Below, one piece after another: positions 1 through 64,000 of a stretch of DNA of 64,000 bases. Below the pieces are notes generated by a model, which was not told the origin of the DNA, searched no databases, and worked only from the letters and a program-made list of their open reading frames with translations. The stretch is from Paludibacter sp. (GTDB lineage Bacteria > Bacteroidota > Bacteroidia > Bacteroidales > Paludibacteraceae), in the NCBI GenBank assembly GCA_028710895.1, contig JAQTTH010000005.1:62001-126000 (forward strand), written 5' to 3'. Within the stretch, counting starts at the first letter, position 1. Every line of letters begins with the position of its first letter. A program made the position numbers and the translations under genes.

Positions 1-30
1 TGGAATGTAATGGGCTTGAAAGAATGCGTA

Positions 31-105
31 TACCGCAAGCACATGGATAATCAACTCGATATGTTTATATTTTTCTGCACAACTACAGGGAGGTGGGGAA
101 AATGA
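31..105 (+). repeat. Diverged direct repeat, copy A
   Basis: About 75 bp beginning ACCGCAAGCACATGGATAA, running through TTTTTCTGCACAACTA and ending near GGGAGGTGGGGAAAA. Copy B lies about 519 bp to the right with scattered substitutions. Neither copy lies in a convincing gene. Confidence 0.7.
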
Positions 106-549
106 GGAAATGCACGAAGTGCTAAACCAACATACAAGCTGCTGAAAGGAGCTTGACATCTGTCCCCATATTTTGAAAACCTATTATGGTTTTCATTGCT
201 ACAAGAAACACATCTTCAATGAAAACTATAAGTGGTTTTCGGGGCTTTACTTTCGGGTTGGCGTAGCCTGAACAACGCACCGATAAGGTGTAATTACTTT
301 CCGCTCTGCCTTCAGGCGATTAATGGGGCAAACTCGCAGCAGAAATGAAAAATATACCATTGGAAATGCACGGGAAAAGGGCTTGGGAAAAACGGAATGA
401 ATGGAGCTTGCGAAATGGAAATGAGGATTTTCCGAAACTGCGGGGTGCTGAAGTGTATGATTGGAATGAAAGCGCAATGCAGTATCAGGGGTCAGCGTGA
501 GGAACAAACGCAGCTCCTGGAACGGAATGGAGCGAAAATGGAAATCATA

Positions 550-622
550 TACTGCAAGCACATGGATAAACAAACAACGACATGTTTTTAATTTTCTGCA
601 CAACTAATGGGTGGCGGGGAAA
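550..622 (+). repeat. Diverged direct repeat, copy B
   Basis: Begins TACTGCAAGCACATGGATAA, contains AATTTTCTGCACAACTAA and ends GGTGGCGGGGAAAT. It aligns to copy A over its whole length. The role is unknown. Confidence 0.7.
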
Positions 623-673
623 TCTTGAGACTCTTCGGGCAGCGCAGCGGGGCAAAGCGTTGATATTTGTGCG

Positions 674-768
674 GCTATTATACATAATGGGGTTATAGGC
701 TTTTATATTGGGTTTATCCCCAGCTGAAAGCTGAAAAAGACTATTAACTACATGTTATGTATAATAGC
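674..768. repeat. Perfect 14-bp inverted repeat, 67-bp spacer
   Basis: GCTATTATACATAA at 674-687 is exactly inverted at 755-768. The spacer is too long for a simple terminator hairpin. The arrangement would suit paired protein-binding or recombination sites. No recombinase gene is visible nearby. Confidence 0.6.
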
Positions 769-999
769 TTTGAGTTGTTCTTTTCTGGCGCATTTCAGGC
801 ACGGTGGTGGCGGTTGGAGTGCCTGATTTTTTCTTGCCTGTGGGTGGATTGAAACAGTGGTTTTGAAAAAACAACACTGTGAAAGAAAGGTTGATTGCAA
901 AAAGTGTGACAGAAAAAAAACAACAGCAGGGTGGATTGCGCGGAGGCAGGCAAAAAGACTGTGCAAACCCAGAGGTACGAGGGGTGAGGATTTTTGCCT

Positions 1000-1046
1000 G
1001 CCGGGGACTTTGCCCCGGCGGAACTGCCTGTAATGAACTTACAGGC
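1000..1046. other. Two tandem GC-rich hairpins
   Basis: Stem GCCGGGG/CCCCGGC (1000-1006 with 1013-1019, 6-nt loop) is followed seven bases later by GCCTGTA/TACAGGC (1026-1032 with 1040-1046, 7-nt loop). They lie about 80 bp downstream of the zinc-knuckle nuclease gene and could end its transcript. They have no clear U-tract, and closely spaced hairpins are also typical of transfer origins in mobile elements. Confidence 0.5.
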
Positions 1047-1124
1047 GAAGCCTGACCGTTGAGAAGCAGTTTTATTCTTAATTCATAGTATCTAAAAGTA
1101 TTATTTGGAATATAGTGCCGAAAA

Positions 1125-1571
1125 CTATCGATAATTTCTTTTTAAATTCTCATTCAAAATTCCAACTATGTAATCTGCTGTTTCTTGAATACGCCCATGT
1201 ATCAATACATTGGGAATTCTAACAGTATAAAATCCTTTCTTGAATGAATGATAAGTTCGCTTTAAATCAGCCATAGCTTGCTCGTAACTGTAGTTGTGAT
1301 GACCTCCATCCACTTCAATATTTATTTTCGCCTCTGAAATCGCAAGGTCAATGTGTTTAAAACCATCAAATTTCTCAAGTTCAGCAGGAACACCTCTTTG
1401 TTTTAATTCGAAATACAAGGATATTGCTTCAAATGTGGATTGTTCTGACATTTGATTTATCCAATCCTGATGGTACATACACAACGGTATTCCCAATTGC
1501 TGAACTGAAAAATTAAAAACTCCTTGTGTTATTGGTTGGTTACATTCCAAACAAAAATAATTTTTATCCAT
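1125..1571 (-). CDS. Zinc-knuckle VSR/DUF559-like endonuclease
   Basis: A 148-residue protein with two visible parts. Residues 7-34 hold C7-x2-C10 and C31-x2-H34, a likely small zinc-binding knuckle. Residues 73-120 read HIDLAI...INIEVDGGHH, with D75, E86, D88 and the GGHH turn. This is the pattern of DUF559 and very-short-patch-repair-like members of the PD-(D/E)XK nuclease superfamily. The expected activity is cutting or nicking DNA; the substrate is unknown. It begins 13 nt after the stop of the STAND NTPase gene and is presumably co-transcribed as the last gene of a three-gene module. The start is an ATG. Homing or repair nucleases share this fold, so the defence role is inferred from context. 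Confidence 0.65.
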   Translation of the reverse strand: MDKNYFCLECNQPITQGVFNFSVQQLGIPLCMYHQDWINQMSEQSTFEAISLYFELKQRGVPAELEKFDGFKHIDLAISEAKINIEVDGGHHNYSYEQAMADLKRTYHSFKKGFYTVRIPNVLIHGRIQETADYIVGILNENLKRNYR

Positions 1572-1584
1572 ACATATGAATTTA

Positions 1585-4500
1585 CTATTTCTGACTTTTC
1601 TCTATTATTTTATCTGCAAGGAAATAATACATTACGGCAATATTACTTGTAAGTTTTTCAAGTCTTGGAATCCAAGTTTTCAATTCTTTTTCTCCTAACA
1701 ACGAACCAAAATCACTTTTCTTAAATGCATTTTCATTCGGATAGAAAAAAGGATGACTATCTAATGAGAATTGAAAAAAATCATTTCTTTCATTGTCATC
1801 CTTAAAATCTATCTCACCATTATCGCACATTGAGAGATAAAATGCAAAAAGATTGAGTCCATTAGTTAGATTTTCTTGAAGCAAACCACTAATTTTACTT
1901 GTGTAATCGTTCCATACTTTTTCACTATAATCTTCAACTTTTTTGTTTTTGAAATATCTTAGTTGGTAAAAATGATTAGCTAGTTGATTTAGCATTGAGA
2001 CACTCCCTAAAAGTTTATCCAAATCCTTAAACTCAATTAATGTATTATTCCAGGAATCAATTTTAAATCTTTCGATAACATCATTTGGAATATCCTTCGG
2101 TAAAAAATTAAATGGTTCTAATTCATCAAACTTCCTTTCTCTAAGATTATACGTTTTAAACTCAAACCATTTCTGATTGATTACTTTACCTTTTATCCGA
2201 AAAATAATATTGAATGTTGGATAGTTCGTACTTAATATTAAATATCTTATTGATGTGTAATCAGGTTGCTCAATTTGTTCATATAATTTATTATAAATCA
2301 ATCCTAATAGTTCGAAAGTTTTAATTGCTGAGGTATGATCCACTGTGATAATGCATCGTTTTTCTTCTTTGCTAAATGAGACGCTTATTTGACACTCTTG
2401 TTCTTTGGCTAATACTTTTAATCCTTTTACTACACTATCTTCAAGACTTTCATTGGTGTCATTGATTTTATTAAAAGCCAGTTTGAGCACATTTCCACTT
2501 ATAAATCTATCAGAATAAATAAACTGTCGATACAGAAAACAAAGAATTGATATCTTTTCAATCTCTTCCAGCTCTATCTTCCGCAGCTTGTATGGGTCTA
2601 CAAATTTTTCAAAATGAGCACGAAACAAGTGCTGAAACTCAAGTATGAGTTCGTAAGCTCTGAATAGATTTCCAAGAGAAACTCTACCAGGGTTATGTAT
2701 CTCTGAAACATCTTCTTTAGACAATATTTTTGCCTTAAGATAAATATATTCAGCACCCTGAGTTAAATAGTTTTCTATAGAAGAATCACAATTATTATAA
2801 AACTGGCTAAAGATATTATACTTTTGTATAGCGAGCATTTGATTGATATTTGATTCTCCCGAATTATTGTTTACAGTTTGTGGTGTCTTTATTGATTTGA
2901 TACCACCTTCACCAAATTCTGAAACAACTGATTGTGGAAATTTGGGTTTCACTTTAACTCTTATCGCATTTCTATATTTTGAATTGTAGTCATTGTAATA
3001 TTCTGCTAATGGATTAAAACTTTGATGTTTGTGATATAAACCAAATGCATAAGTCATTTTCGATAAAACGTCAACAAAAAGAAGTCGTCTTTGAACTACT
3101 TCTTTTACATACTCTTGCCACGAGTTTGGTCTTTTTGTATAATCAAATAAATTAATAAAAGTTGAATTGATTTCTACAAGTTGTGGTAACGGAAGATTAT
3201 TTCTCGATATTTTTTTGATTGAAGAATCATAATCATCAGAGATTAATGAAATTTGATGTCCAACACCTTTTGTTTCGTACGTTTCTTCATCAGGAAATGC
3301 GATTCTCAATAACTCAACTATTTTTACTGATTTGGCATTAAAAATATCGGTTTCTTGTGTTTCTATCTTTTCATCTATGACATCAAATAGATAATCACAT
3401 TTAATTGAATGTTTGTCTCTTGAAATAGCAATGATATTGTAAGTCTCAGACAATTTTTGAAGGAAAAACTTTTCAACCTCTTCAACATATTTGCCAGACT
3501 CGATACTGTATTTCTTTAAACCATATAAAACATGTGCAATTACATCAAGAGGCTGATTCCTTAATGTCCTTTCAAATTCAAACTGTTGAAATTTTACAAT
3601 AACACCATTGACATTGAAATAATCAAGCCAAAATAAAAATAAACCAAAAGCATTCCAATCATTTTTATTATCCGGGATAATGTCAATTGATTTTAGGCCT
3701 TTTAGCCAAGATATACAATAATTAAAAATTTCTTTTTTATCTGTGATCCTATCATTTACATTTTTTGCATATTGCTTTTGTTCTTCAGAAAATATGCCTG
3801 AATTGACCATTATTCCACCCTCATCAAGAATATTTACTAAGTCCGGATTTACGACAATCATCCACCCATTATTGTATTCTTCGTAAACTTGATTCAATGT
3901 ATTGATATTTCTGTTTAAGTAATCAGCAATACCTTTCCATTGTAGCGCCTTTAGTATCTGAAGATATACTTCCCATTTCTGAGGTTCAAATAATTTTAGC
4001 TTTTCGATTAAAATATTTGGACTTAGTTTGCTTTGAATAAATCCATTTCTAAGAAAGTTTAAAATTGTATTATCGCTGATAAATGGTAATGCATTTAATA
4101 CATAATCTAATTCAATATTAATCTCATTATCGAATAATAAATCTCTAATTATTTTTGAACGAACAGGATGGAGTCCTGAAATAGATGTTCTATCTCCAGA
4201 TATTCTAATCAAATATTCATTTTGGAGTAAATCAAGTAACAGGGTAATTTCTTTTTGAGGCTTAAGGAACTGATTGATTTCTTTAAGCTTTATTTTAGAC
4301 CCAAAGCAATCAGCTAAAACAACGTATCGTAATAAGTTTATTTTATCACCACTAATAATATCCGAATCTTTTCTAATCTTATTTATTTGTGATTTGAGTT
4401 TTTCGGATAAGGTCTCACTATGAGTTATCAAATAGACAAACTCTAACAAAGGACCTTTACCACCAAAGTGTGCCCAAGCGTCTTCAAAATCAACAAATCT

Positions 4501-5724
4501 GAGATCTAAACTATGATCATTTAGTGACTCGTAAATTCGTTCAGCTTCTTCTTTTTCAAATAAAAGTTCAATCTCAGTAAAACTGAATTTATCTTTAATT
4601 TCAATGCTATTCCAATCTTCCTCTCGTATTGTGATCAAAAAATTGAAATGCTTATTTGTGGATAATTCTATCAATATATTGATCCAATCTTTGTTTCCTG
4701 GCTCAATGTCGATATAAATTGTAATTGGGAAACGAATTCCTTTTGAAATCCCTTCTAAAGCCTCTATCACTTCGTATACCTTATTGATATTCTCCGGTAA
4801 TTGCTTTAACTCATAGACAGTTGATAGAGAATGATAGTCATGTAAATATCTATAGGCTAAAGTACTTTTCCCCTGACCGGAAGCCCCATGAATAAAAACA
4901 ATATTTGATTCGTGAAATTTATTTTGAATAGTATCTAATTTATCAATTCTTTTTACATCAACATCAGCCAAAATATGTTTATAATTAGCGGATATACCAT
5001 TGTAAAAACCAACTTGTAACTGCTCAATATTTTCTGTGTCAATTTTTGTATCTAATTGCCTTATTAAAGAGTTATATGTTTTGTTGAAACTAATTCTTTC
5101 TTTTTGGAACTTGCAAATTTCATCAAATTGCTTTTTGAAAGTAATTGGTGTTATAATTTCTTGTTTTTCTGAAGCGTAATAAATTGCATGTAACAATAAA
5201 TTAAATGTTTTTTCTACATCAATTAAAGTACCCCATTTCTGAATATTGGCAATTACATTGTTCTTAATTATATTTTCATCAGCAATTTCATATTCAAAAT
5301 TTCTTTGAAGTATCTCTATCTCATGATTCTTAAGTTGTAGACCCTTTAGTTTACTGATTAGTTTTTGAGAGTATTCTGTTGAACTGAGTTCTTTAATTTC
5401 ATTACTAACATTACCGAATGATACTAATTTTATTATAGGTGTTTTATTTTCATTGTATGCCTTTAATGCCCGTCTAATAAAAGTATTTTCTTTCTTTGAT
5501 AAAATTTTACTCAGCGCCATAGTGTCTGAGTAGTCTTTTACCTGAATAATTTCAATAACTTCTCCCTCCTCATTATAGACATCTAAGTCTTCATATTGCC
5601 CTTCTGAATGAAATTCTCTTTCATGAACTTTATATGATAATATTCTATTTAAGGCATATAGAAACTGAACTCTATACCCTTTTAGAGCGCTTATGGCTCC
5701 AATATTATTTGATTTGTGGATCAC
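1585..5724 (-). CDS. Nuclease-STAND NTPase, candidate anti-phage protein
   Basis: A 1379-residue protein. Residues 1-100 resemble the dsDNA nuclease domain (DUF4297/Cap4-like, PD-(D/E)XK type) seen at the front of defence NTPases: a GYRVQFLYAL helix, acidic E45/D46/D48, then IEIIQVKDY with Q61-x-K63. A P-loop NTPase follows: Walker A GASGQGKST at 280-288, a Walker B-like strand ending IYIDIE near 336-341, and LITIREEDWN at 363-372, the arginine motif of STAND ATPases. The remaining ~900 residues are unrecognised, presumably helical, and probably the target-sensing part as in Avs proteins. The start is GTG and its first bases overlap the stop of the upstream gene (GTGA), implying translational coupling. 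It is not clearly one of the named Avs families. The domain reading is direct; the immune function is inferred. Confidence 0.7.
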   Translation of the reverse strand: MIHKSNNIGAISALKGYRVQFLYALNRILSYKVHEREFHSEGQYEDLDVYNEEGEVIEIIQVKDYSDTMALSKILSKKENTFIRRALKAYNENKTPIIKLVSFGNVSNEIKELSSTEYSQKLISKLKGLQLKNHEIEILQRNFEYEIADENIIKNNVIANIQKWGTLIDVEKTFNLLLHAIYYASEKQEIITPITFKKQFDEICKFQKERISFNKTYNSLIRQLDTKIDTENIEQLQVGFYNGISANYKHILADVDVKRIDKLDTIQNKFHESNIVFIHGASGQGKSTLAYRYLHDYHSLSTVYELKQLPENINKVYEVIEALEGISKGIRFPITIYIDIEPGNKDWINILIELSTNKHFNFLITIREEDWNSIEIKDKFSFTEIELLFEKEEAERIYESLNDHSLDLRFVDFEDAWAHFGGKGPLLEFVYLITHSETLSEKLKSQINKIRKDSDIISGDKINLLRYVVLADCFGSKIKLKEINQFLKPQKEITLLLDLLQNEYLIRISGDRTSISGLHPVRSKIIRDLLFDNEINIELDYVLNALPFISDNTILNFLRNGFIQSKLSPNILIEKLKLFEPQKWEVYLQILKALQWKGIADYLNRNINTLNQVYEEYNNGWMIVVNPDLVNILDEGGIMVNSGIFSEEQKQYAKNVNDRITDKKEIFNYCISWLKGLKSIDIIPDNKNDWNAFGLFLFWLDYFNVNGVIVKFQQFEFERTLRNQPLDVIAHVLYGLKKYSIESGKYVEEVEKFFLQKLSETYNIIAISRDKHSIKCDYLFDVIDEKIETQETDIFNAKSVKIVELLRIAFPDEETYETKGVGHQISLISDDYDSSIKKISRNNLPLPQLVEINSTFINLFDYTKRPNSWQEYVKEVVQRRLLFVDVLSKMTYAFGLYHKHQSFNPLAEYYNDYNSKYRNAIRVKVKPKFPQSVVSEFGEGGIKSIKTPQTVNNNSGESNINQMLAIQKYNIFSQFYNNCDSSIENYLTQGAEYIYLKAKILSKEDVSEIHNPGRVSLGNLFRAYELILEFQHLFRAHFEKFVDPYKLRKIELEEIEKISILCFLYRQFIYSDRFISGNVLKLAFNKINDTNESLEDSVVKGLKVLAKEQECQISVSFSKEEKRCIITVDHTSAIKTFELLGLIYNKLYEQIEQPDYTSIRYLILSTNYPTFNIIFRIKGKVINQKWFEFKTYNLRERKFDELEPFNFLPKDIPNDVIERFKIDSWNNTLIEFKDLDKLLGSVSMLNQLANHFYQLRYFKNKKVEDYSEKVWNDYTSKISGLLQENLTNGLNLFAFYLSMCDNGEIDFKDDNERNDFFQFSLDSHPFFYPNENAFKKSDFGSLLGEKELKTWIPRLEKLTSNIAVMYYFLADKIIEKSQK

Positions 5725-6680
5725 TTTGAAATTTTAATAGTTAGGTTAGATTCTTGTTCTTTTAATTCATCAATAACATCATTTAGAAACTTCGGATATG
5801 ATTCTGCAAGTTTGTAGAGTGATTCCCAATTATTGTTGTAGAGTGCTTCATACTTATAATGGGCGTGTAAGTATAATGGATTTAGTTGTGATATTTCAAT
5901 TGTAAGGAAGCTTTGATTAATCTTTTGTTCCAATACTTTATAAAAGATCTGATCAAAAATATAAATATCATGAATTAAGTCCATTAACATCATTGGATAT
6001 GCAGATGTGATTTTGCCCCAATAACTTTCTGAAAATTCAAAATTCAAATCCGTCATTATATAATTTGAGAATGAAGCATTGAATGAAGAATGTATAGATT
6101 CCGACAAAAAGGATTTTTGTTTTTTTCTTCTATCAATTAAGAATTGTATATAGTCGGGAGTAATAGATAGTTTCTCAAATAGTTTCTTGTACTCGTTTGG
6201 TAATTTATCTTTTGAAAAGTGCTTCCAATAAAAATCGTTATTGTCATATAGTTCGTTTGTACTCGAAAAAGATTCATTCAATTTATCATTGATAATACAT
6301 GCAAAAAAGACATCAATTGTTTCTATAAAAGGCCTTTGTAGATTCTTTATACAATCGGGTAAGCCTGAATAAATCATTTTCCGTATTCCAATCAGTAAAG
6401 TAATCAATTTAGAAGACAATATAAGAAATGATAATCCAGACTTATTTTCCTGGTGAGTTGATTTACAGACCTCATGTATTTGAATAATCAGATTTAATCC
6501 ATCATCAAATAAAACCAGATAGCTTTCTAACTCTTTATCCAGAATTTTTTTATTCTTTTTAGATTGACTTTCAAGTTTGTTATCGAGCTCAACCGAACCT
6601 TTTAACCCAAAATTTCTTTTAAATGCTTTATCGAGTTTTTTAGACTGTTGCTTTATGTGCTTTATATTATCATCTTTCAT
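5721..6680 (-). CDS. Helical protein, DUF5677-like, first gene of STAND module
   Basis: A 319-residue, Lys- and Leu-rich protein without a signal peptide. Residues about 85-150 carry a repeated helical pattern around a GL...LQRPFIETIDVFF segment, resembling DUF5677-type proteins. This is a resemblance from memory, not a firm assignment. The N-terminus is charged and probably coiled. Its stop overlaps the GTG start of the nuclease-STAND gene by four bases, so the two are almost certainly made together. It may be a partner, regulator or sensor of that NTPase. Its ATG lies about 48 bp from the end of an IS982 element that has separated it from its former upstream DNA. Confidence 0.55.
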   Translation of the reverse strand: MKDDNIKHIKQQSKKLDKAFKRNFGLKGSVELDNKLESQSKKNKKILDKELESYLVLFDDGLNLIIQIHEVCKSTHQENKSGLSFLILSSKLITLLIGIRKMIYSGLPDCIKNLQRPFIETIDVFFACIINDKLNESFSSTNELYDNNDFYWKHFSKDKLPNEYKKLFEKLSITPDYIQFLIDRRKKQKSFLSESIHSSFNASFSNYIMTDLNFEFSESYWGKITSAYPMMLMDLIHDIYIFDQIFYKVLEQKINQSFLTIEISQLNPLYLHAHYKYEALYNNNWESLYKLAESYPKFLNDVIDELKEQESNLTIKISK

Positions 6681-6722
6681 CAGCTTATATTTTAAGCATT
6701 ACAGTTAATTTGGGGCTTTCGT

Positions 6723-6728
6723 TTATTA
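6723..6728. repeat. IS982 target-site duplication, left copy
   Basis: TTATTA abuts the left terminal inverted repeat and matches 7710-7715 exactly. Confidence 0.8.
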
Positions 6729-7709
6729 ACCCGTAGTGCATTTATACTACAAGTGATTTTGAATTGTTTATATTTCTATTTAATAATTTGTTTATCATTT
6801 GAATAACCGTAACAGCGGTGATTTTTGATAGTATTCTTGTTTTATAACCGTCAAAAGACTTAGCGTAGTTTCGACGAATCATAAATTGATCACATAGTTG
6901 AGAAAAGAGCGTTTCAATTCGTTTTCTGGTTTTTCTGAAAAGATAAGGTTGTTTCTGATAATTGTGTTGATTAACTCTCATTGGTACTTCTAACCTTATT
7001 CGGTTTGAAGTAAATAAATCGAGTTGGTAATCAGCACTTAAATACCCTTTATCACCAATCAAAACACAAGAAGACATGTTGGTTTTTATGCTTTTCAAAA
7101 AATGAATATCATGTACAGATGCTTGAGTGAGTTCAAAATTGGTAAAAACGCCATTAGAACTGCATACAGCATGTAATTTGTAACCATAAAAATGCAACTT
7201 TTGACTAGCACAATACCCTTTGGAAGGACTTGTCAAAAAGTCTTCTTTGCAAATAGTAGTTCTTGATGAACGACTTAGCTTGCAAATTTCCAAAGGCATG
7301 CTGTCAACGATAAAATAGTTTTCAGCACCTGTCAACTTTTCCGCTAACGCTTTGCGGATTCGCTCTTTTACAAAAAATAATCTTCGTCTTCGACGATTAT
7401 AAACACTGCGTTCAATTTTTGAACTTAATGAACTTGGAATAGTTCTAAATAATTGATATTCAGAATCAATACTTAGTGATTCTGCTGTTATGTCTAAAGC
7501 GATTAATTCAATATCGCTTAAACGTGGACGACGAATTTGATTCAAAAAGTTACTTTTTGTCTCAAATTGCTTTAATATATCGAGAATTTTCTCGTACTTT
7601 GTTAGGAAGTTGTTCATGATATTTATATGATTGGTAGTCAGATAAATATACGGATTTTATCCGACATGAACAACTTTTTTTATGCTATCTCTCTAAATGC
7701 ACTACGGGT
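6729..7709 (-). mobile_element. IS982-family insertion sequence, intact
   Basis: A 981-bp element bounded by perfect inverted ends: ACCCGTAGTGCATTTA at 6729-6744 and its inverse at 7694-7709. It encodes one complete transposase. TTATTA is found directly outside both ends (6723-6728 and 7710-7715), a 6-bp target duplication, so this is a true and probably recent insertion. Removing the element joins the 3' side of hipA to the start of the STAND module. Both the transposase and the module are on the minus strand, so read-through from the element into the module is possible. Confidence 0.92.
6742..7617 (-). CDS. IS982-family transposase
   Basis: A 291-residue DDE transposase of usual IS982 length with no frameshift or early stop. 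The catalytic triad is visible: D105 in IVDSMP, D189 in LIGDKGYLS and E235 in RKRIETLFSQL. An arginine run (NRRRRR, near residues 74-79) and the conserved YGYKLHA block lie between. It cuts and reinserts the element that carries it, acting at the inverted ends listed above. Its stop codon lies only a few bases inside the left end, as is common for compact insertion sequences. It appears functional. Confidence 0.93.
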   Translation of the reverse strand: MNNFLTKYEKILDILKQFETKSNFLNQIRRPRLSDIELIALDITAESLSIDSEYQLFRTIPSSLSSKIERSVYNRRRRRLFFVKERIRKALAEKLTGAENYFIVDSMPLEICKLSRSSRTTICKEDFLTSPSKGYCASQKLHFYGYKLHAVCSSNGVFTNFELTQASVHDIHFLKSIKTNMSSCVLIGDKGYLSADYQLDLFTSNRIRLEVPMRVNQHNYQKQPYLFRKTRKRIETLFSQLCDQFMIRRNYAKSFDGYKTRILSKITAVTVIQMINKLLNRNINNSKSLVV

Positions 7710-7715
7710 TTATTA
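7710..7715. repeat. IS982 target-site duplication, right copy
   Basis: TTATTA abuts the right terminal inverted repeat and matches 6723-6728 exactly. Confidence 0.8.
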
Positions 7716-7782
7716 CATTTAGCTTTCATGAAAAGGGAAAAAGATTATCCATAAGTTCGAGGACAAACAGATTTGTTACAAA

Positions 7783-9084
7783 TTATAAGATTATTAGTGT
7801 TTTGTCAATCCTATCTCTGAGTTCAGGAAAAACATTCACTTCGTCTGCAAATTTCTTCCATTGGCTCACATTCTCATTTATTTCATTTATAATGCTTACC
7901 GCTTTTTTTGTTTTGATTGTATTTTCAACAGATAGAAGATCTTCCTTTGTAATGTCTTTTCGCTTGCCATTCATACTTAAAGCGTGTTGGCTTATCCATC
8001 TGTTATCGGGACTGTAAGCATAACAAATATCATAAGCTGGTGATAACTCCCATTTACCCTCTTTTTTCAATCTAAATGAAAAGTTTTTGGTGTGATCATC
8101 GCAATTCTGTGCTATAACATTGAATACCATCCGCCTAAACATTTGTTCTGTATCCTGATAATCCAATTTTAGCTCTCGCATCGTTTGAAATAGCTGCTCA
8201 TAGCTAAAACTATTTACCTGATTGAAATCGAAATGTTTCAATCCGCAAAATGTTTGAATGTGGTGTTTTATTTCTCCACCTTCTCTATCAAAGCGCTTAG
8301 TCATAAAATGAGCTCTTCCGTTTTCTTCCAATAGTCTGGATTGCATCATATCAATACCACAAGCCTTGGCCATGTTATAATATGCCATTTCTACCCGTCC
8401 ATAACCTTTGCTTGCTCCAAGCTGCACATCACTTACACCATCTAATTTAATTAGCCAATGTTCAAATCCATTTGGAGCTTTTGTTTGACCTGATTTGACT
8501 TCGCCAGTTTTCTCATTGTATGCAATTACAGCTTTTGGTCTTGCTCCACCTGCAGAAGTTCCAATCTTTAAAATATCCATAACTGCCTTTTCTTCATCTC
8601 TTTGAAGATTAGTGGTGAAAGCTTCTCTTTTAGATAACATTTTCTGTGCAATATCTACGAGACTGTTTATTTCAATTGAAAATGTTCTTTTGTTTTCTTT
8701 TATTGTTGTCGGTTCAAACTCTAAAGCCCCCATACCTCTGGTTCCTATAAAGCAAAGCATTTCAACCGGATTCATGCTATCCTGTGGTTTACCATTTTGA
8801 GCTAACCACATATTGATAAGTTGATTACCGTATTTATCAGGAAGCATGTCAGACAACAAGCCTGGTAACCCTTTGAATGTATCAAATTCGGCATTTTTGT
8901 CTCGTCTTAGTTCTGGAAATGATATTACTTTCCTAGCTGAGGCAATTGGCATTTTCAATGGTGCCAAATCCCAGTTTAGTTTTTTGAAATTGGGGTCATA
9001 TTCAAAACTGGCTATACCAGTTCTTTCATCCCATGCGACCGCACCAACTAATTTTCCCCAGATTTTTACTTCTGCTACATCCAT
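7783..9084 (-). CDS. hipA: HipA-type serine/threonine kinase toxin
   Basis: A 433-residue, full-length HipA-like kinase. Residues 1-125 hold the HipA N-terminal region with the G-LPGLLSDMLPD segment. Residues 175-185 (GTSAGGARPK) form the phosphate-binding loop. The catalytic stretch NCDDHTKNFSF (327-337) and metal-binding D352 in SPAYDI are intact, so it should be active. HipA kinases phosphorylate aminoacyl-tRNA synthetases (GltX in E. coli) and cause growth arrest unless bound by HipB. The gene starts 26 bp after the end of its hipB-like partner. Its 3' end lies close to the IS982 insertion but is not damaged by it. Confidence 0.9.
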   Translation of the reverse strand: MDVAEVKIWGKLVGAVAWDERTGIASFEYDPNFKKLNWDLAPLKMPIASARKVISFPELRRDKNAEFDTFKGLPGLLSDMLPDKYGNQLINMWLAQNGKPQDSMNPVEMLCFIGTRGMGALEFEPTTIKENKRTFSIEINSLVDIAQKMLSKREAFTTNLQRDEEKAVMDILKIGTSAGGARPKAVIAYNEKTGEVKSGQTKAPNGFEHWLIKLDGVSDVQLGASKGYGRVEMAYYNMAKACGIDMMQSRLLEENGRAHFMTKRFDREGGEIKHHIQTFCGLKHFDFNQVNSFSYEQLFQTMRELKLDYQDTEQMFRRMVFNVIAQNCDDHTKNFSFRLKKEGKWELSPAYDICYAYSPDNRWISQHALSMNGKRKDITKEDLLSVENTIKTKKAVSIINEINENVSQWKKFADEVNVFPELRDRIDKTLIIL

Positions 9085-9110
9085 ATTTGATTATTTATTT
9101 CAGTTTGAGA

Positions 9111-9434
9111 CTATTCTTTATTTCGACGAGCTCTTTGCCTTTTCTCCTTTTCTATTTTGGCCAATGCCAATGGGCTTATTGTTTGTTTTACTGAAAACAC
9201 TTCCATTACATGCAATTGGTCTAATGCCCTAAGTGCTTGTATTAATGTGGCTAGTGTTACAGTTTCTCCACGTTCTAATAGACTTAAAGTAGACCTACTG
9301 ATACCGGCAGCATTTGCCAATACATCTTGTGTCTTGTTTTGGTTCAGTCGATGGTGACTAATAAAAATTCCAATATGTTCAGCCAGTGCTTTATCGCTCA
9401 TTGAATCCCAGTTTGTGTATGATAAGTCAGTCAT
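9111..9434 (-). CDS. hipB: HipB-like XRE antitoxin
   Basis: A helix-turn-helix protein of the XRE/Cro type. The core LNQNKTQDVLANAAGISRST and LSLLERGETV is a classic five-helix DNA-binding domain, and the tail is basic (KEKRQRARRNKE). I place the start at the internal ATG giving MTDLSYTNWD, 107 residues. A longer frame to 9524 exists, but a good promoter overlaps its extra 30 codons. HipB neutralises HipA by binding it and represses its own operon at upstream operators; repeated palindromic sites are present there. The hipA gene follows after 26 bp. Confidence 0.85.
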   Translation of the reverse strand: MTDLSYTNWDSMSDKALAEHIGIFISHHRLNQNKTQDVLANAAGISRSTLSLLERGETVTLATLIQALRALDQLHVMEVFSVKQTISPLALAKIEKEKRQRARRNKE

Positions 9435-9456
9435 AAAGCTATTTTTTTGCGTTAGT

Positions 9457-9567
9457 GAATGATAATTCATACAAAAGTATGTATTTGTTTTTATACTACA
9501 AAACACGAATGATAAATCACTCATTAAATAGCAAAAAACTATATAATGAATGACATATCACTCATTA
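9457..9567. promoter_or_regulatory. Repeated operator-like sites for HipB
   Basis: Two near-identical sites share the frame GAATGA-N4-TCACTCATTA: 9507-9526 (GAATGATAAATCACTCATTA) and a copy at 9548-9567. Each is an imperfect palindrome of ATGA...TCAT, and they sit 41 bp apart, about four helical turns. A related palindrome GAATGATAATTCAT lies at 9457-9470 near the transcript start. The placement around the promoter fits autorepression by a HipB dimer. Confidence 0.65.
9472..9503 (-). promoter_or_regulatory. hipBA promoter
   Basis: On the minus strand the -33 box TTTTG (9499-9503) and the -7 box TACTTTTG (9472-9479) are separated by 19 bp, matching the Bacteroidota consensus TTTG-N19-TAnnTTTG. 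The predicted transcript starts near 9465, about 30 bases before the ATG at 9434. This supports the shorter hipB start. Confidence 0.75.
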
Positions 9568-9621
9568 ATCGAATGAATTGCACTATTATTAAGCCTTAAC
9601 TTGACAATTAGGTCAATAAAA

Positions 9622-9662
9622 TGTTTGCGATGATAATCGAAAATCGGCTATTATCGCAAACA
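9622..9662. repeat. 19-bp stem hairpin, CGA-AAA-TCG tip
   Basis: TGTTTGCGAT... pairs with ...ATCGCAAACA. The stem is about 19 bp with one mismatch and two G-T pairs, closing on an AAA loop. It shares the GCGAT and CGAAAATCG elements with the larger hairpin 40 bp to the right. It lies in the gap between hipB and the primase gene. Confidence 0.75.
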
Positions 9663-9702
9663 AAATATGAAAAAGGGAATTATTCAATCCTTTCGGGGTA
9701 AA

Positions 9703-9755
9703 AGTAATTTATTGCGATATATACCGAAAATCGGTATATATCGCAATAAATTACT
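9703..9755. repeat. Perfect 25-bp stem hairpin with AAA loop
   Basis: Positions 9703-9727 are an exact inverse of 9731-9755 with only AAA between them. Such a long perfect stem is more than a usual terminator needs. It lies about 90 bp downstream of the primase stop codon. It may end that transcript, or serve as a replication or recombination site of the element. Confidence 0.8.
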
Positions 9756-9781
9756 CTATCAGGTCAAGTTCAACTAGCACC

Positions 9782-9833
9782 CCCAGTTTCGTAAACTCAC
9801 TGGGAGGGTATGCATAGTTAACCCCTTCGGGGT
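9782..9833. terminator. Two short hairpins after the primase gene
   Basis: CCCAGT/ACTGGG (9782-9787 with 9799-9804) and ACCCC-TTC-GGGGT (9821-9833) lie immediately downstream of the primase stop. The second is very compact. They probably help end the primase transcript, but a U-tract is weak. Confidence 0.45.
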
Positions 9834-9842
9834 AAGAGAAAC

Positions 9843-11912
9843 TTACCCATGTCCAATCACAAAGTAGTTAGTTTTTGAGGGGTCCTTGAGGATAATGTCT
9901 TTTTCGCGCATGAATTTGATGTAGCCTTTGGCGGTACGTTCTTTTACGTCGAGGTATTCTTGTAGTTTATCGGTTAGTTCCTGGTACGTGTAGTAGCGTT
10001 TTTGTGCAAATATTGTTTTGGCAGTGGCTGCAAGTTCGTTTTCTTTGCGCTTTTCTTTTTCTTCTTTGGTTTTCTCACCTAAATAAACATGCATTTCTTC
10101 TTTTTTGTCCCAAGCAAATTGAATGAGCGGTACATCTAACGGACTACCATCACGCACTTTCAGTACTTTTACAACTGACACTCCGGGATGGTCGTCTTTT
10201 TCGATAGAGAGAATGCCGGCGGATTTTCGCTGGAGTTCCGATCCTAAATGACCACGGAGCTTTAACCCGTTCGGGATAAAGTGAAGTACACAGACAATAC
10301 AAGTCTGGTATATTCCTGCCAGCCGATAGAGCTCGTCCACAATACGAATACTTTCTGCTTCATCATTGGCCGAATGGATTAAGTCTGCAATACCATCAAT
10401 AATAACCAGATGAATTCCGCCAAACTCATAAAAGAATTTATCCATGCTTTGGATAATTGCCTGAAGTCGTTCTTTTCGGGACATACCCGTGAGGCAATAT
10501 GCCCTAAAGCTTTCCGGGAATCGTTTCTGCTTTGCCCGTTTGAGGCTGTTCATGATGTTTTTGTAAAGCTGGAGTTCTGACTGTTCGGTATCGTAAAGCA
10601 GAACGGCTTTTTTCTGTCGGTTGGGTTTAATACGAGTTCCTAAGGTATCGATATCATCGTCCTCCGTATTCAAGGTACCTGCAACGAGAGCACAGATATA
10701 GTTACTTTTACCTGTCCCCTCCCCTCCTGTTATACAACACAAGTTTCCTTGTGAACCGAGCGGGACTTTATTAATAGAGATTATCATTTCGGCTGATATT
10801 GGTGGTTTGGTGAAATCTATTTCGCATGATTTTAATACTGCCATTGTTTCTGCATAGATAGTGTCAAGAAATTGTATGAATAGCTTTTGAAAGTTCTCCC
10901 TGGTATTCCCGAGTTTAAAAAAGTCGGAAATGTCTTTTTCTTCCTTTGTACCTTTTAATGGTAACATCAACCGTTTAACACCAAGCGAAGATAGTTGCTG
11001 CTCGTGTTTGGCAGACGCTTCCAAACCGGTTTTATCGCAGTCGTATAAAATAACAACATGCTTAAAGCGGTAAGTAAGCTTCCTGATTGTACTTTGGGGA
11101 ATGTTAGATGTTTCGCTATTGAAACAAATAGCCGCAAAACCTTTAGCAACCAAACTTAAAACATCTTTTTCACCACCGGTGATAAAGAGAATATTGCCTT
11201 TAGGTGGCAACTGCTCCAATCCGAAACAGTATTTGTCGCCCAAATCGCCTGCATACTGAAAACGAACAACCGAAAAAGGTCGATATAGCTTGAGATAGCG
11301 TTTGCCCGGATAGGCAAAGAGTGGCTCTTTGTCGGTTGGCAAGAGCTTATAGGGTTTATTCTCATTGCTTTCTGAGGCGAACTCTTTGAGTGAAGCAACC
11401 TGATATTTAGCAAGGATTGGCGGAGTTATTCCGAATTGTTGCCAAAACTGTAGTTCTTCGTCAGAAAATGGCTTTACTTTAAAAGTAAAGGGTTTTGGAG
11501 TTTTGGGAAGATCAACTGCAGTTTCCATTAAGGGGGACTTAGGGGATGATCCCAAATCCCCAAATGGGGGCTCTGAGTTTGGTGAACGATTGTGTAAGCT
11601 GTTTTCTAATCCCAGGCACAAATCCTGATTGATTTTTTGGAGGATATCCAAGAATCCGGCTGCATGACGGCAGTCGGTTCCTTGTAAAATTCCCACGAAT
11701 TGGAAACAATCTCCGCTATATCCATCGTTGCCGTAATCCTTCAGTTTGTACTGATCGGAAGAACGGTCGAAATACACATTGCATGAAGCTTTCTTATCTT
11801 CGTACAACGGATTGAGAAAATTGCGCCCCACCCGGAACTGAAACGGCAAATAATGTTTAAATACATTTAATCCCTTATTTGTCCGTGCGAGTATTTCTTC
11901 TTTGCTCAACAT
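9843..11912 (-). CDS. TOPRIM primase / RepA-like helicase of a mobile element
   Basis: A 689-residue fusion. Residues 1-100 include the CHC2/primase-like front typical of these proteins (KASCNVYFDRSSDQYKLKDYG). A TOPRIM domain follows, with E248 in FITGGEKD and D291/D293 in ILYDCDKTG. Residues 380-620 form a RecA/RepA-type ATPase: Walker A GGEGTGKSN at 396-404, Walker B D506 in LVIIDG, and VLHFIPNG downstream. Such proteins prime and unwind DNA during replication of Bacteroidota conjugative or mobilisable elements. Residues about 109-133 (PPFGDLGSSPKSPLM region) look like translated repeat DNA inserted in frame between the domains. Its start overlaps the end of the helix-turn-helix gene by 38 bp, suggesting coupled expression. 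Confidence 0.8.
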   Translation of the reverse strand: MLSKEEILARTNKGLNVFKHYLPFQFRVGRNFLNPLYEDKKASCNVYFDRSSDQYKLKDYGNDGYSGDCFQFVGILQGTDCRHAAGFLDILQKINQDLCLGLENSLHNRSPNSEPPFGDLGSSPKSPLMETAVDLPKTPKPFTFKVKPFSDEELQFWQQFGITPPILAKYQVASLKEFASESNENKPYKLLPTDKEPLFAYPGKRYLKLYRPFSVVRFQYAGDLGDKYCFGLEQLPPKGNILFITGGEKDVLSLVAKGFAAICFNSETSNIPQSTIRKLTYRFKHVVILYDCDKTGLEASAKHEQQLSSLGVKRLMLPLKGTKEEKDISDFFKLGNTRENFQKLFIQFLDTIYAETMAVLKSCEIDFTKPPISAEMIISINKVPLGSQGNLCCITGGEGTGKSNYICALVAGTLNTEDDDIDTLGTRIKPNRQKKAVLLYDTEQSELQLYKNIMNSLKRAKQKRFPESFRAYCLTGMSRKERLQAIIQSMDKFFYEFGGIHLVIIDGIADLIHSANDEAESIRIVDELYRLAGIYQTCIVCVLHFIPNGLKLRGHLGSELQRKSAGILSIEKDDHPGVSVVKVLKVRDGSPLDVPLIQFAWDKKEEMHVYLGEKTKEEKEKRKENELAATAKTIFAQKRYYTYQELTDKLQEYLDVKERTAKGYIKFMREKDIILKDPSKTNYFVIGHG
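11513..11588. repeat. REP-like palindromic insert inside the primase gene
   Basis: A G-run/C-run stretch (AGGGGGACTTAGGGGATGAT then CCCAAATCCCCAAATGGGGG) capable of folding on itself, unlike the AT-rich coding sequence around it. It encodes a Pro/Ser/Gly-rich linker of the primase and keeps the frame open. A similar CTTCGGGGACTTTCTCC sequence lies in the gap near 12305. Confidence 0.5.
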
Positions 11913-12231
11913 AGTTTTTGTGACTTTCGATTAAGTGACTAAGGGCTTCCCGATTGCTTTTCACCAAGCGTTCGTTCAACATACGTTTTACCTCAGCTAT
12001 GGTGTAATAGGTCTTGCCTGAGATAATTGAATATGAAATAGTTCCATTTGAGCGAAGGCGCTGAAGGGTACGTTCACTGATTTTCAGAAAGGTGCAGACC
12101 TCATAACTATCTACCCAAGTTTCATCTTCATTGACTTCCTCGGGTTGATAGTTTACTACAAACTTGGCTATGGTGTTGACTTTTTCCATTAAGTCTTTAA
12201 ACGCTTTGGATTCGATAGTGATAACTTCCAT
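11875..12231 (-). CDS. Small helix-turn-helix (excisionase-like) protein
   Basis: About 118 residues from the ATG giving MEVITIESK. The longer frame to 12393 opens with TTG and runs through a repeat-like gap, so I reject it. The central part VDSYEVCTFLKISERTLQRLRSNG followed by TYYTIAEVKRML is the MerR/excisionase-type winged helix (HTH_17) found in many Bacteroidota mobile elements, usually directly before the primase gene. It may regulate the element or aid excision. Its end overlaps the primase start by 38 bp. Confidence 0.75.
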   Translation of the reverse strand: MEVITIESKAFKDLMEKVNTIAKFVVNYQPEEVNEDETWVDSYEVCTFLKISERTLQRLRSNGTISYSIISGKTYYTIAEVKRMLNERLVKSNREALSHLIESHKNYVEQRRNTRTDK

Positions 12232-12310
12232 TTTTTTTAATGTGATAATATGATAATGTGATGATAAGATCACTCCCCAACCCTCTCCAACCTCTATTTC
12301 TCTTCGGGGA

Positions 12311-12329
12311 CTTTCTCCAAAGGAGAAAG
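12311..12329 (-). terminator. Hairpin after the muramidase gene
   Basis: CTTTCTCC-AAA-GGAGAAAG, an 8-bp perfect stem with a 3-nt loop, about 30 bp downstream of the GH108 stop. It is embedded in a C-rich repeat-like gap. On the minus strand a U-rich tract does not follow directly, so its strength is uncertain. Confidence 0.4.
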
Positions 12330-12359
12330 AAATAGGATATGAAGTTTTTTGAGAGGGAG

Positions 12360-12896
12360 TTAAGAGTGATATTCTAATGTGCGGATTATCCAACCATAGA
12401 GATATTTTTTATTGGTGGGCTGTTTTTGGATACTGGCTATGTAGTGAGAGATTTTGCCAACAGTGAATGCCGGTTGGAAATAGCCAAAATCAATGGTGTT
12501 GATTTTTTTGAGTGTGAGCTCGCCAATAAGTCCATCGGTCTTAACTCCAATAACTGATTGAGCGAGTTGCACAGAAGTTTTGATTCCTGTGTTTACCGCG
12601 AAATCGAAGAGTGAGTCTGCTGAATCCTGATTGAGAATAAATTCAGCCTTTAAAGGTATCCAGAATTCGTGTAGATAAAAGATTTCAACCTGTTTTTGCA
12701 TTTCGACATTGCAGTTTAGGTTGCTTGGGAAATCCGGTTTTGATTTCATTTGATCAATCAGCTTCCAGCCCGCCCAATTGTTGTAATTTGCCCGTGAGAT
12801 ACCCCGAAAAGTCTCTTTCCCTAGATCAGCGGGGTCATTGCTGTAAATACCTTCGTGATGAAGTGTTTTTTGTAGTGAAATGTTGAAGTTTGCCAT
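12360..12896 (-). CDS. GH108 N-acetylmuramidase (lysozyme-like)
   Basis: A 178-residue protein of normal family length. The N-terminal signature HHEGIYSNDPADLGKETFRGIS contains E15, the catalytic acid of GH108 (DUF847/TtsA-like) muramidases. The C-terminal half (DSLFDFAVNTG, IGVKTDGLIGELT) matches the peptidoglycan-binding region of the same family. It cuts the MurNAc-GlcNAc backbone of peptidoglycan. There is no signal peptide, so release would need a holin or transporter not seen here. In a conjugative element it may open the wall for DNA transfer; it could also be a phage leftover. Confidence 0.85.
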   Translation of the reverse strand: MANFNISLQKTLHHEGIYSNDPADLGKETFRGISRANYNNWAGWKLIDQMKSKPDFPSNLNCNVEMQKQVEIFYLHEFWIPLKAEFILNQDSADSLFDFAVNTGIKTSVQLAQSVIGVKTDGLIGELTLKKINTIDFGYFQPAFTVGKISHYIASIQKQPTNKKYLYGWIIRTLEYHS

Positions 12897-13224
12897 GAAT
12901 TAATGTGATAATTTGAAAATATGCTAATGTGCCAATGATTGACACAAAAGCAATAATTAATTTTTTGGCAAAGTTGGTGAGAGTTTTTAGATAAAACTCA
13001 CAGGTTATACCCAAGGGGAATGAAAAAAAATGAAAAAATAAAATAGGCATTAAACGAACCAGCCCAGATTGATGTGAATCTTATATTCTGCTATTATTCA
13101 AAATTTTAAAGTTAAATGCAATTGAGCGCGCGTTAATGTACTAAAAATAATTGGAAAAAATCCACAAGTTATACCCATTGAAAAAGAAAAAAATCAAAAA
13201 AAAAACAGTATTTTCAATTTCAAA
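12897..13224. other. Gap with two copies of CACARGTTATACCCA
   Basis: An AT-rich gene-free gap. CACAGGTTATACCCA near 12999 and CACAAGTTATACCCA near 13163 are the starts of two ~40-bp A-rich direct repeats. The TTATACCCA part is one base from the DnaA-box consensus TTATNCACA. The role is unknown. Confidence 0.4.
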
Positions 13225-14079
13225 TCAATCTTCTTCCTCTATTTTTCGAAGCAAAATTGTTCTGAGATTATCTATATATTTCGTAGGTGTGGCTCTACCT
13301 TTTATTTCTATGAAAGTCCGATACACATCAGTAAGCCTAATATTAAAAATCTGTTCAAAGAATGCGGTCAATTCTCTGATATCATAGCGACTATTGTTGA
13401 CTTTTGTTATACTCCCCATCTCATACAATGCATATATGAGTTCTGTCAATGCAGTTTTACTATCGGACCATTGAAAAGTCTGATCTATATATCCTATTTG
13501 GCTATAACCCGATTGACATACATTTAGAAGTGATAATGTTTCCAACTCCGATTTAAGAAATACTTCCAAACGGTCGTTTGCCATTATTTTAGCTACCATA
13601 TAATCCTGACTTGTTGAAAAGTCTGGATCGATATAAATCATAAGATTATCAATATGTAAATGTAAATCATCCTTTCCCCTTAAAAAGAATATTTCATCCA
13701 AAAAAGTTGAGTTCATTCTATAGTACCTATAGAATTCAAGGTGATTGTTGAAATAAACAGTTAACTTTTCTAATTCATGTAAAAGATACTTTTGTTGATT
13801 CTCAATGCTACCCATTGGCCTTTTACTCTCAATATTATTAATCTTAATAAAATAAATAAGTTGACTTAGTATTCCGGGTTTGATTTCTTTAAAAAATAGA
13901 ATCTCCTCATCTTCATCTTTAAAAGTATAATTCATTATAAAAGTTTTGAGTTTACCTAAGGCACTTCTTATATAAACTATTGATTTTTGAGCTCTTTGAA
14001 TAGAATCTTTCTCTTCTAAATCAATGATTTTCAATTGACTATTTAGAGTATTAGAAAGTTTTACAGAAAAAAATTTCAT
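13225..14079 (-). CDS. rteC: RteC-family regulator
   Basis: About 284 residues from the ATG at 14079; a longer frame begins with TTG six codons earlier and is less likely. The sequence matches the RteC family: long N-terminal helices, a central LHLHIDNLMIYIDPDFSTS block, and the C-terminal EQIFNIRLTDVYRTFIEIKGR segment. In CTnDOT, RteC activates the excision operon in response to upstream signals. Its presence marks the left 14 kb as element-derived. No rteA/rteB partners, integrase or excision genes are in the window. Confidence 0.8.
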   Translation of the reverse strand: MKFFSVKLSNTLNSQLKIIDLEEKDSIQRAQKSIVYIRSALGKLKTFIMNYTFKDEDEEILFFKEIKPGILSQLIYFIKINNIESKRPMGSIENQQKYLLHELEKLTVYFNNHLEFYRYYRMNSTFLDEIFFLRGKDDLHLHIDNLMIYIDPDFSTSQDYMVAKIMANDRLEVFLKSELETLSLLNVCQSGYSQIGYIDQTFQWSDSKTALTELIYALYEMGSITKVNNSRYDIRELTAFFEQIFNIRLTDVYRTFIEIKGRATPTKYIDNLRTILLRKIEEED

Positions 14080-14141
14080 ATTGTAACTGACTGACAATTA
14101 TAAGTATACTTATTCAATTATGTTATTATTATTTCACAAAA

Positions 14142-14182
14142 GAAAGAATGCCGAATTCATTTATGAGTTCGAACATTCTTTC
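14142..14182 (-). terminator. Terminator of the nagB/deacetylase operon
   Basis: GAAAGAATG pairs with CATTCTTTC, and an inner CGAA/TTCG extends the stem. It lies about 50 bp downstream of the fusion gene's stop, with a TTTTGTG run following on the minus strand. It also marks the border between element and glycan locus. Confidence 0.65.
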
Positions 14183-14229
14183 CACCTAAAAAAACTGAGT
14201 GATAGTGAACTTCTTTATTTATCCAATCA

Positions 14230-16230
14230 TTATTTTGAATTAGCTAAATTTATATTGTATTCAACAAATGCCTCAATGGCTTCATAAGATGCCAAACCGA
14301 GGCTATTATATAGATTCGCTGTTGTTTGGTTGCGTTCTTCAGCACGTTGCCAAAAGAGACGCTCATCATTTCCCAGAAAAGGGGCACTTTCCATTTGAGA
14401 TTGGTGTTTCAGAATGGCGTTACGTTTACGCCTGAGCTCTTCGGGACTAATAGGTACAGCCATTTCAATGTGGTCTATCTCCCACTCTGCCCACGCACCC
14501 CGATACATCCAAATTCGACAGTCTTTCATCCACGCTTTGCCCTTTTGCTCATGAATAGCTGCTAATGCGGCATCCAAGCAAACTTTATGAGTTCCGTGCG
14601 GATCAGCTAAATCACCGGCCAAATAAATCTGGTGGGGCTCAATACTATTAATTAACGGGATGATTTTATAAATATCAGCATCGGATAATTTTTCTTTTTG
14701 CACTTTGCCTGTTTCATAGAAAGGCAAATCTAAAAAATGAATGTTTGTGGCCTTCACACCAATAAATCGGCAAGCTGCTCTTGCTTCTTCTCTTCGGATT
14801 TGTCCTTTTAGGAAAAGAACATCAGCTGTATCAATATCACCAGGTTGCTTTTCCTCATTTAAAAATCGAAGATTTATTTTGTATTTAGTCACTAATTCAA
14901 TGTTATGGGCATCAAATCTCGATACAGAATTTAACATTAATGAAACATAACGAACAACTTCGTCATCGGCCACAGCTATATTTCCAGATGTTTGATACAC
15001 AACATGAACATCATGATTCTGATCAACTAATCTTTGCAATGTGCCACCCATCGAGATAACATCATCATCGGGATGTGGACTAAAAACAATAATCCTTTTC
15101 GGATATGGTTTTGCTCTTTCAGGTCTATTATTATCGTCGGCATTAGGTTTTCCACCTGGCCAACCTGTAATTGTATGTTGCAAATCATTAAAAATTTTAA
15201 TATTGACATTATAAGCTGATCCATAAAGTGCAAGTAATTCATCTAGACCATGTTGATTATAGTCTTTATTAGTAAGTTTCAATATAGGTTTATCCGTTTC
15301 AAAACATAACCATATTATTGCTCTACGAATTAATTTATTGGTCCACTCACAAGGACCAACTAACCAAGGTTGACTAATGCGGGTTAATTGCTGAGCAGCA
15401 TTTAAATCTATAACAGCCTCAGCATTTTTATGCAATTGTAGAAAGGAAGCAGGAATCATATCATCTACTTTTCCTTGAATTACTTCTTTGAGAATGGAAG
15501 CTTTATGCTCCCCCCATGCTAAAAGCACCACTTCCTTAGCATTTTGTATCGTCGAAATACCCATAGTTATAGCACTATTGGGAACTTCCGAGACTGATCC
15601 ATAAAATCGTCTTAAATCTCGTTGTGATTCATTATCAAGTAACATAAGACGAGTTAATGTACTTACTTGTGAACCTGGTTCATTGTAAGCCAAATTACCA
15701 ACAATGCCTATACTCACCAAAACAAAATCGAGCCCATCATTACTGTTAATTAAGTCTTCGTAATTTCTACAAAATTCGTTTACGTTGCTACGATCAATTT
15801 TTGAATCTGGTGTAATAAAGTTTTTATAACTCAAATTAACTTTATCTATTAAATGCGAACGTATTAATTTTGCATTTGAATGCCTATCTCCATCAAAAAA
15901 GGGAAAGAATTCTGATACATTAAAGATGACAACTTCAGCAAAACTCAATTCTTCCTCCAGGTGCATTCTCACCAATTCTTCGTAGACGCGTAAAGGAGAT
16001 GAGCCACCTGATAATCCCAAAAAACAAGGTTCGCCCACACTTTCTTTGTGTCGAATTAATGCGGCAATTTTTTTTGCAGTATACAATGACCCTTCTTCTG
16101 CATCTTTATAAATATTGGTGCGAAGTTTTTCGAAACGCTTCTGACGTAATCCTTCAATCATGTCTGCCGAACGATAATAACGTTCCGGGGTATATTCTAA
16201 TGTTATTTTCGAGCTTAAATCGTATTTCAT
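14230..16230 (-). CDS. NagB-like / PIG-L (LmbE) deacetylase fusion
   Basis: A 666-residue two-domain protein. Residues 60-300 have the NagB/SIS-like fold, but catalytic positions differ from true deaminases: FNVSEFF replaces FNMDEYV (S106 for D72), and SIGIVGNLAYNEPG replaces GIG-DGH-AFNEPG (V177 for D141, N179 for H143). Residues 378-640 form a PIG-L/LmbE domain with zinc-binding HPDDD at 386-390 and DPHGTH at 543-548, expected to remove acetyl groups from GlcNAc-type sugars. Bacteroides have similar long proteins usually annotated as glucosamine-6-phosphate deaminase; that label is doubtful for the first domain. It starts 28 bp after canonical nagB. No signal peptide is seen, so it is probably cytoplasmic. 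Confidence 0.85.
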   Translation of the reverse strand: MKYDLSSKITLEYTPERYYRSADMIEGLRQKRFEKLRTNIYKDAEEGSLYTAKKIAALIRHKESVGEPCFLGLSGGSSPLRVYEELVRMHLEEELSFAEVVIFNVSEFFPFFDGDRHSNAKLIRSHLIDKVNLSYKNFITPDSKIDRSNVNEFCRNYEDLINSNDGLDFVLVSIGIVGNLAYNEPGSQVSTLTRLMLLDNESQRDLRRFYGSVSEVPNSAITMGISTIQNAKEVVLLAWGEHKASILKEVIQGKVDDMIPASFLQLHKNAEAVIDLNAAQQLTRISQPWLVGPCEWTNKLIRRAIIWLCFETDKPILKLTNKDYNQHGLDELLALYGSAYNVNIKIFNDLQHTITGWPGGKPNADDNNRPERAKPYPKRIIVFSPHPDDDVISMGGTLQRLVDQNHDVHVVYQTSGNIAVADDEVVRYVSLMLNSVSRFDAHNIELVTKYKINLRFLNEEKQPGDIDTADVLFLKGQIRREEARAACRFIGVKATNIHFLDLPFYETGKVQKEKLSDADIYKIIPLINSIEPHQIYLAGDLADPHGTHKVCLDAALAAIHEQKGKAWMKDCRIWMYRGAWAEWEIDHIEMAVPISPEELRRKRNAILKHQSQMESAPFLGNDERLFWQRAEERNQTTANLYNSLGLASYEAIEAFVEYNINLANSK

Positions 16231-16258
16231 ATTTTGGGTATTTTACTGACTAACTGTT

Positions 16259-17059
16259 CTATAAAACTTCCGAATTACAGTTTTCAATTTCTTTAAAATA
16301 GCGATAAGTGCCCACTTTAAGTTCAGCTGTAGCAGCTTCGTCGCACACAATAATTCCTCTTGGATGAAGTTGTAATGCAGTAATGGTCCATAAATGATTG
16401 ACACAACCCTCTACCGCTTGACTTAATGCGCGAGCTTTATTGGCACCATTCACAATAAATAGCACTTCACGTGCATCCATGACAGTACCAACTCCAACCG
16501 TAAGCGAATAGGCTGGAACTTTTGTAATGTCATTTCCAAAAAAGCGTGAATTAGCAATTATTGTGTCACTTGTCAGTTTTTTAATACGTGTTCTAGACGT
16601 TAACGATGAACCTGGTTCATTGAATGCCATATGTCCATCAGTACCAATACCTCCCAAGAATAAATGAATTCCACCTACTTCTTTTATTTTTGCTTCGTAT
16701 GCTTCGCATTCAGTTTTTAAATTGGACGCGTTACCATTTAAAATATTCACATTATCAACCGAGATATCAATGTGTTTAAATAAATTCTCCCACATAAAAC
16801 TATAATAACTTTGTTGATCTGATTGTGGGATACCGACGTATTCATCCATATTAAATGTAATTACATGTTTAAACGAGACCAATCCTTTATTATACATATC
16901 AATAAGACGAGAATAAGTGCCAAGTGGTGTTGATCCTGTAGGTAAACCTAATACAAAAGGATGGGTTTTTGTTGGGGAGAATGCATTAATTTTTGTTACT
17001 ATATACTCGGCTACCCAAGTTGAAATGTTTTCATAATCGAGTTTAATAATAATTCGCAT
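16259..17059 (-). CDS. nagB: Glucosamine-6-phosphate deaminase
   Basis: A 266-residue protein matching E. coli NagB in length and numbering. [13 protein letters not shown] is the phosphate-binding loop. The active-site residues D72 (FNMDEYVG), D141 and H143 ([15 protein letters not shown]) and E148 are all present. It converts glucosamine-6-phosphate to fructose-6-phosphate and ammonia in the cytoplasm, sending amino sugar from the locus into glycolysis. It precedes the NagB-like/deacetylase fusion by 28 bp in a probable two-gene operon. A 208-bp gap upstream holds a possible promoter. Confidence 0.96.
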
Positions 17060-17144
17060 ATTTTACTTATTGATTTATATATTCTTTTAAATTTCACACA
17101 TGTGGATTAAAAATTCGGACTTGTTTGATATCACGTAAAAAAGA

Positions 17145-17176
17145 CAAATTATTGTTAAAATGACTCATCTACAAAA
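17145..17176 (-). promoter_or_regulatory. Possible nagB promoter
   Basis: On the minus strand TTTTG (17172-17176) and ATAATTTG (17145-17152) are 19 bp apart, the Bacteroidota spacing. The -7 box departs from TAnnTTTG at its first two positions, so this is weak. Confidence 0.35.
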
Positions 17177-17267
17177 CAGGTTTTATTTTTGAAACGAAAT
17201 AATGCCATATCAAAAACAATAAGAGAAAGTTTCCAGCTAAGAACAAACAAATTAACCGTGATAGTAT

Positions 17268-18872
17268 TTAGTTTATCCTTTCAAAATATGGTAATCTGTC
17301 AATTGGAACAATAATCTTATATGAATTTCCTCCTTTATATATTTTACCATCATCAGCAATCCATTTTCCTTTGGGTAAAATAACTATACGTGTTAGATTG
17401 TCATCAAGCATAGGAGTCACTAGTATATTATCACCTAACATAAATTGGTCAACAATATTCTCAAATCCTTGTAAAGGGAATACATATTCCATATTTCTTA
17501 CTATTGGTTCACCGGTTGTTGCCGATTTTCTGGCCAGTCTTAATATCATTGGAGTAAACTTCTTTCTTATTTGGACAGCAGATTTAACTGCATCAAAATG
17601 AACACTATCCAATACTCTCCATGGCGCTACAGAAAATTGCATCATTGGCATCAATGCCTGACATTGAGCTGATCTTACAATTAGATTTTGATTAACCTTT
17701 GATAAATCTTCAAAACTATCTAAAAGTCCCCCCCCAATCATATCAGGACAGCAGAATGTATAACCAGATAGACCTTGCACAATAATTTGAGGTATCAGTA
17801 ATTTTAGATCTGACCAGTTATGGGCCTTGTCTTGTAATCGTTGTACCAAAGGCTTTCCTCCCATCTTCCAACATGCTCTAAACTCATTCAAAGGATATTT
17901 TAATCCAAAATTAGCATAGAGTTCGGATTGTTGATTTGGTGTAACATTTCCTTTACTTAGTGAATTTTCAGGATAAAAGTGAAAATCAGCTGCGTCGAAC
18001 TTAAATCCATCAATACCATATTTATTCTGTAAATTGTCTAACTGTTTATTAAACCAATCAACTGCATTAGCGTTTGAGAAATCTAATTCCGCAGAAATAC
18101 CATTCCACCATTCTATCATTATAATATTTTTTGCATTATCCCATGTTGAGGAAGAACTCCTTTTTTCCTTTAAAAATGCATTTTTATCTTTTAGATTGTA
18201 ATAAATAAGTTTTTGGTCGGCACTTACAAACGGACAAACCCAAAGCATCACTTTAAAACCCATTTCATGTAATTGATTCACCATTTCCTTTGGATTAGGG
18301 AAACGCCCCGGATGGAAATCCCATAAACCGTAGTCTTCTTGCCATGTATCATCAATCATAAAAACACCAGGAGGCAAACCATTATCAATAATTGATTTCG
18401 CATATTTTAAAATATCTTCTTGATTTTGATTATAATTAAGTTCTATCCATGTGTTGTATTGAGGTGCTTTAAACAATAAGCTATCAGGGAGCGAACCACT
18501 GGCTTTAAAAAACTCTCTGGAAACGAATTCTTGAACAGCCTTTAAATTATCTCCATATCTCCCAATTCTAACACTTCTGAGCGTATCTATAATAATTATT
18601 GAATCATGTTTGATTTCAAATTTGAAGGGCTGGTCACTCCAAACATATTGTCCTCTGCTTGTCAACAAAAGTGGTTGAACTTGGTTAGACTTATTTATAC
18701 CATAGAAATTAAAACTGTAATTTTTGTTAAATGGCATTAGATGACCATCGTTAATAACGCCTGCCCAAACTTTTTCATCTCTCTGAAGTAATATATTAGA
18801 GACTACTTGACCTGACAGATTGATATAATTAATTAAACTAATTATAACCAATGTAATAATTTTGATTCTCAT
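17268..18872 (-). CDS. Secreted GH31 family glycosidase
   Basis: A 534-residue protein with a signal peptide ending near LSGQ. The (beta/alpha)8 barrel shows the GH31 landmarks: PPGVFMIDDTW (168-177), FKVMLWVCPF (206-215), nucleophile D293 in DGFKFDAADF, and proposed acid/base D377 in GLSGYTFCCPDMIGGG. The family acts on alpha-linked sugars such as glucose, xylose, galactose or GalNAc. The subfamily cannot be fixed by eye, and the protein is shorter than many members. It is probably periplasmic. It lies after the SusC/SusD operon, separated by a terminator, so it may have its own promoter. Confidence 0.85.
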   Translation of the reverse strand: MRIKIITLVIISLINYINLSGQVVSNILLQRDEKVWAGVINDGHLMPFNKNYSFNFYGINKSNQVQPLLLTSRGQYVWSDQPFKFEIKHDSIIIIDTLRSVRIGRYGDNLKAVQEFVSREFFKASGSLPDSLLFKAPQYNTWIELNYNQNQEDILKYAKSIIDNGLPPGVFMIDDTWQEDYGLWDFHPGRFPNPKEMVNQLHEMGFKVMLWVCPFVSADQKLIYYNLKDKNAFLKEKRSSSSTWDNAKNIIMIEWWNGISAELDFSNANAVDWFNKQLDNLQNKYGIDGFKFDAADFHFYPENSLSKGNVTPNQQSELYANFGLKYPLNEFRACWKMGGKPLVQRLQDKAHNWSDLKLLIPQIIVQGLSGYTFCCPDMIGGGLLDSFEDLSKVNQNLIVRSAQCQALMPMMQFSVAPWRVLDSVHFDAVKSAVQIRKKFTPMILRLARKSATTGEPIVRNMEYVFPLQGFENIVDQFMLGDNILVTPMLDDNLTRIVILPKGKWIADDGKIYKGGNSYKIIVPIDRLPYFERIN

Positions 18873-18989
18873 TATTTAAAATTTTATTTTATATAAGTAT
18901 ATTTTCATCTCCAAGCATTGAAAAATATAATTACTGTGAAACAAAAGAGCGATTCACTAAAGTATATCTGACGTAAAGATTAATTTTAA

Positions 18990-19029
18990 AAACCGTAAAC
19001 TATAAGATTAGATTTATAGTTCACGGTTT
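18990..19029 (-). terminator. Terminator of the SusC/SusD operon
   Basis: AAACCGTAAACTATAA pairs with TTATAGTTCACGGTTT, a 16-bp stem with one mismatch and an 8-nt loop, about 33 bp after the lipoprotein gene. TTTAAAATTAATC follows on the minus strand. Confidence 0.75.
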
Positions 19030-19061
19030 AACTAAACATTCACAACCTGTTTTAATTTGTT

Positions 19062-20156
19062 CTACAATTTCACAATTGGAGTAAATTCCTGTACAGACAC
19101 AGCGTTGTCTCTGATTACTAATGTATCTTTAATTTTGTATGATTTATTTGTCAAAGAATTAGTTACACTGTAATCCAAGTAAAATGCCATTCTCTTCTTT
19201 CCACCCCATTTTTCCTTATCATTTGTAAAAACACCCGTACCATTAACTTGAACTGATGCATTAGCAGATTCACTAGTAATCGATACAACATTACCATTAA
19301 CTTCAAGAATTGCTCTAAAATTAAGCTTTGAAATTGCAAGCATATCTGCATAAAGTAACTTATTCAAAGAAATAGTTTTTAACAACGGGACATATGTAGA
19401 TTTTTCAATATACCCGTTCTCCCAACCATATCCTTTAGTTTGATTGGGAACGATACTCTCATTTGTTTCAACTCCTCTCTTTAAATACTTTCCATGAAAT
19501 TTGTTGACGTAATTTATTGCGAAGATTGTAAAATTTCGTGGTAAAATCATCCAGTCAGTGTTTATTCGAGGATCAATTCCCCATTTCTGGGCAACAGACG
19601 AAATAATTGATGGCAATGCAGATTGTTGCGGTTTTCCTTTTAAAATTGAGTCTGTTTGTGAATTTATAATTCTTAAAGGAAGCACATATTTCTTTTCACA
19701 AGAATATGGATCTGCAAAAAAAGCATCAGTTAATTGTATAGTAATACCACCATTAAAACTTCCCGAAGGAATTAATAAATCATTTGTATTTAAAGCATTA
19801 TAGTAATTATTGGGAAGCATTGCAACTTTTACTGTGTCAGTTCCATCCCAAAGGTAAAGACCATCAACCAAAGTTTGATCAACTTCAAAGGTAACTCTTC
19901 TATTTTGATTGTTTTTATATAAACCACCTACACTCGCCTTAATTTCAAAACGGTGATTAAGGTCGTTTGTATTATCATAATATAAAGATTCACCGAGTAC
20001 AAGTGTCCTAACAGGATATTGCCAAGCAAAATATGTAGTTGTGTATTTAAAGTCTGAAAAATCATTTTCTACATTTTGACACGAAAAAGTAAGAAGTGTC
20101 AAGAACAGGACTAAAGTTTTAATTATCAATCTATTTGTTATTTTCATAGAGTTCAT
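19062..20156 (-). CDS. DUF1735/DUF5627-type surface lipoprotein
   Basis: A 364-residue lipoprotein: a hydrophobic leader ends in LLTFSCQN with the lipidation cysteine near C26. Residues 30-180 look like a DUF1735 beta-sandwich (FEVDQTLVD, LPLRI). Residues 240-364 match DUF5627 in my memory of the family (KRMAFYLDYSVTN). Such proteins sit beside SusC/SusD pairs as surface glycan-binding proteins. The gene starts 13 bp after the second susD, making it the last gene of a five-gene SusC/SusD operon. No catalytic motif is visible. Confidence 0.7.
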   Translation of the reverse strand: MNSMKITNRLIIKTLVLFLTLLTFSCQNVENDFSDFKYTTTYFAWQYPVRTLVLGESLYYDNTNDLNHRFEIKASVGGLYKNNQNRRVTFEVDQTLVDGLYLWDGTDTVKVAMLPNNYYNALNTNDLLIPSGSFNGGITIQLTDAFFADPYSCEKKYVLPLRIINSQTDSILKGKPQQSALPSIISSVAQKWGIDPRINTDWMILPRNFTIFAINYVNKFHGKYLKRGVETNESIVPNQTKGYGWENGYIEKSTYVPLLKTISLNKLLYADMLAISKLNFRAILEVNGNVVSITSESANASVQVNGTGVFTNDKEKWGGKKRMAFYLDYSVTNSLTNKSYKIKDTLVIRDNAVSVQEFTPIVKL

Positions 20157-20169
20157 TATTTATAATATT

Positions 20170-21885
20170 CTATTGTGCAACATTCTGCACAATTTTATAA
20201 CATTTTAAAATCTCAGCATTTGGAATTGGTGCAAAATATTTAAATTGAGTGAAATTTCTTGGTTCATCGGAGATGGGTAATATTTCTGGATTAGCACCAG
20301 ACATAGTTATTCGTGCTTTATGAACCGTACCATTTAATTGCAATCCCCAACGTCTTAAATCAAAAAAACGGAATCCTTCAAAAGACAATTCAATTCTACG
20401 TTCATTTCGAACTAGATCCATAAATTCAGTTGATGGTAAATTTGATGCATAAGGGTCAGCGATTGGTATGCCACTACGTCTTCTAATTCCTTTAATCACT
20501 GTTCTTGCCGATTGAGGTGTGGTCCCAATTATGTAAGTTGCATCTGCTCCTTTACTTGCAGTCATAGCCTCTGCAAAAATTAAGTACATTTCAGTGGTTC
20601 TAAAAATAGGGTATATATTTTTCTTGCCTGAAACCGGATTAGTGATTGAAACATCAGGTCTTAGAAGTTTTTTTAAATAATATCCGGTACGTGTAGCTCC
20701 GGGATTTTCAATTCCATCCTTGGAATCATTTTTAGCTGTGTTAATTACAATCCCTTTTAGACTTCCTCCATCTCTAATAACAAGGCTATCAAGACGTTTA
20801 TTTCTGTTCAGGTATGGATTACCTGGATTGTAAATTGAACTAATTGATATGGGATACCCATCTTTATCTGGAAAAGCATCAACAAAATCCTGAGTAGGAT
20901 TTACCTGTCCTTTGCCATACTTAGAAGGAGGATAATTTTTTGCCTCTATAGTATTAGCCATATCAATGTCAGTAGTAGCTTCAACAATCTGATTCATTCT
21001 CCATATTATCTCGGTAGTACTTGGAGAATCTGAATTATAAAAGAGTTGATTCGTATACGATGATCCAATTGTATTTGTCCCGATTGCCAATGCTGAATAT
21101 TTTATAGCAGAATCGCAATACATTCGATTATATTCGCCATTATTATAAATAGGACTAGCAGCATGAAGATAGAGTCTAGCTTTGGTTGAATATGCTATTC
21201 TTTTTGTAAAACGACTTCTATTCTTTAAACCATATATTGGACTCGTAGTTCCTACATAGTCCATTGGTAATTTCATAATAGCCGAATCAAGATCGTTTGC
21301 AATATCTTCAACAGTAACATTATATGATGGTCTTGCTATATTTCTCCATGAATCGTCATTAACTGATATTACTCTGTTTAGATAGGGAACTCCCAAAAAG
21401 TTTCCCGAAATATCCTTCCCACCATAATATTGAAATAATAGGAGATGATGAAATGCTCTTAAACCATATGCCTCCCCAGTCCATCTTTTTCTATATGCCG
21501 AATCATTAGCTGCATTCGACCAACTAATCACCATTGTGGGCAAAAATTTCATAAATTGATTTATATTCATAATCGCTTTGTACGATGTAGACCAATTAGC
21601 CAGTGGATCAAATAATGAATTCCACGAACCTCCAACCATTCTTATATATGAGCTTTGTGGATCATTCATAACTGCATCATCGGTAGTACACTCAGAGAAA
21701 GTATATGTTGATGGTATAGCATTATAAGCTGTATTTAATAATCCCAATGCAATTTGAGGATTAGAAGAAACTCTTTCATCACTAATTACATTGTCTAATT
21801 CGGGATTTAACATTGACTCGCAACTTGCAAATAATAATATGTTGAATACAATTATTAGAATGTTTTGAATATTTATTGTTTTCAT
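20170..21885 (-). CDS. SusD/RagB-family glycan-binding lipoprotein (pair 2)
   Basis: A 571-residue lipoprotein with lipidation cysteine C22 in LLFASCES. The N-terminal TPR helices begin at ALGLLNTAYNAI, and the C-terminal RRSGIPIADP...RNERRIELSFEGFRFFDLRRWG signature is the SusD hallmark. It caps the partner SusC barrel on the cell surface and captures oligosaccharide. It starts 14 bp after the end of the shorter SusC gene. Confidence 0.95.
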   Translation of the reverse strand: MKTINIQNILIIVFNILLFASCESMLNPELDNVISDERVSSNPQIALGLLNTAYNAIPSTYTFSECTTDDAVMNDPQSSYIRMVGGSWNSLFDPLANWSTSYKAIMNINQFMKFLPTMVISWSNAANDSAYRKRWTGEAYGLRAFHHLLLFQYYGGKDISGNFLGVPYLNRVISVNDDSWRNIARPSYNVTVEDIANDLDSAIMKLPMDYVGTTSPIYGLKNRSRFTKRIAYSTKARLYLHAASPIYNNGEYNRMYCDSAIKYSALAIGTNTIGSSYTNQLFYNSDSPSTTEIIWRMNQIVEATTDIDMANTIEAKNYPPSKYGKGQVNPTQDFVDAFPDKDGYPISISSIYNPGNPYLNRNKRLDSLVIRDGGSLKGIVINTAKNDSKDGIENPGATRTGYYLKKLLRPDVSITNPVSGKKNIYPIFRTTEMYLIFAEAMTASKGADATYIIGTTPQSARTVIKGIRRRSGIPIADPYASNLPSTEFMDLVRNERRIELSFEGFRFFDLRRWGLQLNGTVHKARITMSGANPEILPISDEPRNFTQFKYFAPIPNAEILKCYKIVQNVAQ

Positions 21886-21899
21886 TGAAAAATATAGAT

Positions 21900-24800
21900 T
21901 TAAAATGACATTTTAACACCAAGAGAAAAATTCCTGGTTTGTATATATGAATTTGTTTGTCGTAATGCTGCATCCTGAGCTAAAAACAACAAATTAGAAC
22001 CATTCAGATAGATATTTACATCTTTAATAAAAGTATCACGCAACATTCTTTTGGTAACCATATAATTTAACTGCAATTTTCCTATCGAGAAATAATCTCC
22101 ATTGCGTATCCAAAAGTTGGAATTTATAAAATTATTGGTGCTTGTTTGTGCAGTCAATCTGGGATATGAAGCCGTAGTTGCAGTCTGATCAGTCCAACGA
22201 TTAAGAACCATCTCTGAATATTTTGTATTTCCATCAACCCAAAAATATGGGTTTCGATTTTCAGTTGAACTCATAACCCAATTATAGCCTAACTGACTTT
22301 GAGTAGCAATAAGCAACGAAAAGTTTTTGAACCCAAAGTTTAAATTTAATTTTTCGGTAAAACGGGGATTGTAATTTCCTAAGACAGACATATCATTATC
22401 ATTAACATATCCATTTCCATCTAAATCTAAATATGACATATCACCACGTCGGATAGTTCCATACTGCTGATGAGCAGATTGAGCTTGTGCATCTGAAGCA
22501 AAAAAACCAGTGAAAGTAAGGCCTCTAAAAGCATCAGGTGCAGTACCTGTATAATATTGAAATCCATTCTCGTGTATTTCATCAACTTTTACATATTTTG
22601 ATTCCGCAAATAAAACAGTTAGTCCAGCTGAAAACAGAAATTCTCCAAATTGTTTTTTATATACGGCAGTCACATCAACTCCCTGATAATCTGTCTCATT
22701 ATAATTCTCAAATGGAACGAATGAAGACATTAGAGTTGGATAATGATTTAGTCTTTGTACAACTTGATCTTTATATTTTGTATAAAAATAATTGGCGTCA
22801 ATATATAATGAATTTTCAAAAAGAGAAGTTTCAAAACCAAAATTATAGTTTATCATTTTCTCAGGCCTCAAATTTAGATTTTCTGTTTGAGAAATAAACA
22901 TTGAAGAATAATTATAACCTCCAACATCTCCAGTTGAAAAAGCACTTCCACCAGAATAAATTTGTTTATATAAGTTGTATCCAAAATATGGCGATGCATC
23001 TGTATTCAAAATTCCTGCTGTAGCCTTCAATTTAAAGGATTTGACAAAACTTTGTTTATCCCAGAAGTTTTCTGAGCTAATTATCCAACCCAATCCCAAT
23101 GAAGGTGAAAATGAAATTCTATTACCTTGAGCTAATTTGTCAGAATTCATTATAGAACCATTAAATTTAATAATATATTTTTCATTATAGTTATAATCGC
23201 TACGGATTCCAATATGTGCATCTTTATTAGCGTGAATAGAGTTCTCAACAGTTGCTCGCGAATAATAACCAAACAATGATGCTGATAAATTGTGGTTATT
23301 TCTAAAACTACGATCATAATCAAGACTAATTCTACTCATAATATTTCTATAGAAACCTCCAGAAGTAAGTGTCAAAACACCTGTATGTGTGTCATTATTA
23401 ATCGTATTGAGTCCTGAAATTTTTCCTGTTACATTGTTCCAAATTGGCTCATATATTGCATAGGTATTTTGAATTTCCTGTGAAAATCTACCATGATTAT
23501 CAAATGAAATATTACCATCTAAGTTCAATCCATTTATAAAGCTATTTAGATTAAATTTAACTCCAGCATTTAATTGCATAGTTTGGCTAAAATTGGTCGA
23601 ATAGCCTGCAGAATTCAATTCACCATATATGTTTTTGCCATATGTATTTTTAGATGTTAGACCTTGTCCTCCTAGTATATAATTTCCACCTAACTTTGAC
23701 AATGCACCTGTCAGTGTAGGATCATCGAACATATTTAATGGAATTAATGGTGTATAGTCATTAGGTCTGTAAGTTGATGCCATTGCGAAAAAATCAGTTC
23801 GTGGCGTCTTACTTACATCTAGAACAAAAGCTGCATCTAAATAACTGGAAATCTTATCTGTTACATTGTAATTAACGTTAGCCCTAACTCTTAATTTATC
23901 AATTCCATAATTGTATGTATCAGATTTGTACAATGCATCCTGGTGTTCCCAACCTATATTTGTATAATATGTTGCAATTCTGTTTCCTCCGCTGAACTCA
24001 CCAATAAAACGCGTGCTACTTGACACTGGTTTGAGAAAATCTGAACCATAGTAATTTATATCTGGGTATCGATAAGGGTTTTGTCCATTGTAATTGTTGA
24101 TATCTGATTCACTATAATCAGGCATTTTATTGGGATTATCATTTATTTGAGCCTCAGAAAATAATTTGAGGTAGTTTTTCGAGTTAAGATATTTGGGTAT
24201 CTGTATTGGAGAAATTAGACCTTTTTCAAAACTAAATTTAGTGACCTTTTTATTGGCAACTCCTCTTTTTGTATTTACTTGAATTACTCCATTTTGTGCT
24301 TGACTTCCATAAAGTACATACGAATTAACATCCTTGACAATAGTTATATTCTCAATTTCTTCTGGCATTAACAATGAAGCATCCCTAGGCAATCCATCGA
24401 CTAAGACTAACGCATCTCCAATGCCTAAAAGATTAATACCATTTCTATTTCCAATACCATAAGTCTCTAATATTGACTGAAATGTATTCGTATTATCTAT
24501 TGCAATAATATCTGGAACATTAATACTGGCAATATTACCAACCATCAAATTTCTATTTTCTGAATGATAAGCGGTTGTCAATATTGAATTATTGCCAAAA
24601 TAACTTTTATTAGGTTTTAAAGTTATAACGTTCACCTTTCCAGATGAATTTATTGTTATAGGAAAATAACCTGTTTTTTCAATCAAAATATCAGTATTTT
24701 GATTAACATTTATAGTGAAGGTTCCATTGGGTTGTGAATAGCATATAACTGAACCTTGATTTCCATAAATAGTCACATTTTCAATTGGTTGATTATTTAA

Positions 24801-24929
24801 ATCAATAACTTTGCCCAAAAATGTAAATTTAAGCTTATCACTGTTTTGAGCACTTAAATTTAGTACACAAATAAATCCAAAGAAAAGTGTTAGTCGAAAA
24901 ATGTCTCGAAAAAATATATAATTTCTCAT
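21900..24929 (-). CDS. SusC/RagA-family TonB-dependent transporter (pair 2)
   Basis: A 1009-residue outer-membrane importer. The signal peptide ends near NLSAQ. A carboxypeptidase-regulatory-like domain spans about 33-110 (FLGKVIDLNNQPIENVTIYG). The plug (about 120-230) includes LVLVDGLPRDASLLMPEEIE and YGSQAQNGVIQVNTKRG, and a 22-strand barrel should follow to the terminal Phe. It lacks the N-terminal STN signalling domain present in the other SusC of this locus, so it should not contact FecR. It forms a pair with the following SusD. Confidence 0.94.
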   Translation of the reverse strand: MRNYIFFRDIFRLTLFFGFICVLNLSAQNSDKLKFTFLGKVIDLNNQPIENVTIYGNQGSVICYSQPNGTFTINVNQNTDILIEKTGYFPITINSSGKVNVITLKPNKSYFGNNSILTTAYHSENRNLMVGNIASINVPDIIAIDNTNTFQSILETYGIGNRNGINLLGIGDALVLVDGLPRDASLLMPEEIENITIVKDVNSYVLYGSQAQNGVIQVNTKRGVANKKVTKFSFEKGLISPIQIPKYLNSKNYLKLFSEAQINDNPNKMPDYSESDINNYNGQNPYRYPDINYYGSDFLKPVSSSTRFIGEFSGGNRIATYYTNIGWEHQDALYKSDTYNYGIDKLRVRANVNYNVTDKISSYLDAAFVLDVSKTPRTDFFAMASTYRPNDYTPLIPLNMFDDPTLTGALSKLGGNYILGGQGLTSKNTYGKNIYGELNSAGYSTNFSQTMQLNAGVKFNLNSFINGLNLDGNISFDNHGRFSQEIQNTYAIYEPIWNNVTGKISGLNTINNDTHTGVLTLTSGGFYRNIMSRISLDYDRSFRNNHNLSASLFGYYSRATVENSIHANKDAHIGIRSDYNYNEKYIIKFNGSIMNSDKLAQGNRISFSPSLGLGWIISSENFWDKQSFVKSFKLKATAGILNTDASPYFGYNLYKQIYSGGSAFSTGDVGGYNYSSMFISQTENLNLRPEKMINYNFGFETSLFENSLYIDANYFYTKYKDQVVQRLNHYPTLMSSFVPFENYNETDYQGVDVTAVYKKQFGEFLFSAGLTVLFAESKYVKVDEIHENGFQYYTGTAPDAFRGLTFTGFFASDAQAQSAHQQYGTIRRGDMSYLDLDGNGYVNDNDMSVLGNYNPRFTEKLNLNFGFKNFSLLIATQSQLGYNWVMSSTENRNPYFWVDGNTKYSEMVLNRWTDQTATTASYPRLTAQTSTNNFINSNFWIRNGDYFSIGKLQLNYMVTKRMLRDTFIKDVNIYLNGSNLLFLAQDAALRQTNSYIQTRNFSLGVKMSF

Positions 24930-24954
24930 AATTTAATATCAATTCTATCGTTAA

Positions 24955-26817
24955 TTACCAACCTGGATTTTGACCAAATCCTTTATAAATTTGTGTCTGT
25001 GAATCTTTTATTGGCATCCAATAATGTTTTTTATCGAAGTTTTTTTTTGCATATGAGCGAATCTTAAAATAAGTATGATTTTTATCAAAATCCAATACAT
25101 CAACCCTCATATATTCAGGCTTATCAGCGACATACCATCGTCTTAAGTCATACCATCTATGACCTTCAAATGCCAATTCTACAGCACGTTCCCGTCTAAT
25201 AGTCTCTCTTAAATCAGCATCTGTTGCATATAAGTGTAATGGTAATGGTAGTGAGGTGCCATCAGGTAGCAAGACTCTATCTCTCACTGCTTTTACAGCT
25301 TCCCATGCTTTTATTTTGCATGTTTGTACATTAGGATCCACATCTGCTGGTGACACATTACATCCGTATGCTTCATTTACAGCTTCAGCATACATTAAAT
25401 AAACATCTGCTAATCGAATATTAGGTAAACGTCTATTTATCGTTGATGACCATTGATTTGTCGGATGCGATGAGTAAATTGTACTATCTCTGAATTTTTG
25501 CCAACCGTAACCTGTATCACTATTTCCATTTCCATTACGATCTCTACCTCCAATATAAAATTGTGCTGAAGTAGCCGGCTTTGCATTTGCAGAATTATAC
25601 ATCAGAGTAGCCCCATCAGTTACAATATTCTTATAAAATCTTGGATCTCTGTTTTGCCACGGATTGATTGCTGGAGTATCATAAATAGTTGGATTAAAAT
25701 TTTCTCCATTATTCATTCCAAAGTTTTCAACATAATTTTCAAGTGGCCCACAGCCTAATGTCCACCCCCCCATTGAATTATACATATCTCCAATATGAGT
25801 TTCTCTTAGCCTAGCCAAAAGTGGTGGGCTTATAATATTTTCTTTACCACTACTTGGAATCAATCCATTAAATGCATAAAAATTATCACTATAATTAGAC
25901 CAAGGTAAGAGATCATATACATTTCCACCTGTGATAGCCGATAGTTTTAAAATCTCCCCAAAATATTTTACTGCTTTCTTACAATATTCTTTATTATATA
26001 TGTATCCTCCAGGGCCATTAGAAGCTCCATTCATTAAAGGGCTTCCTGCATAGAGCATAGCTTTTCCAAGCAATGCATAAGCTGCTCCTTTAGTTATCCT
26101 ACCTGAATTAGTTCCAATTGTTATTTGCCCGGTTGCAGTTTGATCCCAATCAATTGGCAATTTGTCAACAGCTCTCAAAAGATCTTTTTCTATTGAATCC
26201 GATGTTTGTGCATAAGTAAGTCTTGGGAAATTTAACTGTTCATCAGCTTTCAAAACTCGTGTAATATACGGCATTCCTCCCCATACACGAATTATATGAA
26301 AATTAAAATACGCTCTAAGAAACAAAGCTTGTCCTTCAATTAAATCTTTTTGTTCCTGAATTGGAGCTCCCTTATATGGAATCACCAATTTATTAACATT
26401 CTCTAATGCGATATTCATATTACGTATTCCCAACCAACCTCCATCCCAATATCCAACTATTGAGTTTCCATCTGATGTTGGCTTTGCATTCGCAACATAT
26501 TTAAAATTGCTATTTGCATAAAAGATGCATTCTTGCGAACGCTCCCAAGAGCGATAATCTGAATTTACGGCACCCATAAAATCACTTCTTGGCATAAGTA
26601 GATCATCTCCAAAATTAAATATCGAAGATGTAAAGCTTGTCATTGGATCTTGCATGCAATAGTAACCTTCCTCAATAAAGCCTTGAAATTTGTCATAAGA
26701 TTTGAAAATATCTTCTGAAGTGAGTCCTGCATCTGGAGCTTTATCTAAATATTCATTACAAGAAGTGTAAGCAAATGCAAAAACAACACATGTAAATATT
26801 AGTAAATATTTTTTCAT
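24955..26817 (-). CDS. SusD/RagB-family glycan-binding lipoprotein (pair 1)
   Basis: A 620-residue lipoprotein with lipidation cysteine C20 in AYTSCNEY. The family landmarks are APDAGLTSEDIF near the N-terminus, QALFLRAYFNFHIIRVWGG in the TPR region, and the C-terminal RRERAVELAFEGHRWYDLRRW motif. It is longer than its paralogue, with an extra loop region around residues 340-420. It starts 11 bp after the STN-type SusC and forms the surface half of the first import pair. Confidence 0.95.
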   Translation of the reverse strand: MKKYLLIFTCVVFAFAYTSCNEYLDKAPDAGLTSEDIFKSYDKFQGFIEEGYYCMQDPMTSFTSSIFNFGDDLLMPRSDFMGAVNSDYRSWERSQECIFYANSNFKYVANAKPTSDGNSIVGYWDGGWLGIRNMNIALENVNKLVIPYKGAPIQEQKDLIEGQALFLRAYFNFHIIRVWGGMPYITRVLKADEQLNFPRLTYAQTSDSIEKDLLRAVDKLPIDWDQTATGQITIGTNSGRITKGAAYALLGKAMLYAGSPLMNGASNGPGGYIYNKEYCKKAVKYFGEILKLSAITGGNVYDLLPWSNYSDNFYAFNGLIPSSGKENIISPPLLARLRETHIGDMYNSMGGWTLGCGPLENYVENFGMNNGENFNPTIYDTPAINPWQNRDPRFYKNIVTDGATLMYNSANAKPATSAQFYIGGRDRNGNGNSDTGYGWQKFRDSTIYSSHPTNQWSSTINRRLPNIRLADVYLMYAEAVNEAYGCNVSPADVDPNVQTCKIKAWEAVKAVRDRVLLPDGTSLPLPLHLYATDADLRETIRRERAVELAFEGHRWYDLRRWYVADKPEYMRVDVLDFDKNHTYFKIRSYAKKNFDKKHYWMPIKDSQTQIYKGFGQNPGW

Positions 26818-26828
26818 ATTAATTAAAA

Positions 26829-29800
26829 TTAGAAAGTAAGATTAAATCTCAAATTAATCCTTTTTAACGTGGGATAAAGGGCTGATTGTGACCAGATATC
26901 AATTGATTCTTCTCTATCGTCGGGTAATTTCGACCACAAAATTAAGTTGTTCCCTGACATTGTAATTTTTAATGTACTTATACCTAACTCTTTAAGTCTT
27001 TTACCACTCAAAGAATAACTCAATTCAATATTCTTCAGTCTCAAATAAGATGCATCAATCAAAATTCCTCTCGTTTGTAATGCTCCACCTGAAGATATTC
27101 CAGATCTTGACATTGGATATTGTGCATTCGGATTTGTCGGTGTCCAGTAATCAGTCAATACTGAGTTTACATAAGGTGATTTTGAATCTGTTGAAAAATA
27201 AATTGAATTTACATATTGTGAGGAATTAAATGAGCCTAAAAACTGAATCATACAACTCAAACCTTTGTAATCAACTCCCCAAAAAGTATTATAGACATCT
27301 TGAGGTCTATTGGGGTAACCATATGCTATACGATCATTATTATCAATCACACCATCTCCGTTATAGTCAATCATAGCAACATCTCCAGGTAGTCGCTGAG
27401 CATTCGATTCATATGCAACACTTCCATATAATTCATCCCAGCTTTTAATAATTCCGGGTTGTTCAACAAGTACTTTTGGCTGCCCAATTTGAAACCCAGC
27501 ATTCTTCTGATAATCGGGAGTTAAAGCAGGATCTGCCGCATAAACGACTAAATCCTTTGCATGTGAAAAATTTAATCGCGTCCAAACATGTATACCTGAC
27601 CATGTGTTTTGTAATTTTATATCAAATTCAAATCCCTGATTTAAGACTTTTCCTAAATTTGCGGCAACTGGAGCTGCTCCAAAATAAGCCGGTACTGAGT
27701 TTGATCTCGAATCAGCTGACATAAAAACATCAGACCTGTCATCTCTAAAAATCTCTACAGAACCAGAAAAAATACCTTTAAAAATAGAGAAATCTAATCC
27801 AAGATTTTGCTTCTGTGAAACTTCCCAATGTAAATTTGAATTTCCAACAACGGTTTGTCTATATTCTGGATACGTTGCACCAGGTCCAATTCCTGGATCG
27901 ACAAAATAACTTCCAAATGTCGCTGCACCTCCAACATGTGACCACCCAGACATATATGCCCAACGTGCTGAGGAAAAGTTATCACTTCCTACTTTACCTA
28001 TCGAATATCTAATTTTAAGTTTTTCTAGCCAATCTGTTCTTAAAAATTTCTCATTTGAAAGCATCCAACCAAATCCAATTGAAGGAAAAAATGCAAAACG
28101 ATAATTTGAAGCAAATTTTTCAGAACCATTATAGGCACCGTTTCCTTCAATAAAGTATCGCTCAGAAAATGAATATGTCAAACGTCCGACCCAATCTTCT
28201 CTATAATGTGGGAATTCGCTTCCTGAAGCGACTTGTTCACGGCTCATAAGTGCCAATGCAGTAAAATCATGTTTTCCGAATGAACGAGCATAATTAATTT
28301 GACCTTTATAATATAATCTTCTTTGCGTACTTCCCACAGAAAAAGATTCAGGGCTTATAGTTCCAGGTACTTGAAAATAATCCATATCATTTCCTCCGCT
28401 GGCTGGATTATAATTTACAACTCCAGTAGATGATACACTCTTAGCTAATAAATCAATATATGAAATGGTAGATGACGAAAATAAACCATTATCGTATGAC
28501 AATGAGGCCTGAGCTGACAATCCAGGCGTTACGAAATTAAGGTCTTGTTTCAAAGTAAAATCAGATGTGAGTCGAGTTGAATTAGTTGTAGAGAGACCCG
28601 AACCTCCGCTTAAAATTAACAGCGGATTAATATCATTAGGACTATTTATATTATACCCAAACGTTCCATCCTCATAACGAATAGGATATGCAGCAGGTGA
28701 AAGTTGATAAAAAGCAGACCAAATATGAGTCACAGCATTATCAAAATTATTTTTTGTTCTGATTGAACCTGCGAGATTTACTGAAAAGACAGTTGATTTT
28801 GTTATGTCAATATCTATGTTTGATCTAAAATTATAATGTTCAAAACCCCATTTAGGTTGATAGGGTAAACCTACATTAAGACCTGATTGAAGTAAATCAT
28901 CATCCTTCAAATATGACAAAGAAGCAAAATACTTAGCAAATGATGTACCACCCGTTATGTCAATTCCATAATGTTGGGTTATCGCAAATGGTTTAACGAC
29001 TTCTTGAGCCCAATTTACATTTGGATAGTTATATTGGTCGGTCAAGTTTTTACGATATCTGTATTTATTTAAAACTTGCTGAGGAATATACCAGCCCCAA
29101 TTATTGGGATTAGCTGGATTTTGTTTTTCAAGTATTTCATTTTGAAAATTAAACGTATCGTATGAATCCAATTTATCTGGCATCCTTGACACTGATTTGA
29201 AAGTAACATCAGACGAAAAAGAAACCATTGCTTTACCCATCTTTCCACGCTTTGTGGTTATCAAAATCACACCATCCGCACCCTTAACCCCAAATACAGC
29301 AGTTGCTGAAGCGTCTTTTAACACCGAGATAGCTTCAACTTGACTCACATCAATATCACTCATGCTCCTTTCCACTCCATCAATTAACACTAATGGAGAT
29401 GAACTATTCCATGAAGATAATCCGCGAATACGAATAGATGGATCTTCATCACCGGGCATCCCGCTAACAGTGGTTGTAACTACACCAGGTAAAAGCCCTG
29501 AAAGAGTTTGACCAACACTTGTATTTACACCTGTTCTTGTAAGATCATCACCTTTTGTTTGAGAAATGGCACCAACCACACTCTCTTTTTTCTGTTGTCC
29601 ATATCCAACAACTATAATTTCTTTCAAACCGTTATTACTTTCTTGTAAAATAATATTTTGGGAATTCAAATCAGTCAACTTAATAACTTTGGTATTATAA
29701 CTTACGTATGAAACCTTCAATTCATCACCTAGTGAACCCTCCAATTCAAACTGTCCTTTAACATCTGTAATAGTACCCTTCTCAGATCCAACAACTAAAA

Positions 29801-30230
29801 CAGAAGCTCCAATAAGCGGCTCTCCTCTTTCATCAGTTACAATTCCTGCTACAATTTTTGTTTTTTTTTGTGGAGGTGGTATTTTATTACTTCTTTTTGT
29901 TATAAATATCTGCTTTGATTCAATTCGATAGTCATTAGAACTGTTTTTGAACAACTCATCGAGCACTTTGACGATTGATTGATTTTCAACAGATATTGTC
30001 ACAAGTCTGTTTATATCAACATCCTTATCGTTATAGAAAAAAACTACATTTGCTTTCTTTTCAATTATATCTAAAACTTCCTTCAGTGGTTTCTTACTTA
30101 TTTTCAACGAAATATTTTGATCTTGTGCATTGAGAATATTGGTCAAACTTTGAGTTATCAATACCAAAACAAAAACTATTAGCTTTATAAATCGATAATT
30201 TAACATTCTTGAGCTTTTTGAGATTTTCAT
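26829..30230 (-). CDS. SusC/RagA-family transporter with STN signalling domain (pair 1)
   Basis: An 1133-residue outer-membrane importer. After the leader (to about residue 36, LNAQD) comes an STN domain, about 37-112 (KPLKEVLDIIEKKANVVFFYND). The carboxypeptidase-like domain is about 125-200 (VTDERGEPLIGASVLV). The plug includes GIRIRG-like SIRIRGLSSW, LVLIDGVERSM and VFGVKGADGVILITTKRG, and then the barrel follows. STN domains pass substrate occupancy to FecR-type anti-sigma factors in the periplasm. The only FecR in the window is about 21 kb upstream, so these are likely partners. It heads the five-gene import operon, with a 341-bp gap before it. Confidence 0.95.
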   Translation of the reverse strand: MKISKSSRMLNYRFIKLIVFVLVLITQSLTNILNAQDQNISLKISKKPLKEVLDIIEKKANVVFFYNDKDVDINRLVTISVENQSIVKVLDELFKNSSNDYRIESKQIFITKRSNKIPPPQKKTKIVAGIVTDERGEPLIGASVLVVGSEKGTITDVKGQFELEGSLGDELKVSYVSYNTKVIKLTDLNSQNIILQESNNGLKEIIVVGYGQQKKESVVGAISQTKGDDLTRTGVNTSVGQTLSGLLPGVVTTTVSGMPGDEDPSIRIRGLSSWNSSSPLVLIDGVERSMSDIDVSQVEAISVLKDASATAVFGVKGADGVILITTKRGKMGKAMVSFSSDVTFKSVSRMPDKLDSYDTFNFQNEILEKQNPANPNNWGWYIPQQVLNKYRYRKNLTDQYNYPNVNWAQEVVKPFAITQHYGIDITGGTSFAKYFASLSYLKDDDLLQSGLNVGLPYQPKWGFEHYNFRSNIDIDITKSTVFSVNLAGSIRTKNNFDNAVTHIWSAFYQLSPAAYPIRYEDGTFGYNINSPNDINPLLILSGGSGLSTTNSTRLTSDFTLKQDLNFVTPGLSAQASLSYDNGLFSSSTISYIDLLAKSVSSTGVVNYNPASGGNDMDYFQVPGTISPESFSVGSTQRRLYYKGQINYARSFGKHDFTALALMSREQVASGSEFPHYREDWVGRLTYSFSERYFIEGNGAYNGSEKFASNYRFAFFPSIGFGWMLSNEKFLRTDWLEKLKIRYSIGKVGSDNFSSARWAYMSGWSHVGGAATFGSYFVDPGIGPGATYPEYRQTVVGNSNLHWEVSQKQNLGLDFSIFKGIFSGSVEIFRDDRSDVFMSADSRSNSVPAYFGAAPVAANLGKVLNQGFEFDIKLQNTWSGIHVWTRLNFSHAKDLVVYAADPALTPDYQKNAGFQIGQPKVLVEQPGIIKSWDELYGSVAYESNAQRLPGDVAMIDYNGDGVIDNNDRIAYGYPNRPQDVYNTFWGVDYKGLSCMIQFLGSFNSSQYVNSIYFSTDSKSPYVNSVLTDYWTPTNPNAQYPMSRSGISSGGALQTRGILIDASYLRLKNIELSYSLSGKRLKELGISTLKITMSGNNLILWSKLPDDREESIDIWSQSALYPTLKRINLRFNLTF

Positions 30231-30571
30231 AAATTGATTATATGGAGTTTTTGTTTTTACTTTTTATTTCTTATTTAAGGAAATATCAGGCAAAAAGACA
30301 GTTAATATTTCTTATGCGATTTCTATTTTAATCAACAAGAACTCACTTTTAACCTATTTTTTATTTATATGTCTAAAAAAATATATAGTATATCATTTAT
30401 TTACTCCTTATCATGATGAATATCTTTAGTCAGATAGTAATATATCACAAATAAATGGAGATGAAGTATAACCGCTTTTTAAATCAGACTTATTGATGAA
30501 CCATATATTATTTCAAAGAGTATAGTCAATAAATTATATCATTTATGACTATACTCCTATTTGTCAATTCA
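30231..30571. other. AT-rich gap before the import operon
   Basis: It holds the terminator of the small secreted protein gene (30518-30556) and presumably the promoter for the STN-type SusC. I see no good TAnnTTTG box on the minus strand; the nearest is TTTATTTG at about 30447-30454 without a clear -33 box. This would fit a promoter read by the locus ECF sigma factor. Confidence 0.4.
30518..30556 (-). terminator. Terminator of the small secreted protein gene
   Basis: GAGTATAGTCA pairs with TGACTATACTC, an 11-bp perfect stem with a 17-nt AT-rich loop, about 16 bp beyond the stop codon. Confidence 0.65.
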
Positions 30572-31369
30572 TTAGTTTATCAATTTATATGTCTGGTTTT
30601 GCGTTTTAGTTTTAACCTGGACAAAATAAACACCAGCCTGACTTGGCTTAGTTATTTCAAAACTTTTTCTATCAATATTGTTTAACTTTGAAATGGTGCT
30701 TCCATTTATACTTATTATTGAAACAGATTCGATATTCTCAATTGAACTTACAATAATCGAATTTTGTTTTTCAACAATATTACATGAATTTAACCTAACT
30801 TGCTTTACTCCTGTAAAGGTGTCACCATCTGGATCATAAACATTGCCATCAATTTGTACTAATGATACTAAATAAATAAATGCTTGTGACCAACCACTTG
30901 ATGTAGTTCTTTGGCATTGAATTGAAAACTTATACTTTCCATCTTTGGCTATTGAAAAGCTTTGAGGTCCAAAATTCGCATATGCTTGATTTGTATCATC
31001 CAATCTGTATTTATACACTTCATTGCCATTAGGATCTGTGATTAAGATGCTATACGGTGATTCTGCATCCCATTGCTGTATATTAGCTCTTCCTGATAAT
31101 TGGTATGTACCTATACCTAAAGGCACAGTCTGATAAACTCGTCTTAAAACAGGAGCATCTACGTTCTCAAATTGAATTTTTTTTGATTCATCTGCTGTCA
31201 TACAGTTATCGGTCCAAACACCTTCAAAGGTCCATCCATCAGGCCACCAAACGGAAAAATTAGTTGGTTGATACGTTGGAAAATTTCCATTAACTAAACG
31301 CTCTTGAGCATTTACACTGATTGCAAATAATGCAATTAAAATTGCGAAAGGGTAAATTTTTAATTTCAT
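30572..31369 (-). CDS. Small T9SS-exported carbohydrate-binding-like protein
   Basis: About 265 residues from the ATG giving MKLKIYPFAI; a longer frame starts with TTG and spoils the leader. A signal peptide ends near SVNAQ. Residues 22-175 form one beta-sandwich-like module opening LVNGNFPTYQPTNFSVWWPDGW, which resembles a CBM4/9-type module (NGxF...W start). The last ~70 residues look like a T9SS type A sorting domain (ISINGSTISKL...AGVYFVQVKTKTQNQTYKLIN). No catalytic motif is seen. It is probably surface-attached and helps hold the glycan. It lies 111 bp after the HGSNAT-like gene. Confidence 0.6.
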   Translation of the reverse strand: MKLKIYPFAILIALFAISVNAQERLVNGNFPTYQPTNFSVWWPDGWTFEGVWTDNCMTADESKKIQFENVDAPVLRRVYQTVPLGIGTYQLSGRANIQQWDAESPYSILITDPNGNEVYKYRLDDTNQAYANFGPQSFSIAKDGKYKFSIQCQRTTSSGWSQAFIYLVSLVQIDGNVYDPDGDTFTGVKQVRLNSCNIVEKQNSIIVSSIENIESVSIISINGSTISKLNNIDRKSFEITKPSQAGVYFVQVKTKTQNQTYKLIN

Positions 31370-31480
31370 AACATTTTGATTTAAATTTGAATATAGTAAT
31401 TGATAATTCAATATGACTAATAAAGATTGCTTTTATATATTAGTACTCACTTTGGATGACATTTTTATAGAAATAAATAA

Positions 31481-32614
31481 TTACAGTTTGATATAAATTC
31501 TAAATCTGTCTAAAATAAAAGATACTAGCCAACAAATAAACATCCAAGATACTGCAAATAAAAATGCTCCAAGATATTTTCCAGTAAATAAGAAGCAGTG
31601 CAAATAAATCCAACTATACAAATTCCTATCATTAATAGGAATCAACAACATGATTGTCACACCCAGTTCACTTAACAAATAAATAAACAAAGGATTTTTT
31701 CCAGGCATTGAGAAAAACTTCACAAATTTTTCACAACCTAAAAAATTAGTAAAAAAAACTATAATAGCTAGAACTACACAATCCAAACCTACAGTTAAAA
31801 CAGAAAAAGAACTAGTCCATAATTTTTTATTGATTGGTAACATTGCGTTCCAACAATAAGAAAGGAATATCAAAATTATTCCATATATCAATAACTTAGA
31901 AAGAGCTTCATAATTATTTCCATTTCTTTTTAGAAACAATCCAACAATGTAACCTCCAACAACATTAAATAATGCTGGTATTGTACTAAGAATTCCTTCC
32001 GGTTCGAATCCCCCAACATTAAGATGACTTTCTCCTAAAATTAGTTTATCTAATTTTAATACAGCGTTTCCATAAATTGTATATTCCTCATTATTTAATC
32101 CGAAATATTGTAATATTCCCCAGTAAATGAAGAGTAACAATATAGATATTAAAACGACAATTTTGGGTTTTAAATAATATATCATGATTGCTACAATACC
32201 GTAGCATAGAGCTATTCTTTGTAACACTCCCATAATGCGTGTTTGAGAAATTGGTGATACAATAAGATGATATTGTGCATCAAATCTGAAAAACGGAAAC
32301 CAGTACATTAAATATCCAATAATGAAAATCAAAACTGTTCTTTTGAAAATCTTAAACAAAACATCTTTCTGTTGCATTTTTTCCCACTTTTCAGCGACAA
32401 AACTAAGTGAATTTCCGACAGCAAAAAGAAATGAAGGAAAAACCAAATCGGCGGGTGAAAATCCATTCCAACCAGCATGCAGTAATGGCCAATAAGTTGC
32501 ATCCCAATTCCCAGATGTATTAACAATAATCATAAAACAAATTGTAAGACCTCTAAAAACATCTAATGCTTCAAAACGATAAGTTGAATTTACTTCTATT
32601 GATTTATTTATCAT
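31481..32614 (-). CDS. HGSNAT-like membrane N-acetyltransferase (DUF5009-type)
   Basis: A 377-residue polytopic membrane protein with about ten hydrophobic segments. It aligns by eye with human heparan-alpha-glucosaminide N-acetyltransferase: RFEALDVFRGLTICFMIIVN, then LLHAGWNGFSPADLVFPSFLF with H46 at the position of the human active-site His (HASWNG), then RIMGVLQRIALCYG. HGSNAT passes acetyl from cytosolic acetyl-CoA across the membrane to a terminal glucosamine. Here the acceptor would be periplasmic. The gene starts 21 bp after the GH89 gene, whose product removes terminal alpha-GlcNAc. Other acyltransferases of this fold exist, so the substrate is inferred. Confidence 0.75.
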   Translation of the reverse strand: MINKSIEVNSTYRFEALDVFRGLTICFMIIVNTSGNWDATYWPLLHAGWNGFSPADLVFPSFLFAVGNSLSFVAEKWEKMQQKDVLFKIFKRTVLIFIIGYLMYWFPFFRFDAQYHLIVSPISQTRIMGVLQRIALCYGIVAIMIYYLKPKIVVLISILLLFIYWGILQYFGLNNEEYTIYGNAVLKLDKLILGESHLNVGGFEPEGILSTIPALFNVVGGYIVGLFLKRNGNNYEALSKLLIYGIILIFLSYCWNAMLPINKKLWTSSFSVLTVGLDCVVLAIIVFFTNFLGCEKFVKFFSMPGKNPLFIYLLSELGVTIMLLIPINDRNLYSWIYLHCFLFTGKYLGAFLFAVSWMFICWLVSFILDRFRIYIKL

Positions 32615-32635
32615 GATTCTCCTTTATTTAAAGAT

Positions 32636-34786
32636 TTATTTCAAGTTTTTATTTGCTAAATATATATTGATCTTTCTGATTAGTTCAACATAATTGCCAA
32701 CTGGTTTTGTTGAATATTTTTGTTGTTGTTTGACCCAATTTAATTCAGTAGAGAAATAATCTAATTCTTTAAATATCTTACCAGCTAATTCCATATCTAA
32801 TTCATCAAAAAACAGCTTCCAACGCTTACTGTATAAATCAACAATTAAACCAGACCACTCCTTAAAAGCATAGTCATGTAACTCTGTTTCAGGATTTGAA
32901 TCCGGCCCCCAAATCGTAATTTGCAAGCGTGCATTTTCATTATACAATTTACGTTCATAGTTAGTAACTCCAAAACACATTGCTTTTTTCAACCAAGTAC
33001 CTACCATAAATTTTCTATTTGTTGACATCAGCTGCTCTTGTAAATTCAGCAGAAAAATAAACTCGTCTTTAAATTGCTGATATTTTACAATATCTTTTTT
33101 TTCAAAATATTTCATAATTGAGTCATAGGTCATTTGACCCCTATTTGCTAAAACTTGACGACCCATATCAGTGATATCAAATTGAAAAGTTTGCGATTTA
33201 TGAAATATAGATACTGCATTTTCATATGCTTTTAAGGCGAATTCAAGCGAATTTACATCATAGTTAATTTTTCTAGACCCCCAAGAAGATGTGGATTTAA
33301 TATTCTTTGAAGGTCTTGCAGCGAATATAGATTCAGGTGACCCATCAGAGTGTTTAGAATAAACACTTTTTTTCAGTAACAATAATCCCTTAAATATTTC
33401 ATTGTTATACTTACCATATCGATACAACATATATTCATATAGCAGACTGTCTATATATATTGACTTATCCCCCCATGCGTTATTTATTGATAACTCATAT
33501 AGCAAGGGATTATTTAGGATTCCTTCAGGTGCAATACCAACACCCTTCATAAATTTTCCCTGATTAGTTTTTAGTGCTCTTCGGGGTTCATCTAAAATGT
33601 GCTGTAGCGTTCCGCTCATTCCTGATGTCTCACCAAAATTATTAATAATACACCAAATCCAAGGTGAATTGTCAAATGACTTAGTTTGCTCCCATGTATT
33701 CAAAGATTCGCCTTTAAGATTTACAATCAAAATATTTTCTTTAATTAGACCATTTAAAAGCTCTTTTTGAGGATTGACAGTCCATCCCTGTAATATCCAT
33801 GTACTATTTGGAAAGTATTTCATCATTTGCTCTTGAATATTTTTTCCAGATAGTGTTATATCTATACTATCACTTTTTCCCCCTTCATGAAATGGATCGC
33901 CACCAAAGTATTTGACATCACCGTATACACTCCTAATATTTAAATAATAAGATTTAGCTAGTTTAGAGAAAAGAGTGTCTTGTGGAGATAAAAATGCAGG
34001 ACGTTGGAATCCACACCACTTACCTTGTTCTATAATATTTGCATGCGGATATTTTTTCTTTAAAGTTGTAGGTACCATACCGTAAAAACCTTGAAGTATG
34101 GGTTCAATTCCCAATGCTCTCATTCGTTTCAATATGCGTTTTTGCAAATTCATTTGACGAACGATTGCATTATCAGTTATTGGCCCTCCATATCCTTCCA
34201 GATTTCCCATCAACCACCAAGCTGTAAATGCTGGACCTGGAATAAAATTTTTAATCTCAGTATTAGAAAATCCAAATTCGTTTAATGTTTTTTGCCAAAT
34301 AATCTCAGTTCCATTAATTGCTAACATTAGGTTTACTCCATTTAAAGCCATCCAATCAAGTTCATTCTCCCAGTCTGACCAATTATAAAAACTCATTGAA
34401 TAGTTGTAGGTACAATAATTCAATGCATATCTATATTGAAACGGAGTTTCAATTATAATTTTATGGTCAACCGCAGGTAGTTTATTCATTGAGCGAAGAT
34501 TATTCCCACAATGCGATACCATTTGAAAACAATAATGTTTAAGATAATAATTGAATCCTTGCGATGCTGCTGAGATCGAAGTTGCATTGATAAATAATTT
34601 ATTTTTTTTTGTATAGATTTCAAATCTTTCTTTGTTTTTTGTATTGATTTTGTGAATCTCAACTTTATCAACCGCCCAAGGAGCTATTCTTTCTATCAAT
34701 CCCATAACACCATCAAATTTCTGGGCTTTAACGCTGCTAATATTTATCGCAAATAAGAGACAGATTAACAATATTTTTTTTTCCAT
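32636..34786 (-). CDS. GH89 alpha-N-acetylglucosaminidase (NAGLU-like)
   Basis: About 716 residues from the ATG giving MEKKILLICL; a longer frame starts with TTG. A signal peptide ends near SVKAQ. The sequence shows the full NAGLU pattern: NYSMSFYNWSDWENELDWMA and LNGVNLMLA, GGDPFHEGG with a probable catalytic Glu near 301, and GVGIAPEGILNNP with a second Glu near 421. C-terminal helices follow. GH89 enzymes remove terminal alpha-GlcNAc from heparan sulfate or from gastric-type mucin (GlcNAc-alpha-1,4-Gal). It is probably periplasmic. It is followed 21 bp later by the HGSNAT-like gene and preceded by a GNAT gene. Confidence 0.93.
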   Translation of the reverse strand: MEKKILLICLLFAINISSVKAQKFDGVMGLIERIAPWAVDKVEIHKINTKNKERFEIYTKKNKLFINATSISAASQGFNYYLKHYCFQMVSHCGNNLRSMNKLPAVDHKIIIETPFQYRYALNYCTYNYSMSFYNWSDWENELDWMALNGVNLMLAINGTEIIWQKTLNEFGFSNTEIKNFIPGPAFTAWWLMGNLEGYGGPITDNAIVRQMNLQKRILKRMRALGIEPILQGFYGMVPTTLKKKYPHANIIEQGKWCGFQRPAFLSPQDTLFSKLAKSYYLNIRSVYGDVKYFGGDPFHEGGKSDSIDITLSGKNIQEQMMKYFPNSTWILQGWTVNPQKELLNGLIKENILIVNLKGESLNTWEQTKSFDNSPWIWCIINNFGETSGMSGTLQHILDEPRRALKTNQGKFMKGVGIAPEGILNNPLLYELSINNAWGDKSIYIDSLLYEYMLYRYGKYNNEIFKGLLLLKKSVYSKHSDGSPESIFAARPSKNIKSTSSWGSRKINYDVNSLEFALKAYENAVSIFHKSQTFQFDITDMGRQVLANRGQMTYDSIMKYFEKKDIVKYQQFKDEFIFLLNLQEQLMSTNRKFMVGTWLKKAMCFGVTNYERKLYNENARLQITIWGPDSNPETELHDYAFKEWSGLIVDLYSKRWKLFFDELDMELAGKIFKELDYFSTELNWVKQQQKYSTKPVGNYVELIRKINIYLANKNLK

Positions 34787-34833
34787 TACTACAACTTTTA
34801 ATACCGACAAATTCGAAATATATCAATTAAGTT

Positions 34834-35370
34834 TTAAATAATCCAATCTTTTTTTTGTATCAAATATTCATACTGAATTTTCGAGATATCTGAATTTTTG
34901 AAATTAATTTCACTGATTTTTACTGCGCCAATTCTTTCTATAGCTTTTTGAGAGCGAATATTATAAATCCCTATATAAAAATATATCCTATCTACATATC
35001 TAAATGCATATTCAATCATCGTTTTCTTTATTGAATAATTATAAAGACCACCCCAGTATTTCCTACTGAGAAACGTAAATCCAATTGTAATACTTAAATT
35101 GTCTGGTTGAAAATCATAGTATCTCGTAGAACCAATAATTTTATTTGTTTTATTATCAATTATTACAAATGCTGTTTTTTGAATTAATGCAGAATCAAAG
35201 AACTCTATGAAAACTTCTTTCTTATATCTTTCTTTTTCTGGATGTTGTTCCCAAATTAAAGGATCTGAAGCAATTCTATACAGATTTTCAAAATCATCTT
35301 CTACCAACAGCCTTAATTTAACCAATTTATTTGCAAGAAAATATGGTTTATTCTCAATTTCTGTAAACAT
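34834..35370 (-). CDS. GNAT acetyltransferase, RimJ/RimL type
   Basis: A 178-residue cytoplasmic GNAT protein of normal length. LVKLRLLVEDDFENLYRIASDP is the family opening. IGSTRYYDF and LSITIGFTFLSRKYWGGLYN form the acetyl-CoA pocket, and RSQKAIERIGA is the conserved final helix. Members acetylate ribosomal protein N-termini or small amines. The substrate here is unknown; a sugar amine is possible given the neighbours but not shown. It lies 47 bp before the GH89 start and downstream of a terminator, so it probably heads the GNAT-GH89-HGSNAT-like transcript. Confidence 0.8.
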   Translation of the reverse strand: MFTEIENKPYFLANKLVKLRLLVEDDFENLYRIASDPLIWEQHPEKERYKKEVFIEFFDSALIQKTAFVIIDNKTNKIIGSTRYYDFQPDNLSITIGFTFLSRKYWGGLYNYSIKKTMIEYAFRYVDRIYFYIGIYNIRSQKAIERIGAVKISEINFKNSDISKIQYEYLIQKKDWII

Positions 35371-35433
35371 CTTTAAAGCATGGTTGATATTGAATAAATA
35401 TTTACTATTGAGTATGGTATTAGACTAAAAAAA

Positions 35434-35475
35434 CATGAAGCCATCTTACCTTCAATAAGTCAAGATGACTTCATG
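35434..35475 (-). terminator. Terminator of the beta-helix/Fn3 protein gene
   Basis: CATGAAGCCATCTT pairs with AAGATGACTTCATG (one mismatch), followed on the minus strand by a TTTTTTT tract. A textbook intrinsic terminator. Confidence 0.85.
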
Positions 35476-35545
35476 CGTAATAAATTGTCACACTCAATAA
35501 CAATTGTACTAGCCAGAATATTATTTTATTTCAAAACAAGTAGTA

Positions 35546-37927
35546 TCACTTTTTTATAAACTTTTGAGCCTTATTCGAACCATATTTTACAAAATAACAT
35601 CCAAAGGGTAGATTTGAGATATCCAATCTTTCAACAGAATTAATTGGATTAAATTCTTTTACAGTTTCACCCAAATAATTATAAATTTTGATTTTTTCTT
35701 TATCAAGATTACTTGGTATATTGATATTAATAAAATCATTTGCTGGATTAGGATAAATACCTATCTCCGGTTGATTCACATTTTGTATTTCGGTGTTTAC
35801 ATCTTTTATTAGAAATGGACCAGTACCAAACTTCAAAACACAATCATCAGCATAAAAATTTTGTAAATCCGTAGATGCAGTTTGTAAATAGAATGTTGCA
35901 TTTTGTAATGTTCCTGTAAAAGCTACTGTTATGTTTCCAGATACTTTTGTCCAAGCTGATTTGCTAACTGTTCCACTAACTGATATGTAATACCATGTAT
36001 TGTTATATTGATACTTTAATGTTCCATATACAGTAGATGACTTCGTTACCATCTTTGCAAAAAACTCAATATAATAAGTACCTGAACCATTTGATGCAAC
36101 ACTAGCAGTGACATCCTGATTTGGTCCAGCATAATACAATGTTCGGTTAGTAATACTACATCCTGAATTCCCTGAATATTTCTGTGTTGTTGTAGTAGCA
36201 ATTGTACCACCATAAACTGTCCAATTTGTGGTTCCACTTTCAAAACCAGAATTCTGCAATAAATTTATTGGAGATGCTGAGGTAGTTGTAACTATTAATG
36301 CATTACTAGCTCCAGATACATTACCAGCTGCATCTTTTGCATTAACAGTCATTGAATAAGATGATGAGGCATTTAAGCCAGTAATATTAAGTGAAGTGGT
36401 AGTTGATGAACCATAAAATATACCATCTTTGTATATATCATAACCTATAACACCAACATTATCAGTTGATGCTATCCAACTAATAGTGAAACTACTACTT
36501 GTTATTGAAGTTGCCAAAAGACCTGTTGGTATTGTTGGAGCCTGATTGTCTGCAGGAGCAATATATTCATGCCCACCTATGTCATAGGCACTACCTTGAG
36601 GACGACTCATATTAAAATAATCAGTGGTTACAGTAGCTATAGTAATACCTTTGTTTATAGAGGGTGAAGTGCCTTGCAATTTAAAATACTCTGAGGTTAA
36701 ACTTCCAGGAGTTGTAGTACCCGTTCTAGATATTTTAGGATCTCCAATAACATTTGAGGTTGAAGCTGCCGTAGTAGGAGGAGTTACAGACCAATTATTA
36801 TTTGAAAAAGTAATTCCAGTATTGCTTGGAATCGAACTACCAGATCCAAGTATAATATTATTCCGAATTTGAGAATTTGTATTTACAACGGAATTGGCAG
36901 TACTTCCAGTCTTTATATATCCATCAACAATTGTATTGTTTGCAATTAGCACATTCTTTAAACCTGCGTTTGGAACATATGTCCAACTAAATGCATCGAA
37001 AACAGTATTAAAAGTAAAGTTATTAATTACATTATTATTTGTTGATCGAGGGTATTGTGCTTTCTCATCTGATATACCTATCCCAACATTTGTATTTAAA
37101 AATATTGCAGGTGCAGATGAAATGTATACAATATTGCGTTGCACCAAACTATTTGTTGCATCTGAAAGATATAAATTTGTAGCCCAATTATCATACACTG
37201 CATTATCTTCTATTGTACAATGATCGGCGGCGAAACAGCCAATACCTTCTCCCCAGTTATTATATACAATATTATGACGAATCATAGAATAAGATGATAT
37301 TCCAGGAATTACTGCTGATGAATTACCATTTTCACCTGCTGATATTCCCATCCCCCAGCCTGATGTTTGCTGTCCTGTATTATTGTGATTTGCGTATGCA
37401 CATTGATAAACTGTGCTATATTCTACAATATTATAATCCCCATGTAGCATTACACCCTGTTCCCAAGTGTGATGAATTTTCATATTGTTAAGGGTGTTAT
37501 TATTTCCAACGACCTGAATACCGTACCCACCTAAAAACAATCCATTGATATTCGAATTTTTCACTTCGAATCCAGAAAATGTATTATTATTTCCTTCAAT
37601 TAAGATAAGTGATCCCCAATCAGCCCCTGGTAAGGTTGTACCGCCATCAATTATTGGAGAATTTCCTGTATAGGCACTTACTGAGATTCCACTTTGCCAT
37701 ATATATAAGGTTTCAACATATGTACCAGACAATACATAAACAATATCACCACTAACCTGAGCTTTATCTATACCTGCTTGGATTGTTTTTAATGGTGTTG
37801 ATAAAGTTGTCCCATTATTGCTGTTATTACCTGTAGTAGCAACATAATAAACAGCGGCATTTAAGCTACTCAACAACGATATTGACAAGAAGAATATCGT
37901 CGTTAAAATTTTGATTTTCATTTTCAT
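35546..37927 (-). CDS. T9SS-exported beta-helix protein with Fn3 and CBM modules
   Basis: A 793-residue modular protein. The signal peptide ends near LNAAV. Residues about 25-455 form a right-handed parallel beta-helix (DUF1565-like start YYVATTGNNSNNGTTLSTPL, then repeated N-N-V-I-x-N turns), the fold of pectate lyases and some polysaccharide lyases. Residues about 465-547 are a fibronectin type III domain (PTIPTGLLATSIT...GLNASSSYSMTVNAKD). About 553-690 is a CBM4/9-like module (LLQNSGFESGTTNW). The last ~75 residues are a T9SS sorting domain (IGIYPNPANDF). Catalytic residues cannot be named, so it may be a lyase or a binding protein. Confidence 0.75.
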   Translation of the reverse strand: MKMKIKILTTIFFLSISLLSSLNAAVYYVATTGNNSNNGTTLSTPLKTIQAGIDKAQVSGDIVYVLSGTYVETLYIWQSGISVSAYTGNSPIIDGGTTLPGADWGSLILIEGNNNTFSGFEVKNSNINGLFLGGYGIQVVGNNNTLNNMKIHHTWEQGVMLHGDYNIVEYSTVYQCAYANHNNTGQQTSGWGMGISAGENGNSSAVIPGISSYSMIRHNIVYNNWGEGIGCFAADHCTIEDNAVYDNWATNLYLSDATNSLVQRNIVYISSAPAIFLNTNVGIGISDEKAQYPRSTNNNVINNFTFNTVFDAFSWTYVPNAGLKNVLIANNTIVDGYIKTGSTANSVVNTNSQIRNNIILGSGSSIPSNTGITFSNNNWSVTPPTTAASTSNVIGDPKISRTGTTTPGSLTSEYFKLQGTSPSINKGITIATVTTDYFNMSRPQGSAYDIGGHEYIAPADNQAPTIPTGLLATSITSSSFTISWIASTDNVGVIGYDIYKDGIFYGSSTTTSLNITGLNASSSYSMTVNAKDAAGNVSGASNALIVTTTSASPINLLQNSGFESGTTNWTVYGGTIATTTTQKYSGNSGCSITNRTLYYAGPNQDVTASVASNGSGTYYIEFFAKMVTKSSTVYGTLKYQYNNTWYYISVSGTVSKSAWTKVSGNITVAFTGTLQNATFYLQTASTDLQNFYADDCVLKFGTGPFLIKDVNTEIQNVNQPEIGIYPNPANDFININIPSNLDKEKIKIYNYLGETVKEFNPINSVERLDISNLPFGCYFVKYGSNKAQKFIKK

Positions 37928-38044
37928 TTGTAAATAGTATTTAAAGTTATAAATTCCGATATTGTTATCGTTCGATATATTAGGGAGGCAATTTTTAAAT
38001 TGGTACTCAAAATATTTATTATTTTTTTATTCCCTTTATCTGCT

Positions 38045-40042
38045 TTACAATTTAATTGTTACGGATTCTCCCTCTTGAAATATTTTTGAAAAAACCGTTT
38101 TTGATCCGGTTTGAATTAAAATCTCAATTTTATTTTTCACACGCTTAATGTCTATATCAAAATTCATAGAAAAAGCATGAATATTTTTTAATGACATATA
38201 ATTCCAACTTTTAGGTAACTGTGGAGATAGTATAAATGATTTAAAACCAATTGGTCGAATCCCAAACAGCCCTTCGGTGTAGATGCGACAATAAAGAGCA
38301 CTTTCGGTTGATAAATGTCGCTGGTTTCCTTCAGGATAAGCTTCAACAGCATACGGAACATGCTCGCCTAACAAACGACGATTGGAATATAGTTCTAAAA
38401 AACGAAGCGCTTTTTCTTTTTCGCCGGCAGCAAAAGCTCCACGTAATGCAAACAGAGTGGAACGATCCCAAAATGTTTTATCACCCGCTTGCGTTGCAAT
38501 TCCGTCGTTTGTCCATAGTTGTGGCGAAAAAAGTGCCGCAATTGTTCCTTGTTTTCTGTCATATATGCCAACAGTTAGCGGCATACAAATCCATGACCGC
38601 AATACCGTATTTCCTTCGTAATACCGATATGTATCGTAACCAACCATTTTTGCTCCAAAATGATTTTCAATTGCAGCTCTTATTGCTTTTGCCCGGCTTT
38701 GGTATTCGTTCAACTGACGTATTGGCTTATTCAATTCTTTGCCGAGGTAAACAGCCGAGTTGAGCGCATCGTAATAAAGCGAAGAAGTACATAAATTTGC
38801 ATCGCCTGCCGGGAATCGATGTTCCAATTCATCCGCATCTGATTTTACAACACCTTTTTCGGTTACGTTCCGTTTTAGATACTCCAGACACCATTCAATC
38901 AAAGGCCAGAGCTTTTCGGCTGTTGGCATATCACCCAATGCCAAGGCATAACGACAAGCACCATAGGCAATCATTGCCTGATCACCTCTATCGCCCACGC
39001 CGTTCCAATAACTTTCACCTTCAGCCACAATTGAACTTGGAATAGGCTTGTAATCCTTGTTCATATACTTTGCAAAAAGCATATAGGTATTCAAAGCGGA
39101 CAAATTTCCAATTTCATATCCTAGAAACGGGAAAAATGGAGGTATATATTCTGCCTGATCATTAGCCCAGATTCCGGCATAATACTGTTCGCCACCCGGG
39201 CTGTGTATCAATCCTCCTTTTGTATCAAAAATACTTTCAGAAGCCCTTATTTTTGCAAAACCAAAAGCATTATTCAAAGTTTGATCTGGTGTTTCAAGGA
39301 CGAGATTTTGCAGCCATGATGACACCAGATTTTCACGCTCCATCAGTTCATTTTCAAGATTTACTCCAGAGCTTTTTTCGGATTGCTTATATGCTTTGAA
39401 AATTAGTCCAAACGGAATACTTTCTCCCTTTTCCAAGCTAAAAAATCCACTTTTTGTTGTTTTGGTCTCAACGGTGTAACTTCCATCCACCCCTTTTGCC
39501 GGCTCTGTCTTATACTGTGCAATTAACGAGGCAATTTCAACACTAATTCTCTTATCACCCGTATTCCTGAGCTGATATAACTCGCAGTATACCGGTAGTT
39601 TGGTAGATGGATACATAGTACGTGTAAATTCAATCATTGAATTGAGTTTACTTTTTACTGTAATTACCCCGTATAGATTGATTTGACGAACATTCTCACT
39701 CACAATTGGCTTCCCATCAATTTTTATCCAATCCAATATATTCACATTAAAAGTACGTGAAAATGAACCACGGGTATCGTTGGGAATTGTTCTGAGCGTA
39801 GGCCACACAATTTTCCGCTTAACAGAGAAACTACTGTCTTTATTGACTCCATAATCCACAATAGCAGAAATTTTCAATCCGCTCATTTCAATATTATCTT
39901 CATGAGGCAAATTGATACCAATATTCCAAACAATATTTCCTACACACTCTGTTTGCCAGCGATTTAAGCCTAAATTTGTCGTTTGAGCTGATATTACAAA
40001 GCTATGCAACAACACCAAAGTAAATATTCTACCTTTATTCAT
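38045..40042 (-). CDS. Secreted six-hairpin (alpha/alpha)6 glycosidase-like protein
   Basis: A 665-residue exported protein (signal peptide to about VISAQ). Residues 20-240 form a beta-rich domain. Residues 250-600 are helical with features of six-hairpin glycosidases: GGEQYYAGIWANDQAEYIPPF, GDRGDQAMIAYGACRYAL and WDRSTLFALRGAFAAGE. The fold occurs in GH78, GH95, GH63 and others; I cannot place the family. The middle of the gene is noticeably GC-richer than its neighbours, suggesting separate ancestry. It stands between a 702-bp gap upstream and a 117-bp gap downstream, so it may be transcribed alone. Confidence 0.65.
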   Translation of the reverse strand: MNKGRIFTLVLLHSFVISAQTTNLGLNRWQTECVGNIVWNIGINLPHEDNIEMSGLKISAIVDYGVNKDSSFSVKRKIVWPTLRTIPNDTRGSFSRTFNVNILDWIKIDGKPIVSENVRQINLYGVITVKSKLNSMIEFTRTMYPSTKLPVYCELYQLRNTGDKRISVEIASLIAQYKTEPAKGVDGSYTVETKTTKSGFFSLEKGESIPFGLIFKAYKQSEKSSGVNLENELMERENLVSSWLQNLVLETPDQTLNNAFGFAKIRASESIFDTKGGLIHSPGGEQYYAGIWANDQAEYIPPFFPFLGYEIGNLSALNTYMLFAKYMNKDYKPIPSSIVAEGESYWNGVGDRGDQAMIAYGACRYALALGDMPTAEKLWPLIEWCLEYLKRNVTEKGVVKSDADELEHRFPAGDANLCTSSLYYDALNSAVYLGKELNKPIRQLNEYQSRAKAIRAAIENHFGAKMVGYDTYRYYEGNTVLRSWICMPLTVGIYDRKQGTIAALFSPQLWTNDGIATQAGDKTFWDRSTLFALRGAFAAGEKEKALRFLELYSNRRLLGEHVPYAVEAYPEGNQRHLSTESALYCRIYTEGLFGIRPIGFKSFILSPQLPKSWNYMSLKNIHAFSMNFDIDIKRVKNKIEILIQTGSKTVFSKIFQEGESVTIKL

Positions 40043-40744
40043 AATTTACATAAATAATACGCATCCAAAAAATCCGAATTAATTTCATTTTTACTTCTAT
40101 TAAATTAGATAAGTGAAGTATATGTCAGACTGCAATGAAGATCAACATTTTAATATTTATTTGTAGCACCTTTTATACTGTTAGGTGTGCAACGAGCAGT
40201 ATAATTTTAAGATTTAAAACTTATGTCAGTTAGTTCAATTAATATGTATTCGACACTTCAGTTTCATCAAGATACATTTCTTGATTATAAAGGTTTGTAT
40301 GTAATTTAGTATCTCAATGCATTGTGCTACAATAATAGATTTTCTCTTCAAAATAATTGAGGATATAGATTACTGATGCTCCATCAGTAAACGAAAAAAT
40401 GTTTCAGTTTCTGATGGATGTTTTACTCAGAGCGAAAGGTAAAATACAAACTGTAATTCTTCCAAAAGTAGGTAAATCAAAAAATAGGCAAATAGAATGA
40501 GTTTAGCCATTCTTTTTGATTGATTATTAACAAATACTGATATATTGAAACATAAACCTACTTTTAAGATATAGCTCCTATTGCTGAAGTTTTCTTCGAC
40601 ATTTTAACAGCTCAAGATGTAACCCCTTGAATTATCAAAATTAACACAGCTATTTATTATCTCACATGTGGAAAATATATTGATAACAAAAAAACGAGAT
40701 ATTATAATCAGGAATTTATAAAAATCAGTATTTTGTAAAAAACA
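40043..40744. other. 702-bp gap with possible gene remnant
   Basis: No complete gene is present. A 43-codon open stretch on the plus strand is described separately. The rest is AT-rich with no clear promoter box or strong hairpin. Confidence 0.4.
40369..40500 (+). pseudogene. Possible transposase N-terminal remnant
   Basis: A 43-codon plus-strand stretch between stops contains FQFLMDVLLRAKGKIQ, which vaguely resembles the helical start of some Bacteroidota transposases. It is the only plus-strand coding-like patch in an otherwise one-directional window. The assignment is weak; it may be chance. Confidence 0.2.
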
Positions 40745-42934
40745 TTATTCAACGATAAATTCCCTAACACTTCTTACTGACTCTCCACCCACCATTATTT
40801 CTGTCTCCAATTTGTATTTCCCACTTCTTTCAACTTTAATTAATGGTATGGTAACTGAGATCTTACCTAACGCCTTCACTTTTATACTCTGTGATTGAGT
40901 ATTGATTAACTCTCCTGAATTAAACAGATTGAGTTTTAAAGCGCCATTCCATTCTGTATAAGTGTCGTTTATAATGTTGACTGGGATTTTCAACTCGCTA
41001 CCATTTACTATTTTCTCATCCCAAAAATTAATCATTATACCAATAGGGCTAAAAGCATCGCGAACATATTGATAAAAATAAGGATCAAATTTCAATCTCT
41101 TTACGTCATTAAAATTATCGGATGTTAATCCTCGTGGAGCTTTGGGACGGGAATATGACAATGCACAAAAATTCATAAGTCCGGCAAACTTTCTGCTCGA
41201 ACGCCAGAATTCAGTTTCCATCCCCAGTAATCTTGCATACACTTCCAAACGTTTTTCTGCAGTATTTGCTTCAGGGAAAAGATACGTATAAATTGAATCG
41301 GTCAAAACTGTAGGCGTTCCATCCCTGTTTAACCACAGCCAACTGTATTCATTATTAATAATTGGATGTTTCCTTTGCAATTTATTAGAACTGAAATTTG
41401 GACCTGTCGCATTTTTCTCTTCTTTGAACAAGTAGTTCAACAGACCGTTCGGGAAGTCAACTTTTTTACCTTCTTTCAACCTCGCATACGATGAATAAAG
41501 TAAATAGGGATGCGTTTCCATTATATCATCGTTATTGGCTGGTGCAGCCCAACCATTATCCCACGGACGATTCGAAAGATCAAGGTGGCGAACTTTGTTG
41601 ATAGCGATGGCTGTAGTGTCGTAAACCGATTCGTTTTGAGCATCCCAAATCACGACACTTGAATGATTCCAACGTTCCCGCAGCCATTCACGGTACTCAT
41701 TAGCAAGTGTAGTTGACGTAACACCATCGGGCTCTGCTTTATGACCTTTCCAAACAGGATATTCATCCTGCACCAAAAAGCCCAGACTGTCAGCAATTTC
41801 ATACCAACGCTCAGGCGGAAAGCCCAATGTTGGCCGATAACTGTTCCAATGCATTAACTTAAAACCCTTATGCAAATCAATCACCCATTTGCTATCCCAA
41901 GGTAGATTATCCCTATCCTCATCTTCGAAAAATCGAAATAAACAAACATTTGTTCCACGTAGAAAGTAGGGTTTTCCGTTGAGAATTAACTCTCCTGTAT
42001 TGGCAGAAGTGCTGACAGACCTCATACCAAAACGTGTAACCAGATTGTCGGTACCAGTTGAGAGCTCCAGCTCGTACATAAATGGTTGTTCGGGCGACCA
42101 TAGTTTACAATCTGGTATTTTTATTTTAAAGTCAGTTTGCGAAGTTTTACCCGTCGTAATTATCTTTCCTGAAATCGTTTCACGAACTATGTAGGAGAGC
42201 CAGTTTTTATTGCATGACTGATTATTGGAATTAGTTTCGGCAAGAACACGAAGTTCCTGATTTTGAATATCAGGTGCAATTTGAACATTTGATATATAAG
42301 ATTTTCCAGTAACAATCAATTTTACATCATCGTAGATACCCGGTATAAAAAAGAACTTTTCAAAATCATCGCCTTTTGCTACTGTATCAGGTAAATTATT
42401 ACGACAACCAACTGAAATAATCAACTCATTATCAGCTTTATTTCTATTTAAATAGGGTTTAATATTGATTAAAGTTGGTGTGAAGCTATAACAATTCTCG
42501 CCAGCTAATTTCCCATTTACATACACTTTGGTGTGGTACATGGCTTTGTTTATTTTCAACAAAACCTGCTCATTCTTTTTTACATTCACCTGAATGTTTT
42601 TTTTATACCAATAGACCGAATTATTGTAATACCAGCTATTATTTGACTTTATTGAATCTAACAGTTTACTGTTTGATGCAATATTTGTTGCCTCAACCGT
42701 CAAATCGAGTTTTTTGTTGTGAAACGCAGGAATTGTATCGATAGCAGGAATAGCCATATCAACTAATCCGGGTAGCGCAATTGTAGATGTAAACTTTGTT
42801 GGAATAACGGATTTGAGGTTTGTTTTGGTTATTTGCCAGTTGCCATTCAAATTGATTACCCTTCGTTGGGAATAAGTTGTTGAACTATTGCTAATACAAG
42901 ACAAAAGAATAATGACTGATATAAAGTTTCTCAT
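40745..42934 (-). CDS. Secreted GH2 family beta-glycosidase (first)
   Basis: A 729-residue exported GH2 protein. After the leader (to about TYSQ) come a jelly-roll domain (residues 30-210, with WYKKNIQV and MYHTKVYVNGKLAGE), an immunoglobulin-like domain (210-315), and the TIM barrel from about 316 (LNGKPYFLRGTNV). The acid/base is E435 in VVIWDAQNES, and INNEYSW supplies a likely nucleophile Glu. It belongs to the beta-galactosidase/glucuronidase/mannosidase group, but the NES rather than GNE motif sets it apart from classical LacZ. It is probably periplasmic. The exact sugar is unknown. Confidence 0.85.
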   Translation of the reverse strand: MRNFISVIILLSCISNSSTTYSQRRVINLNGNWQITKTNLKSVIPTKFTSTIALPGLVDMAIPAIDTIPAFHNKKLDLTVEATNIASNSKLLDSIKSNNSWYYNNSVYWYKKNIQVNVKKNEQVLLKINKAMYHTKVYVNGKLAGENCYSFTPTLINIKPYLNRNKADNELIISVGCRNNLPDTVAKGDDFEKFFFIPGIYDDVKLIVTGKSYISNVQIAPDIQNQELRVLAETNSNNQSCNKNWLSYIVRETISGKIITTGKTSQTDFKIKIPDCKLWSPEQPFMYELELSTGTDNLVTRFGMRSVSTSANTGELILNGKPYFLRGTNVCLFRFFEDEDRDNLPWDSKWVIDLHKGFKLMHWNSYRPTLGFPPERWYEIADSLGFLVQDEYPVWKGHKAEPDGVTSTTLANEYREWLRERWNHSSVVIWDAQNESVYDTTAIAINKVRHLDLSNRPWDNGWAAPANNDDIMETHPYLLYSSYARLKEGKKVDFPNGLLNYLFKEEKNATGPNFSSNKLQRKHPIINNEYSWLWLNRDGTPTVLTDSIYTYLFPEANTAEKRLEVYARLLGMETEFWRSSRKFAGLMNFCALSYSRPKAPRGLTSDNFNDVKRLKFDPYFYQYVRDAFSPIGIMINFWDEKIVNGSELKIPVNIINDTYTEWNGALKLNLFNSGELINTQSQSIKVKALGKISVTIPLIKVERSGKYKLETEIMVGGESVRSVREFIVE

Positions 42935-42969
42935 TTTTACAACTTTGAACTACTATACTTATTTTTATG

Positions 42970-43009
42970 AATTACAACTATAGAAACAATTGTTTCTATA
43001 GTTGTAATT
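42970..43009. terminator. Perfect 40-bp palindrome
   Basis: AATTACAACTATAGAAACAA is followed immediately by its exact inverse, with no loop. It lies 39 bp beyond the stop of the pectate-lyase-fold gene and 36 bp before the next start. It most likely ends that transcript. The plus strand carries a TTTTTT tract directly after, so it could also act on plus-strand transcription. Confidence 0.65.
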
Positions 43010-43048
43010 GTTTTTTACTTTAAACTAATAAACGCTCTTTCTACAACC

Positions 43049-45427
43049 TCAATTTTTAACCACTTTGATCGTTTCTTTTTTTCCTGATTGATCCTGAATT
43101 ACAATCAAATAAATACCATTTGACTGTTGTGACAAGTCGAATGAAGTTTCATAACTATTCAGTTCTATTGCACCTATCGATTTTCCTAAAGCATTATAAA
43201 TGAATGCACGGCTTCCTTCCGATTGATTATTTCCGGATTTAATCGTTACCACAGACTTGGTTGGGTTTGGATATAACGCCCAATTCTTATTTGTTTCTTC
43301 CATGCTATTGATATCTGTACTAACTGAAGGAGCAGGGAAGTAAGTCCAATTTCTGTAATATAATCCTACGTGTTTATATCTGTCTGGGGAATTAGCATTC
43401 CATGGATCTTTAACCAATTTTTGGGAAGTAGCCGTTGGATATAATGACATTAAATTAGATAGCTCAATATTGTTAGAGGTACCATAAATTTCAATCAAGT
43501 TTATTGTTCTTACAATAAATGAATTCAAATCCATAACATTTGTCATAAATATATTTGACGAGTTTGTAATCGATGCGTAGGGTTGATATGACTCAGTTTT
43601 AGCTCCATAAATACATACGTTTGATGAATTGGTAATCTCGCACATTGGATACAATGATTCTCCGGAAACACTACCACCACGTTCAAGATTTAATCCGTAA
43701 AATTTAAGGGGTTGGGAAGTTCCTGAAATCTTCACCTTTCTGTGATTCACATTACAATTAGCAACAGGGTCGCTAAAACTTTTATCATCACAATAGTTAT
43801 ATACTTTACCACCTCCATTTCCTGAAAAATATAATCTAATCCGATTGGTTTCTTTCCAATGAAAGATATTATCCAACCATACATTTCGTATTATAGAATT
43901 TGCTCCGGCTCTCCAGTTTAATCCGCCCAAATAATCAGCTGTTGTTGATTCAGTTGAAATATCCATAAGATAAGTTGTAGCAGCAGCATCGTCAGCCGTA
44001 TTAATTAACCATGTTTGTGAAGTTGGCGTCCAACCATATTTTAAAATAGAGCCACATGATCCATATCCAGGGCATCCGAAAAGAATGGTGTTAGCTTTTA
44101 AACTAATCGGAGCAGTTAGTGTGTAAGTGCCTTTTGCTAAACATACTTTTGTGTTAGCATTAATAGCTGCTTGAATTTGTGCAGTAGTAGAGCCTGCTGG
44201 TATTAGTACTGCATCAGCATCTTCAAACGAAGGAGTTGTGCCCCATATATGTTTTGAGATCAAATCAGTTGGCGGTGAAGCTATACTTTTCCAACCAATA
44301 CATGCATTGAAAGAATTTCCGGCAACTGCATCATAATGGATTCCAGCATATAGCCTTCCGGCTTCGTCATTTCTAGAATTTTTATCAATATAATTAAGAT
44401 TTGTATTATTCCAATCAGTCAATAATCCCGTTGGTGTAAAATTCTCATCTCCATTATTATCAGCAATCAAACCAGCACCTTTAACATAGACATTGCGAAG
44501 TGCTATAGTTCCGTGTTGTTGATTAGAAATAGCAACATTAGATGTACTTGCCGTAGTGAACTCTATTTTACAATCAATCATTGACAAAGGAAACTCATTG
44601 ACTGCGGCCCATGTATCACAATCCATGAAAATTGCCTTGGTTTTGTTTGTAATAATGTTAATTCCAACCAGCGTAATTCCACCCCAACCAAATAAATACA
44701 AAGGAATATTTGTTTGGTTTGTAAAAGTACAACCAACAACAGTATTTTGTGGAGAAACACCCATATTCCAAGCACTGTTAGGATGCGTATAGATTCCGTA
44801 CTGCCCACCCGTTACGGTTACGTTAGCTACTAAACTATTAGCACCACCAAGACTAGTCATTCCTGCAAATGCGTTACGCGCATTAATATTTATATCTTGA
44901 ACATACCCATGTTGTGCACATCCCCAATAAATTGCAACAGCTCCGGCATTTCCAGCTCCTAAATCAAAATCAACTCCCCTTATTCCACCTTCCATTACCC
45001 AGCCTGTATCCTGATGATCCGGATTGTTGGAGTGATACTCAAAAACAGCATTTGGAGAAGATGCATTATTGAAAACAGAAGTGGTATTATCCGCAATTTT
45101 AATTACTGGATGATTTTTAGCTGAACCAATTATATGGGTTGCTTTAATTGGAACAGCAGTCTCATCTAAAATACAATCAATTGTTTTAGATATTTTATAA
45201 GTACCTGAAGGAATAAATAATGCTTTGTATGAATTTCGGGCATTATTTACTGCTGCCTGGAGTTTGTTAGTAACATCTGTAGTACCGTTCATTTCACTTG
45301 CCGTTAGATTTTGATCAACTTTGAAATCTAACATGCCAATTTGCGTAGCAGTAATGGCAGCCTGAATTGAACTGAAGTAGAAAATACTTGCTAAAAAGAT
45401 TGAAATAAAAAGTTTTCTCATGTTCAT
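43049..45427 (-). CDS. T9SS-exported pectate-lyase-fold protein
   Basis: A 792-residue protein. The signal peptide ends near SIQAA. Residues about 30-390 and 400-690 each start with a Pectate_lyase_3-type turn (NKLQAAVNNA...LFIPSGTYKIS and IQAAINANTKVCLAKGTYTLT), so it carries two consecutive beta-helix segments. The final ~80 residues are a T9SS sorting domain (NWALYPNPTKSVV...GIYLIVIQDQSG). The fold occurs in GH28, GH55 and several polysaccharide lyases; no catalytic set can be named by eye. It is probably surface-anchored and acts on the intact polymer. The esterase gene ends 49 bp upstream. Confidence 0.7.
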   Translation of the reverse strand: MNMRKLFISIFLASIFYFSSIQAAITATQIGMLDFKVDQNLTASEMNGTTDVTNKLQAAVNNARNSYKALFIPSGTYKISKTIDCILDETAVPIKATHIIGSAKNHPVIKIADNTTSVFNNASSPNAVFEYHSNNPDHQDTGWVMEGGIRGVDFDLGAGNAGAVAIYWGCAQHGYVQDININARNAFAGMTSLGGANSLVANVTVTGGQYGIYTHPNSAWNMGVSPQNTVVGCTFTNQTNIPLYLFGWGGITLVGINIITNKTKAIFMDCDTWAAVNEFPLSMIDCKIEFTTASTSNVAISNQQHGTIALRNVYVKGAGLIADNNGDENFTPTGLLTDWNNTNLNYIDKNSRNDEAGRLYAGIHYDAVAGNSFNACIGWKSIASPPTDLISKHIWGTTPSFEDADAVLIPAGSTTAQIQAAINANTKVCLAKGTYTLTAPISLKANTILFGCPGYGSCGSILKYGWTPTSQTWLINTADDAAATTYLMDISTESTTADYLGGLNWRAGANSIIRNVWLDNIFHWKETNRIRLYFSGNGGGKVYNYCDDKSFSDPVANCNVNHRKVKISGTSQPLKFYGLNLERGGSVSGESLYPMCEITNSSNVCIYGAKTESYQPYASITNSSNIFMTNVMDLNSFIVRTINLIEIYGTSNNIELSNLMSLYPTATSQKLVKDPWNANSPDRYKHVGLYYRNWTYFPAPSVSTDINSMEETNKNWALYPNPTKSVVTIKSGNNQSEGSRAFIYNALGKSIGAIELNSYETSFDLSQQSNGIYLIVIQDQSGKKETIKVVKN

Positions 45428-45476
45428 TGATTTTTAAATAATTAGAAGATATTATAAGGATTTACAAATTCGTTTG

Positions 45477-46352
45477 TTATCGATGAAACCCATCACCTAT
45501 AAACTTAAGAATGTCGGGTAAGCCTGAACGCCAATACGGCCAATTGTGAAGTCCGCCTCTGATTCTAAACTCATGAGGTATATTTAATTCATTCATTTTA
45601 ATATGCATCATAAAATTTCCCTTTATCAAAAAATCTTTATCTCCACAATCAAAATAAAAACGAATTGGATAATTTTTATTCGTTGCTTGCTTTTCGATTA
45701 GATGAAATGGGCTGATTGACTTCCAGTTTTCCGTAATTCGGTCTTTCCCTTTCAGCCCGGCTCCACAGAGTGCAGCAAAGCGGTCGGAATATCTGTTGTC
45801 TTCCATATTTATCAACTCATCATCGGTAAATAATGCTGCACTCATCGGAATACAGGTTGAAAATAATTCGGGATAAGCCAATGCAATTGACATAGCGCCA
45901 AATCCGCCCATCGAATTACCGGCAATGGCTCTAAATTCTCTTTTGGTTCGAATGCGATATGCCTTCTCAACTGTTGGCATAAGTTCAGTGATAAACATAT
46001 CGCGCCATGCTGTTTTTTTATCTACATCGTTGCAATACCAGCTTAGTTTTGCATCGGGCAATATAAAAATTGCAGGTGGAAAAGAGCCATTTTGAATACA
46101 ATCATCTATATATCTGTTCACTTCTCCAAATTGAATCCATGATGTTTCATTATCAGATGATCCGTGCAATAAATAGACAACCGGATATGAACGTAGGGAA
46201 GTATCATAATCGGCAGGTAAATAAACCGAATACTTTACCGGATAATTTAATATATTACTTTTTATTTCGACACTTTCAATCACTTTAGCACTTGCAGTAA
46301 CACTCCATGCAGCAATCACAAACGTAAGTACGATCAGAATTCTGTTTCTCAT
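45477..46352 (-). CDS. Secreted carbohydrate esterase (esterase D / feruloyl esterase-like)
   Basis: A 291-residue alpha/beta hydrolase with a signal peptide ending near TASAK. YPVVYLLHGSSDNETSW carries the oxyanion region. The nucleophile is S147 in AGNSMGGFGAMS, and GGLHNWPYWRSG near the C-terminus supplies the catalytic His. This is the tributyrin/feruloyl esterase family (esterase D-like) often found in glycan loci. It probably removes acyl groups that block the glycosidases. It starts 19 bp after the GH2 gene, clearly in the same operon. Confidence 0.85.
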   Translation of the reverse strand: MRNRILIVLTFVIAAWSVTASAKVIESVEIKSNILNYPVKYSVYLPADYDTSLRSYPVVYLLHGSSDNETSWIQFGEVNRYIDDCIQNGSFPPAIFILPDAKLSWYCNDVDKKTAWRDMFITELMPTVEKAYRIRTKREFRAIAGNSMGGFGAMSIALAYPELFSTCIPMSAALFTDDELINMEDNRYSDRFAALCGAGLKGKDRITENWKSISPFHLIEKQATNKNYPIRFYFDCGDKDFLIKGNFMMHIKMNELNIPHEFRIRGGLHNWPYWRSGLPDILKFIGDGFHR

Positions 46353-46371
46353 TTCTATATTTTTAAGAATT

Positions 46372-48837
46372 TCACTTTGTATTAATAATTATCTCATTTG
46401 CAATAAGTTTATCTCCACCAACCATTAATTTGACAACACCAGACTTTTTAGTCGAAGCAACTATTGCAACTAACTTACCGTTAAATACATGCATATAATT
46501 TGAGCTGAATGATGTATGATCAATTGGATTTCCATTACATAATGCTTTTAAATTACCGACACCATCGGTTTTAAAAAACAAAAGTCGTTGGGCATGCGGG
46601 CATAAATTACCATCTTTGTCCGTAATTTCAACTGTCACAAATGAGAGGTCTTTGCCATCGGCAGTAATAATTGTCCTATCAGGTGTTAACTTTATTTTAG
46701 CTGGTTTACCAGCTGTTTTAATATTTTGGGTGGCAGCAATTTTTCCATTAATATCATATGCTACAGCTTTAATTTCGCCCGGCTGATAAATAACATCATT
46801 CCACATTAACCTGTATCTTTCGTATTTGCCTGAATTACTTTTTGCTTTGATTCCCATACTTTTACCGTTTACAATAAGCTCTACCTTTGGATAGTTAGTG
46901 TAGCAAAATACCGGAATCGTATCGCCTTCTTTGCCCTCCCAGTTCCAATGTGGCAACAAGTGTAAAACAGGTTCTGAACTCCAACGACTTTGGTATAAAA
47001 AGAAACGGTCTTTTTTTAGTCCTGCTAAATCAACAGCTCCAAAATAGGAGCTTTTGGCAGGTGTACCTTCGTTATAGGGAGTTGGCTCGCCCAAATAGTC
47101 GAAACCAGTCCAAACAAATTCTCCCATAATAAATTCGCAATCGTCCTGTTTTTCGAATTCAGTTTCGGGAGTCGAAGCCCAAGGAGCGTAATTCAAATCG
47201 TAACTCGATGTTTGGTAATCATCGTACCACGGATTCTTGTTTTCTTTTACAGGTAATTTATAAACACCTCTTGAACTTAGTGTCGAAGCTGTTTCGCTTC
47301 CATAAATTTTATAATTGGGGTTATCGGCATGTACTATAGTGTAAATAAACGGCTTGTAATTGAAGCCTACCAAATCAACCACATCCGTCAATCCATTCTT
47401 CAATGCACCAATCGGCTTGTCAAATCCAGCTGTTGTAGGACGGGTAGGATCCTCTCTATGGCAAATATCGACCAGGAATTGAGCAACTTTTTTACCATCC
47501 ACCTCATCTTGTTCTCTTATTTCGTTTCCAATGCTCCACATAATTACCGATGGATGATTTCTATCACGATGAATCATTGCAACCATATCATTTTCGGCCC
47601 ATTTATCGAAAAAACGATGGTAGCCGTTTAGATTTTTCCCATTTCTCCATTCGTCGAACGATTCTACCATTACCACGAATCCCATTTTATCGCAAAGCTC
47701 CAACAGTTCGGGCGATGGTGGATTGTGGGAGGTCCGAATTGCATTACAACCCATTTCTTTCATTATTTCAAGTTGACGTTCGGTGGCACGATAGTTTACT
47801 GCAGCACCCAACGGACCTAAATCGTGATGCAAACAAACTCCCTTTAGCTTAATATTTTTTCCATTCAAGAAAAATCCTTTGTTGTTATCAAAAAACAAAG
47901 TTCTGAATCCAAATGGCGTTTCGTAGCTGTCTACTAATAATTTTCCTGCATATATCTTGGTTATGGAAAAATATCTGATGGGCGAATTAATATCCCATAA
48001 AACAGGATTTTTTATTTCGAGTGTCTGCGATAGTTCCGATTCGCCTACAATTACTTTCGAAGTTTTTGCTGTGGCTACAAGCTGTCTGTTCTCAGTTACA
48101 ATTTCAGTTACAACTTCTATCTTGTCTTTGTAATCTGATTGATTCTGCACTTTAGTTTGCACCAATACAGTTCCTTTTTTAGCTGTAATTTGAGGTGTAG
48201 TAATATAAGTGCCCCAATGTGCAACGTGAATAGGAGAAAGCGTCAAAAGTCGTACATTCCGATAAATGCCGGCACCTGAATACCAACGTGATGATTCAGG
48301 TTTGTTTTCCAAACGAACAGCTAATACATTTTTCTGACCAGGTTTTATGTATTTGGTCAATTCAAACGAGAAGGAGCTGTACCCATAAGGCCACTCACCA
48401 ACAAAATCTCCGTTGAAGTAAACCTTAGCCTGACTCATGGCTCCATCAAACTCTACAAATATTTTTTTATCGGAGTCTGATTTTGGCACATCAATCGATT
48501 TCCGATACCAACCTATTCCAAAAATAGGCAATGCACCAGTACGCCCAGTTCGGAGTTTAGGTTCTTTTTCTCCATCTTCCTTTACCTGAACCCATTGCAT
48601 ATCCTGATTTAAATCGAATGGTTTACGAATTGCCCAATCGTGAGGTATCGAAACGATTTCCCATAATGAATCATCGAAATCTACAGCCGGTGCCTGTTGA
48701 ATATTCTCAGATTTAAATTTCCAATCATTTTCAAGTATCAAAACTTTACGATTGGAAGAATATACACAACTTACAGCATTGACAATTGTAATTAGTTTTA
48801 TCAACAGATTAATACTTTTCATTTTTAAAACATTCAT
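46372..48837 (-). CDS. Secreted GH2 beta-galactosidase-like enzyme (second)
   Basis: An 821-residue GH2 protein. A leader runs to about VYSSN; a second ATG five codons in is equally possible. The sugar-binding domain covers 35-200 (SLWEIVSIPHDWAI, YRKSIDV, SRWYSGAGIYRNVRL). The immunoglobulin-like domain is 200-315 and the barrel starts near 330 (LKGVCLHHDLGPLGAAVN). Acid/base E439 is in WSIGNEIREQ and nucleophile E515 in YGSETAS. C-terminal DUF4982-like and immunoglobulin-like domains follow (about 640-821). The arrangement fits the exo-beta-galactosidases of Bacteroidota glycan loci. The esterase gene follows after 19 bp. Confidence 0.92.
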   Translation of the reverse strand: MNVLKMKSINLLIKLITIVNAVSCVYSSNRKVLILENDWKFKSENIQQAPAVDFDDSLWEIVSIPHDWAIRKPFDLNQDMQWVQVKEDGEKEPKLRTGRTGALPIFGIGWYRKSIDVPKSDSDKKIFVEFDGAMSQAKVYFNGDFVGEWPYGYSSFSFELTKYIKPGQKNVLAVRLENKPESSRWYSGAGIYRNVRLLTLSPIHVAHWGTYITTPQITAKKGTVLVQTKVQNQSDYKDKIEVVTEIVTENRQLVATAKTSKVIVGESELSQTLEIKNPVLWDINSPIRYFSITKIYAGKLLVDSYETPFGFRTLFFDNNKGFFLNGKNIKLKGVCLHHDLGPLGAAVNYRATERQLEIMKEMGCNAIRTSHNPPSPELLELCDKMGFVVMVESFDEWRNGKNLNGYHRFFDKWAENDMVAMIHRDRNHPSVIMWSIGNEIREQDEVDGKKVAQFLVDICHREDPTRPTTAGFDKPIGALKNGLTDVVDLVGFNYKPFIYTIVHADNPNYKIYGSETASTLSSRGVYKLPVKENKNPWYDDYQTSSYDLNYAPWASTPETEFEKQDDCEFIMGEFVWTGFDYLGEPTPYNEGTPAKSSYFGAVDLAGLKKDRFFLYQSRWSSEPVLHLLPHWNWEGKEGDTIPVFCYTNYPKVELIVNGKSMGIKAKSNSGKYERYRLMWNDVIYQPGEIKAVAYDINGKIAATQNIKTAGKPAKIKLTPDRTIITADGKDLSFVTVEITDKDGNLCPHAQRLLFFKTDGVGNLKALCNGNPIDHTSFSSNYMHVFNGKLVAIVASTKKSGVVKLMVGGDKLIANEIIINTK

Positions 48838-48920
48838 TCATATAAGTGCACATAAAATTGACAATCAGCATATTAGACACAATAGTTTATGCTCACATTT
48901 TATTTCAAGAAACACACAGA

Positions 48921-48955
48921 CAGTTTGAAAATATATTAAATATATTTTCAAACTG
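48921..48955 (-). terminator. Terminator of the beta-helix/CBM96-like gene
   Basis: CAGTTTGAAAATATAT pairs perfectly with ATATATTTTCAAACTG around a 3-nt loop, about 70 bp beyond the stop codon. Confidence 0.7.
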
Positions 48956-49026
48956 ATGTTTTATAAAATAAAATATTTTTCTACCGAAGGCGTATCTTGC
49001 TTTGAAATGGGGAGTAATGATGGAAA

Positions 49027-51180
49027 TTAGTTATCGATTCTTTCCTTAATTAGAAGTAGTTGAGAGAAATTACCTTCATCTGTGAAGATCCGTGCAATAT
49101 ACACGCCACTTGAGATCGAACCTTCTATATTAATAGTTTGATTTTCATAATCATGTAGATTTTTGTCGAGAAACATATGACCAGATAAATCATAAATACA
49201 AATATTTTTCACTCCAGACACTCCATGATTAGTAATCGAAATAGTGCTATTTTTTATTGGGTTTGGATAAATTTCAATACTCTTTCCATTCAAAAGAGGA
49301 GTTTCCTTAATTGCGTTTGTTTCACCAGTAATATATTCGATATACAATTGTGGTGAATAAGAATTTCCACTTTCAAAGGAATTAAAAACAAATGAGCGCC
49401 CAGCATCTGCAGTTGAGGTGAATTCGAGCAAAAAAGTTATAGCATTTCCACTAATCCACTCAGCATCTGAAACAATTTCAGAAACAATAAAGTCGAGGGA
49501 GGAAGTTGTTTTATAATTACCAGTAGAGCTAGTACCGGGTAGCCAATTTGAGTAATTAACCGTTCTAATTTTATCTGAGATACTACCAGAATTAGTCGTA
49601 AGCTCTGAAGAGTTTGAACATTTTTCTGCTCTAATCTGAATTGGATCATTATCGCAATTTGTAAAAGCACTTGCTCGCAAAATTAGTTTTGCATTAATTA
49701 TTGTAGCTCCTTGTGGTATTGCTATATTACTAAAACGTAAAGCTGCAATTTCTTTGTTCGTTGTTGAAGTAAAACTTGATGTTAACGATACGCTATTAAT
49801 GTTCACTTCTTTAGTCGAAACATTTTCATATCCATCATCTTTGTCTTGATTAATTCTGGCTAACAGAGTATTAAATTTCGGCTTCTTCTTCTGAGTCAAT
49901 TCTACCAAAGTTGTAGAACCGTATTCATACGCTCCTATATCATTTGAGCTACCGAAAGGACGAGCTGCAAAATTATAGTCAAATCCAACATTATTTGAAA
50001 CACCTTTATCAATAGCGGGAGAATTCATCTTTAGGTGAAAATCTTTCAATGATGAATTTATAAATAAGGGATCTGATATGATACTTCCTGATCCTAATAC
50101 TGATACTGAACCTTGATTAGAAAGATTATTTTCTAATAATATTCCAGCAGGTTTACTTCCATAATTTACAGGATAATAATTAAATAAGATATTGTTTCTA
50201 ACTATTATATTTGAACCAAACTTAGCATCAATATAAATCGGATTTTTACATGTAATAGTGTTGTTTTCAATTTCAATGTCGTTTACAGGATATAATGTAC
50301 CATCTGGATGAGTTGGCCAATTCACTATCCCAATTCCAGTATTTAAACAATCATAAATTATATTATTATGAATAAATACTTTTTCAACCGCATTTCGTTC
50401 TTCTGATGAAACAATAATACCTTCATTGCAATTATATACTTTGTTATTGAAAACCTCGATATCATAATCTAAGCCATCATAAGCATCAATATATAAACCT
50501 AACTTCTTTAAATCATGAATACTATTGCCATATACCCTCATATGTTTCGATGATTTAATATCAAGTCCTTCACCTCCGTGAGGATTTACATTTCCATTTT
50601 TCACCTCATTACTTATAACGTCAATATATTCACATTGCGAAAAAGTAATACATTCACCCCATGAATTACTACATGTATTATCGGCTACATTTCCTCTTAC
50701 AATTGAATTAGAACAATTATTAAGTGATATACCTGGATTTGTAAAATTCAATACATAATTATTCTCAATTATCACATTGCTCTTCCCATTGCTTATACCA
50801 ATAGTTCCATTTTGGATAGTAAATCCCGATATTCTAACGTAACTTTGATTATTTAAATCAACCAATATCCAAGAACCTAGATTTAATCCTTCGATAATTG
50901 GTTTTTCATCAGAATATGCCATTAATGAAACATAATTTCCTAAAGTACCTGATTTTTTAAAAGTTACGGTTTCATTATAAATTCCAGCTCTAACATATGC
51001 TATTTCACCAGCTTGTATGGTATTCAATGCTTTTTGTATAGTTTTCCAAGGAGATGTAATGGAGCCAACATTATTATCACTTCCAGCATTTGAAACGTAA
51101 TATGAGTTCTGACTTTTTATCTCCTGATTAAAAAAAAATGCAATAAATAAAATTGCAATAAATAAAAATTTGTTTTTCAT
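49027..51180 (-). CDS. T9SS-exported beta-helix protein with DNRLRE/CBM96-like module
   Basis: A 717-residue modular protein. The signal peptide ends near EIKSQ. Residues 26-420 form a parallel beta-helix (YYVSNAGSDNNVGSITSPW start, many N-N-I-I turns), ending with the ARPFGSSNDIGAYEYG closure common to such proteins. Residues about 430-620 resemble a DNRLRE/CBM96-type beta-sandwich (AALRFSNIAIPQGATIINAKLILRA, SPQLYIEY). The end is a T9SS sorting domain (IEIYPNPIKNSTISI). It may be a lyase or a binding protein for the uronic-acid or amino-sugar polymer. It is the first enzyme-like gene after FecR, 113 bp downstream. Confidence 0.75.
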   Translation of the reverse strand: MKNKFLFIAILFIAFFFNQEIKSQNSYYVSNAGSDNNVGSITSPWKTIQKALNTIQAGEIAYVRAGIYNETVTFKKSGTLGNYVSLMAYSDEKPIIEGLNLGSWILVDLNNQSYVRISGFTIQNGTIGISNGKSNVIIENNYVLNFTNPGISLNNCSNSIVRGNVADNTCSNSWGECITFSQCEYIDVISNEVKNGNVNPHGGEGLDIKSSKHMRVYGNSIHDLKKLGLYIDAYDGLDYDIEVFNNKVYNCNEGIIVSSEERNAVEKVFIHNNIIYDCLNTGIGIVNWPTHPDGTLYPVNDIEIENNTITCKNPIYIDAKFGSNIIVRNNILFNYYPVNYGSKPAGILLENNLSNQGSVSVLGSGSIISDPLFINSSLKDFHLKMNSPAIDKGVSNNVGFDYNFAARPFGSSNDIGAYEYGSTTLVELTQKKKPKFNTLLARINQDKDDGYENVSTKEVNINSVSLTSSFTSTTNKEIAALRFSNIAIPQGATIINAKLILRASAFTNCDNDPIQIRAEKCSNSSELTTNSGSISDKIRTVNYSNWLPGTSSTGNYKTTSSLDFIVSEIVSDAEWISGNAITFLLEFTSTADAGRSFVFNSFESGNSYSPQLYIEYITGETNAIKETPLLNGKSIEIYPNPIKNSTISITNHGVSGVKNICIYDLSGHMFLDKNLHDYENQTINIEGSISSGVYIARIFTDEGNFSQLLLIKERIDN

Positions 51181-51293
51181 TTCTAAAGTATAAAATTTAT
51201 GATCATTTGAGACTTAGCCGACAATTATCACATCAAGATATTATCGTTCAAAATACATTTTCAGAAAATAAGTATGCCTATTACAAGAAAAAG

Positions 51294-52493
51294 TCAATTG
51301 AATTTTATTTTATATTCATTATCTTTTTCTCCATAACTCATAGTTGTTATTTCTGATAGTCCATTTAATATTTGATTTAAATCTTCTTTTAGTTCTAACC
51401 TTCCAGAACAAGTGATACCAGATGGCTCAGAAGGAAGCGTCATATTGACATTGTAATAGCGTGAAAGTCGAAGAAGAATATTCTCAATAGGTACGTTTCT
51501 GAAGATGTAATTTCCATCATGCCATGAAGTGTAATTATCAACATCTACTTCAAGTATTGTTGAAACCTGATCACTGTAAGAGTACATTTCATTTGGTCTT
51601 ATAATACTTGCATTACCTTTTTGAGGTTTTACACTAACACTACCACTGACCAAAACTACATTAGTTTCTTTATCTTGATTATATGCACAAACATTAAACA
51701 CTGTTCCTAAAACTTTGACATCAATTTTTTTCGTTTTCACAATAAACGGGCGATTATTCTCATGGGCGACTTCTGCATATACCTCACCCTCTATATATAT
51801 TTCTCGTTTATCATTTTCGAATTGTCTAGGATAAATGACAGTAGATCCCGTATTAACCCAAAGCTTCGTACCATCTGACAATTTCAACAATGCTCTTTTC
51901 CCATATGGAACAATAAGTTGATTAAAAGTCAATTTATCTTTATCTAGAATTGAATTTTCATTTAGAGCCTCATCATTTACTCTTACTGTACCATTTTTAT
52001 CATATTGAACATTAGCCTCTTTACCAATAACATCATATTTCTCGTTTCCAACAATCAATTGAATTTGCTTATTTGGTTGTTGCCTATGAATAATATTCTC
52101 GTAATCAAATATATTTGTGTTTAGAGATTTTCTTTCAATTATTTGAGAATTATATTTCAAAACTGATATAAAAATTACACCAAAAATAGAAGCTGCAATA
52201 GCAAAGTATTTTATTGTTTTTGATTTACTAATTTTTCTTATATTCGAAGTATTTGTTCGTTGAATTCTGCTCCATAATTTAGTTACAACCTCATCAGCGA
52301 CTTCAAACTTATTTTCATGTAATTCTTTTAATGACATATATGCCGATATAAACTCATTCAGCTCAATCTTATTTTCATCAAGTTGAGCTTTCCAAAAAGC
52401 CTTGCTTTCAGCGCTTGGATTTAACATTGAATCGATAAAGAAATCGTCATTCAAAAAGTCGGGTGCACTATATTTAGAATAATCTATATTCAT
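51294..52493 (-). CDS. FecR-family anti-sigma factor
   Basis: A 399-residue inner-membrane protein. The cytoplasmic N-terminal part (1-90) should bind the sigma factor. One membrane helix lies near 91-112 (FAIAASIFGVIFISVL). The periplasmic FecR domain follows, about 185-290 (GKRALLKLSDGTKLWVNTGS, EVYAEVAHENNRPFIVKT), with a DUF4974 C-terminal domain, about 325-399. In this family the STN domain of a SusC-type receptor signals through FecR to release the ECF factor. The matching receptor is probably the STN-bearing SusC about 21 kb downstream. The sigma gene ends 108 bp upstream. Confidence 0.93.
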   Translation of the reverse strand: MNIDYSKYSAPDFLNDDFFIDSMLNPSAESKAFWKAQLDENKIELNEFISAYMSLKELHENKFEVADEVVTKLWSRIQRTNTSNIRKISKSKTIKYFAIAASIFGVIFISVLKYNSQIIERKSLNTNIFDYENIIHRQQPNKQIQLIVGNEKYDVIGKEANVQYDKNGTVRVNDEALNENSILDKDKLTFNQLIVPYGKRALLKLSDGTKLWVNTGSTVIYPRQFENDKREIYIEGEVYAEVAHENNRPFIVKTKKIDVKVLGTVFNVCAYNQDKETNVVLVSGSVSVKPQKGNASIIRPNEMYSYSDQVSTILEVDVDNYTSWHDGNYIFRNVPIENILLRLSRYYNVNMTLPSEPSGITCSGRLELKEDLNQILNGLSEITTMSYGEKDNEYKIKFN

Positions 52494-52601
52494 TTATATT
52501 TTTCTATGTTTTATGCTTAAGTGTTTATTATTTTATACAAGTACTCACAATGATGTTTTTTTATGAGACTAAAAAATTGTAATTTTATGAATAAATTCGA
52601 A

Positions 52602-53204
52602 TTAAAACTGATATACCATCATGACAATTAACATTATAACAATCCTCCCAATCTTCCTCAACTTGTTTATGGCTCTGTGAATTAGATTTTTTGCCGATTG
52701 ATAATTAATGTTCATTAATTCAGCAACTTCTTCGCATGAAAATCCTTCAACAAAACGATGATGGAGTGCTTCTCTTTGATGTTCATTTAATTCGGAAAAT
52801 AAATATTTAACTAAATTTTCTTTTTCCGAAAGGACTTCTCTATTAATCCACAACTCCTGAATGTCTGCTTCATTTGCGAAATTTAAATTTTGATCTGTAA
52901 CTTCAACATTATTAGGTTCTTTTCTTATCAGATAAAAAAGTCTATTTCTAAAAGACGCCATAAAATAAAATTTCAAGTTTTCAACCTTTGCAAGATTATA
53001 TCGATGAGTATAAATTTCCACAAAAATATCATGAATTGCATCTTCAATCAGTTCGTTTTTCACACGAAAAGAAAGTCCATAAGAATATAAATCTTTAGAA
53101 AACAACTTGTAAATTATTGAATATGCGTTGTCATCCCCTGAAACAAATTCATCACGAAGACGGTGAATCTCATAGGGTTCTAAAGCTGTGTTTTTTAAAT
53201 TCAT
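52602..53204 (-). CDS. ECF sigma factor (FecI/RpoE-like)
   Basis: A 200-residue sigma-70 family protein of ECF length. Region 2 is visible at about 20-90 (LYSYGLSFRVKNELIEDAIHDIFVEIYTH). Region 4 is at about 140-190 (LNEHQREALHHRFVEGFSCEEVAELMNINYQSAKNLIHRAINKLR). It should direct polymerase to promoters of the glycan locus when FecR is triggered. The C-terminal IVMLIVMMVYQF is unusually hydrophobic and worth noting. It heads the locus and starts after a 1-kb gap. Confidence 0.94.
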   Translation of the reverse strand: MNLKNTALEPYEIHRLRDEFVSGDDNAYSIIYKLFSKDLYSYGLSFRVKNELIEDAIHDIFVEIYTHRYNLAKVENLKFYFMASFRNRLFYLIRKEPNNVEVTDQNLNFANEADIQELWINREVLSEKENLVKYLFSELNEHQREALHHRFVEGFSCEEVAELMNINYQSAKNLIHRAINKLRKIGRIVIMLIVMMVYQF

Positions 53205-53838
53205 GAATAAACCAATAGTAATTTTTGTTATTTTAATACTAGAGAATGTTTAAAAAGAAAAGTACTCACTTATATACAAAAAAAAGATTATTATTTTTGA
53301 CAATTTTCAACAACCATTTTTATCACTATATATTGCTAAGAAATAACAATATCGCATCTGTGCTAAAAAATTATTTTGATGCAAGTATACAAACTTAATT
53401 TCATAACCCGTAGTTTTTTAATAGATATTTCCAATAAGAATTTAAAAGCTACAGGATTGCACCGAGTTTGTTAAAGAGTGACTCACAAACAAGAGGAATT
53501 GGCACTTTAAACTGTGCTGTTTGAACGACAACAGAGCGAACTTAGACGTTTTCAGCCAATTGATTACAAGTTTTTCGAGTGTAGTGTCTGCAAGCTGACA
53601 AATTGATCATTTTACTTACTTCTTGTGTCTACGAAAATGTAAACATAGGTGCGGGACAGAAGTTCTGATAGAACAAAATAAGTTCTCTAAATTATTTTAT
53701 TTATGATAAGTTTAAATCTTAATCCAAACATAAATAAATTTGATATATTTAACATGCCGAATCTACACAAGGCTCTCTCAGCGTAAATATAGTCAAAATA
53801 ATTATGTAAATTATCTAATTCTGAAGACAATCGGATTT

Positions 53839-53888
53839 AGTGCAAGGTGCAAGTGTTTCTATCTATATAGAAACTTGCACTTTGCACT
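53839..53888. repeat. 50-bp interrupted palindrome
   Basis: AGTGCAAGGTGCAAG pairs with CTTGCACTTTGCACT, then after a 2-nt bulge TTTCTAT pairs with ATAGAAA around a short loop. GTGCAA is repeated within each arm. There is no adjacent gene end for it to terminate, so it may be a small mobile hairpin. Confidence 0.65.
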
Positions 53889-54081
53889 ATGTATAAATAT
53901 TTCAATATAAAGCACTTGCATATATCGAAATAATTGTGTAGATTTGAACCTGAAAGTTTAGCAGACAAAACGTTGTCCAGCTCCGACAAGACAAGACCTT
54001 TTATTCGTTACCAAATCATTACTTGTTTTTATACAAGTTTTAGTAAGTTATTGGAATGTATATATTTAGAATGAAAATAGT

Positions 54082-54098
54082 TGACCCCATCGGGGTCA
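54082..54098. repeat. Short hairpin TGACCCC-ATC-GGGGTCA
   Basis: A 7-bp perfect stem with a 3-nt loop. It is the leftmost of three consecutive hairpins downstream of the 887-residue protein gene. Confidence 0.6.
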
Positions 54099-54105
54099 CC
54101 ATTAC

Positions 54106-54137
54106 AACGCAATTGTCATTCTATTGACAATTGCGTT
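54106..54137 (+). terminator. Hairpin with U-tract on the plus strand
   Basis: AACGCAATTGTCA pairs perfectly with TGACAATTGCGTT around TTCTAT, and the plus strand continues with TTTT. It has the shape of a plus-strand terminator although no plus-strand gene lies to its left. It may act in both directions. Confidence 0.55.
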
Positions 54138-54177
54138 TTTGCATTAAGACTGTCAAGATGATCATTAATAAAACAAA

Positions 54178-54210
54178 AGAGGCTGTTTCAACTAAGTTGA
54201 AACAGCCTCT
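54178..54210 (-). terminator. Terminator of the 887-residue protein gene
   Basis: AGAGGCTGTTTCAAC pairs perfectly with GTTGAAACAGCCTCT around TAA, 22 bp beyond the stop. TTTTGTTTTATT follows on the minus strand. A strong intrinsic terminator. Confidence 0.9.
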
Positions 54211-54231
54211 AATTATTTAGAAACTAAACTC

Positions 54232-56895
54232 TTATTTAATCACTTTCTGGGTAAAGAACTTACCATCCTGAGCAATTTTCACGATATAAACACCTGTTGT
54301 AAGATTTGCATTTAGTACCGTATGATTAGCACCTGAATTAAAGTTTACTTTTTGTGTTGAAATCAACATACCCTGAGTATTGTAAACCGAAAATTCAACT
54401 GCTGAAGCTTGATTCAAATTGAAATCTGCGACGATTTTTGAATCTGCAACATAAGTATTGAATTTTGTATTATTAGGTTGATTAACATTGGTTACCAATG
54501 AAGTAATATCATACATCTCCCAGTTGTCAATGAAACTTTCGGTAGCTGTTTGAGTCTCACAACTATTAAAATACATATTAACAGAAGCAACTGTAGCTTG
54601 AGTTGTGAAATTAAAGTCAAGTGGTAACCACTGACCAGCAGTAGTTGAAATTGTTTGTGTGATTACAGATGCAGTAGCACCACTCAAACCAATTTTCACC
54701 TCACCTGTACCGTTTGTACTTACCATTGCTTTTACACGGTAAGTTTTATTGCCTTCTATTTTTCCAGTCAGATTATAATCTAACGATCCTCCGCATTTAC
54801 CTGCTACTTTTATGCTTCTGGCACCAGAATACACATAATCAGAAACAACTGAATTTGAACCCCAACCAGCATAGGTGCTTAAGCTATTACAATATGGTTC
54901 AGCAACAATATTAGTAAGCGTTGAATAAAGAGGTGTATAATTATTGCTATTCAAAGCAGCCACAACTGCAATGTTTTTAGTTGCCACACCACTTGTTACT
55001 ACAATATTGCCTGAAATATTTGGAGTAGTTCCATCATAAGTTATATTAACCGAAACAGCGTTTACGGCACCAGTACCTTTTGATATTGTTGTTGGATTTA
55101 CAGTGATACCGGCAGGAGCAGTTATTGATATATCGCTGGCCAAATTAGAACCTGAAACTGTAAATGAGCCAGTTGCAAGCACTTCGTCAAATCTCGAACT
55201 TGAAATACTTGTTGATAACACAGGATCGATTGATGTGTTTACAGAAATGGACTTACTCAACAAACCACTTGTAATAGTAATTGAACCATTATTAATTACG
55301 GTAGCATTGTCAAAAGTAGCTGTAACAATTGCTCCGGCTGCGACTTCTGCTGCTGTCAAAGTAGTTTTATCTAAGCTAACACCTGTAGGAGCAACCAATG
55401 TAGCATCACCCGTCAAATAACCTCCGGTAACCTCGAATGTTTTTACTAATGTTGTTGGATTGAAAACCAAAGCTGTAGGATTTATGGTCATATAAGGCGA
55501 GCCATCACTCAACATATACAATCTATAATTATCTGTAGCAACATAATTGCCACCATTATCAACTCTATAACCAAGGTCTATTTCATTGTTGGTAACAGTT
55601 ACTTTAAGTTTATAATCCTTTGCAGTAAGAACCACGGCCTCTACAGCATTTGCGAACACAAATGCACCACCAGTATTATCCGGTTGATTTAATGCACCTG
55701 CAATTAGGTTATAATCTCCATTAGGAAGATTTAGAATTTTCTGAGAAATTTTCAAACCAGTCCAGTTGCCTGAGGCTTTCCATTTTTCAAAATATACAGT
55801 ACCTGCTTTATATGCAAAAGATGTATTTGTCTGAGAAACAAAAGGCCCAACATTAGTCCAGCCAGCAGCTCCATTCACCTCAAAACTTGGATTTACAATT
55901 TCAGATGTACAATCAACATAATCTCCATTCGCAAAATCTACAGCTAAATTTGCTGGGGCATAAGCAGTACCATCAAGGAAAGTGGCTGAAGTAGCACCTA
56001 CAATTCCGAGAACATCTACTCCTTCAACTAACGCAAGATAATCAATTTGAGTCAATGGATCGGTACCAGTACTTGAGGTACTAGTAGCAGTATTACTAAA
56101 CGTGAAGTATACAGGACCTGTAATTGTCGCAGGAGTCCTAAGGCTTACAGACCAAGTACCGTTTTTCCCATTACCTAGAACCATAGGTACAAATCCATAT
56201 TCGAAACCATTTACTGTAGATCCTAAACCAACATTAAAATTAGCATAAGCATTTGATCCAGCCAGTTGATTAACAATTATCTTATATGTAGTATTAGGCT
56301 TGATTGTCGCGGCTAGTTGTTGTGCAAAATAGTTTGTATTACCACTACCTCTCCAAACACACTCAAATGTGCCATTAACATTTCCTAAAGTACCATTTTG
56401 AATTCTTATACCTCCCGATGCAGCAACTGTTACATTTGTAACCCATGGTGTACCAAAATTATAATTAGTACCGCCAACCAATGAACCTGTGGTTTCAAAA
56501 CTTGAATTTTGTAAAAGGTTATTTGGATCAGAATGAGCAGTTGCATCTGCGATAGTCGGATACTGAGTATTCCAAGCAGGTGTTAAAGTCGTCTTATATA
56601 CGTTACCTTCATAAACAATGATTTTACCATTTTTTTGAGAAAAACGAATAGTCCCACTTGTTACCGGAGTATAAGTAAAAATACCTCCTGCTACTGAGAT
56701 TTGAGTTCCAGCTACACCTTGTACTTCCAATGTATAACTACCTACTTTGGGATAAAAAGTTGCTAAATCGACCGCAGAACCATTTATGTTCTGCAAAGCA
56801 GGTAAGTAAGGAACAACTGTAGCTCGCGCAGAAAACGCATGCAACAGAACAGACAGCATAAGGAATGACCTTAAGAAATGTAAGTTTCTTTTCAT
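54232..56895 (-). CDS. Large T9SS-exported surface protein with CBM-like modules
   Basis: An 887-residue protein; the signal peptide ends near FSARA. Modules seen in order: a short beta domain (25-120); a carbohydrate-binding-like module opening NLLQNSSFETTG (about 128-295); a second such module (about 333-465, SEIVNPSFEVNGAAGW); two immunoglobulin-like repeats (about 475-660) with matching VAPTGVSLD and ITAPAGITV turns; a third carbohydrate-binding-like module (about 668-805); and a T9SS sorting domain (last ~70 residues, FSVYNTQGMLIS...GVYIVKIAQDGKFF). No catalytic site was seen. Its repeats resemble those of the 1762-residue neighbour, and the two genes share promoter elements. It is probably a surface adhesin or glycan-binding scaffold. 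Confidence 0.7.
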   Translation of the reverse strand: MKRNLHFLRSFLMLSVLLHAFSARATVVPYLPALQNINGSAVDLATFYPKVGSYTLEVQGVAGTQISVAGGIFTYTPVTSGTIRFSQKNGKIIVYEGNVYKTTLTPAWNTQYPTIADATAHSDPNNLLQNSSFETTGSLVGGTNYNFGTPWVTNVTVAASGGIRIQNGTLGNVNGTFECVWRGSGNTNYFAQQLAATIKPNTTYKIIVNQLAGSNAYANFNVGLGSTVNGFEYGFVPMVLGNGKNGTWSVSLRTPATITGPVYFTFSNTATSTSSTGTDPLTQIDYLALVEGVDVLGIVGATSATFLDGTAYAPANLAVDFANGDYVDCTSEIVNPSFEVNGAAGWTNVGPFVSQTNTSFAYKAGTVYFEKWKASGNWTGLKISQKILNLPNGDYNLIAGALNQPDNTGGAFVFANAVEAVVLTAKDYKLKVTVTNNEIDLGYRVDNGGNYVATDNYRLYMLSDGSPYMTINPTALVFNPTTLVKTFEVTGGYLTGDATLVAPTGVSLDKTTLTAAEVAAGAIVTATFDNATVINNGSITITSGLLSKSISVNTSIDPVLSTSISSSRFDEVLATGSFTVSGSNLASDISITAPAGITVNPTTISKGTGAVNAVSVNITYDGTTPNISGNIVVTSGVATKNIAVVAALNSNNYTPLYSTLTNIVAEPYCNSLSTYAGWGSNSVVSDYVYSGARSIKVAGKCGGSLDYNLTGKIEGNKTYRVKAMVSTNGTGEVKIGLSGATASVITQTISTTAGQWLPLDFNFTTQATVASVNMYFNSCETQTATESFIDNWEMYDITSLVTNVNQPNNTKFNTYVADSKIVADFNLNQASAVEFSVYNTQGMLISTQKVNFNSGANHTVLNANLTTGVYIVKIAQDGKFFTQKVIK

Positions 56896-56978
56896 GATGT
56901 AATTGAATTAAAGTGTTTTTATTTTGGGTTGTTTATAATTATCAATATTCAAATTGAAAATTAATTATTTACTATTTA

Positions 56979-57034
56979 CAAAAATAGGTTTGTTGAATGA
57001 CATTGAGGGTGAAAAAAAAGTCAATAAAGAAGAC
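56979..57034 (-). promoter_or_regulatory. Promoter plus upstream element, shared type
   Basis: TATTTTTG on the minus strand (56979-56986) matches the TAnnTTTG -7 box. There is no -33 TTTG at the usual spacing. Instead, AAAGTCAATAAAGAAGAC (plus-strand reading, 57017-57034) lies 30-31 bp further upstream. The same pair at nearly the same spacing precedes the 1762-residue gene. This suggests an activator-dependent promoter common to both. Confidence 0.55.
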
Positions 57035-57183
57035 AATAAGTTTATATACCATTATTGCTTCTAATAACAAATACAGTTTTATAGCATCCTTTGGAGAAAA
57101 AAGTGTATTGATTAATCTAACCTCAGTTGACGCAAATTTTCAATTCACCAATAGAAACTTGTGAATCACGCATAAATTGCCGC

Positions 57184-57365
57184 AGCTCATACTTGGATAA
57201 CCGAAGGTTTTACTTAAGCAGCCGAAGATATTACTAGAATAGAGGAAGGTCATACTCTGGCAACCGAAGCTTATGCTGGAATGTCCGATAATTATGCTCG
57301 AGTACCTGAATATCATAATATAATAACCGAAGGTAATACTCGGACGGCTGGAGGTTATACTGTAA
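57184..57365. repeat. Degenerate ~21-bp tandem repeat array
   Basis: About nine imperfect units of 19-23 bp with rough consensus CCGAAGGTTATACTCGGA plus 2-4 bases. The best units are around 57210, 57282 and 57328. The array lies beyond the terminator of the 60-residue peptide gene and before the promoter of the 887-residue gene. An open frame across it on the minus strand gives only repeat-derived Tyr/Leu-rich text and is not a likely gene. Confidence 0.7.
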
Positions 57366-57400
57366 CATAATCTGGAATGAATCTTTAATATATATAATAA

Positions 57401-57426
57401 AAAATCCCCGGTTACCCGGGGATTTT
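57401..57426 (-). terminator. Terminator of the 60-residue peptide gene
   Basis: AAAATCCCCGG pairs perfectly with CCGGGGATTTT around a 4-nt loop, 12 bp after the stop. A strong intrinsic terminator. Confidence 0.9.
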
Positions 57427-57438
57427 CTTGATTTAAAG

Positions 57439-57621
57439 CTAGCCAATGTTGTTTTTAAATGGATCGTTATTGAAATACTCAGGAGCATTCGATCCCTTTG
57501 ACAATTCGAAAACCGGCGGTGTAGATTCGAGTGCCAGCGATATTTCATTATCCAGTTTAATTTGCTCTATCACTGGCGCTGAATAAATGCGTTTTTGTAT
57601 ATTTTCAATTTGTGTCTTCAT
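57439..57621 (-). CDS. Short conserved Bacteroidales peptide, function unknown
   Basis: A 60-residue peptide from the ATG giving MKTQIENIQK; two codons earlier lies only a TTG. It has no signal peptide. The core YSAPVIEQIKLDNEISLALESTPP matches a recurring type of small Bacteroidales proteins (xxYxxPxxExxxLDxEISLxLxSxPP) that I know only as hypothetical. The tail is Asn/Pro-rich. The gene has its own strong terminator and follows the 1762-residue protein gene after that gene's terminator. Possible roles include a secreted or modified peptide or a regulator. None can be shown from sequence. Confidence 0.65.
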   Translation of the reverse strand: MKTQIENIQKRIYSAPVIEQIKLDNEISLALESTPPVFELSKGSNAPEYFNNDPFKNNIG

Positions 57622-57650
57622 GTACAATATTTTATATGATTTATTTCAAA

Positions 57651-57683
57651 TTCAGCTCTCTTTCGTTTGAAAAGAGAGCTGAA
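57651..57683 (-). terminator. Terminator of the 1762-residue protein gene
   Basis: TTCAGCTCTCTTT pairs perfectly with AAAGAGAGCTGAA around a 7-nt loop, 8 bp after the stop. It sits directly before the small peptide gene, so the peptide is read from leak-through or from its own promoter. Confidence 0.85.
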
Positions 57684-57690
57684 ATAAATA

Positions 57691-60600
57691 TTAATTAAGT
57701 GTCACTTTTTGAGTTACACTCTTTGCTCCGTTATTTACAGTTATTACATAAACACCTGATGTGAGTCCTGTACCAAGAATTGTACTTGCTCCCGTAATTT
57801 GTTTTGTTTGTAATTTCTGACCTGATGCGCTATAAACAATAACAGTAGCATCGTTATTTATATTGCCATTACAATTTACAATAATCTGATTATTTGTATT
57901 TTTTGAAATACAAATATTTGTATCAATGTTATTTATTCCGGTAGTTACTCCTGCCGATTTAAATATAACACTAAAACGACTACTTGTAGTTGTAACATCT
58001 GAAGTAAATGTATAGTCAGAAGTACTTGTCAATTCCTGCTCAGTATTCAACAAATTATCTCTAAGGAAAATTCGTGTATTAGCATCAAAGTTACTTATTT
58101 GAGTAGCTTTAATCGAGAATGAATTTGATTGACCGGTTGTGAAACCGAGAGCTAATTCCTCATTTGGAGTTACACTTGTCAAACCATTGATTACCAATTT
58201 TTCATTTCCAACCATTGTGTAAATTTCGGGAATTGCCACGTTAGCATTTGTCATTTTTGGTGAATCATAATCATCAAAACCATTGGCAGCATTTTCATTG
58301 AAAATTATAATTGCTTCATCATTATTAACACCATTCGAAACCTGTAAACGCAATACCTGTTGAGTCGCTTTGGTTGCAGTTGGAGCTTTCAACGGGTTAC
58401 TTGTTGCACTATGTGAACGCATGGTATTATTGAAAGCCAATATTCCCGAACCAGCTCCGGACACACGTACCCAGAATGCCTGCATTGGTGGAATAAGATT
58501 AGTCACAGGAGTTCCACCCAGACTTGTTCCAATTTTGCTTACAGCACCATAGGTTGCGAAAACATACTGACCTCCATCTTTTGAGCGATACCACATAGTA
58601 GGACCAACATTAGTTCTGGTTGCAGATTCCCAATTCAGGTAAGAAGGATATGGATTACCAACCAAATTGAAACCTCTTTTCTGCACCAAACTATCCGTGC
58701 GATATAGCGTATACGATTGGTTACCATCATTCAACGCCCCTGTAAATGTTACAGCAGCTGAGCTCGTAGGAGAAACAGCAATATACCCTTGTCCTACATT
58801 GAGAGTCGCACCCGCAGATGGCCATAATCCATTCACCTCGTTATAACTTACCATCGCACTACCGGTAATTCCTGTTATTGAAGCACTTGTAGCTCCCGTT
58901 ACCGGACTGGAAATATACCAGTTACGACCGGAAGGCAGATATTGTTGAACATTTGCTGTAGGTATAGTAGAAGTTCCATTATTTACAAATGTAGCCGTAC
59001 CACTTACATCACTTTGCAGGGTAATTGAATTCGCAGCCAGTTGAACACCTGAGTTCAAAGTCAGTTTTGCTCCCGGTTGCACAACTATTTCAGATGCCGA
59101 TTTATTAGTACTTATAATATTTTCTGCAGTTGCAGTATAAACAGTTGCCGGAACAAAAGCAAGTGCTCTACTCTTAACTGTAGCTGCATCCATCTTACCT
59201 GTGTATAAATTAAACTCATACAGTGAACCTTTCCATGTCGGATCAGCATATCCACCTTTACATAAATAGGCGTTTGTAGTTGCAATGACTGATAATGAAA
59301 CAGTATTCTTAGCTTTACCACTTAAATAACCATCTGTATATAAGTAAATACTATCGCTTGTGAGTACGCTAACCAAATGGTGTAACGCTGCATCGTTCAG
59401 TTCAATTCCATTTACGTAGTTCCCATTAAATTCAGTTTGGCTATAATCACTGTAATTTCTTGTCGGTTGCAACCAGAAAGCATTTGCACCTGAATTACCA
59501 CCAAAATATGACAACATTGAAAATTCGTTAGCCTGAGTACTTCCTGCTCTTAGAAATGCTTCCATTGTAATAGCAGGATAAGTTGCTAAAGCAAGTGCAC
59601 TTCCATCCAATGAAATATAATCACCTTCGGTTGCAGAAACATAAGCTCCATCGGAGAATGATCCGGTACCTGCCAATGTCCCATTTACGGCTGTGGCCCC
59701 CGAAGCAGGTGAATCATTCGCATCAGAGCTTTCAAATGTATAAGAATGCTTTAAAGCCAGACCTGAATACGTAATTGTATAAGTTTTTGCTGTCAAACCA
59801 TCCTCTGCTGTCACCAATATGCTAGACGCAGCAACACCATTTGAAAGTGTAATCGCTCCATCACCCGAAATTGTTGCACCTGCATCAGCTTTCGTTGCAG
59901 TTGAAGAACTTGTAGTTGTTCCATTAGCCAAATATACTGTATAAGAAGTAACAGCCGAGCTGAATGCGGGTTTCAATGTTCCGGTACTTACAACCAAATT
60001 AGACAAGGTCGCATCACCACTTTTCGTTGTATAGTGAAGATTATAAGTCGTTGTATGTAAGCCATCTTGTGATGTCAACTGAATCGTCGAGTATCCCTCT
60101 CCATCAACAATATTTACAAGGCCATCTCCGGAAATAGTTTCAAGAGAATATGTTTTAGTCACAGTTGGTGTAACACTAGTAGTTCCTGCAGGTAAATGAA
60201 TCAAATAACTGGTAGTACCAGCAGAGAATGTTGGAGTTATTGTCGAACCAACAACATCAGGAGTAATATTACTTGCTGTGCTCATTGCCGGACGGGTATC
60301 ACCAACCGAATCTATCGACAGATAATCCGGAGAATAGATTGCATCTGCCTCAGTTGAACTCGTACTAAATACCAAATAGTAAGTCCCGGTTGTTGTTGGA
60401 GTAAACTGGCTGCTGTAATCTGTCGCACTTTGATTAGCAGTAAAACTCTTTGTCAGGGAAATTACCGAACTACCAAGTCCACTCTTGGCAGAATTAATCT
60501 CAATTTTCAAATCATTATTACCCGTGTTTCCATGTTTACAAGCTACTCCACGGAATTCATAGGTTTTACCTGCTGTTAATTGTCCAATATTCAGATTGTA

Positions 60601-62979
60601 TTTATTGGTCCAGGCTGCACCACCCCACGTTCTAAGGTATGCGGTTCGTCCTAATGTGATAGCTTTTCCCAAATAAGTATGCGCTGCATTTGTAACAGGT
60701 ACATATCGAACTCCACCTGCATTATAAGCTCCCCATGCAGGAGTTACAGTTGCTCCTGAAGCATTTGTTTCATCCCAACCATAGTTTGTAAGATATGAGG
60801 TAACATCCTGTGTTACATTATTGTCACCATCCCAACTTGAAATAAGATTTTTTGGAGAAGCAATTACAACTATTGAGTCATTCTGACCATTAGTGCTCAA
60901 TCGAATTTTTCCATCTCTTATCCGTGTTGTTCCATCCCATGTGGCAGTAACTCCAAAGCTTCCTGAATATACATTTGCATTAGTTATTGAACTTAAAGGA
61001 GATCCATCCGATGTTTTTGTCAATGTAATACCTGCCGGAGCTGTCAAAGAAACACTATAAAGATCTCCTTGAGATACAGTAAACTGCAAATTATTGACAG
61101 TAGACTGATCAACAAAGAATGATCTGGTATTAATTGTCAAAGCATCGCTTGTAGAAGAAGCCAAATTGATAGTACGTGTTATGCTGTTGGCTGTAACAGT
61201 CAAAGTTCCTGTAGCAGCTGAAGTTGCACTACAATCGACATTAAATGTTACACCCCCAAAAGCCATCACGTCAGCTTTAAGAATAGTCAATGAACGTACT
61301 GTAGAGAAATTACCATTTGAAAATGCAAGTGTCACATCATCTGTCAGGTTTGCTCCGGTAACAGTAACTGTTTTTGTACTTGTATGGGGAGTAAATGCGA
61401 GAGTTGAATTATCAACTATTAAAGATGGATCAGTAGATGCAGTTACTGCTATTGTTTTGCTTGTAGCACCAGTAGAACTCAACTGAATATTACCACTTCC
61501 TATTGCAGAAGTATCCCAAGTTGCTGTAATTGCAATAGTAGTAGCGTTAGCATTTGCAGCGGTTAGTGTATATGTTCCATTTCCATTATCAACTAAATTT
61601 GGACTTACACTACTTAATGTTATATGTGCTGGAGGTGTGATTATGATATCATTAGTAAGATTTGCACCTCCTAAATCAAATGTGGTTTGAAATGGAGTGG
61701 CTGACAAATCAAATGATGTTTTCGAAATATAAATATTTGAGACTATAGCTCCATAATAATAAAGTCTAAAATTATCAAAACCAGTCCAGTTGCAATATAT
61801 TGGCGCAATTAGTGCGTAACCTACAGCTAATGTCCCACCCGTAACATTAATATTTTCTATTGAATAATCCTGTCCTGCTACAACCTCTGTAGAGGCAGCA
61901 CCTGCTGTAATAAATGCACCTGTATGCAGTGGATTCGCACCTGCCTGCTGTACAGCATGCCCTGAGACAACCAATTCATATTGACCACTTGACAAACCGG
62001 AAACTGTTTGTGAAATAGTACCAGCTGCCAAATATCCTTTGGCACCATTTCCATTAGTACCATATGCACTACCAGTATATTTTTCACAATAAGCTGTTAG
62101 ATCTTTTGTCCAACCCTGACCCGGAGCATTTGTTTGCTTTGCAAAACCTCCACTATTTGTCCAACCTGTCGGAAAGGTTGCATCTTCAAAGCTACTGCTT
62201 GTGAAACTTATTGTTGAACGACCAAGTGCTGCTAACAAGGTAGTCGCTGCACTATTAATACTTGCAGTAACCCCTGCATTATAGGTTGTAATATAAGTAG
62301 TAACATCTATACCTTTATTCTTTGCATAAGTCATGTATCTATCTAATAGAACTTTTGCATTGTATAAATCAACATCAGCTTGCGTTAGAAATTTCCATTG
62401 AGTATAAGTACTTGTTGTTCTATTATATCTAACTGCATAGGATGTTCCTGAGCCACCAGTTGAATTAGTAGTATTATTTACTTCAGCCGCGGAAGCCGAA
62501 CCTACATATTGTGCGGCAGAATAACCTCCATAGCTACTAACAACTTGAATTGAATAAATATTATTTACTGCATCTGTTTGAACTACATTCCATGTATTAT
62601 TTGTTGAGTTATCTGTAAATATAGATCCATCAGTTGTACTTGACGGAAAAACATATTTACCAGACACATTTGCTCCTGCACTATTTAACTGGAATGTCCA
62701 TATTGAACCACTCGTATTCGTTGCAGTCCATTTAATTACTGTTGTAGCCGCATTTGCTCTTGGTTGTGCAGTAACTACTGCTTGTGTTTTCCAGTTACCT
62801 CCCTGGTTTAAATACCCATTAGAACCTACATTATACATATAATATGTTGTACCTGTAGTAAGGGTACTTCCGGTTAATGTCGGTGCTGTCCAGGTCTGAG
62901 CATTCAAACCTGCCAAACCTGTAAATAAAATACAAACGAGCGATACACACGTTTTTAAAAATAGATTTTTGTGTTTCAT
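57691..62979 (-). CDS. Giant T9SS-exported multidomain surface protein
   Basis: A 1762-residue protein; the signal peptide ends near GLNAQ. Modules by eye: a ricin-like beta-trefoil (about 30-200, YYMYNVGSNGYLNQGGNW...QWKFL); a carbohydrate-binding-like module (about 260-410); a series of immunoglobulin-like repeats (about 415-710) with PPAHITLS and APAGITLT turns; another carbohydrate-binding-like module (about 715-890); two cadherin-like beta-sandwich repeats (about 900-1075, ATLSNLVVSTGTLKPAFSS); a concanavalin/LamG domain (about 1085-1275); and a T9SS-type tail ending GVYVITVNNGAKSVTQKVTLN. No enzyme motif was seen. It is probably an adhesin or glycan scaffold on the cell surface. It shares repeats and promoter elements with the 887-residue protein. 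Confidence 0.75.
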   Translation of the reverse strand: MKHKNLFLKTCVSLVCILFTGLAGLNAQTWTAPTLTGSTLTTGTTYYMYNVGSNGYLNQGGNWKTQAVVTAQPRANAATTVIKWTATNTSGSIWTFQLNSAGANVSGKYVFPSSTTDGSIFTDNSTNNTWNVVQTDAVNNIYSIQVVSSYGGYSAAQYVGSASAAEVNNTTNSTGGSGTSYAVRYNRTTSTYTQWKFLTQADVDLYNAKVLLDRYMTYAKNKGIDVTTYITTYNAGVTASINSAATTLLAALGRSTISFTSSSFEDATFPTGWTNSGGFAKQTNAPGQGWTKDLTAYCEKYTGSAYGTNGNGAKGYLAAGTISQTVSGLSSGQYELVVSGHAVQQAGANPLHTGAFITAGAASTEVVAGQDYSIENINVTGGTLAVGYALIAPIYCNWTGFDNFRLYYYGAIVSNIYISKTSFDLSATPFQTTFDLGGANLTNDIIITPPAHITLSSVSPNLVDNGNGTYTLTAANANATTIAITATWDTSAIGSGNIQLSSTGATSKTIAVTASTDPSLIVDNSTLAFTPHTSTKTVTVTGANLTDDVTLAFSNGNFSTVRSLTILKADVMAFGGVTFNVDCSATSAATGTLTVTANSITRTINLASSTSDALTINTRSFFVDQSTVNNLQFTVSQGDLYSVSLTAPAGITLTKTSDGSPLSSITNANVYSGSFGVTATWDGTTRIRDGKIRLSTNGQNDSIVVIASPKNLISSWDGDNNVTQDVTSYLTNYGWDETNASGATVTPAWGAYNAGGVRYVPVTNAAHTYLGKAITLGRTAYLRTWGGAAWTNKYNLNIGQLTAGKTYEFRGVACKHGNTGNNDLKIEINSAKSGLGSSVISLTKSFTANQSATDYSSQFTPTTTGTYYLVFSTSSTEADAIYSPDYLSIDSVGDTRPAMSTASNITPDVVGSTITPTFSAGTTSYLIHLPAGTTSVTPTVTKTYSLETISGDGLVNIVDGEGYSTIQLTSQDGLHTTTYNLHYTTKSGDATLSNLVVSTGTLKPAFSSAVTSYTVYLANGTTTSSSTATKADAGATISGDGAITLSNGVAASSILVTAEDGLTAKTYTITYSGLALKHSYTFESSDANDSPASGATAVNGTLAGTGSFSDGAYVSATEGDYISLDGSALALATYPAITMEAFLRAGSTQANEFSMLSYFGGNSGANAFWLQPTRNYSDYSQTEFNGNYVNGIELNDAALHHLVSVLTSDSIYLYTDGYLSGKAKNTVSLSVIATTNAYLCKGGYADPTWKGSLYEFNLYTGKMDAATVKSRALAFVPATVYTATAENIISTNKSASEIVVQPGAKLTLNSGVQLAANSITLQSDVSGTATFVNNGTSTIPTANVQQYLPSGRNWYISSPVTGATSASITGITGSAMVSYNEVNGLWPSAGATLNVGQGYIAVSPTSSAAVTFTGALNDGNQSYTLYRTDSLVQKRGFNLVGNPYPSYLNWESATRTNVGPTMWYRSKDGGQYVFATYGAVSKIGTSLGGTPVTNLIPPMQAFWVRVSGAGSGILAFNNTMRSHSATSNPLKAPTATKATQQVLRLQVSNGVNNDEAIIIFNENAANGFDDYDSPKMTNANVAIPEIYTMVGNEKLVINGLTSVTPNEELALGFTTGQSNSFSIKATQISNFDANTRIFLRDNLLNTEQELTSTSDYTFTSDVTTTSSRFSVIFKSAGVTTGINNIDTNICISKNTNNQIIVNCNGNINNDATVIVYSASGQKLQTKQITGASTILGTGLTSGVYVITVNNGAKSVTQKVTLN

Positions 62980-63182
62980 AATAATTAGAATTTAACTGTT
63001 AAGACTGTACAGCATTGCAGGTTTGCAATTGTAAAATGAAAAGTTTTCTCATAAAGTAATAGAATTTAAATGGTTTATTATTTTGTGTTATTTATTCACC
63101 TGAACATATAAATACAGTAAGGTTTGCATTTATTTAAAGACAAATCATTTGCATTTAGGAATGATTACAATATTCTAACGGG

Positions 63183-63238
63183 CAAAAATAGTTTCGGAGA
63201 GGAAATAATCAGGAGAAAATAAAGTCAATAAAGTAGAC
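63183..63238 (-). promoter_or_regulatory. Promoter plus upstream element, shared type (second copy)
   Basis: TATTTTTG on the minus strand (63183-63190) is the -7 box. AAAGTCAATAAAGTAGAC (plus-strand reading, 63221-63238) lies 30 bp upstream of it. Seventeen of 18 bases match the element before the 887-residue gene. The untranslated leader would be about 200 nt. Confidence 0.55.
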
Positions 63239-63333
63239 TATTAGCCTATTTAGAGCTATCTTACAGCATTTTACTTAAATTGCCACAAAACAAGAATTTT
63301 GTAGTAATAAATACAAACAGAAAAGCTGAATAG

Positions 63334-63384
63334 TATAGAAGAAAAGTCCAAAGGTCAGAATTACCTTTGGACTTTTCTTCTATA
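63334..63384 (-). terminator. Terminator of the edge-cut gene
   Basis: TATAGAAGAAAAGTCCAAAGGT pairs perfectly with its inverse around a 7-nt loop (22-bp stem), 37 bp after the stop codon. Confidence 0.9.
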
Positions 63385-63420
63385 ATTACAATAACATCAA
63401 ATAAATGTAATTACATGAAA

Positions 63421-64000
63421 CTATTTAAAACTTACAATAATTTTCTTACCGTCTTTCATTAAAAGCTTTATAGAATTTTCTTTATTTAGATTTTCAACAC
63501 CCTTGACAATTTTAAATTCTTTATTTGTCCAACTTTCTCCTGAGCATTTCCAAAGTTCAACTGTAATATAAATTTTCTCCTTTTTCTTAGCGCATTCAAA
63601 CATATCGAACGCATCAATTACTGTACTTGCATTACTTTGTGGGTGCAATCCGGTTGAATGAACAAACTGCATCCTTCCCCATCGTTTCCATGGTATCATA
63701 GCCAGTTTATATTCTCCATTATCAATACTTTTCACTTCGTTATAGCCAATTTTAAAAGTTTCATTCTGAATAGCTTGTTTCAATTGGGGAAGTGCATAGT
63801 GCCCTAATCGCAGCTCAACTGCCTTCAAGGTAGAATCATTGCAAATAAGTTTATCAACCCGAATTATTCCATTGGGGATTGGAATCTCTGCCAGTTTAAA
63901 TTGAATCTTCCTATTGGTTTCTAGTACTGCATCCCGATAATAAATGCCATTTTCGAATTTTCTGAATGTATAGAGCCGCAATGGTTCCCATTTACCTGCA
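63421..64000 (-). CDS. Unrecognised protein, C-terminal part only (cut by window edge)
   Basis: The reading frame is open to the right edge (it continues upstream as AGKWEPL), so the TTG at 63981 is not a credible start. About 193 residues are visible, representing the C-terminal end of a longer protein. The segment is beta-rich with WKRWGRMQFVHSTGLHPQSN and IYITVELWKCSGESWTNKEF. I do not recognise the family with confidence. It may be the end domain of a large glycosidase or binding protein of the same locus type. There is no T9SS sorting tail. A strong terminator follows. Confidence 0.6.
   Translation of the reverse strand, partial: AGKWEPLRLYTFRKFENGIYYRDAVLETNRKIQFKLAEIPIPNGIIRVDKLICNDSTLKAVELRLGHYALPQLKQAIQNETFKIGYNEVKSIDNGEYKLAMIPWKRWGRMQFVHSTGLHPQSNASTVIDAFDMFECAKKKEKIYITVELWKCSGESWTNKEFKIVKGVENLNKENSIKLLMKDGKKIIVSFK

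Follow-up and report, generated by a model that had tools for sequence, protein, structure and literature searches.

Three genes (hereafter the trio) were located on the reverse strand at the beginning of the window, that is, the whole 64,000-nucleotide stretch of Paludibacter sp. DNA analyzed here, and they were arranged in transcription order as a 319-aa gene (5721..6680), a 1379-aa gene with a GTG start (1585..5724), and a 148-aa gene (1125..1571). The stop of the 319-aa gene and the GTG start of the 1379-aa gene shared 4 nt (GTGA), and 13 nt lay between the 1379-aa and 148-aa genes; translational coupling of the trio is plausible because of this overlap and this gap, and both small genes are probably co-transcribed with the 1379-aa gene. 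ORF calls and measured spacings confirmed the existence of all three genes at the places given in the initial annotation. A chance origin of the 1379-aa ORF is excluded because it had a relative on a Pseudanabaena plasmid (27% identity, with 99% of the length aligned) together with others in many phyla (see below). The GC content was 29.2% for the trio and 33.8% for the window.

The trio was adjoined by a hipBA toxin–antitoxin pair, composed of HipA (7783..9084) and a HipB-like HTH protein (9111..9524), both on the reverse strand and recognized by Pfam. Between the 319-aa gene and hipBA, there was an IS982 copy about 50 bp upstream of the 319-aa gene start (transposase at 6742..7617, reverse strand; Pfam/NCBIfam). 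The hipBA pair also adjoined a trio remnant in a second genome, G782 (see below), in which the IS982 copy was missing at the matching place. A Toprim/AAA_25 primase-like gene and an HTH_17 excisionase-like gene (together 9843..12393, reverse strand; Pfam) probably represent the backbone of an integrative element carrying the trio. Beyond the left end of the window, a tRNA-Arg gene at about 4.7 kb and a tyrosine integrase at 3–4 kb were found, pointing at the trio, and from about 14.2 kb in the window the four genes scanned were of the sugar-metabolism or BT_3987-like type; because of the integrase and tRNA-Arg on the left and these metabolic genes on the right, the trio probably lies inside an integrative element some 19 kb long. 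A search for att repeats of at least 16 nt found none, and the right end of the element is therefore not fixed. The mobile, defence-type setting beside HipBA and other element genes, as proposed initially, was upheld, with the IS982 copy separating HipBA from the trio.

The 1379-aa protein displayed an NLR-like build, all parts of which were encoded on the reverse strand: (i) a PD-(D/E)xK domain of the Cap4/DUF4297/LmuA type at residues about 1–210 (5095..5724; structure and family profiles), (ii) a STAND NTPase switch with a winged-helix region at residues about 214–575 (4000..5085; structure and alignment), and (iii) a C-terminal region at residues 576–1379 (1588..3999; predicted structure). 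E41, D46, Q61, and K63 of the nuclease were invariant across the 46 aligned N-halves, and the switch contained Walker A (S282–K286), Walker B (D339), R367 of the TIREED motif, and H519 and R522 of the GLHPVRS motif; computation established the domain order, the intact catalytic and Walker residues, and their conservation in relatives. The N-half alignment (A6) held 46 of 49 rows (L040, L070, and L075 omitted) and the C-half alignment (A5) 47 of 49 (L070 and L075 omitted), with plasmid and phage-record rows excluded from both; of 58 ORFs of at least 1200 aa, 52 had entered alignment A3 and 32 had entered A4. In Pfam, the 1379-aa protein scored below the cut-offs for nSTAND_NTPase5 (27.8 bits; cut-off 34) and nSTAND3 (25.7 bits; cut-off 27.2) and had no Cap4 match; structure and family profiles supported a Cap4 domain, and they agreed with the original reading of a STAND NTPase carrying a fused Cap4/DUF4297-like nuclease.

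None of the three window proteins matched a PADLOC model at E ≤ 1, in keeping with the earlier placement of the trio outside the named systems. Among the relatives, the PADLOC Avs4 model matched 3 of 46 N-halves (best E 0.0031), and weak matches were given by PDC-S73 (18/46), PDC-S01 (13/46), and mad8 (12/46), with a best E of 1.3e-6 for these other models. The N-terminal half had an Avs3-like and LmuA-like fold: Avs3 (AVAST type 3, 8DGC), in which a nuclease called Cap4-type likewise precedes a STAND NTPase, was its top Foldseek match, with an alignment spanning nuclease and switch. This match is what would favor reading the protein as an Avs in the broad sense, an Avs3 that has diverged and bears a Cap4 nuclease, but such an assignment is unlikely, given that PADLOC gave no match for the window protein and so few Avs4 matches in its relatives, that a profile search of PDB sequences with the 1379-aa family listed no Avs chain at E ≤ 10, and that the switch had its highest-Z match in human SAMD9 (Z 20.5), above any Avs listed. 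The 1379-aa protein was also shorter than Avs3 (2028 residues in the 8DGC chain), and its family differed from Avs3 in having no sequence-profile match to it. Like Avs types 1–5, it combined an effector, a STAND NTPase, and a C-terminal region in one chain, but it differed from them in matching no PADLOC Avs model at E ≤ 1. The NTPase plus winged-helix region was common to the 1379-aa protein, Avs5, and SAMD9; nSTAND3 is also present in Avs5, whose likeness to SAMD9 has already been published (PMC12931631), and a Sir2 in Avs5 and a variant Sir2-like domain in SAMD9 lie ahead of the NTPase, with repeats behind it (PMC12931631, PMC5445408), whereas the 1379-aa protein has a Cap4 nuclease ahead of its NTPase.

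Residues 525–1379 were modelled with a pLDDT of 87, and the C-terminal region was predicted to be mostly helical with small alpha/beta parts. A Foldseek search with this model against solved and viral structures gave nothing at E ≤ 0.001, by which the region also differed from Avs3; it had been described as unassigned, and a confident model with no Foldseek match at that threshold agrees with this, while its size, put at about 900 aa, proved closer to 800 aa (residues 576–1379). Avs structures were not among the listed matches of the C-terminal half, which by itself speaks neither for nor against an Avs3/Avs4/Avs5-like repeat sensor.

Relatives of the 1379-aa protein were sparse yet cross-phylum: they were found in 73 loci of named genomes from many phyla plus one viral contig, on plasmids of Pseudanabaena, Deinococcus, Hymenobacter, and Caulobacter, and in an 8.7-kb record labelled bacteriophage. 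A single-protein pattern scan of genome and viral contigs recovered no relative, and the genome and viral-contig relatives were recovered with an alignment including the plasmid and phage-record homologues as query. With the window's own genome included in each count, a search with the STAND protein alone matched 2 of 393 genomes in the order, and one with the N-half profile matched 3 of 247 genomes in the class; the order hit G174 was the same contig as L077 (counted once), which comes from a named Bacteroidales MAG and so places the window's order as Bacteroidales, and the class hit G929 was the same contig as L023, G417 being additional. Neither of the two small genes was present in G929 or G417. 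No name for this Cap4–STAND family was found in the open-licence PMC papers searched.

The N-terminal effector was then compared across 79 loci, which remained from 82 after dropping L001 and L082 (the window's own) and L002 (part of L077), and which included identical proteins in L012 and L013 and a pair differing at 5 of 1398 positions, a length that includes the stop (L003 and L021). A Cap4-type N-terminal profile matched in 68 of the 79, a count superseding the 49/79 given by a stricter regular-expression motif. Of the 11 without a profile match, L006 and L077 kept a pattern that by eye resembled E...D...QxK, L016 started late, and true Cap4 losses numbered at most eight, namely three trypsin-type and five cyanobacterial members. 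The three trypsin-type members, L070, L072, and L075, all from Lachnospiraceae, had a trypsin-like N-terminus with TAxH and GxSGSG motifs (pattern and eye; the Trypsin_2 match of L070 was weak, E 0.027), and the mechanically called start of each was overlapped by 11–17 nt by an upstream gene, which in L070 encoded an MBL-fold protein (Lactamase_B, 25.1 bits) with which the upstream genes of L072 and L075 clustered. The cyanobacterial members L036, L037, L038, L057, and L061 began near the switch and had a small ORF just upstream. Of these five, L037, L057, and L061 had broken frames. The three Lachnospiraceae relatives suggest that the effector can be exchanged while switch and sensor stay constant, but two points spoke against a clean swap: L070 also matched a LmuA model (residues 6–318, 9.7e-28), and an MBL-related 735-aa gene also preceded the Cap4-type member L065. 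Effector exchange is circumstantial evidence for an immune-receptor family. Nuclease–protease pairs are described as recurrent for Hachiman, AVAST, Lamassu, and DRT in PMC12799240; the three Lachnospiraceae relatives resembled such pairs in combining an MBL-fold gene with a trypsin-like N-terminus, whereas the window member retains its Cap4 nuclease.

The 319-aa protein, probably helical as judged by eye from its sequence, was matched by nothing in Pfam, PADLOC, or NCBIfam at E ≤ 1. A distant relative of 330 aa was found in G513 (single-genome E 7.6e-5, which carries marginal weight with 395 genomes searched), and the best Pfam match of that G513 protein was DUF5677 (17.5 bits; cut-off 27.1); the label DUF5677-like given initially to the 319-aa protein therefore survives as a two-step weak link via G513 and fails as a Pfam match of its own at E ≤ 1. 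Across 295 genomes from the order, the 319-aa protein recovered only itself, and across 395 from the phylum it recovered itself plus two weak matches; a three-row profile, one row of which was the G513 protein, yielded two short matches (one with internal stops) besides the window's own copy and G513 in 296 genomes. The 148-aa protein passed the Pfam gathering score for DUF559 by a small margin (21.2 versus 20.6 bits), and it displayed an N-terminal zinc-knuckle motif C7-x2-C10...C31-x2-H34 together with D75, E86, D88, and H91 (by eye, with positions checked); the knuckle sets it apart from other DUF559/Vsr-like nucleases, and the earlier description as a zinc-knuckle Vsr/DUF559-like nuclease stands on these two observations. 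At E ≤ 0.01, weak relatives were present in 23 of 248 genomes besides the window and G782, either as standalone proteins or as parts of much longer frames, and a DUF559 gene directly behind a STAND gene was seen in the window and G782 only. Neither small protein had relatives among the plasmid and viral sequences searched. As far as searched, both genes are lineage-specific additions; the 148-aa protein probably acts as a further DNA nuclease, and the 319-aa protein is probably a partner.

The recurrence of the trio was assessed at the same 79 loci, many of which had flanks ended by contig ends. The 319-aa gene was found at none of them (phmmer E ≤ 1, tblastn E ≤ 0.5), and a DUF559 gene was nearby at one, L065 from Clostridium magnum, where it encoded 268 aa, lay 274 nt downstream, and showed weak likeness to the 148-aa protein (phmmer 0.00025, tblastn 0.007). 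The closest relative found, L008 (54%), lacked both small neighbours and had three in-frame stops. In a genus search of 48 genomes including the window's own, the only other trace of the trio was G782 (1 of the other 47), in which hipBA, residues 1–200 of the 319-aa protein, the final 75 residues of the STAND protein, and a frameshifted 148-aa gene were kept in the same order as in the window at 82–91% DNA identity; the middle was deleted, and a 254-aa open frame spanned the join. The dN/dS values between the window and G782 were 0.205 for residues 1–200 of the 319-aa protein, 0.281 for the STAND tail, 0.094 and 0.194 for two pieces of the 148-aa protein, 0.042 for hipA, and 0.07 for hipB. The aligned parts of the trio thus gave 0.09–0.28, and therefore all three genes made selected proteins; such purifying selection means functional products of the small genes and is not proof of joint action with the STAND protein. 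The trio existed in two species of one lineage, which is not recurrence. The three-gene recurrent module of the initial annotation was not borne out, and the test of joint conservation across genomes, fixed beforehand as one that could refute it, came out mostly against it.

Gene neighbours were also compared at 77 loci, and a co-directional ORF of at least 100 aa within 60 nt was found upstream in 22 of 72 testable cases and downstream in 11 of 60. Ten proteins were scanned (nine neighbours of relatives plus the G513 protein), and they covered MBL fold, AbiEii, NERD, SMODS, Mrr, MauJ, KAP, and DUF559; the STAND protein is the stable unit, and its neighbours vary. These tight partners of other members, the 4-nt overlap and 13-nt spacing in the window, and the selected, identically ordered genes beside hipBA in the decayed G782 copy are all consistent with a true three-gene system, in which the 319-aa protein would be an adaptor or sensor partner and the DUF559 nuclease an additional effector that the STAND protein would release or activate. 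We nevertheless consider such a system doubtful, since the 319-aa gene was absent from all 79 loci, the one nearby DUF559 gene was distant and only weakly alike, the closest relative found had neither neighbour, and the partners elsewhere came from many unrelated families, fitting defence-island packing. A non-antiviral role would be that of an addiction or maintenance module of the integrative element acting together with hipBA: the probable element, the adjoining toxin–antitoxin pair, and the decay of the only other copy (G782) would suit it, but it is very improbable in view of the varied restriction and abortive-infection genes that neighbour the relatives across unrelated phyla, on chromosomes as well as plasmids, and of N-terminal effector exchange as in immune receptors.

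In our judgment, the core of the locus is likely a stand-alone NLR-like Cap4–STAND anti-phage (abortive-infection) protein, with the two small genes as lineage-specific riders. In the resting state, the C-terminal region would keep the STAND switch closed; a phage product would bind this region, nucleotide exchange would open the switch, the opened 1379-aa protein would oligomerise, and its N-terminal Cap4-type domain would cut phage DNA, host DNA, or both, so that the infection ends with loss of the cell. The sensing, oligomerisation, DNA cleavage, and cell death in this scheme are inferred from Avs, LmuA, and HerA–DUF4297. Lamassu LmuA works with an SMC-like LmuB partner; the 1379-aa protein shares the LmuA-type Cap4 nuclease, but a Pfam scan of the trio and six neighbours gave no SMC-like LmuB gene, and the switch was fused within the protein. 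HerA–DUF4297 likewise has a separate HerA partner, whereas no HerA-type gene was found among the nine genes scanned and the switch was fused, and the locus differed from CBASS with a Cap4 effector, where Cap4 is fused to a SAVED sensor and accompanied by a CD-NTase gene, in that the Pfam scan of the trio and six neighbours gave no SAVED or SMODS match.

Taken together, the initial observation was right, and so was its reading of the core, while its module reading is weak; the Cap4–STAND family is best placed within the known NLR-like (Avs-type) kind. More tentatively, and somewhat short of probable, the family may be an undescribed cross-phylum group of NLR-like receptors and a candidate new Avs type, with a SAMD9-like switch, a constant C-terminal sensor of unsolved fold, and swapped effectors (Cap4 in most members, trypsin/MBL in Lachnospiraceae, and, in some cyanobacteria, no nuclease but a small gene upstream); in this Bacteroidales lineage it would have acquired two more components, one being the zinc-knuckle DUF559 nuclease, to give a two-nuclease system. 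NLR-like proteins link bacterial immunity with that of animals or plants, and the 1379-aa protein belongs to a family spread over many phyla, matches no PADLOC model at E ≤ 1, carries a switch that scores structurally nearer to human SAMD9 than to the Avs structures listed, and ends in a confidently modelled C-terminal half for which no counterpart was found. Should the protein prove antiviral, direct tests of its phage trigger and sensor fold would be possible. The replacement of Cap4 by a protease and an MBL-fold nuclease on a single switch would constitute a clean natural experiment in modular immunity.

The trio, composed of a 319-aa gene (5721-6680 in the window), a STAND gene (1585-5724, minus strand; 1379-aa Cap4-like nuclease, STAND NTPase, and C-terminal sensor protein), and a 148-aa DUF559/Vsr-like gene (1125-1571), looked to be located within a tRNA-targeting integrative element; to the left of the window, there was a tRNA-Arg gene and then a tyrosine integrase gene (L112, 12342-13901). 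An IS982 copy (about 6729-7723 in the window) had inserted ~50 bp ahead of the start of the 319-aa gene; G782, the same-genus genome with the sole other trio copy among 48 genus genomes (the window's own included), had no IS982 there. The window IS982 may cut off or substitute the native promoter of the 319-aa gene.

The trio copy in G782 was a deletion remnant (L105, 2307-3522): a 254-aa open frame fused the start of the 319-aa protein with the tail of the STAND protein and was followed by a frameshifted 148-aa gene; hipBA was open. The closest STAND relative (54%; L008, 10001-14149) was also decayed, with three in-frame TAA codons, and the two small trio genes were absent beside it. Among the cyanobacterial relatives lacking the nuclease domain, L036 (9563-13564), L037, L038, L057, and L061, the STAND frame was broken in L037, L057, and L061; each of the five had a small ORF ~20-45 nt upstream of the STAND gene, 131-146 aa in four loci and 212 aa in L061.

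Other STAND relatives adjoined defense genes: (i) an MmeI-like restriction-modification (R-M) gene, which carries its annotation in L005, together with another common gene in both L005 (1-9870) and L009 (7021-15852), as if the STAND gene were nested inside one R-M cluster; (ii) a CD-NTase (SMODS) gene, with the STAND gene close behind, in L039 (9190-14053); (iii) AbiEii-type genes, likewise upstream of the STAND gene, in L066 (1245-6915; Pfam match) and L060 (8319-16774; by eye); and (iv) a KAP NTPase gene directly after the STAND gene in L042 (10001-16739), a relative of this KAP gene taking the same place in L060. In L007 (1882-8412), from a fecal record labeled bacteriophage (MT836892.1) that may be bacterial despite its label, the STAND gene lay behind AAA ATPase and HNH-like genes, which by eye looked like a Septu-type pair.

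Three relatives, L070 (8245-13162), L072 (5351-9263), and L075 (8257-13153), were trypsin type: the trypsin-like N-terminus resided on the same STAND protein, and an upstream MBL-fold gene (assigned by Pfam in L070 and by clustering in L072 and L075) overlapped the STAND gene. This arrangement looks like the nuclease-protease pair (PMC12799240), here carried by a different immune chassis.
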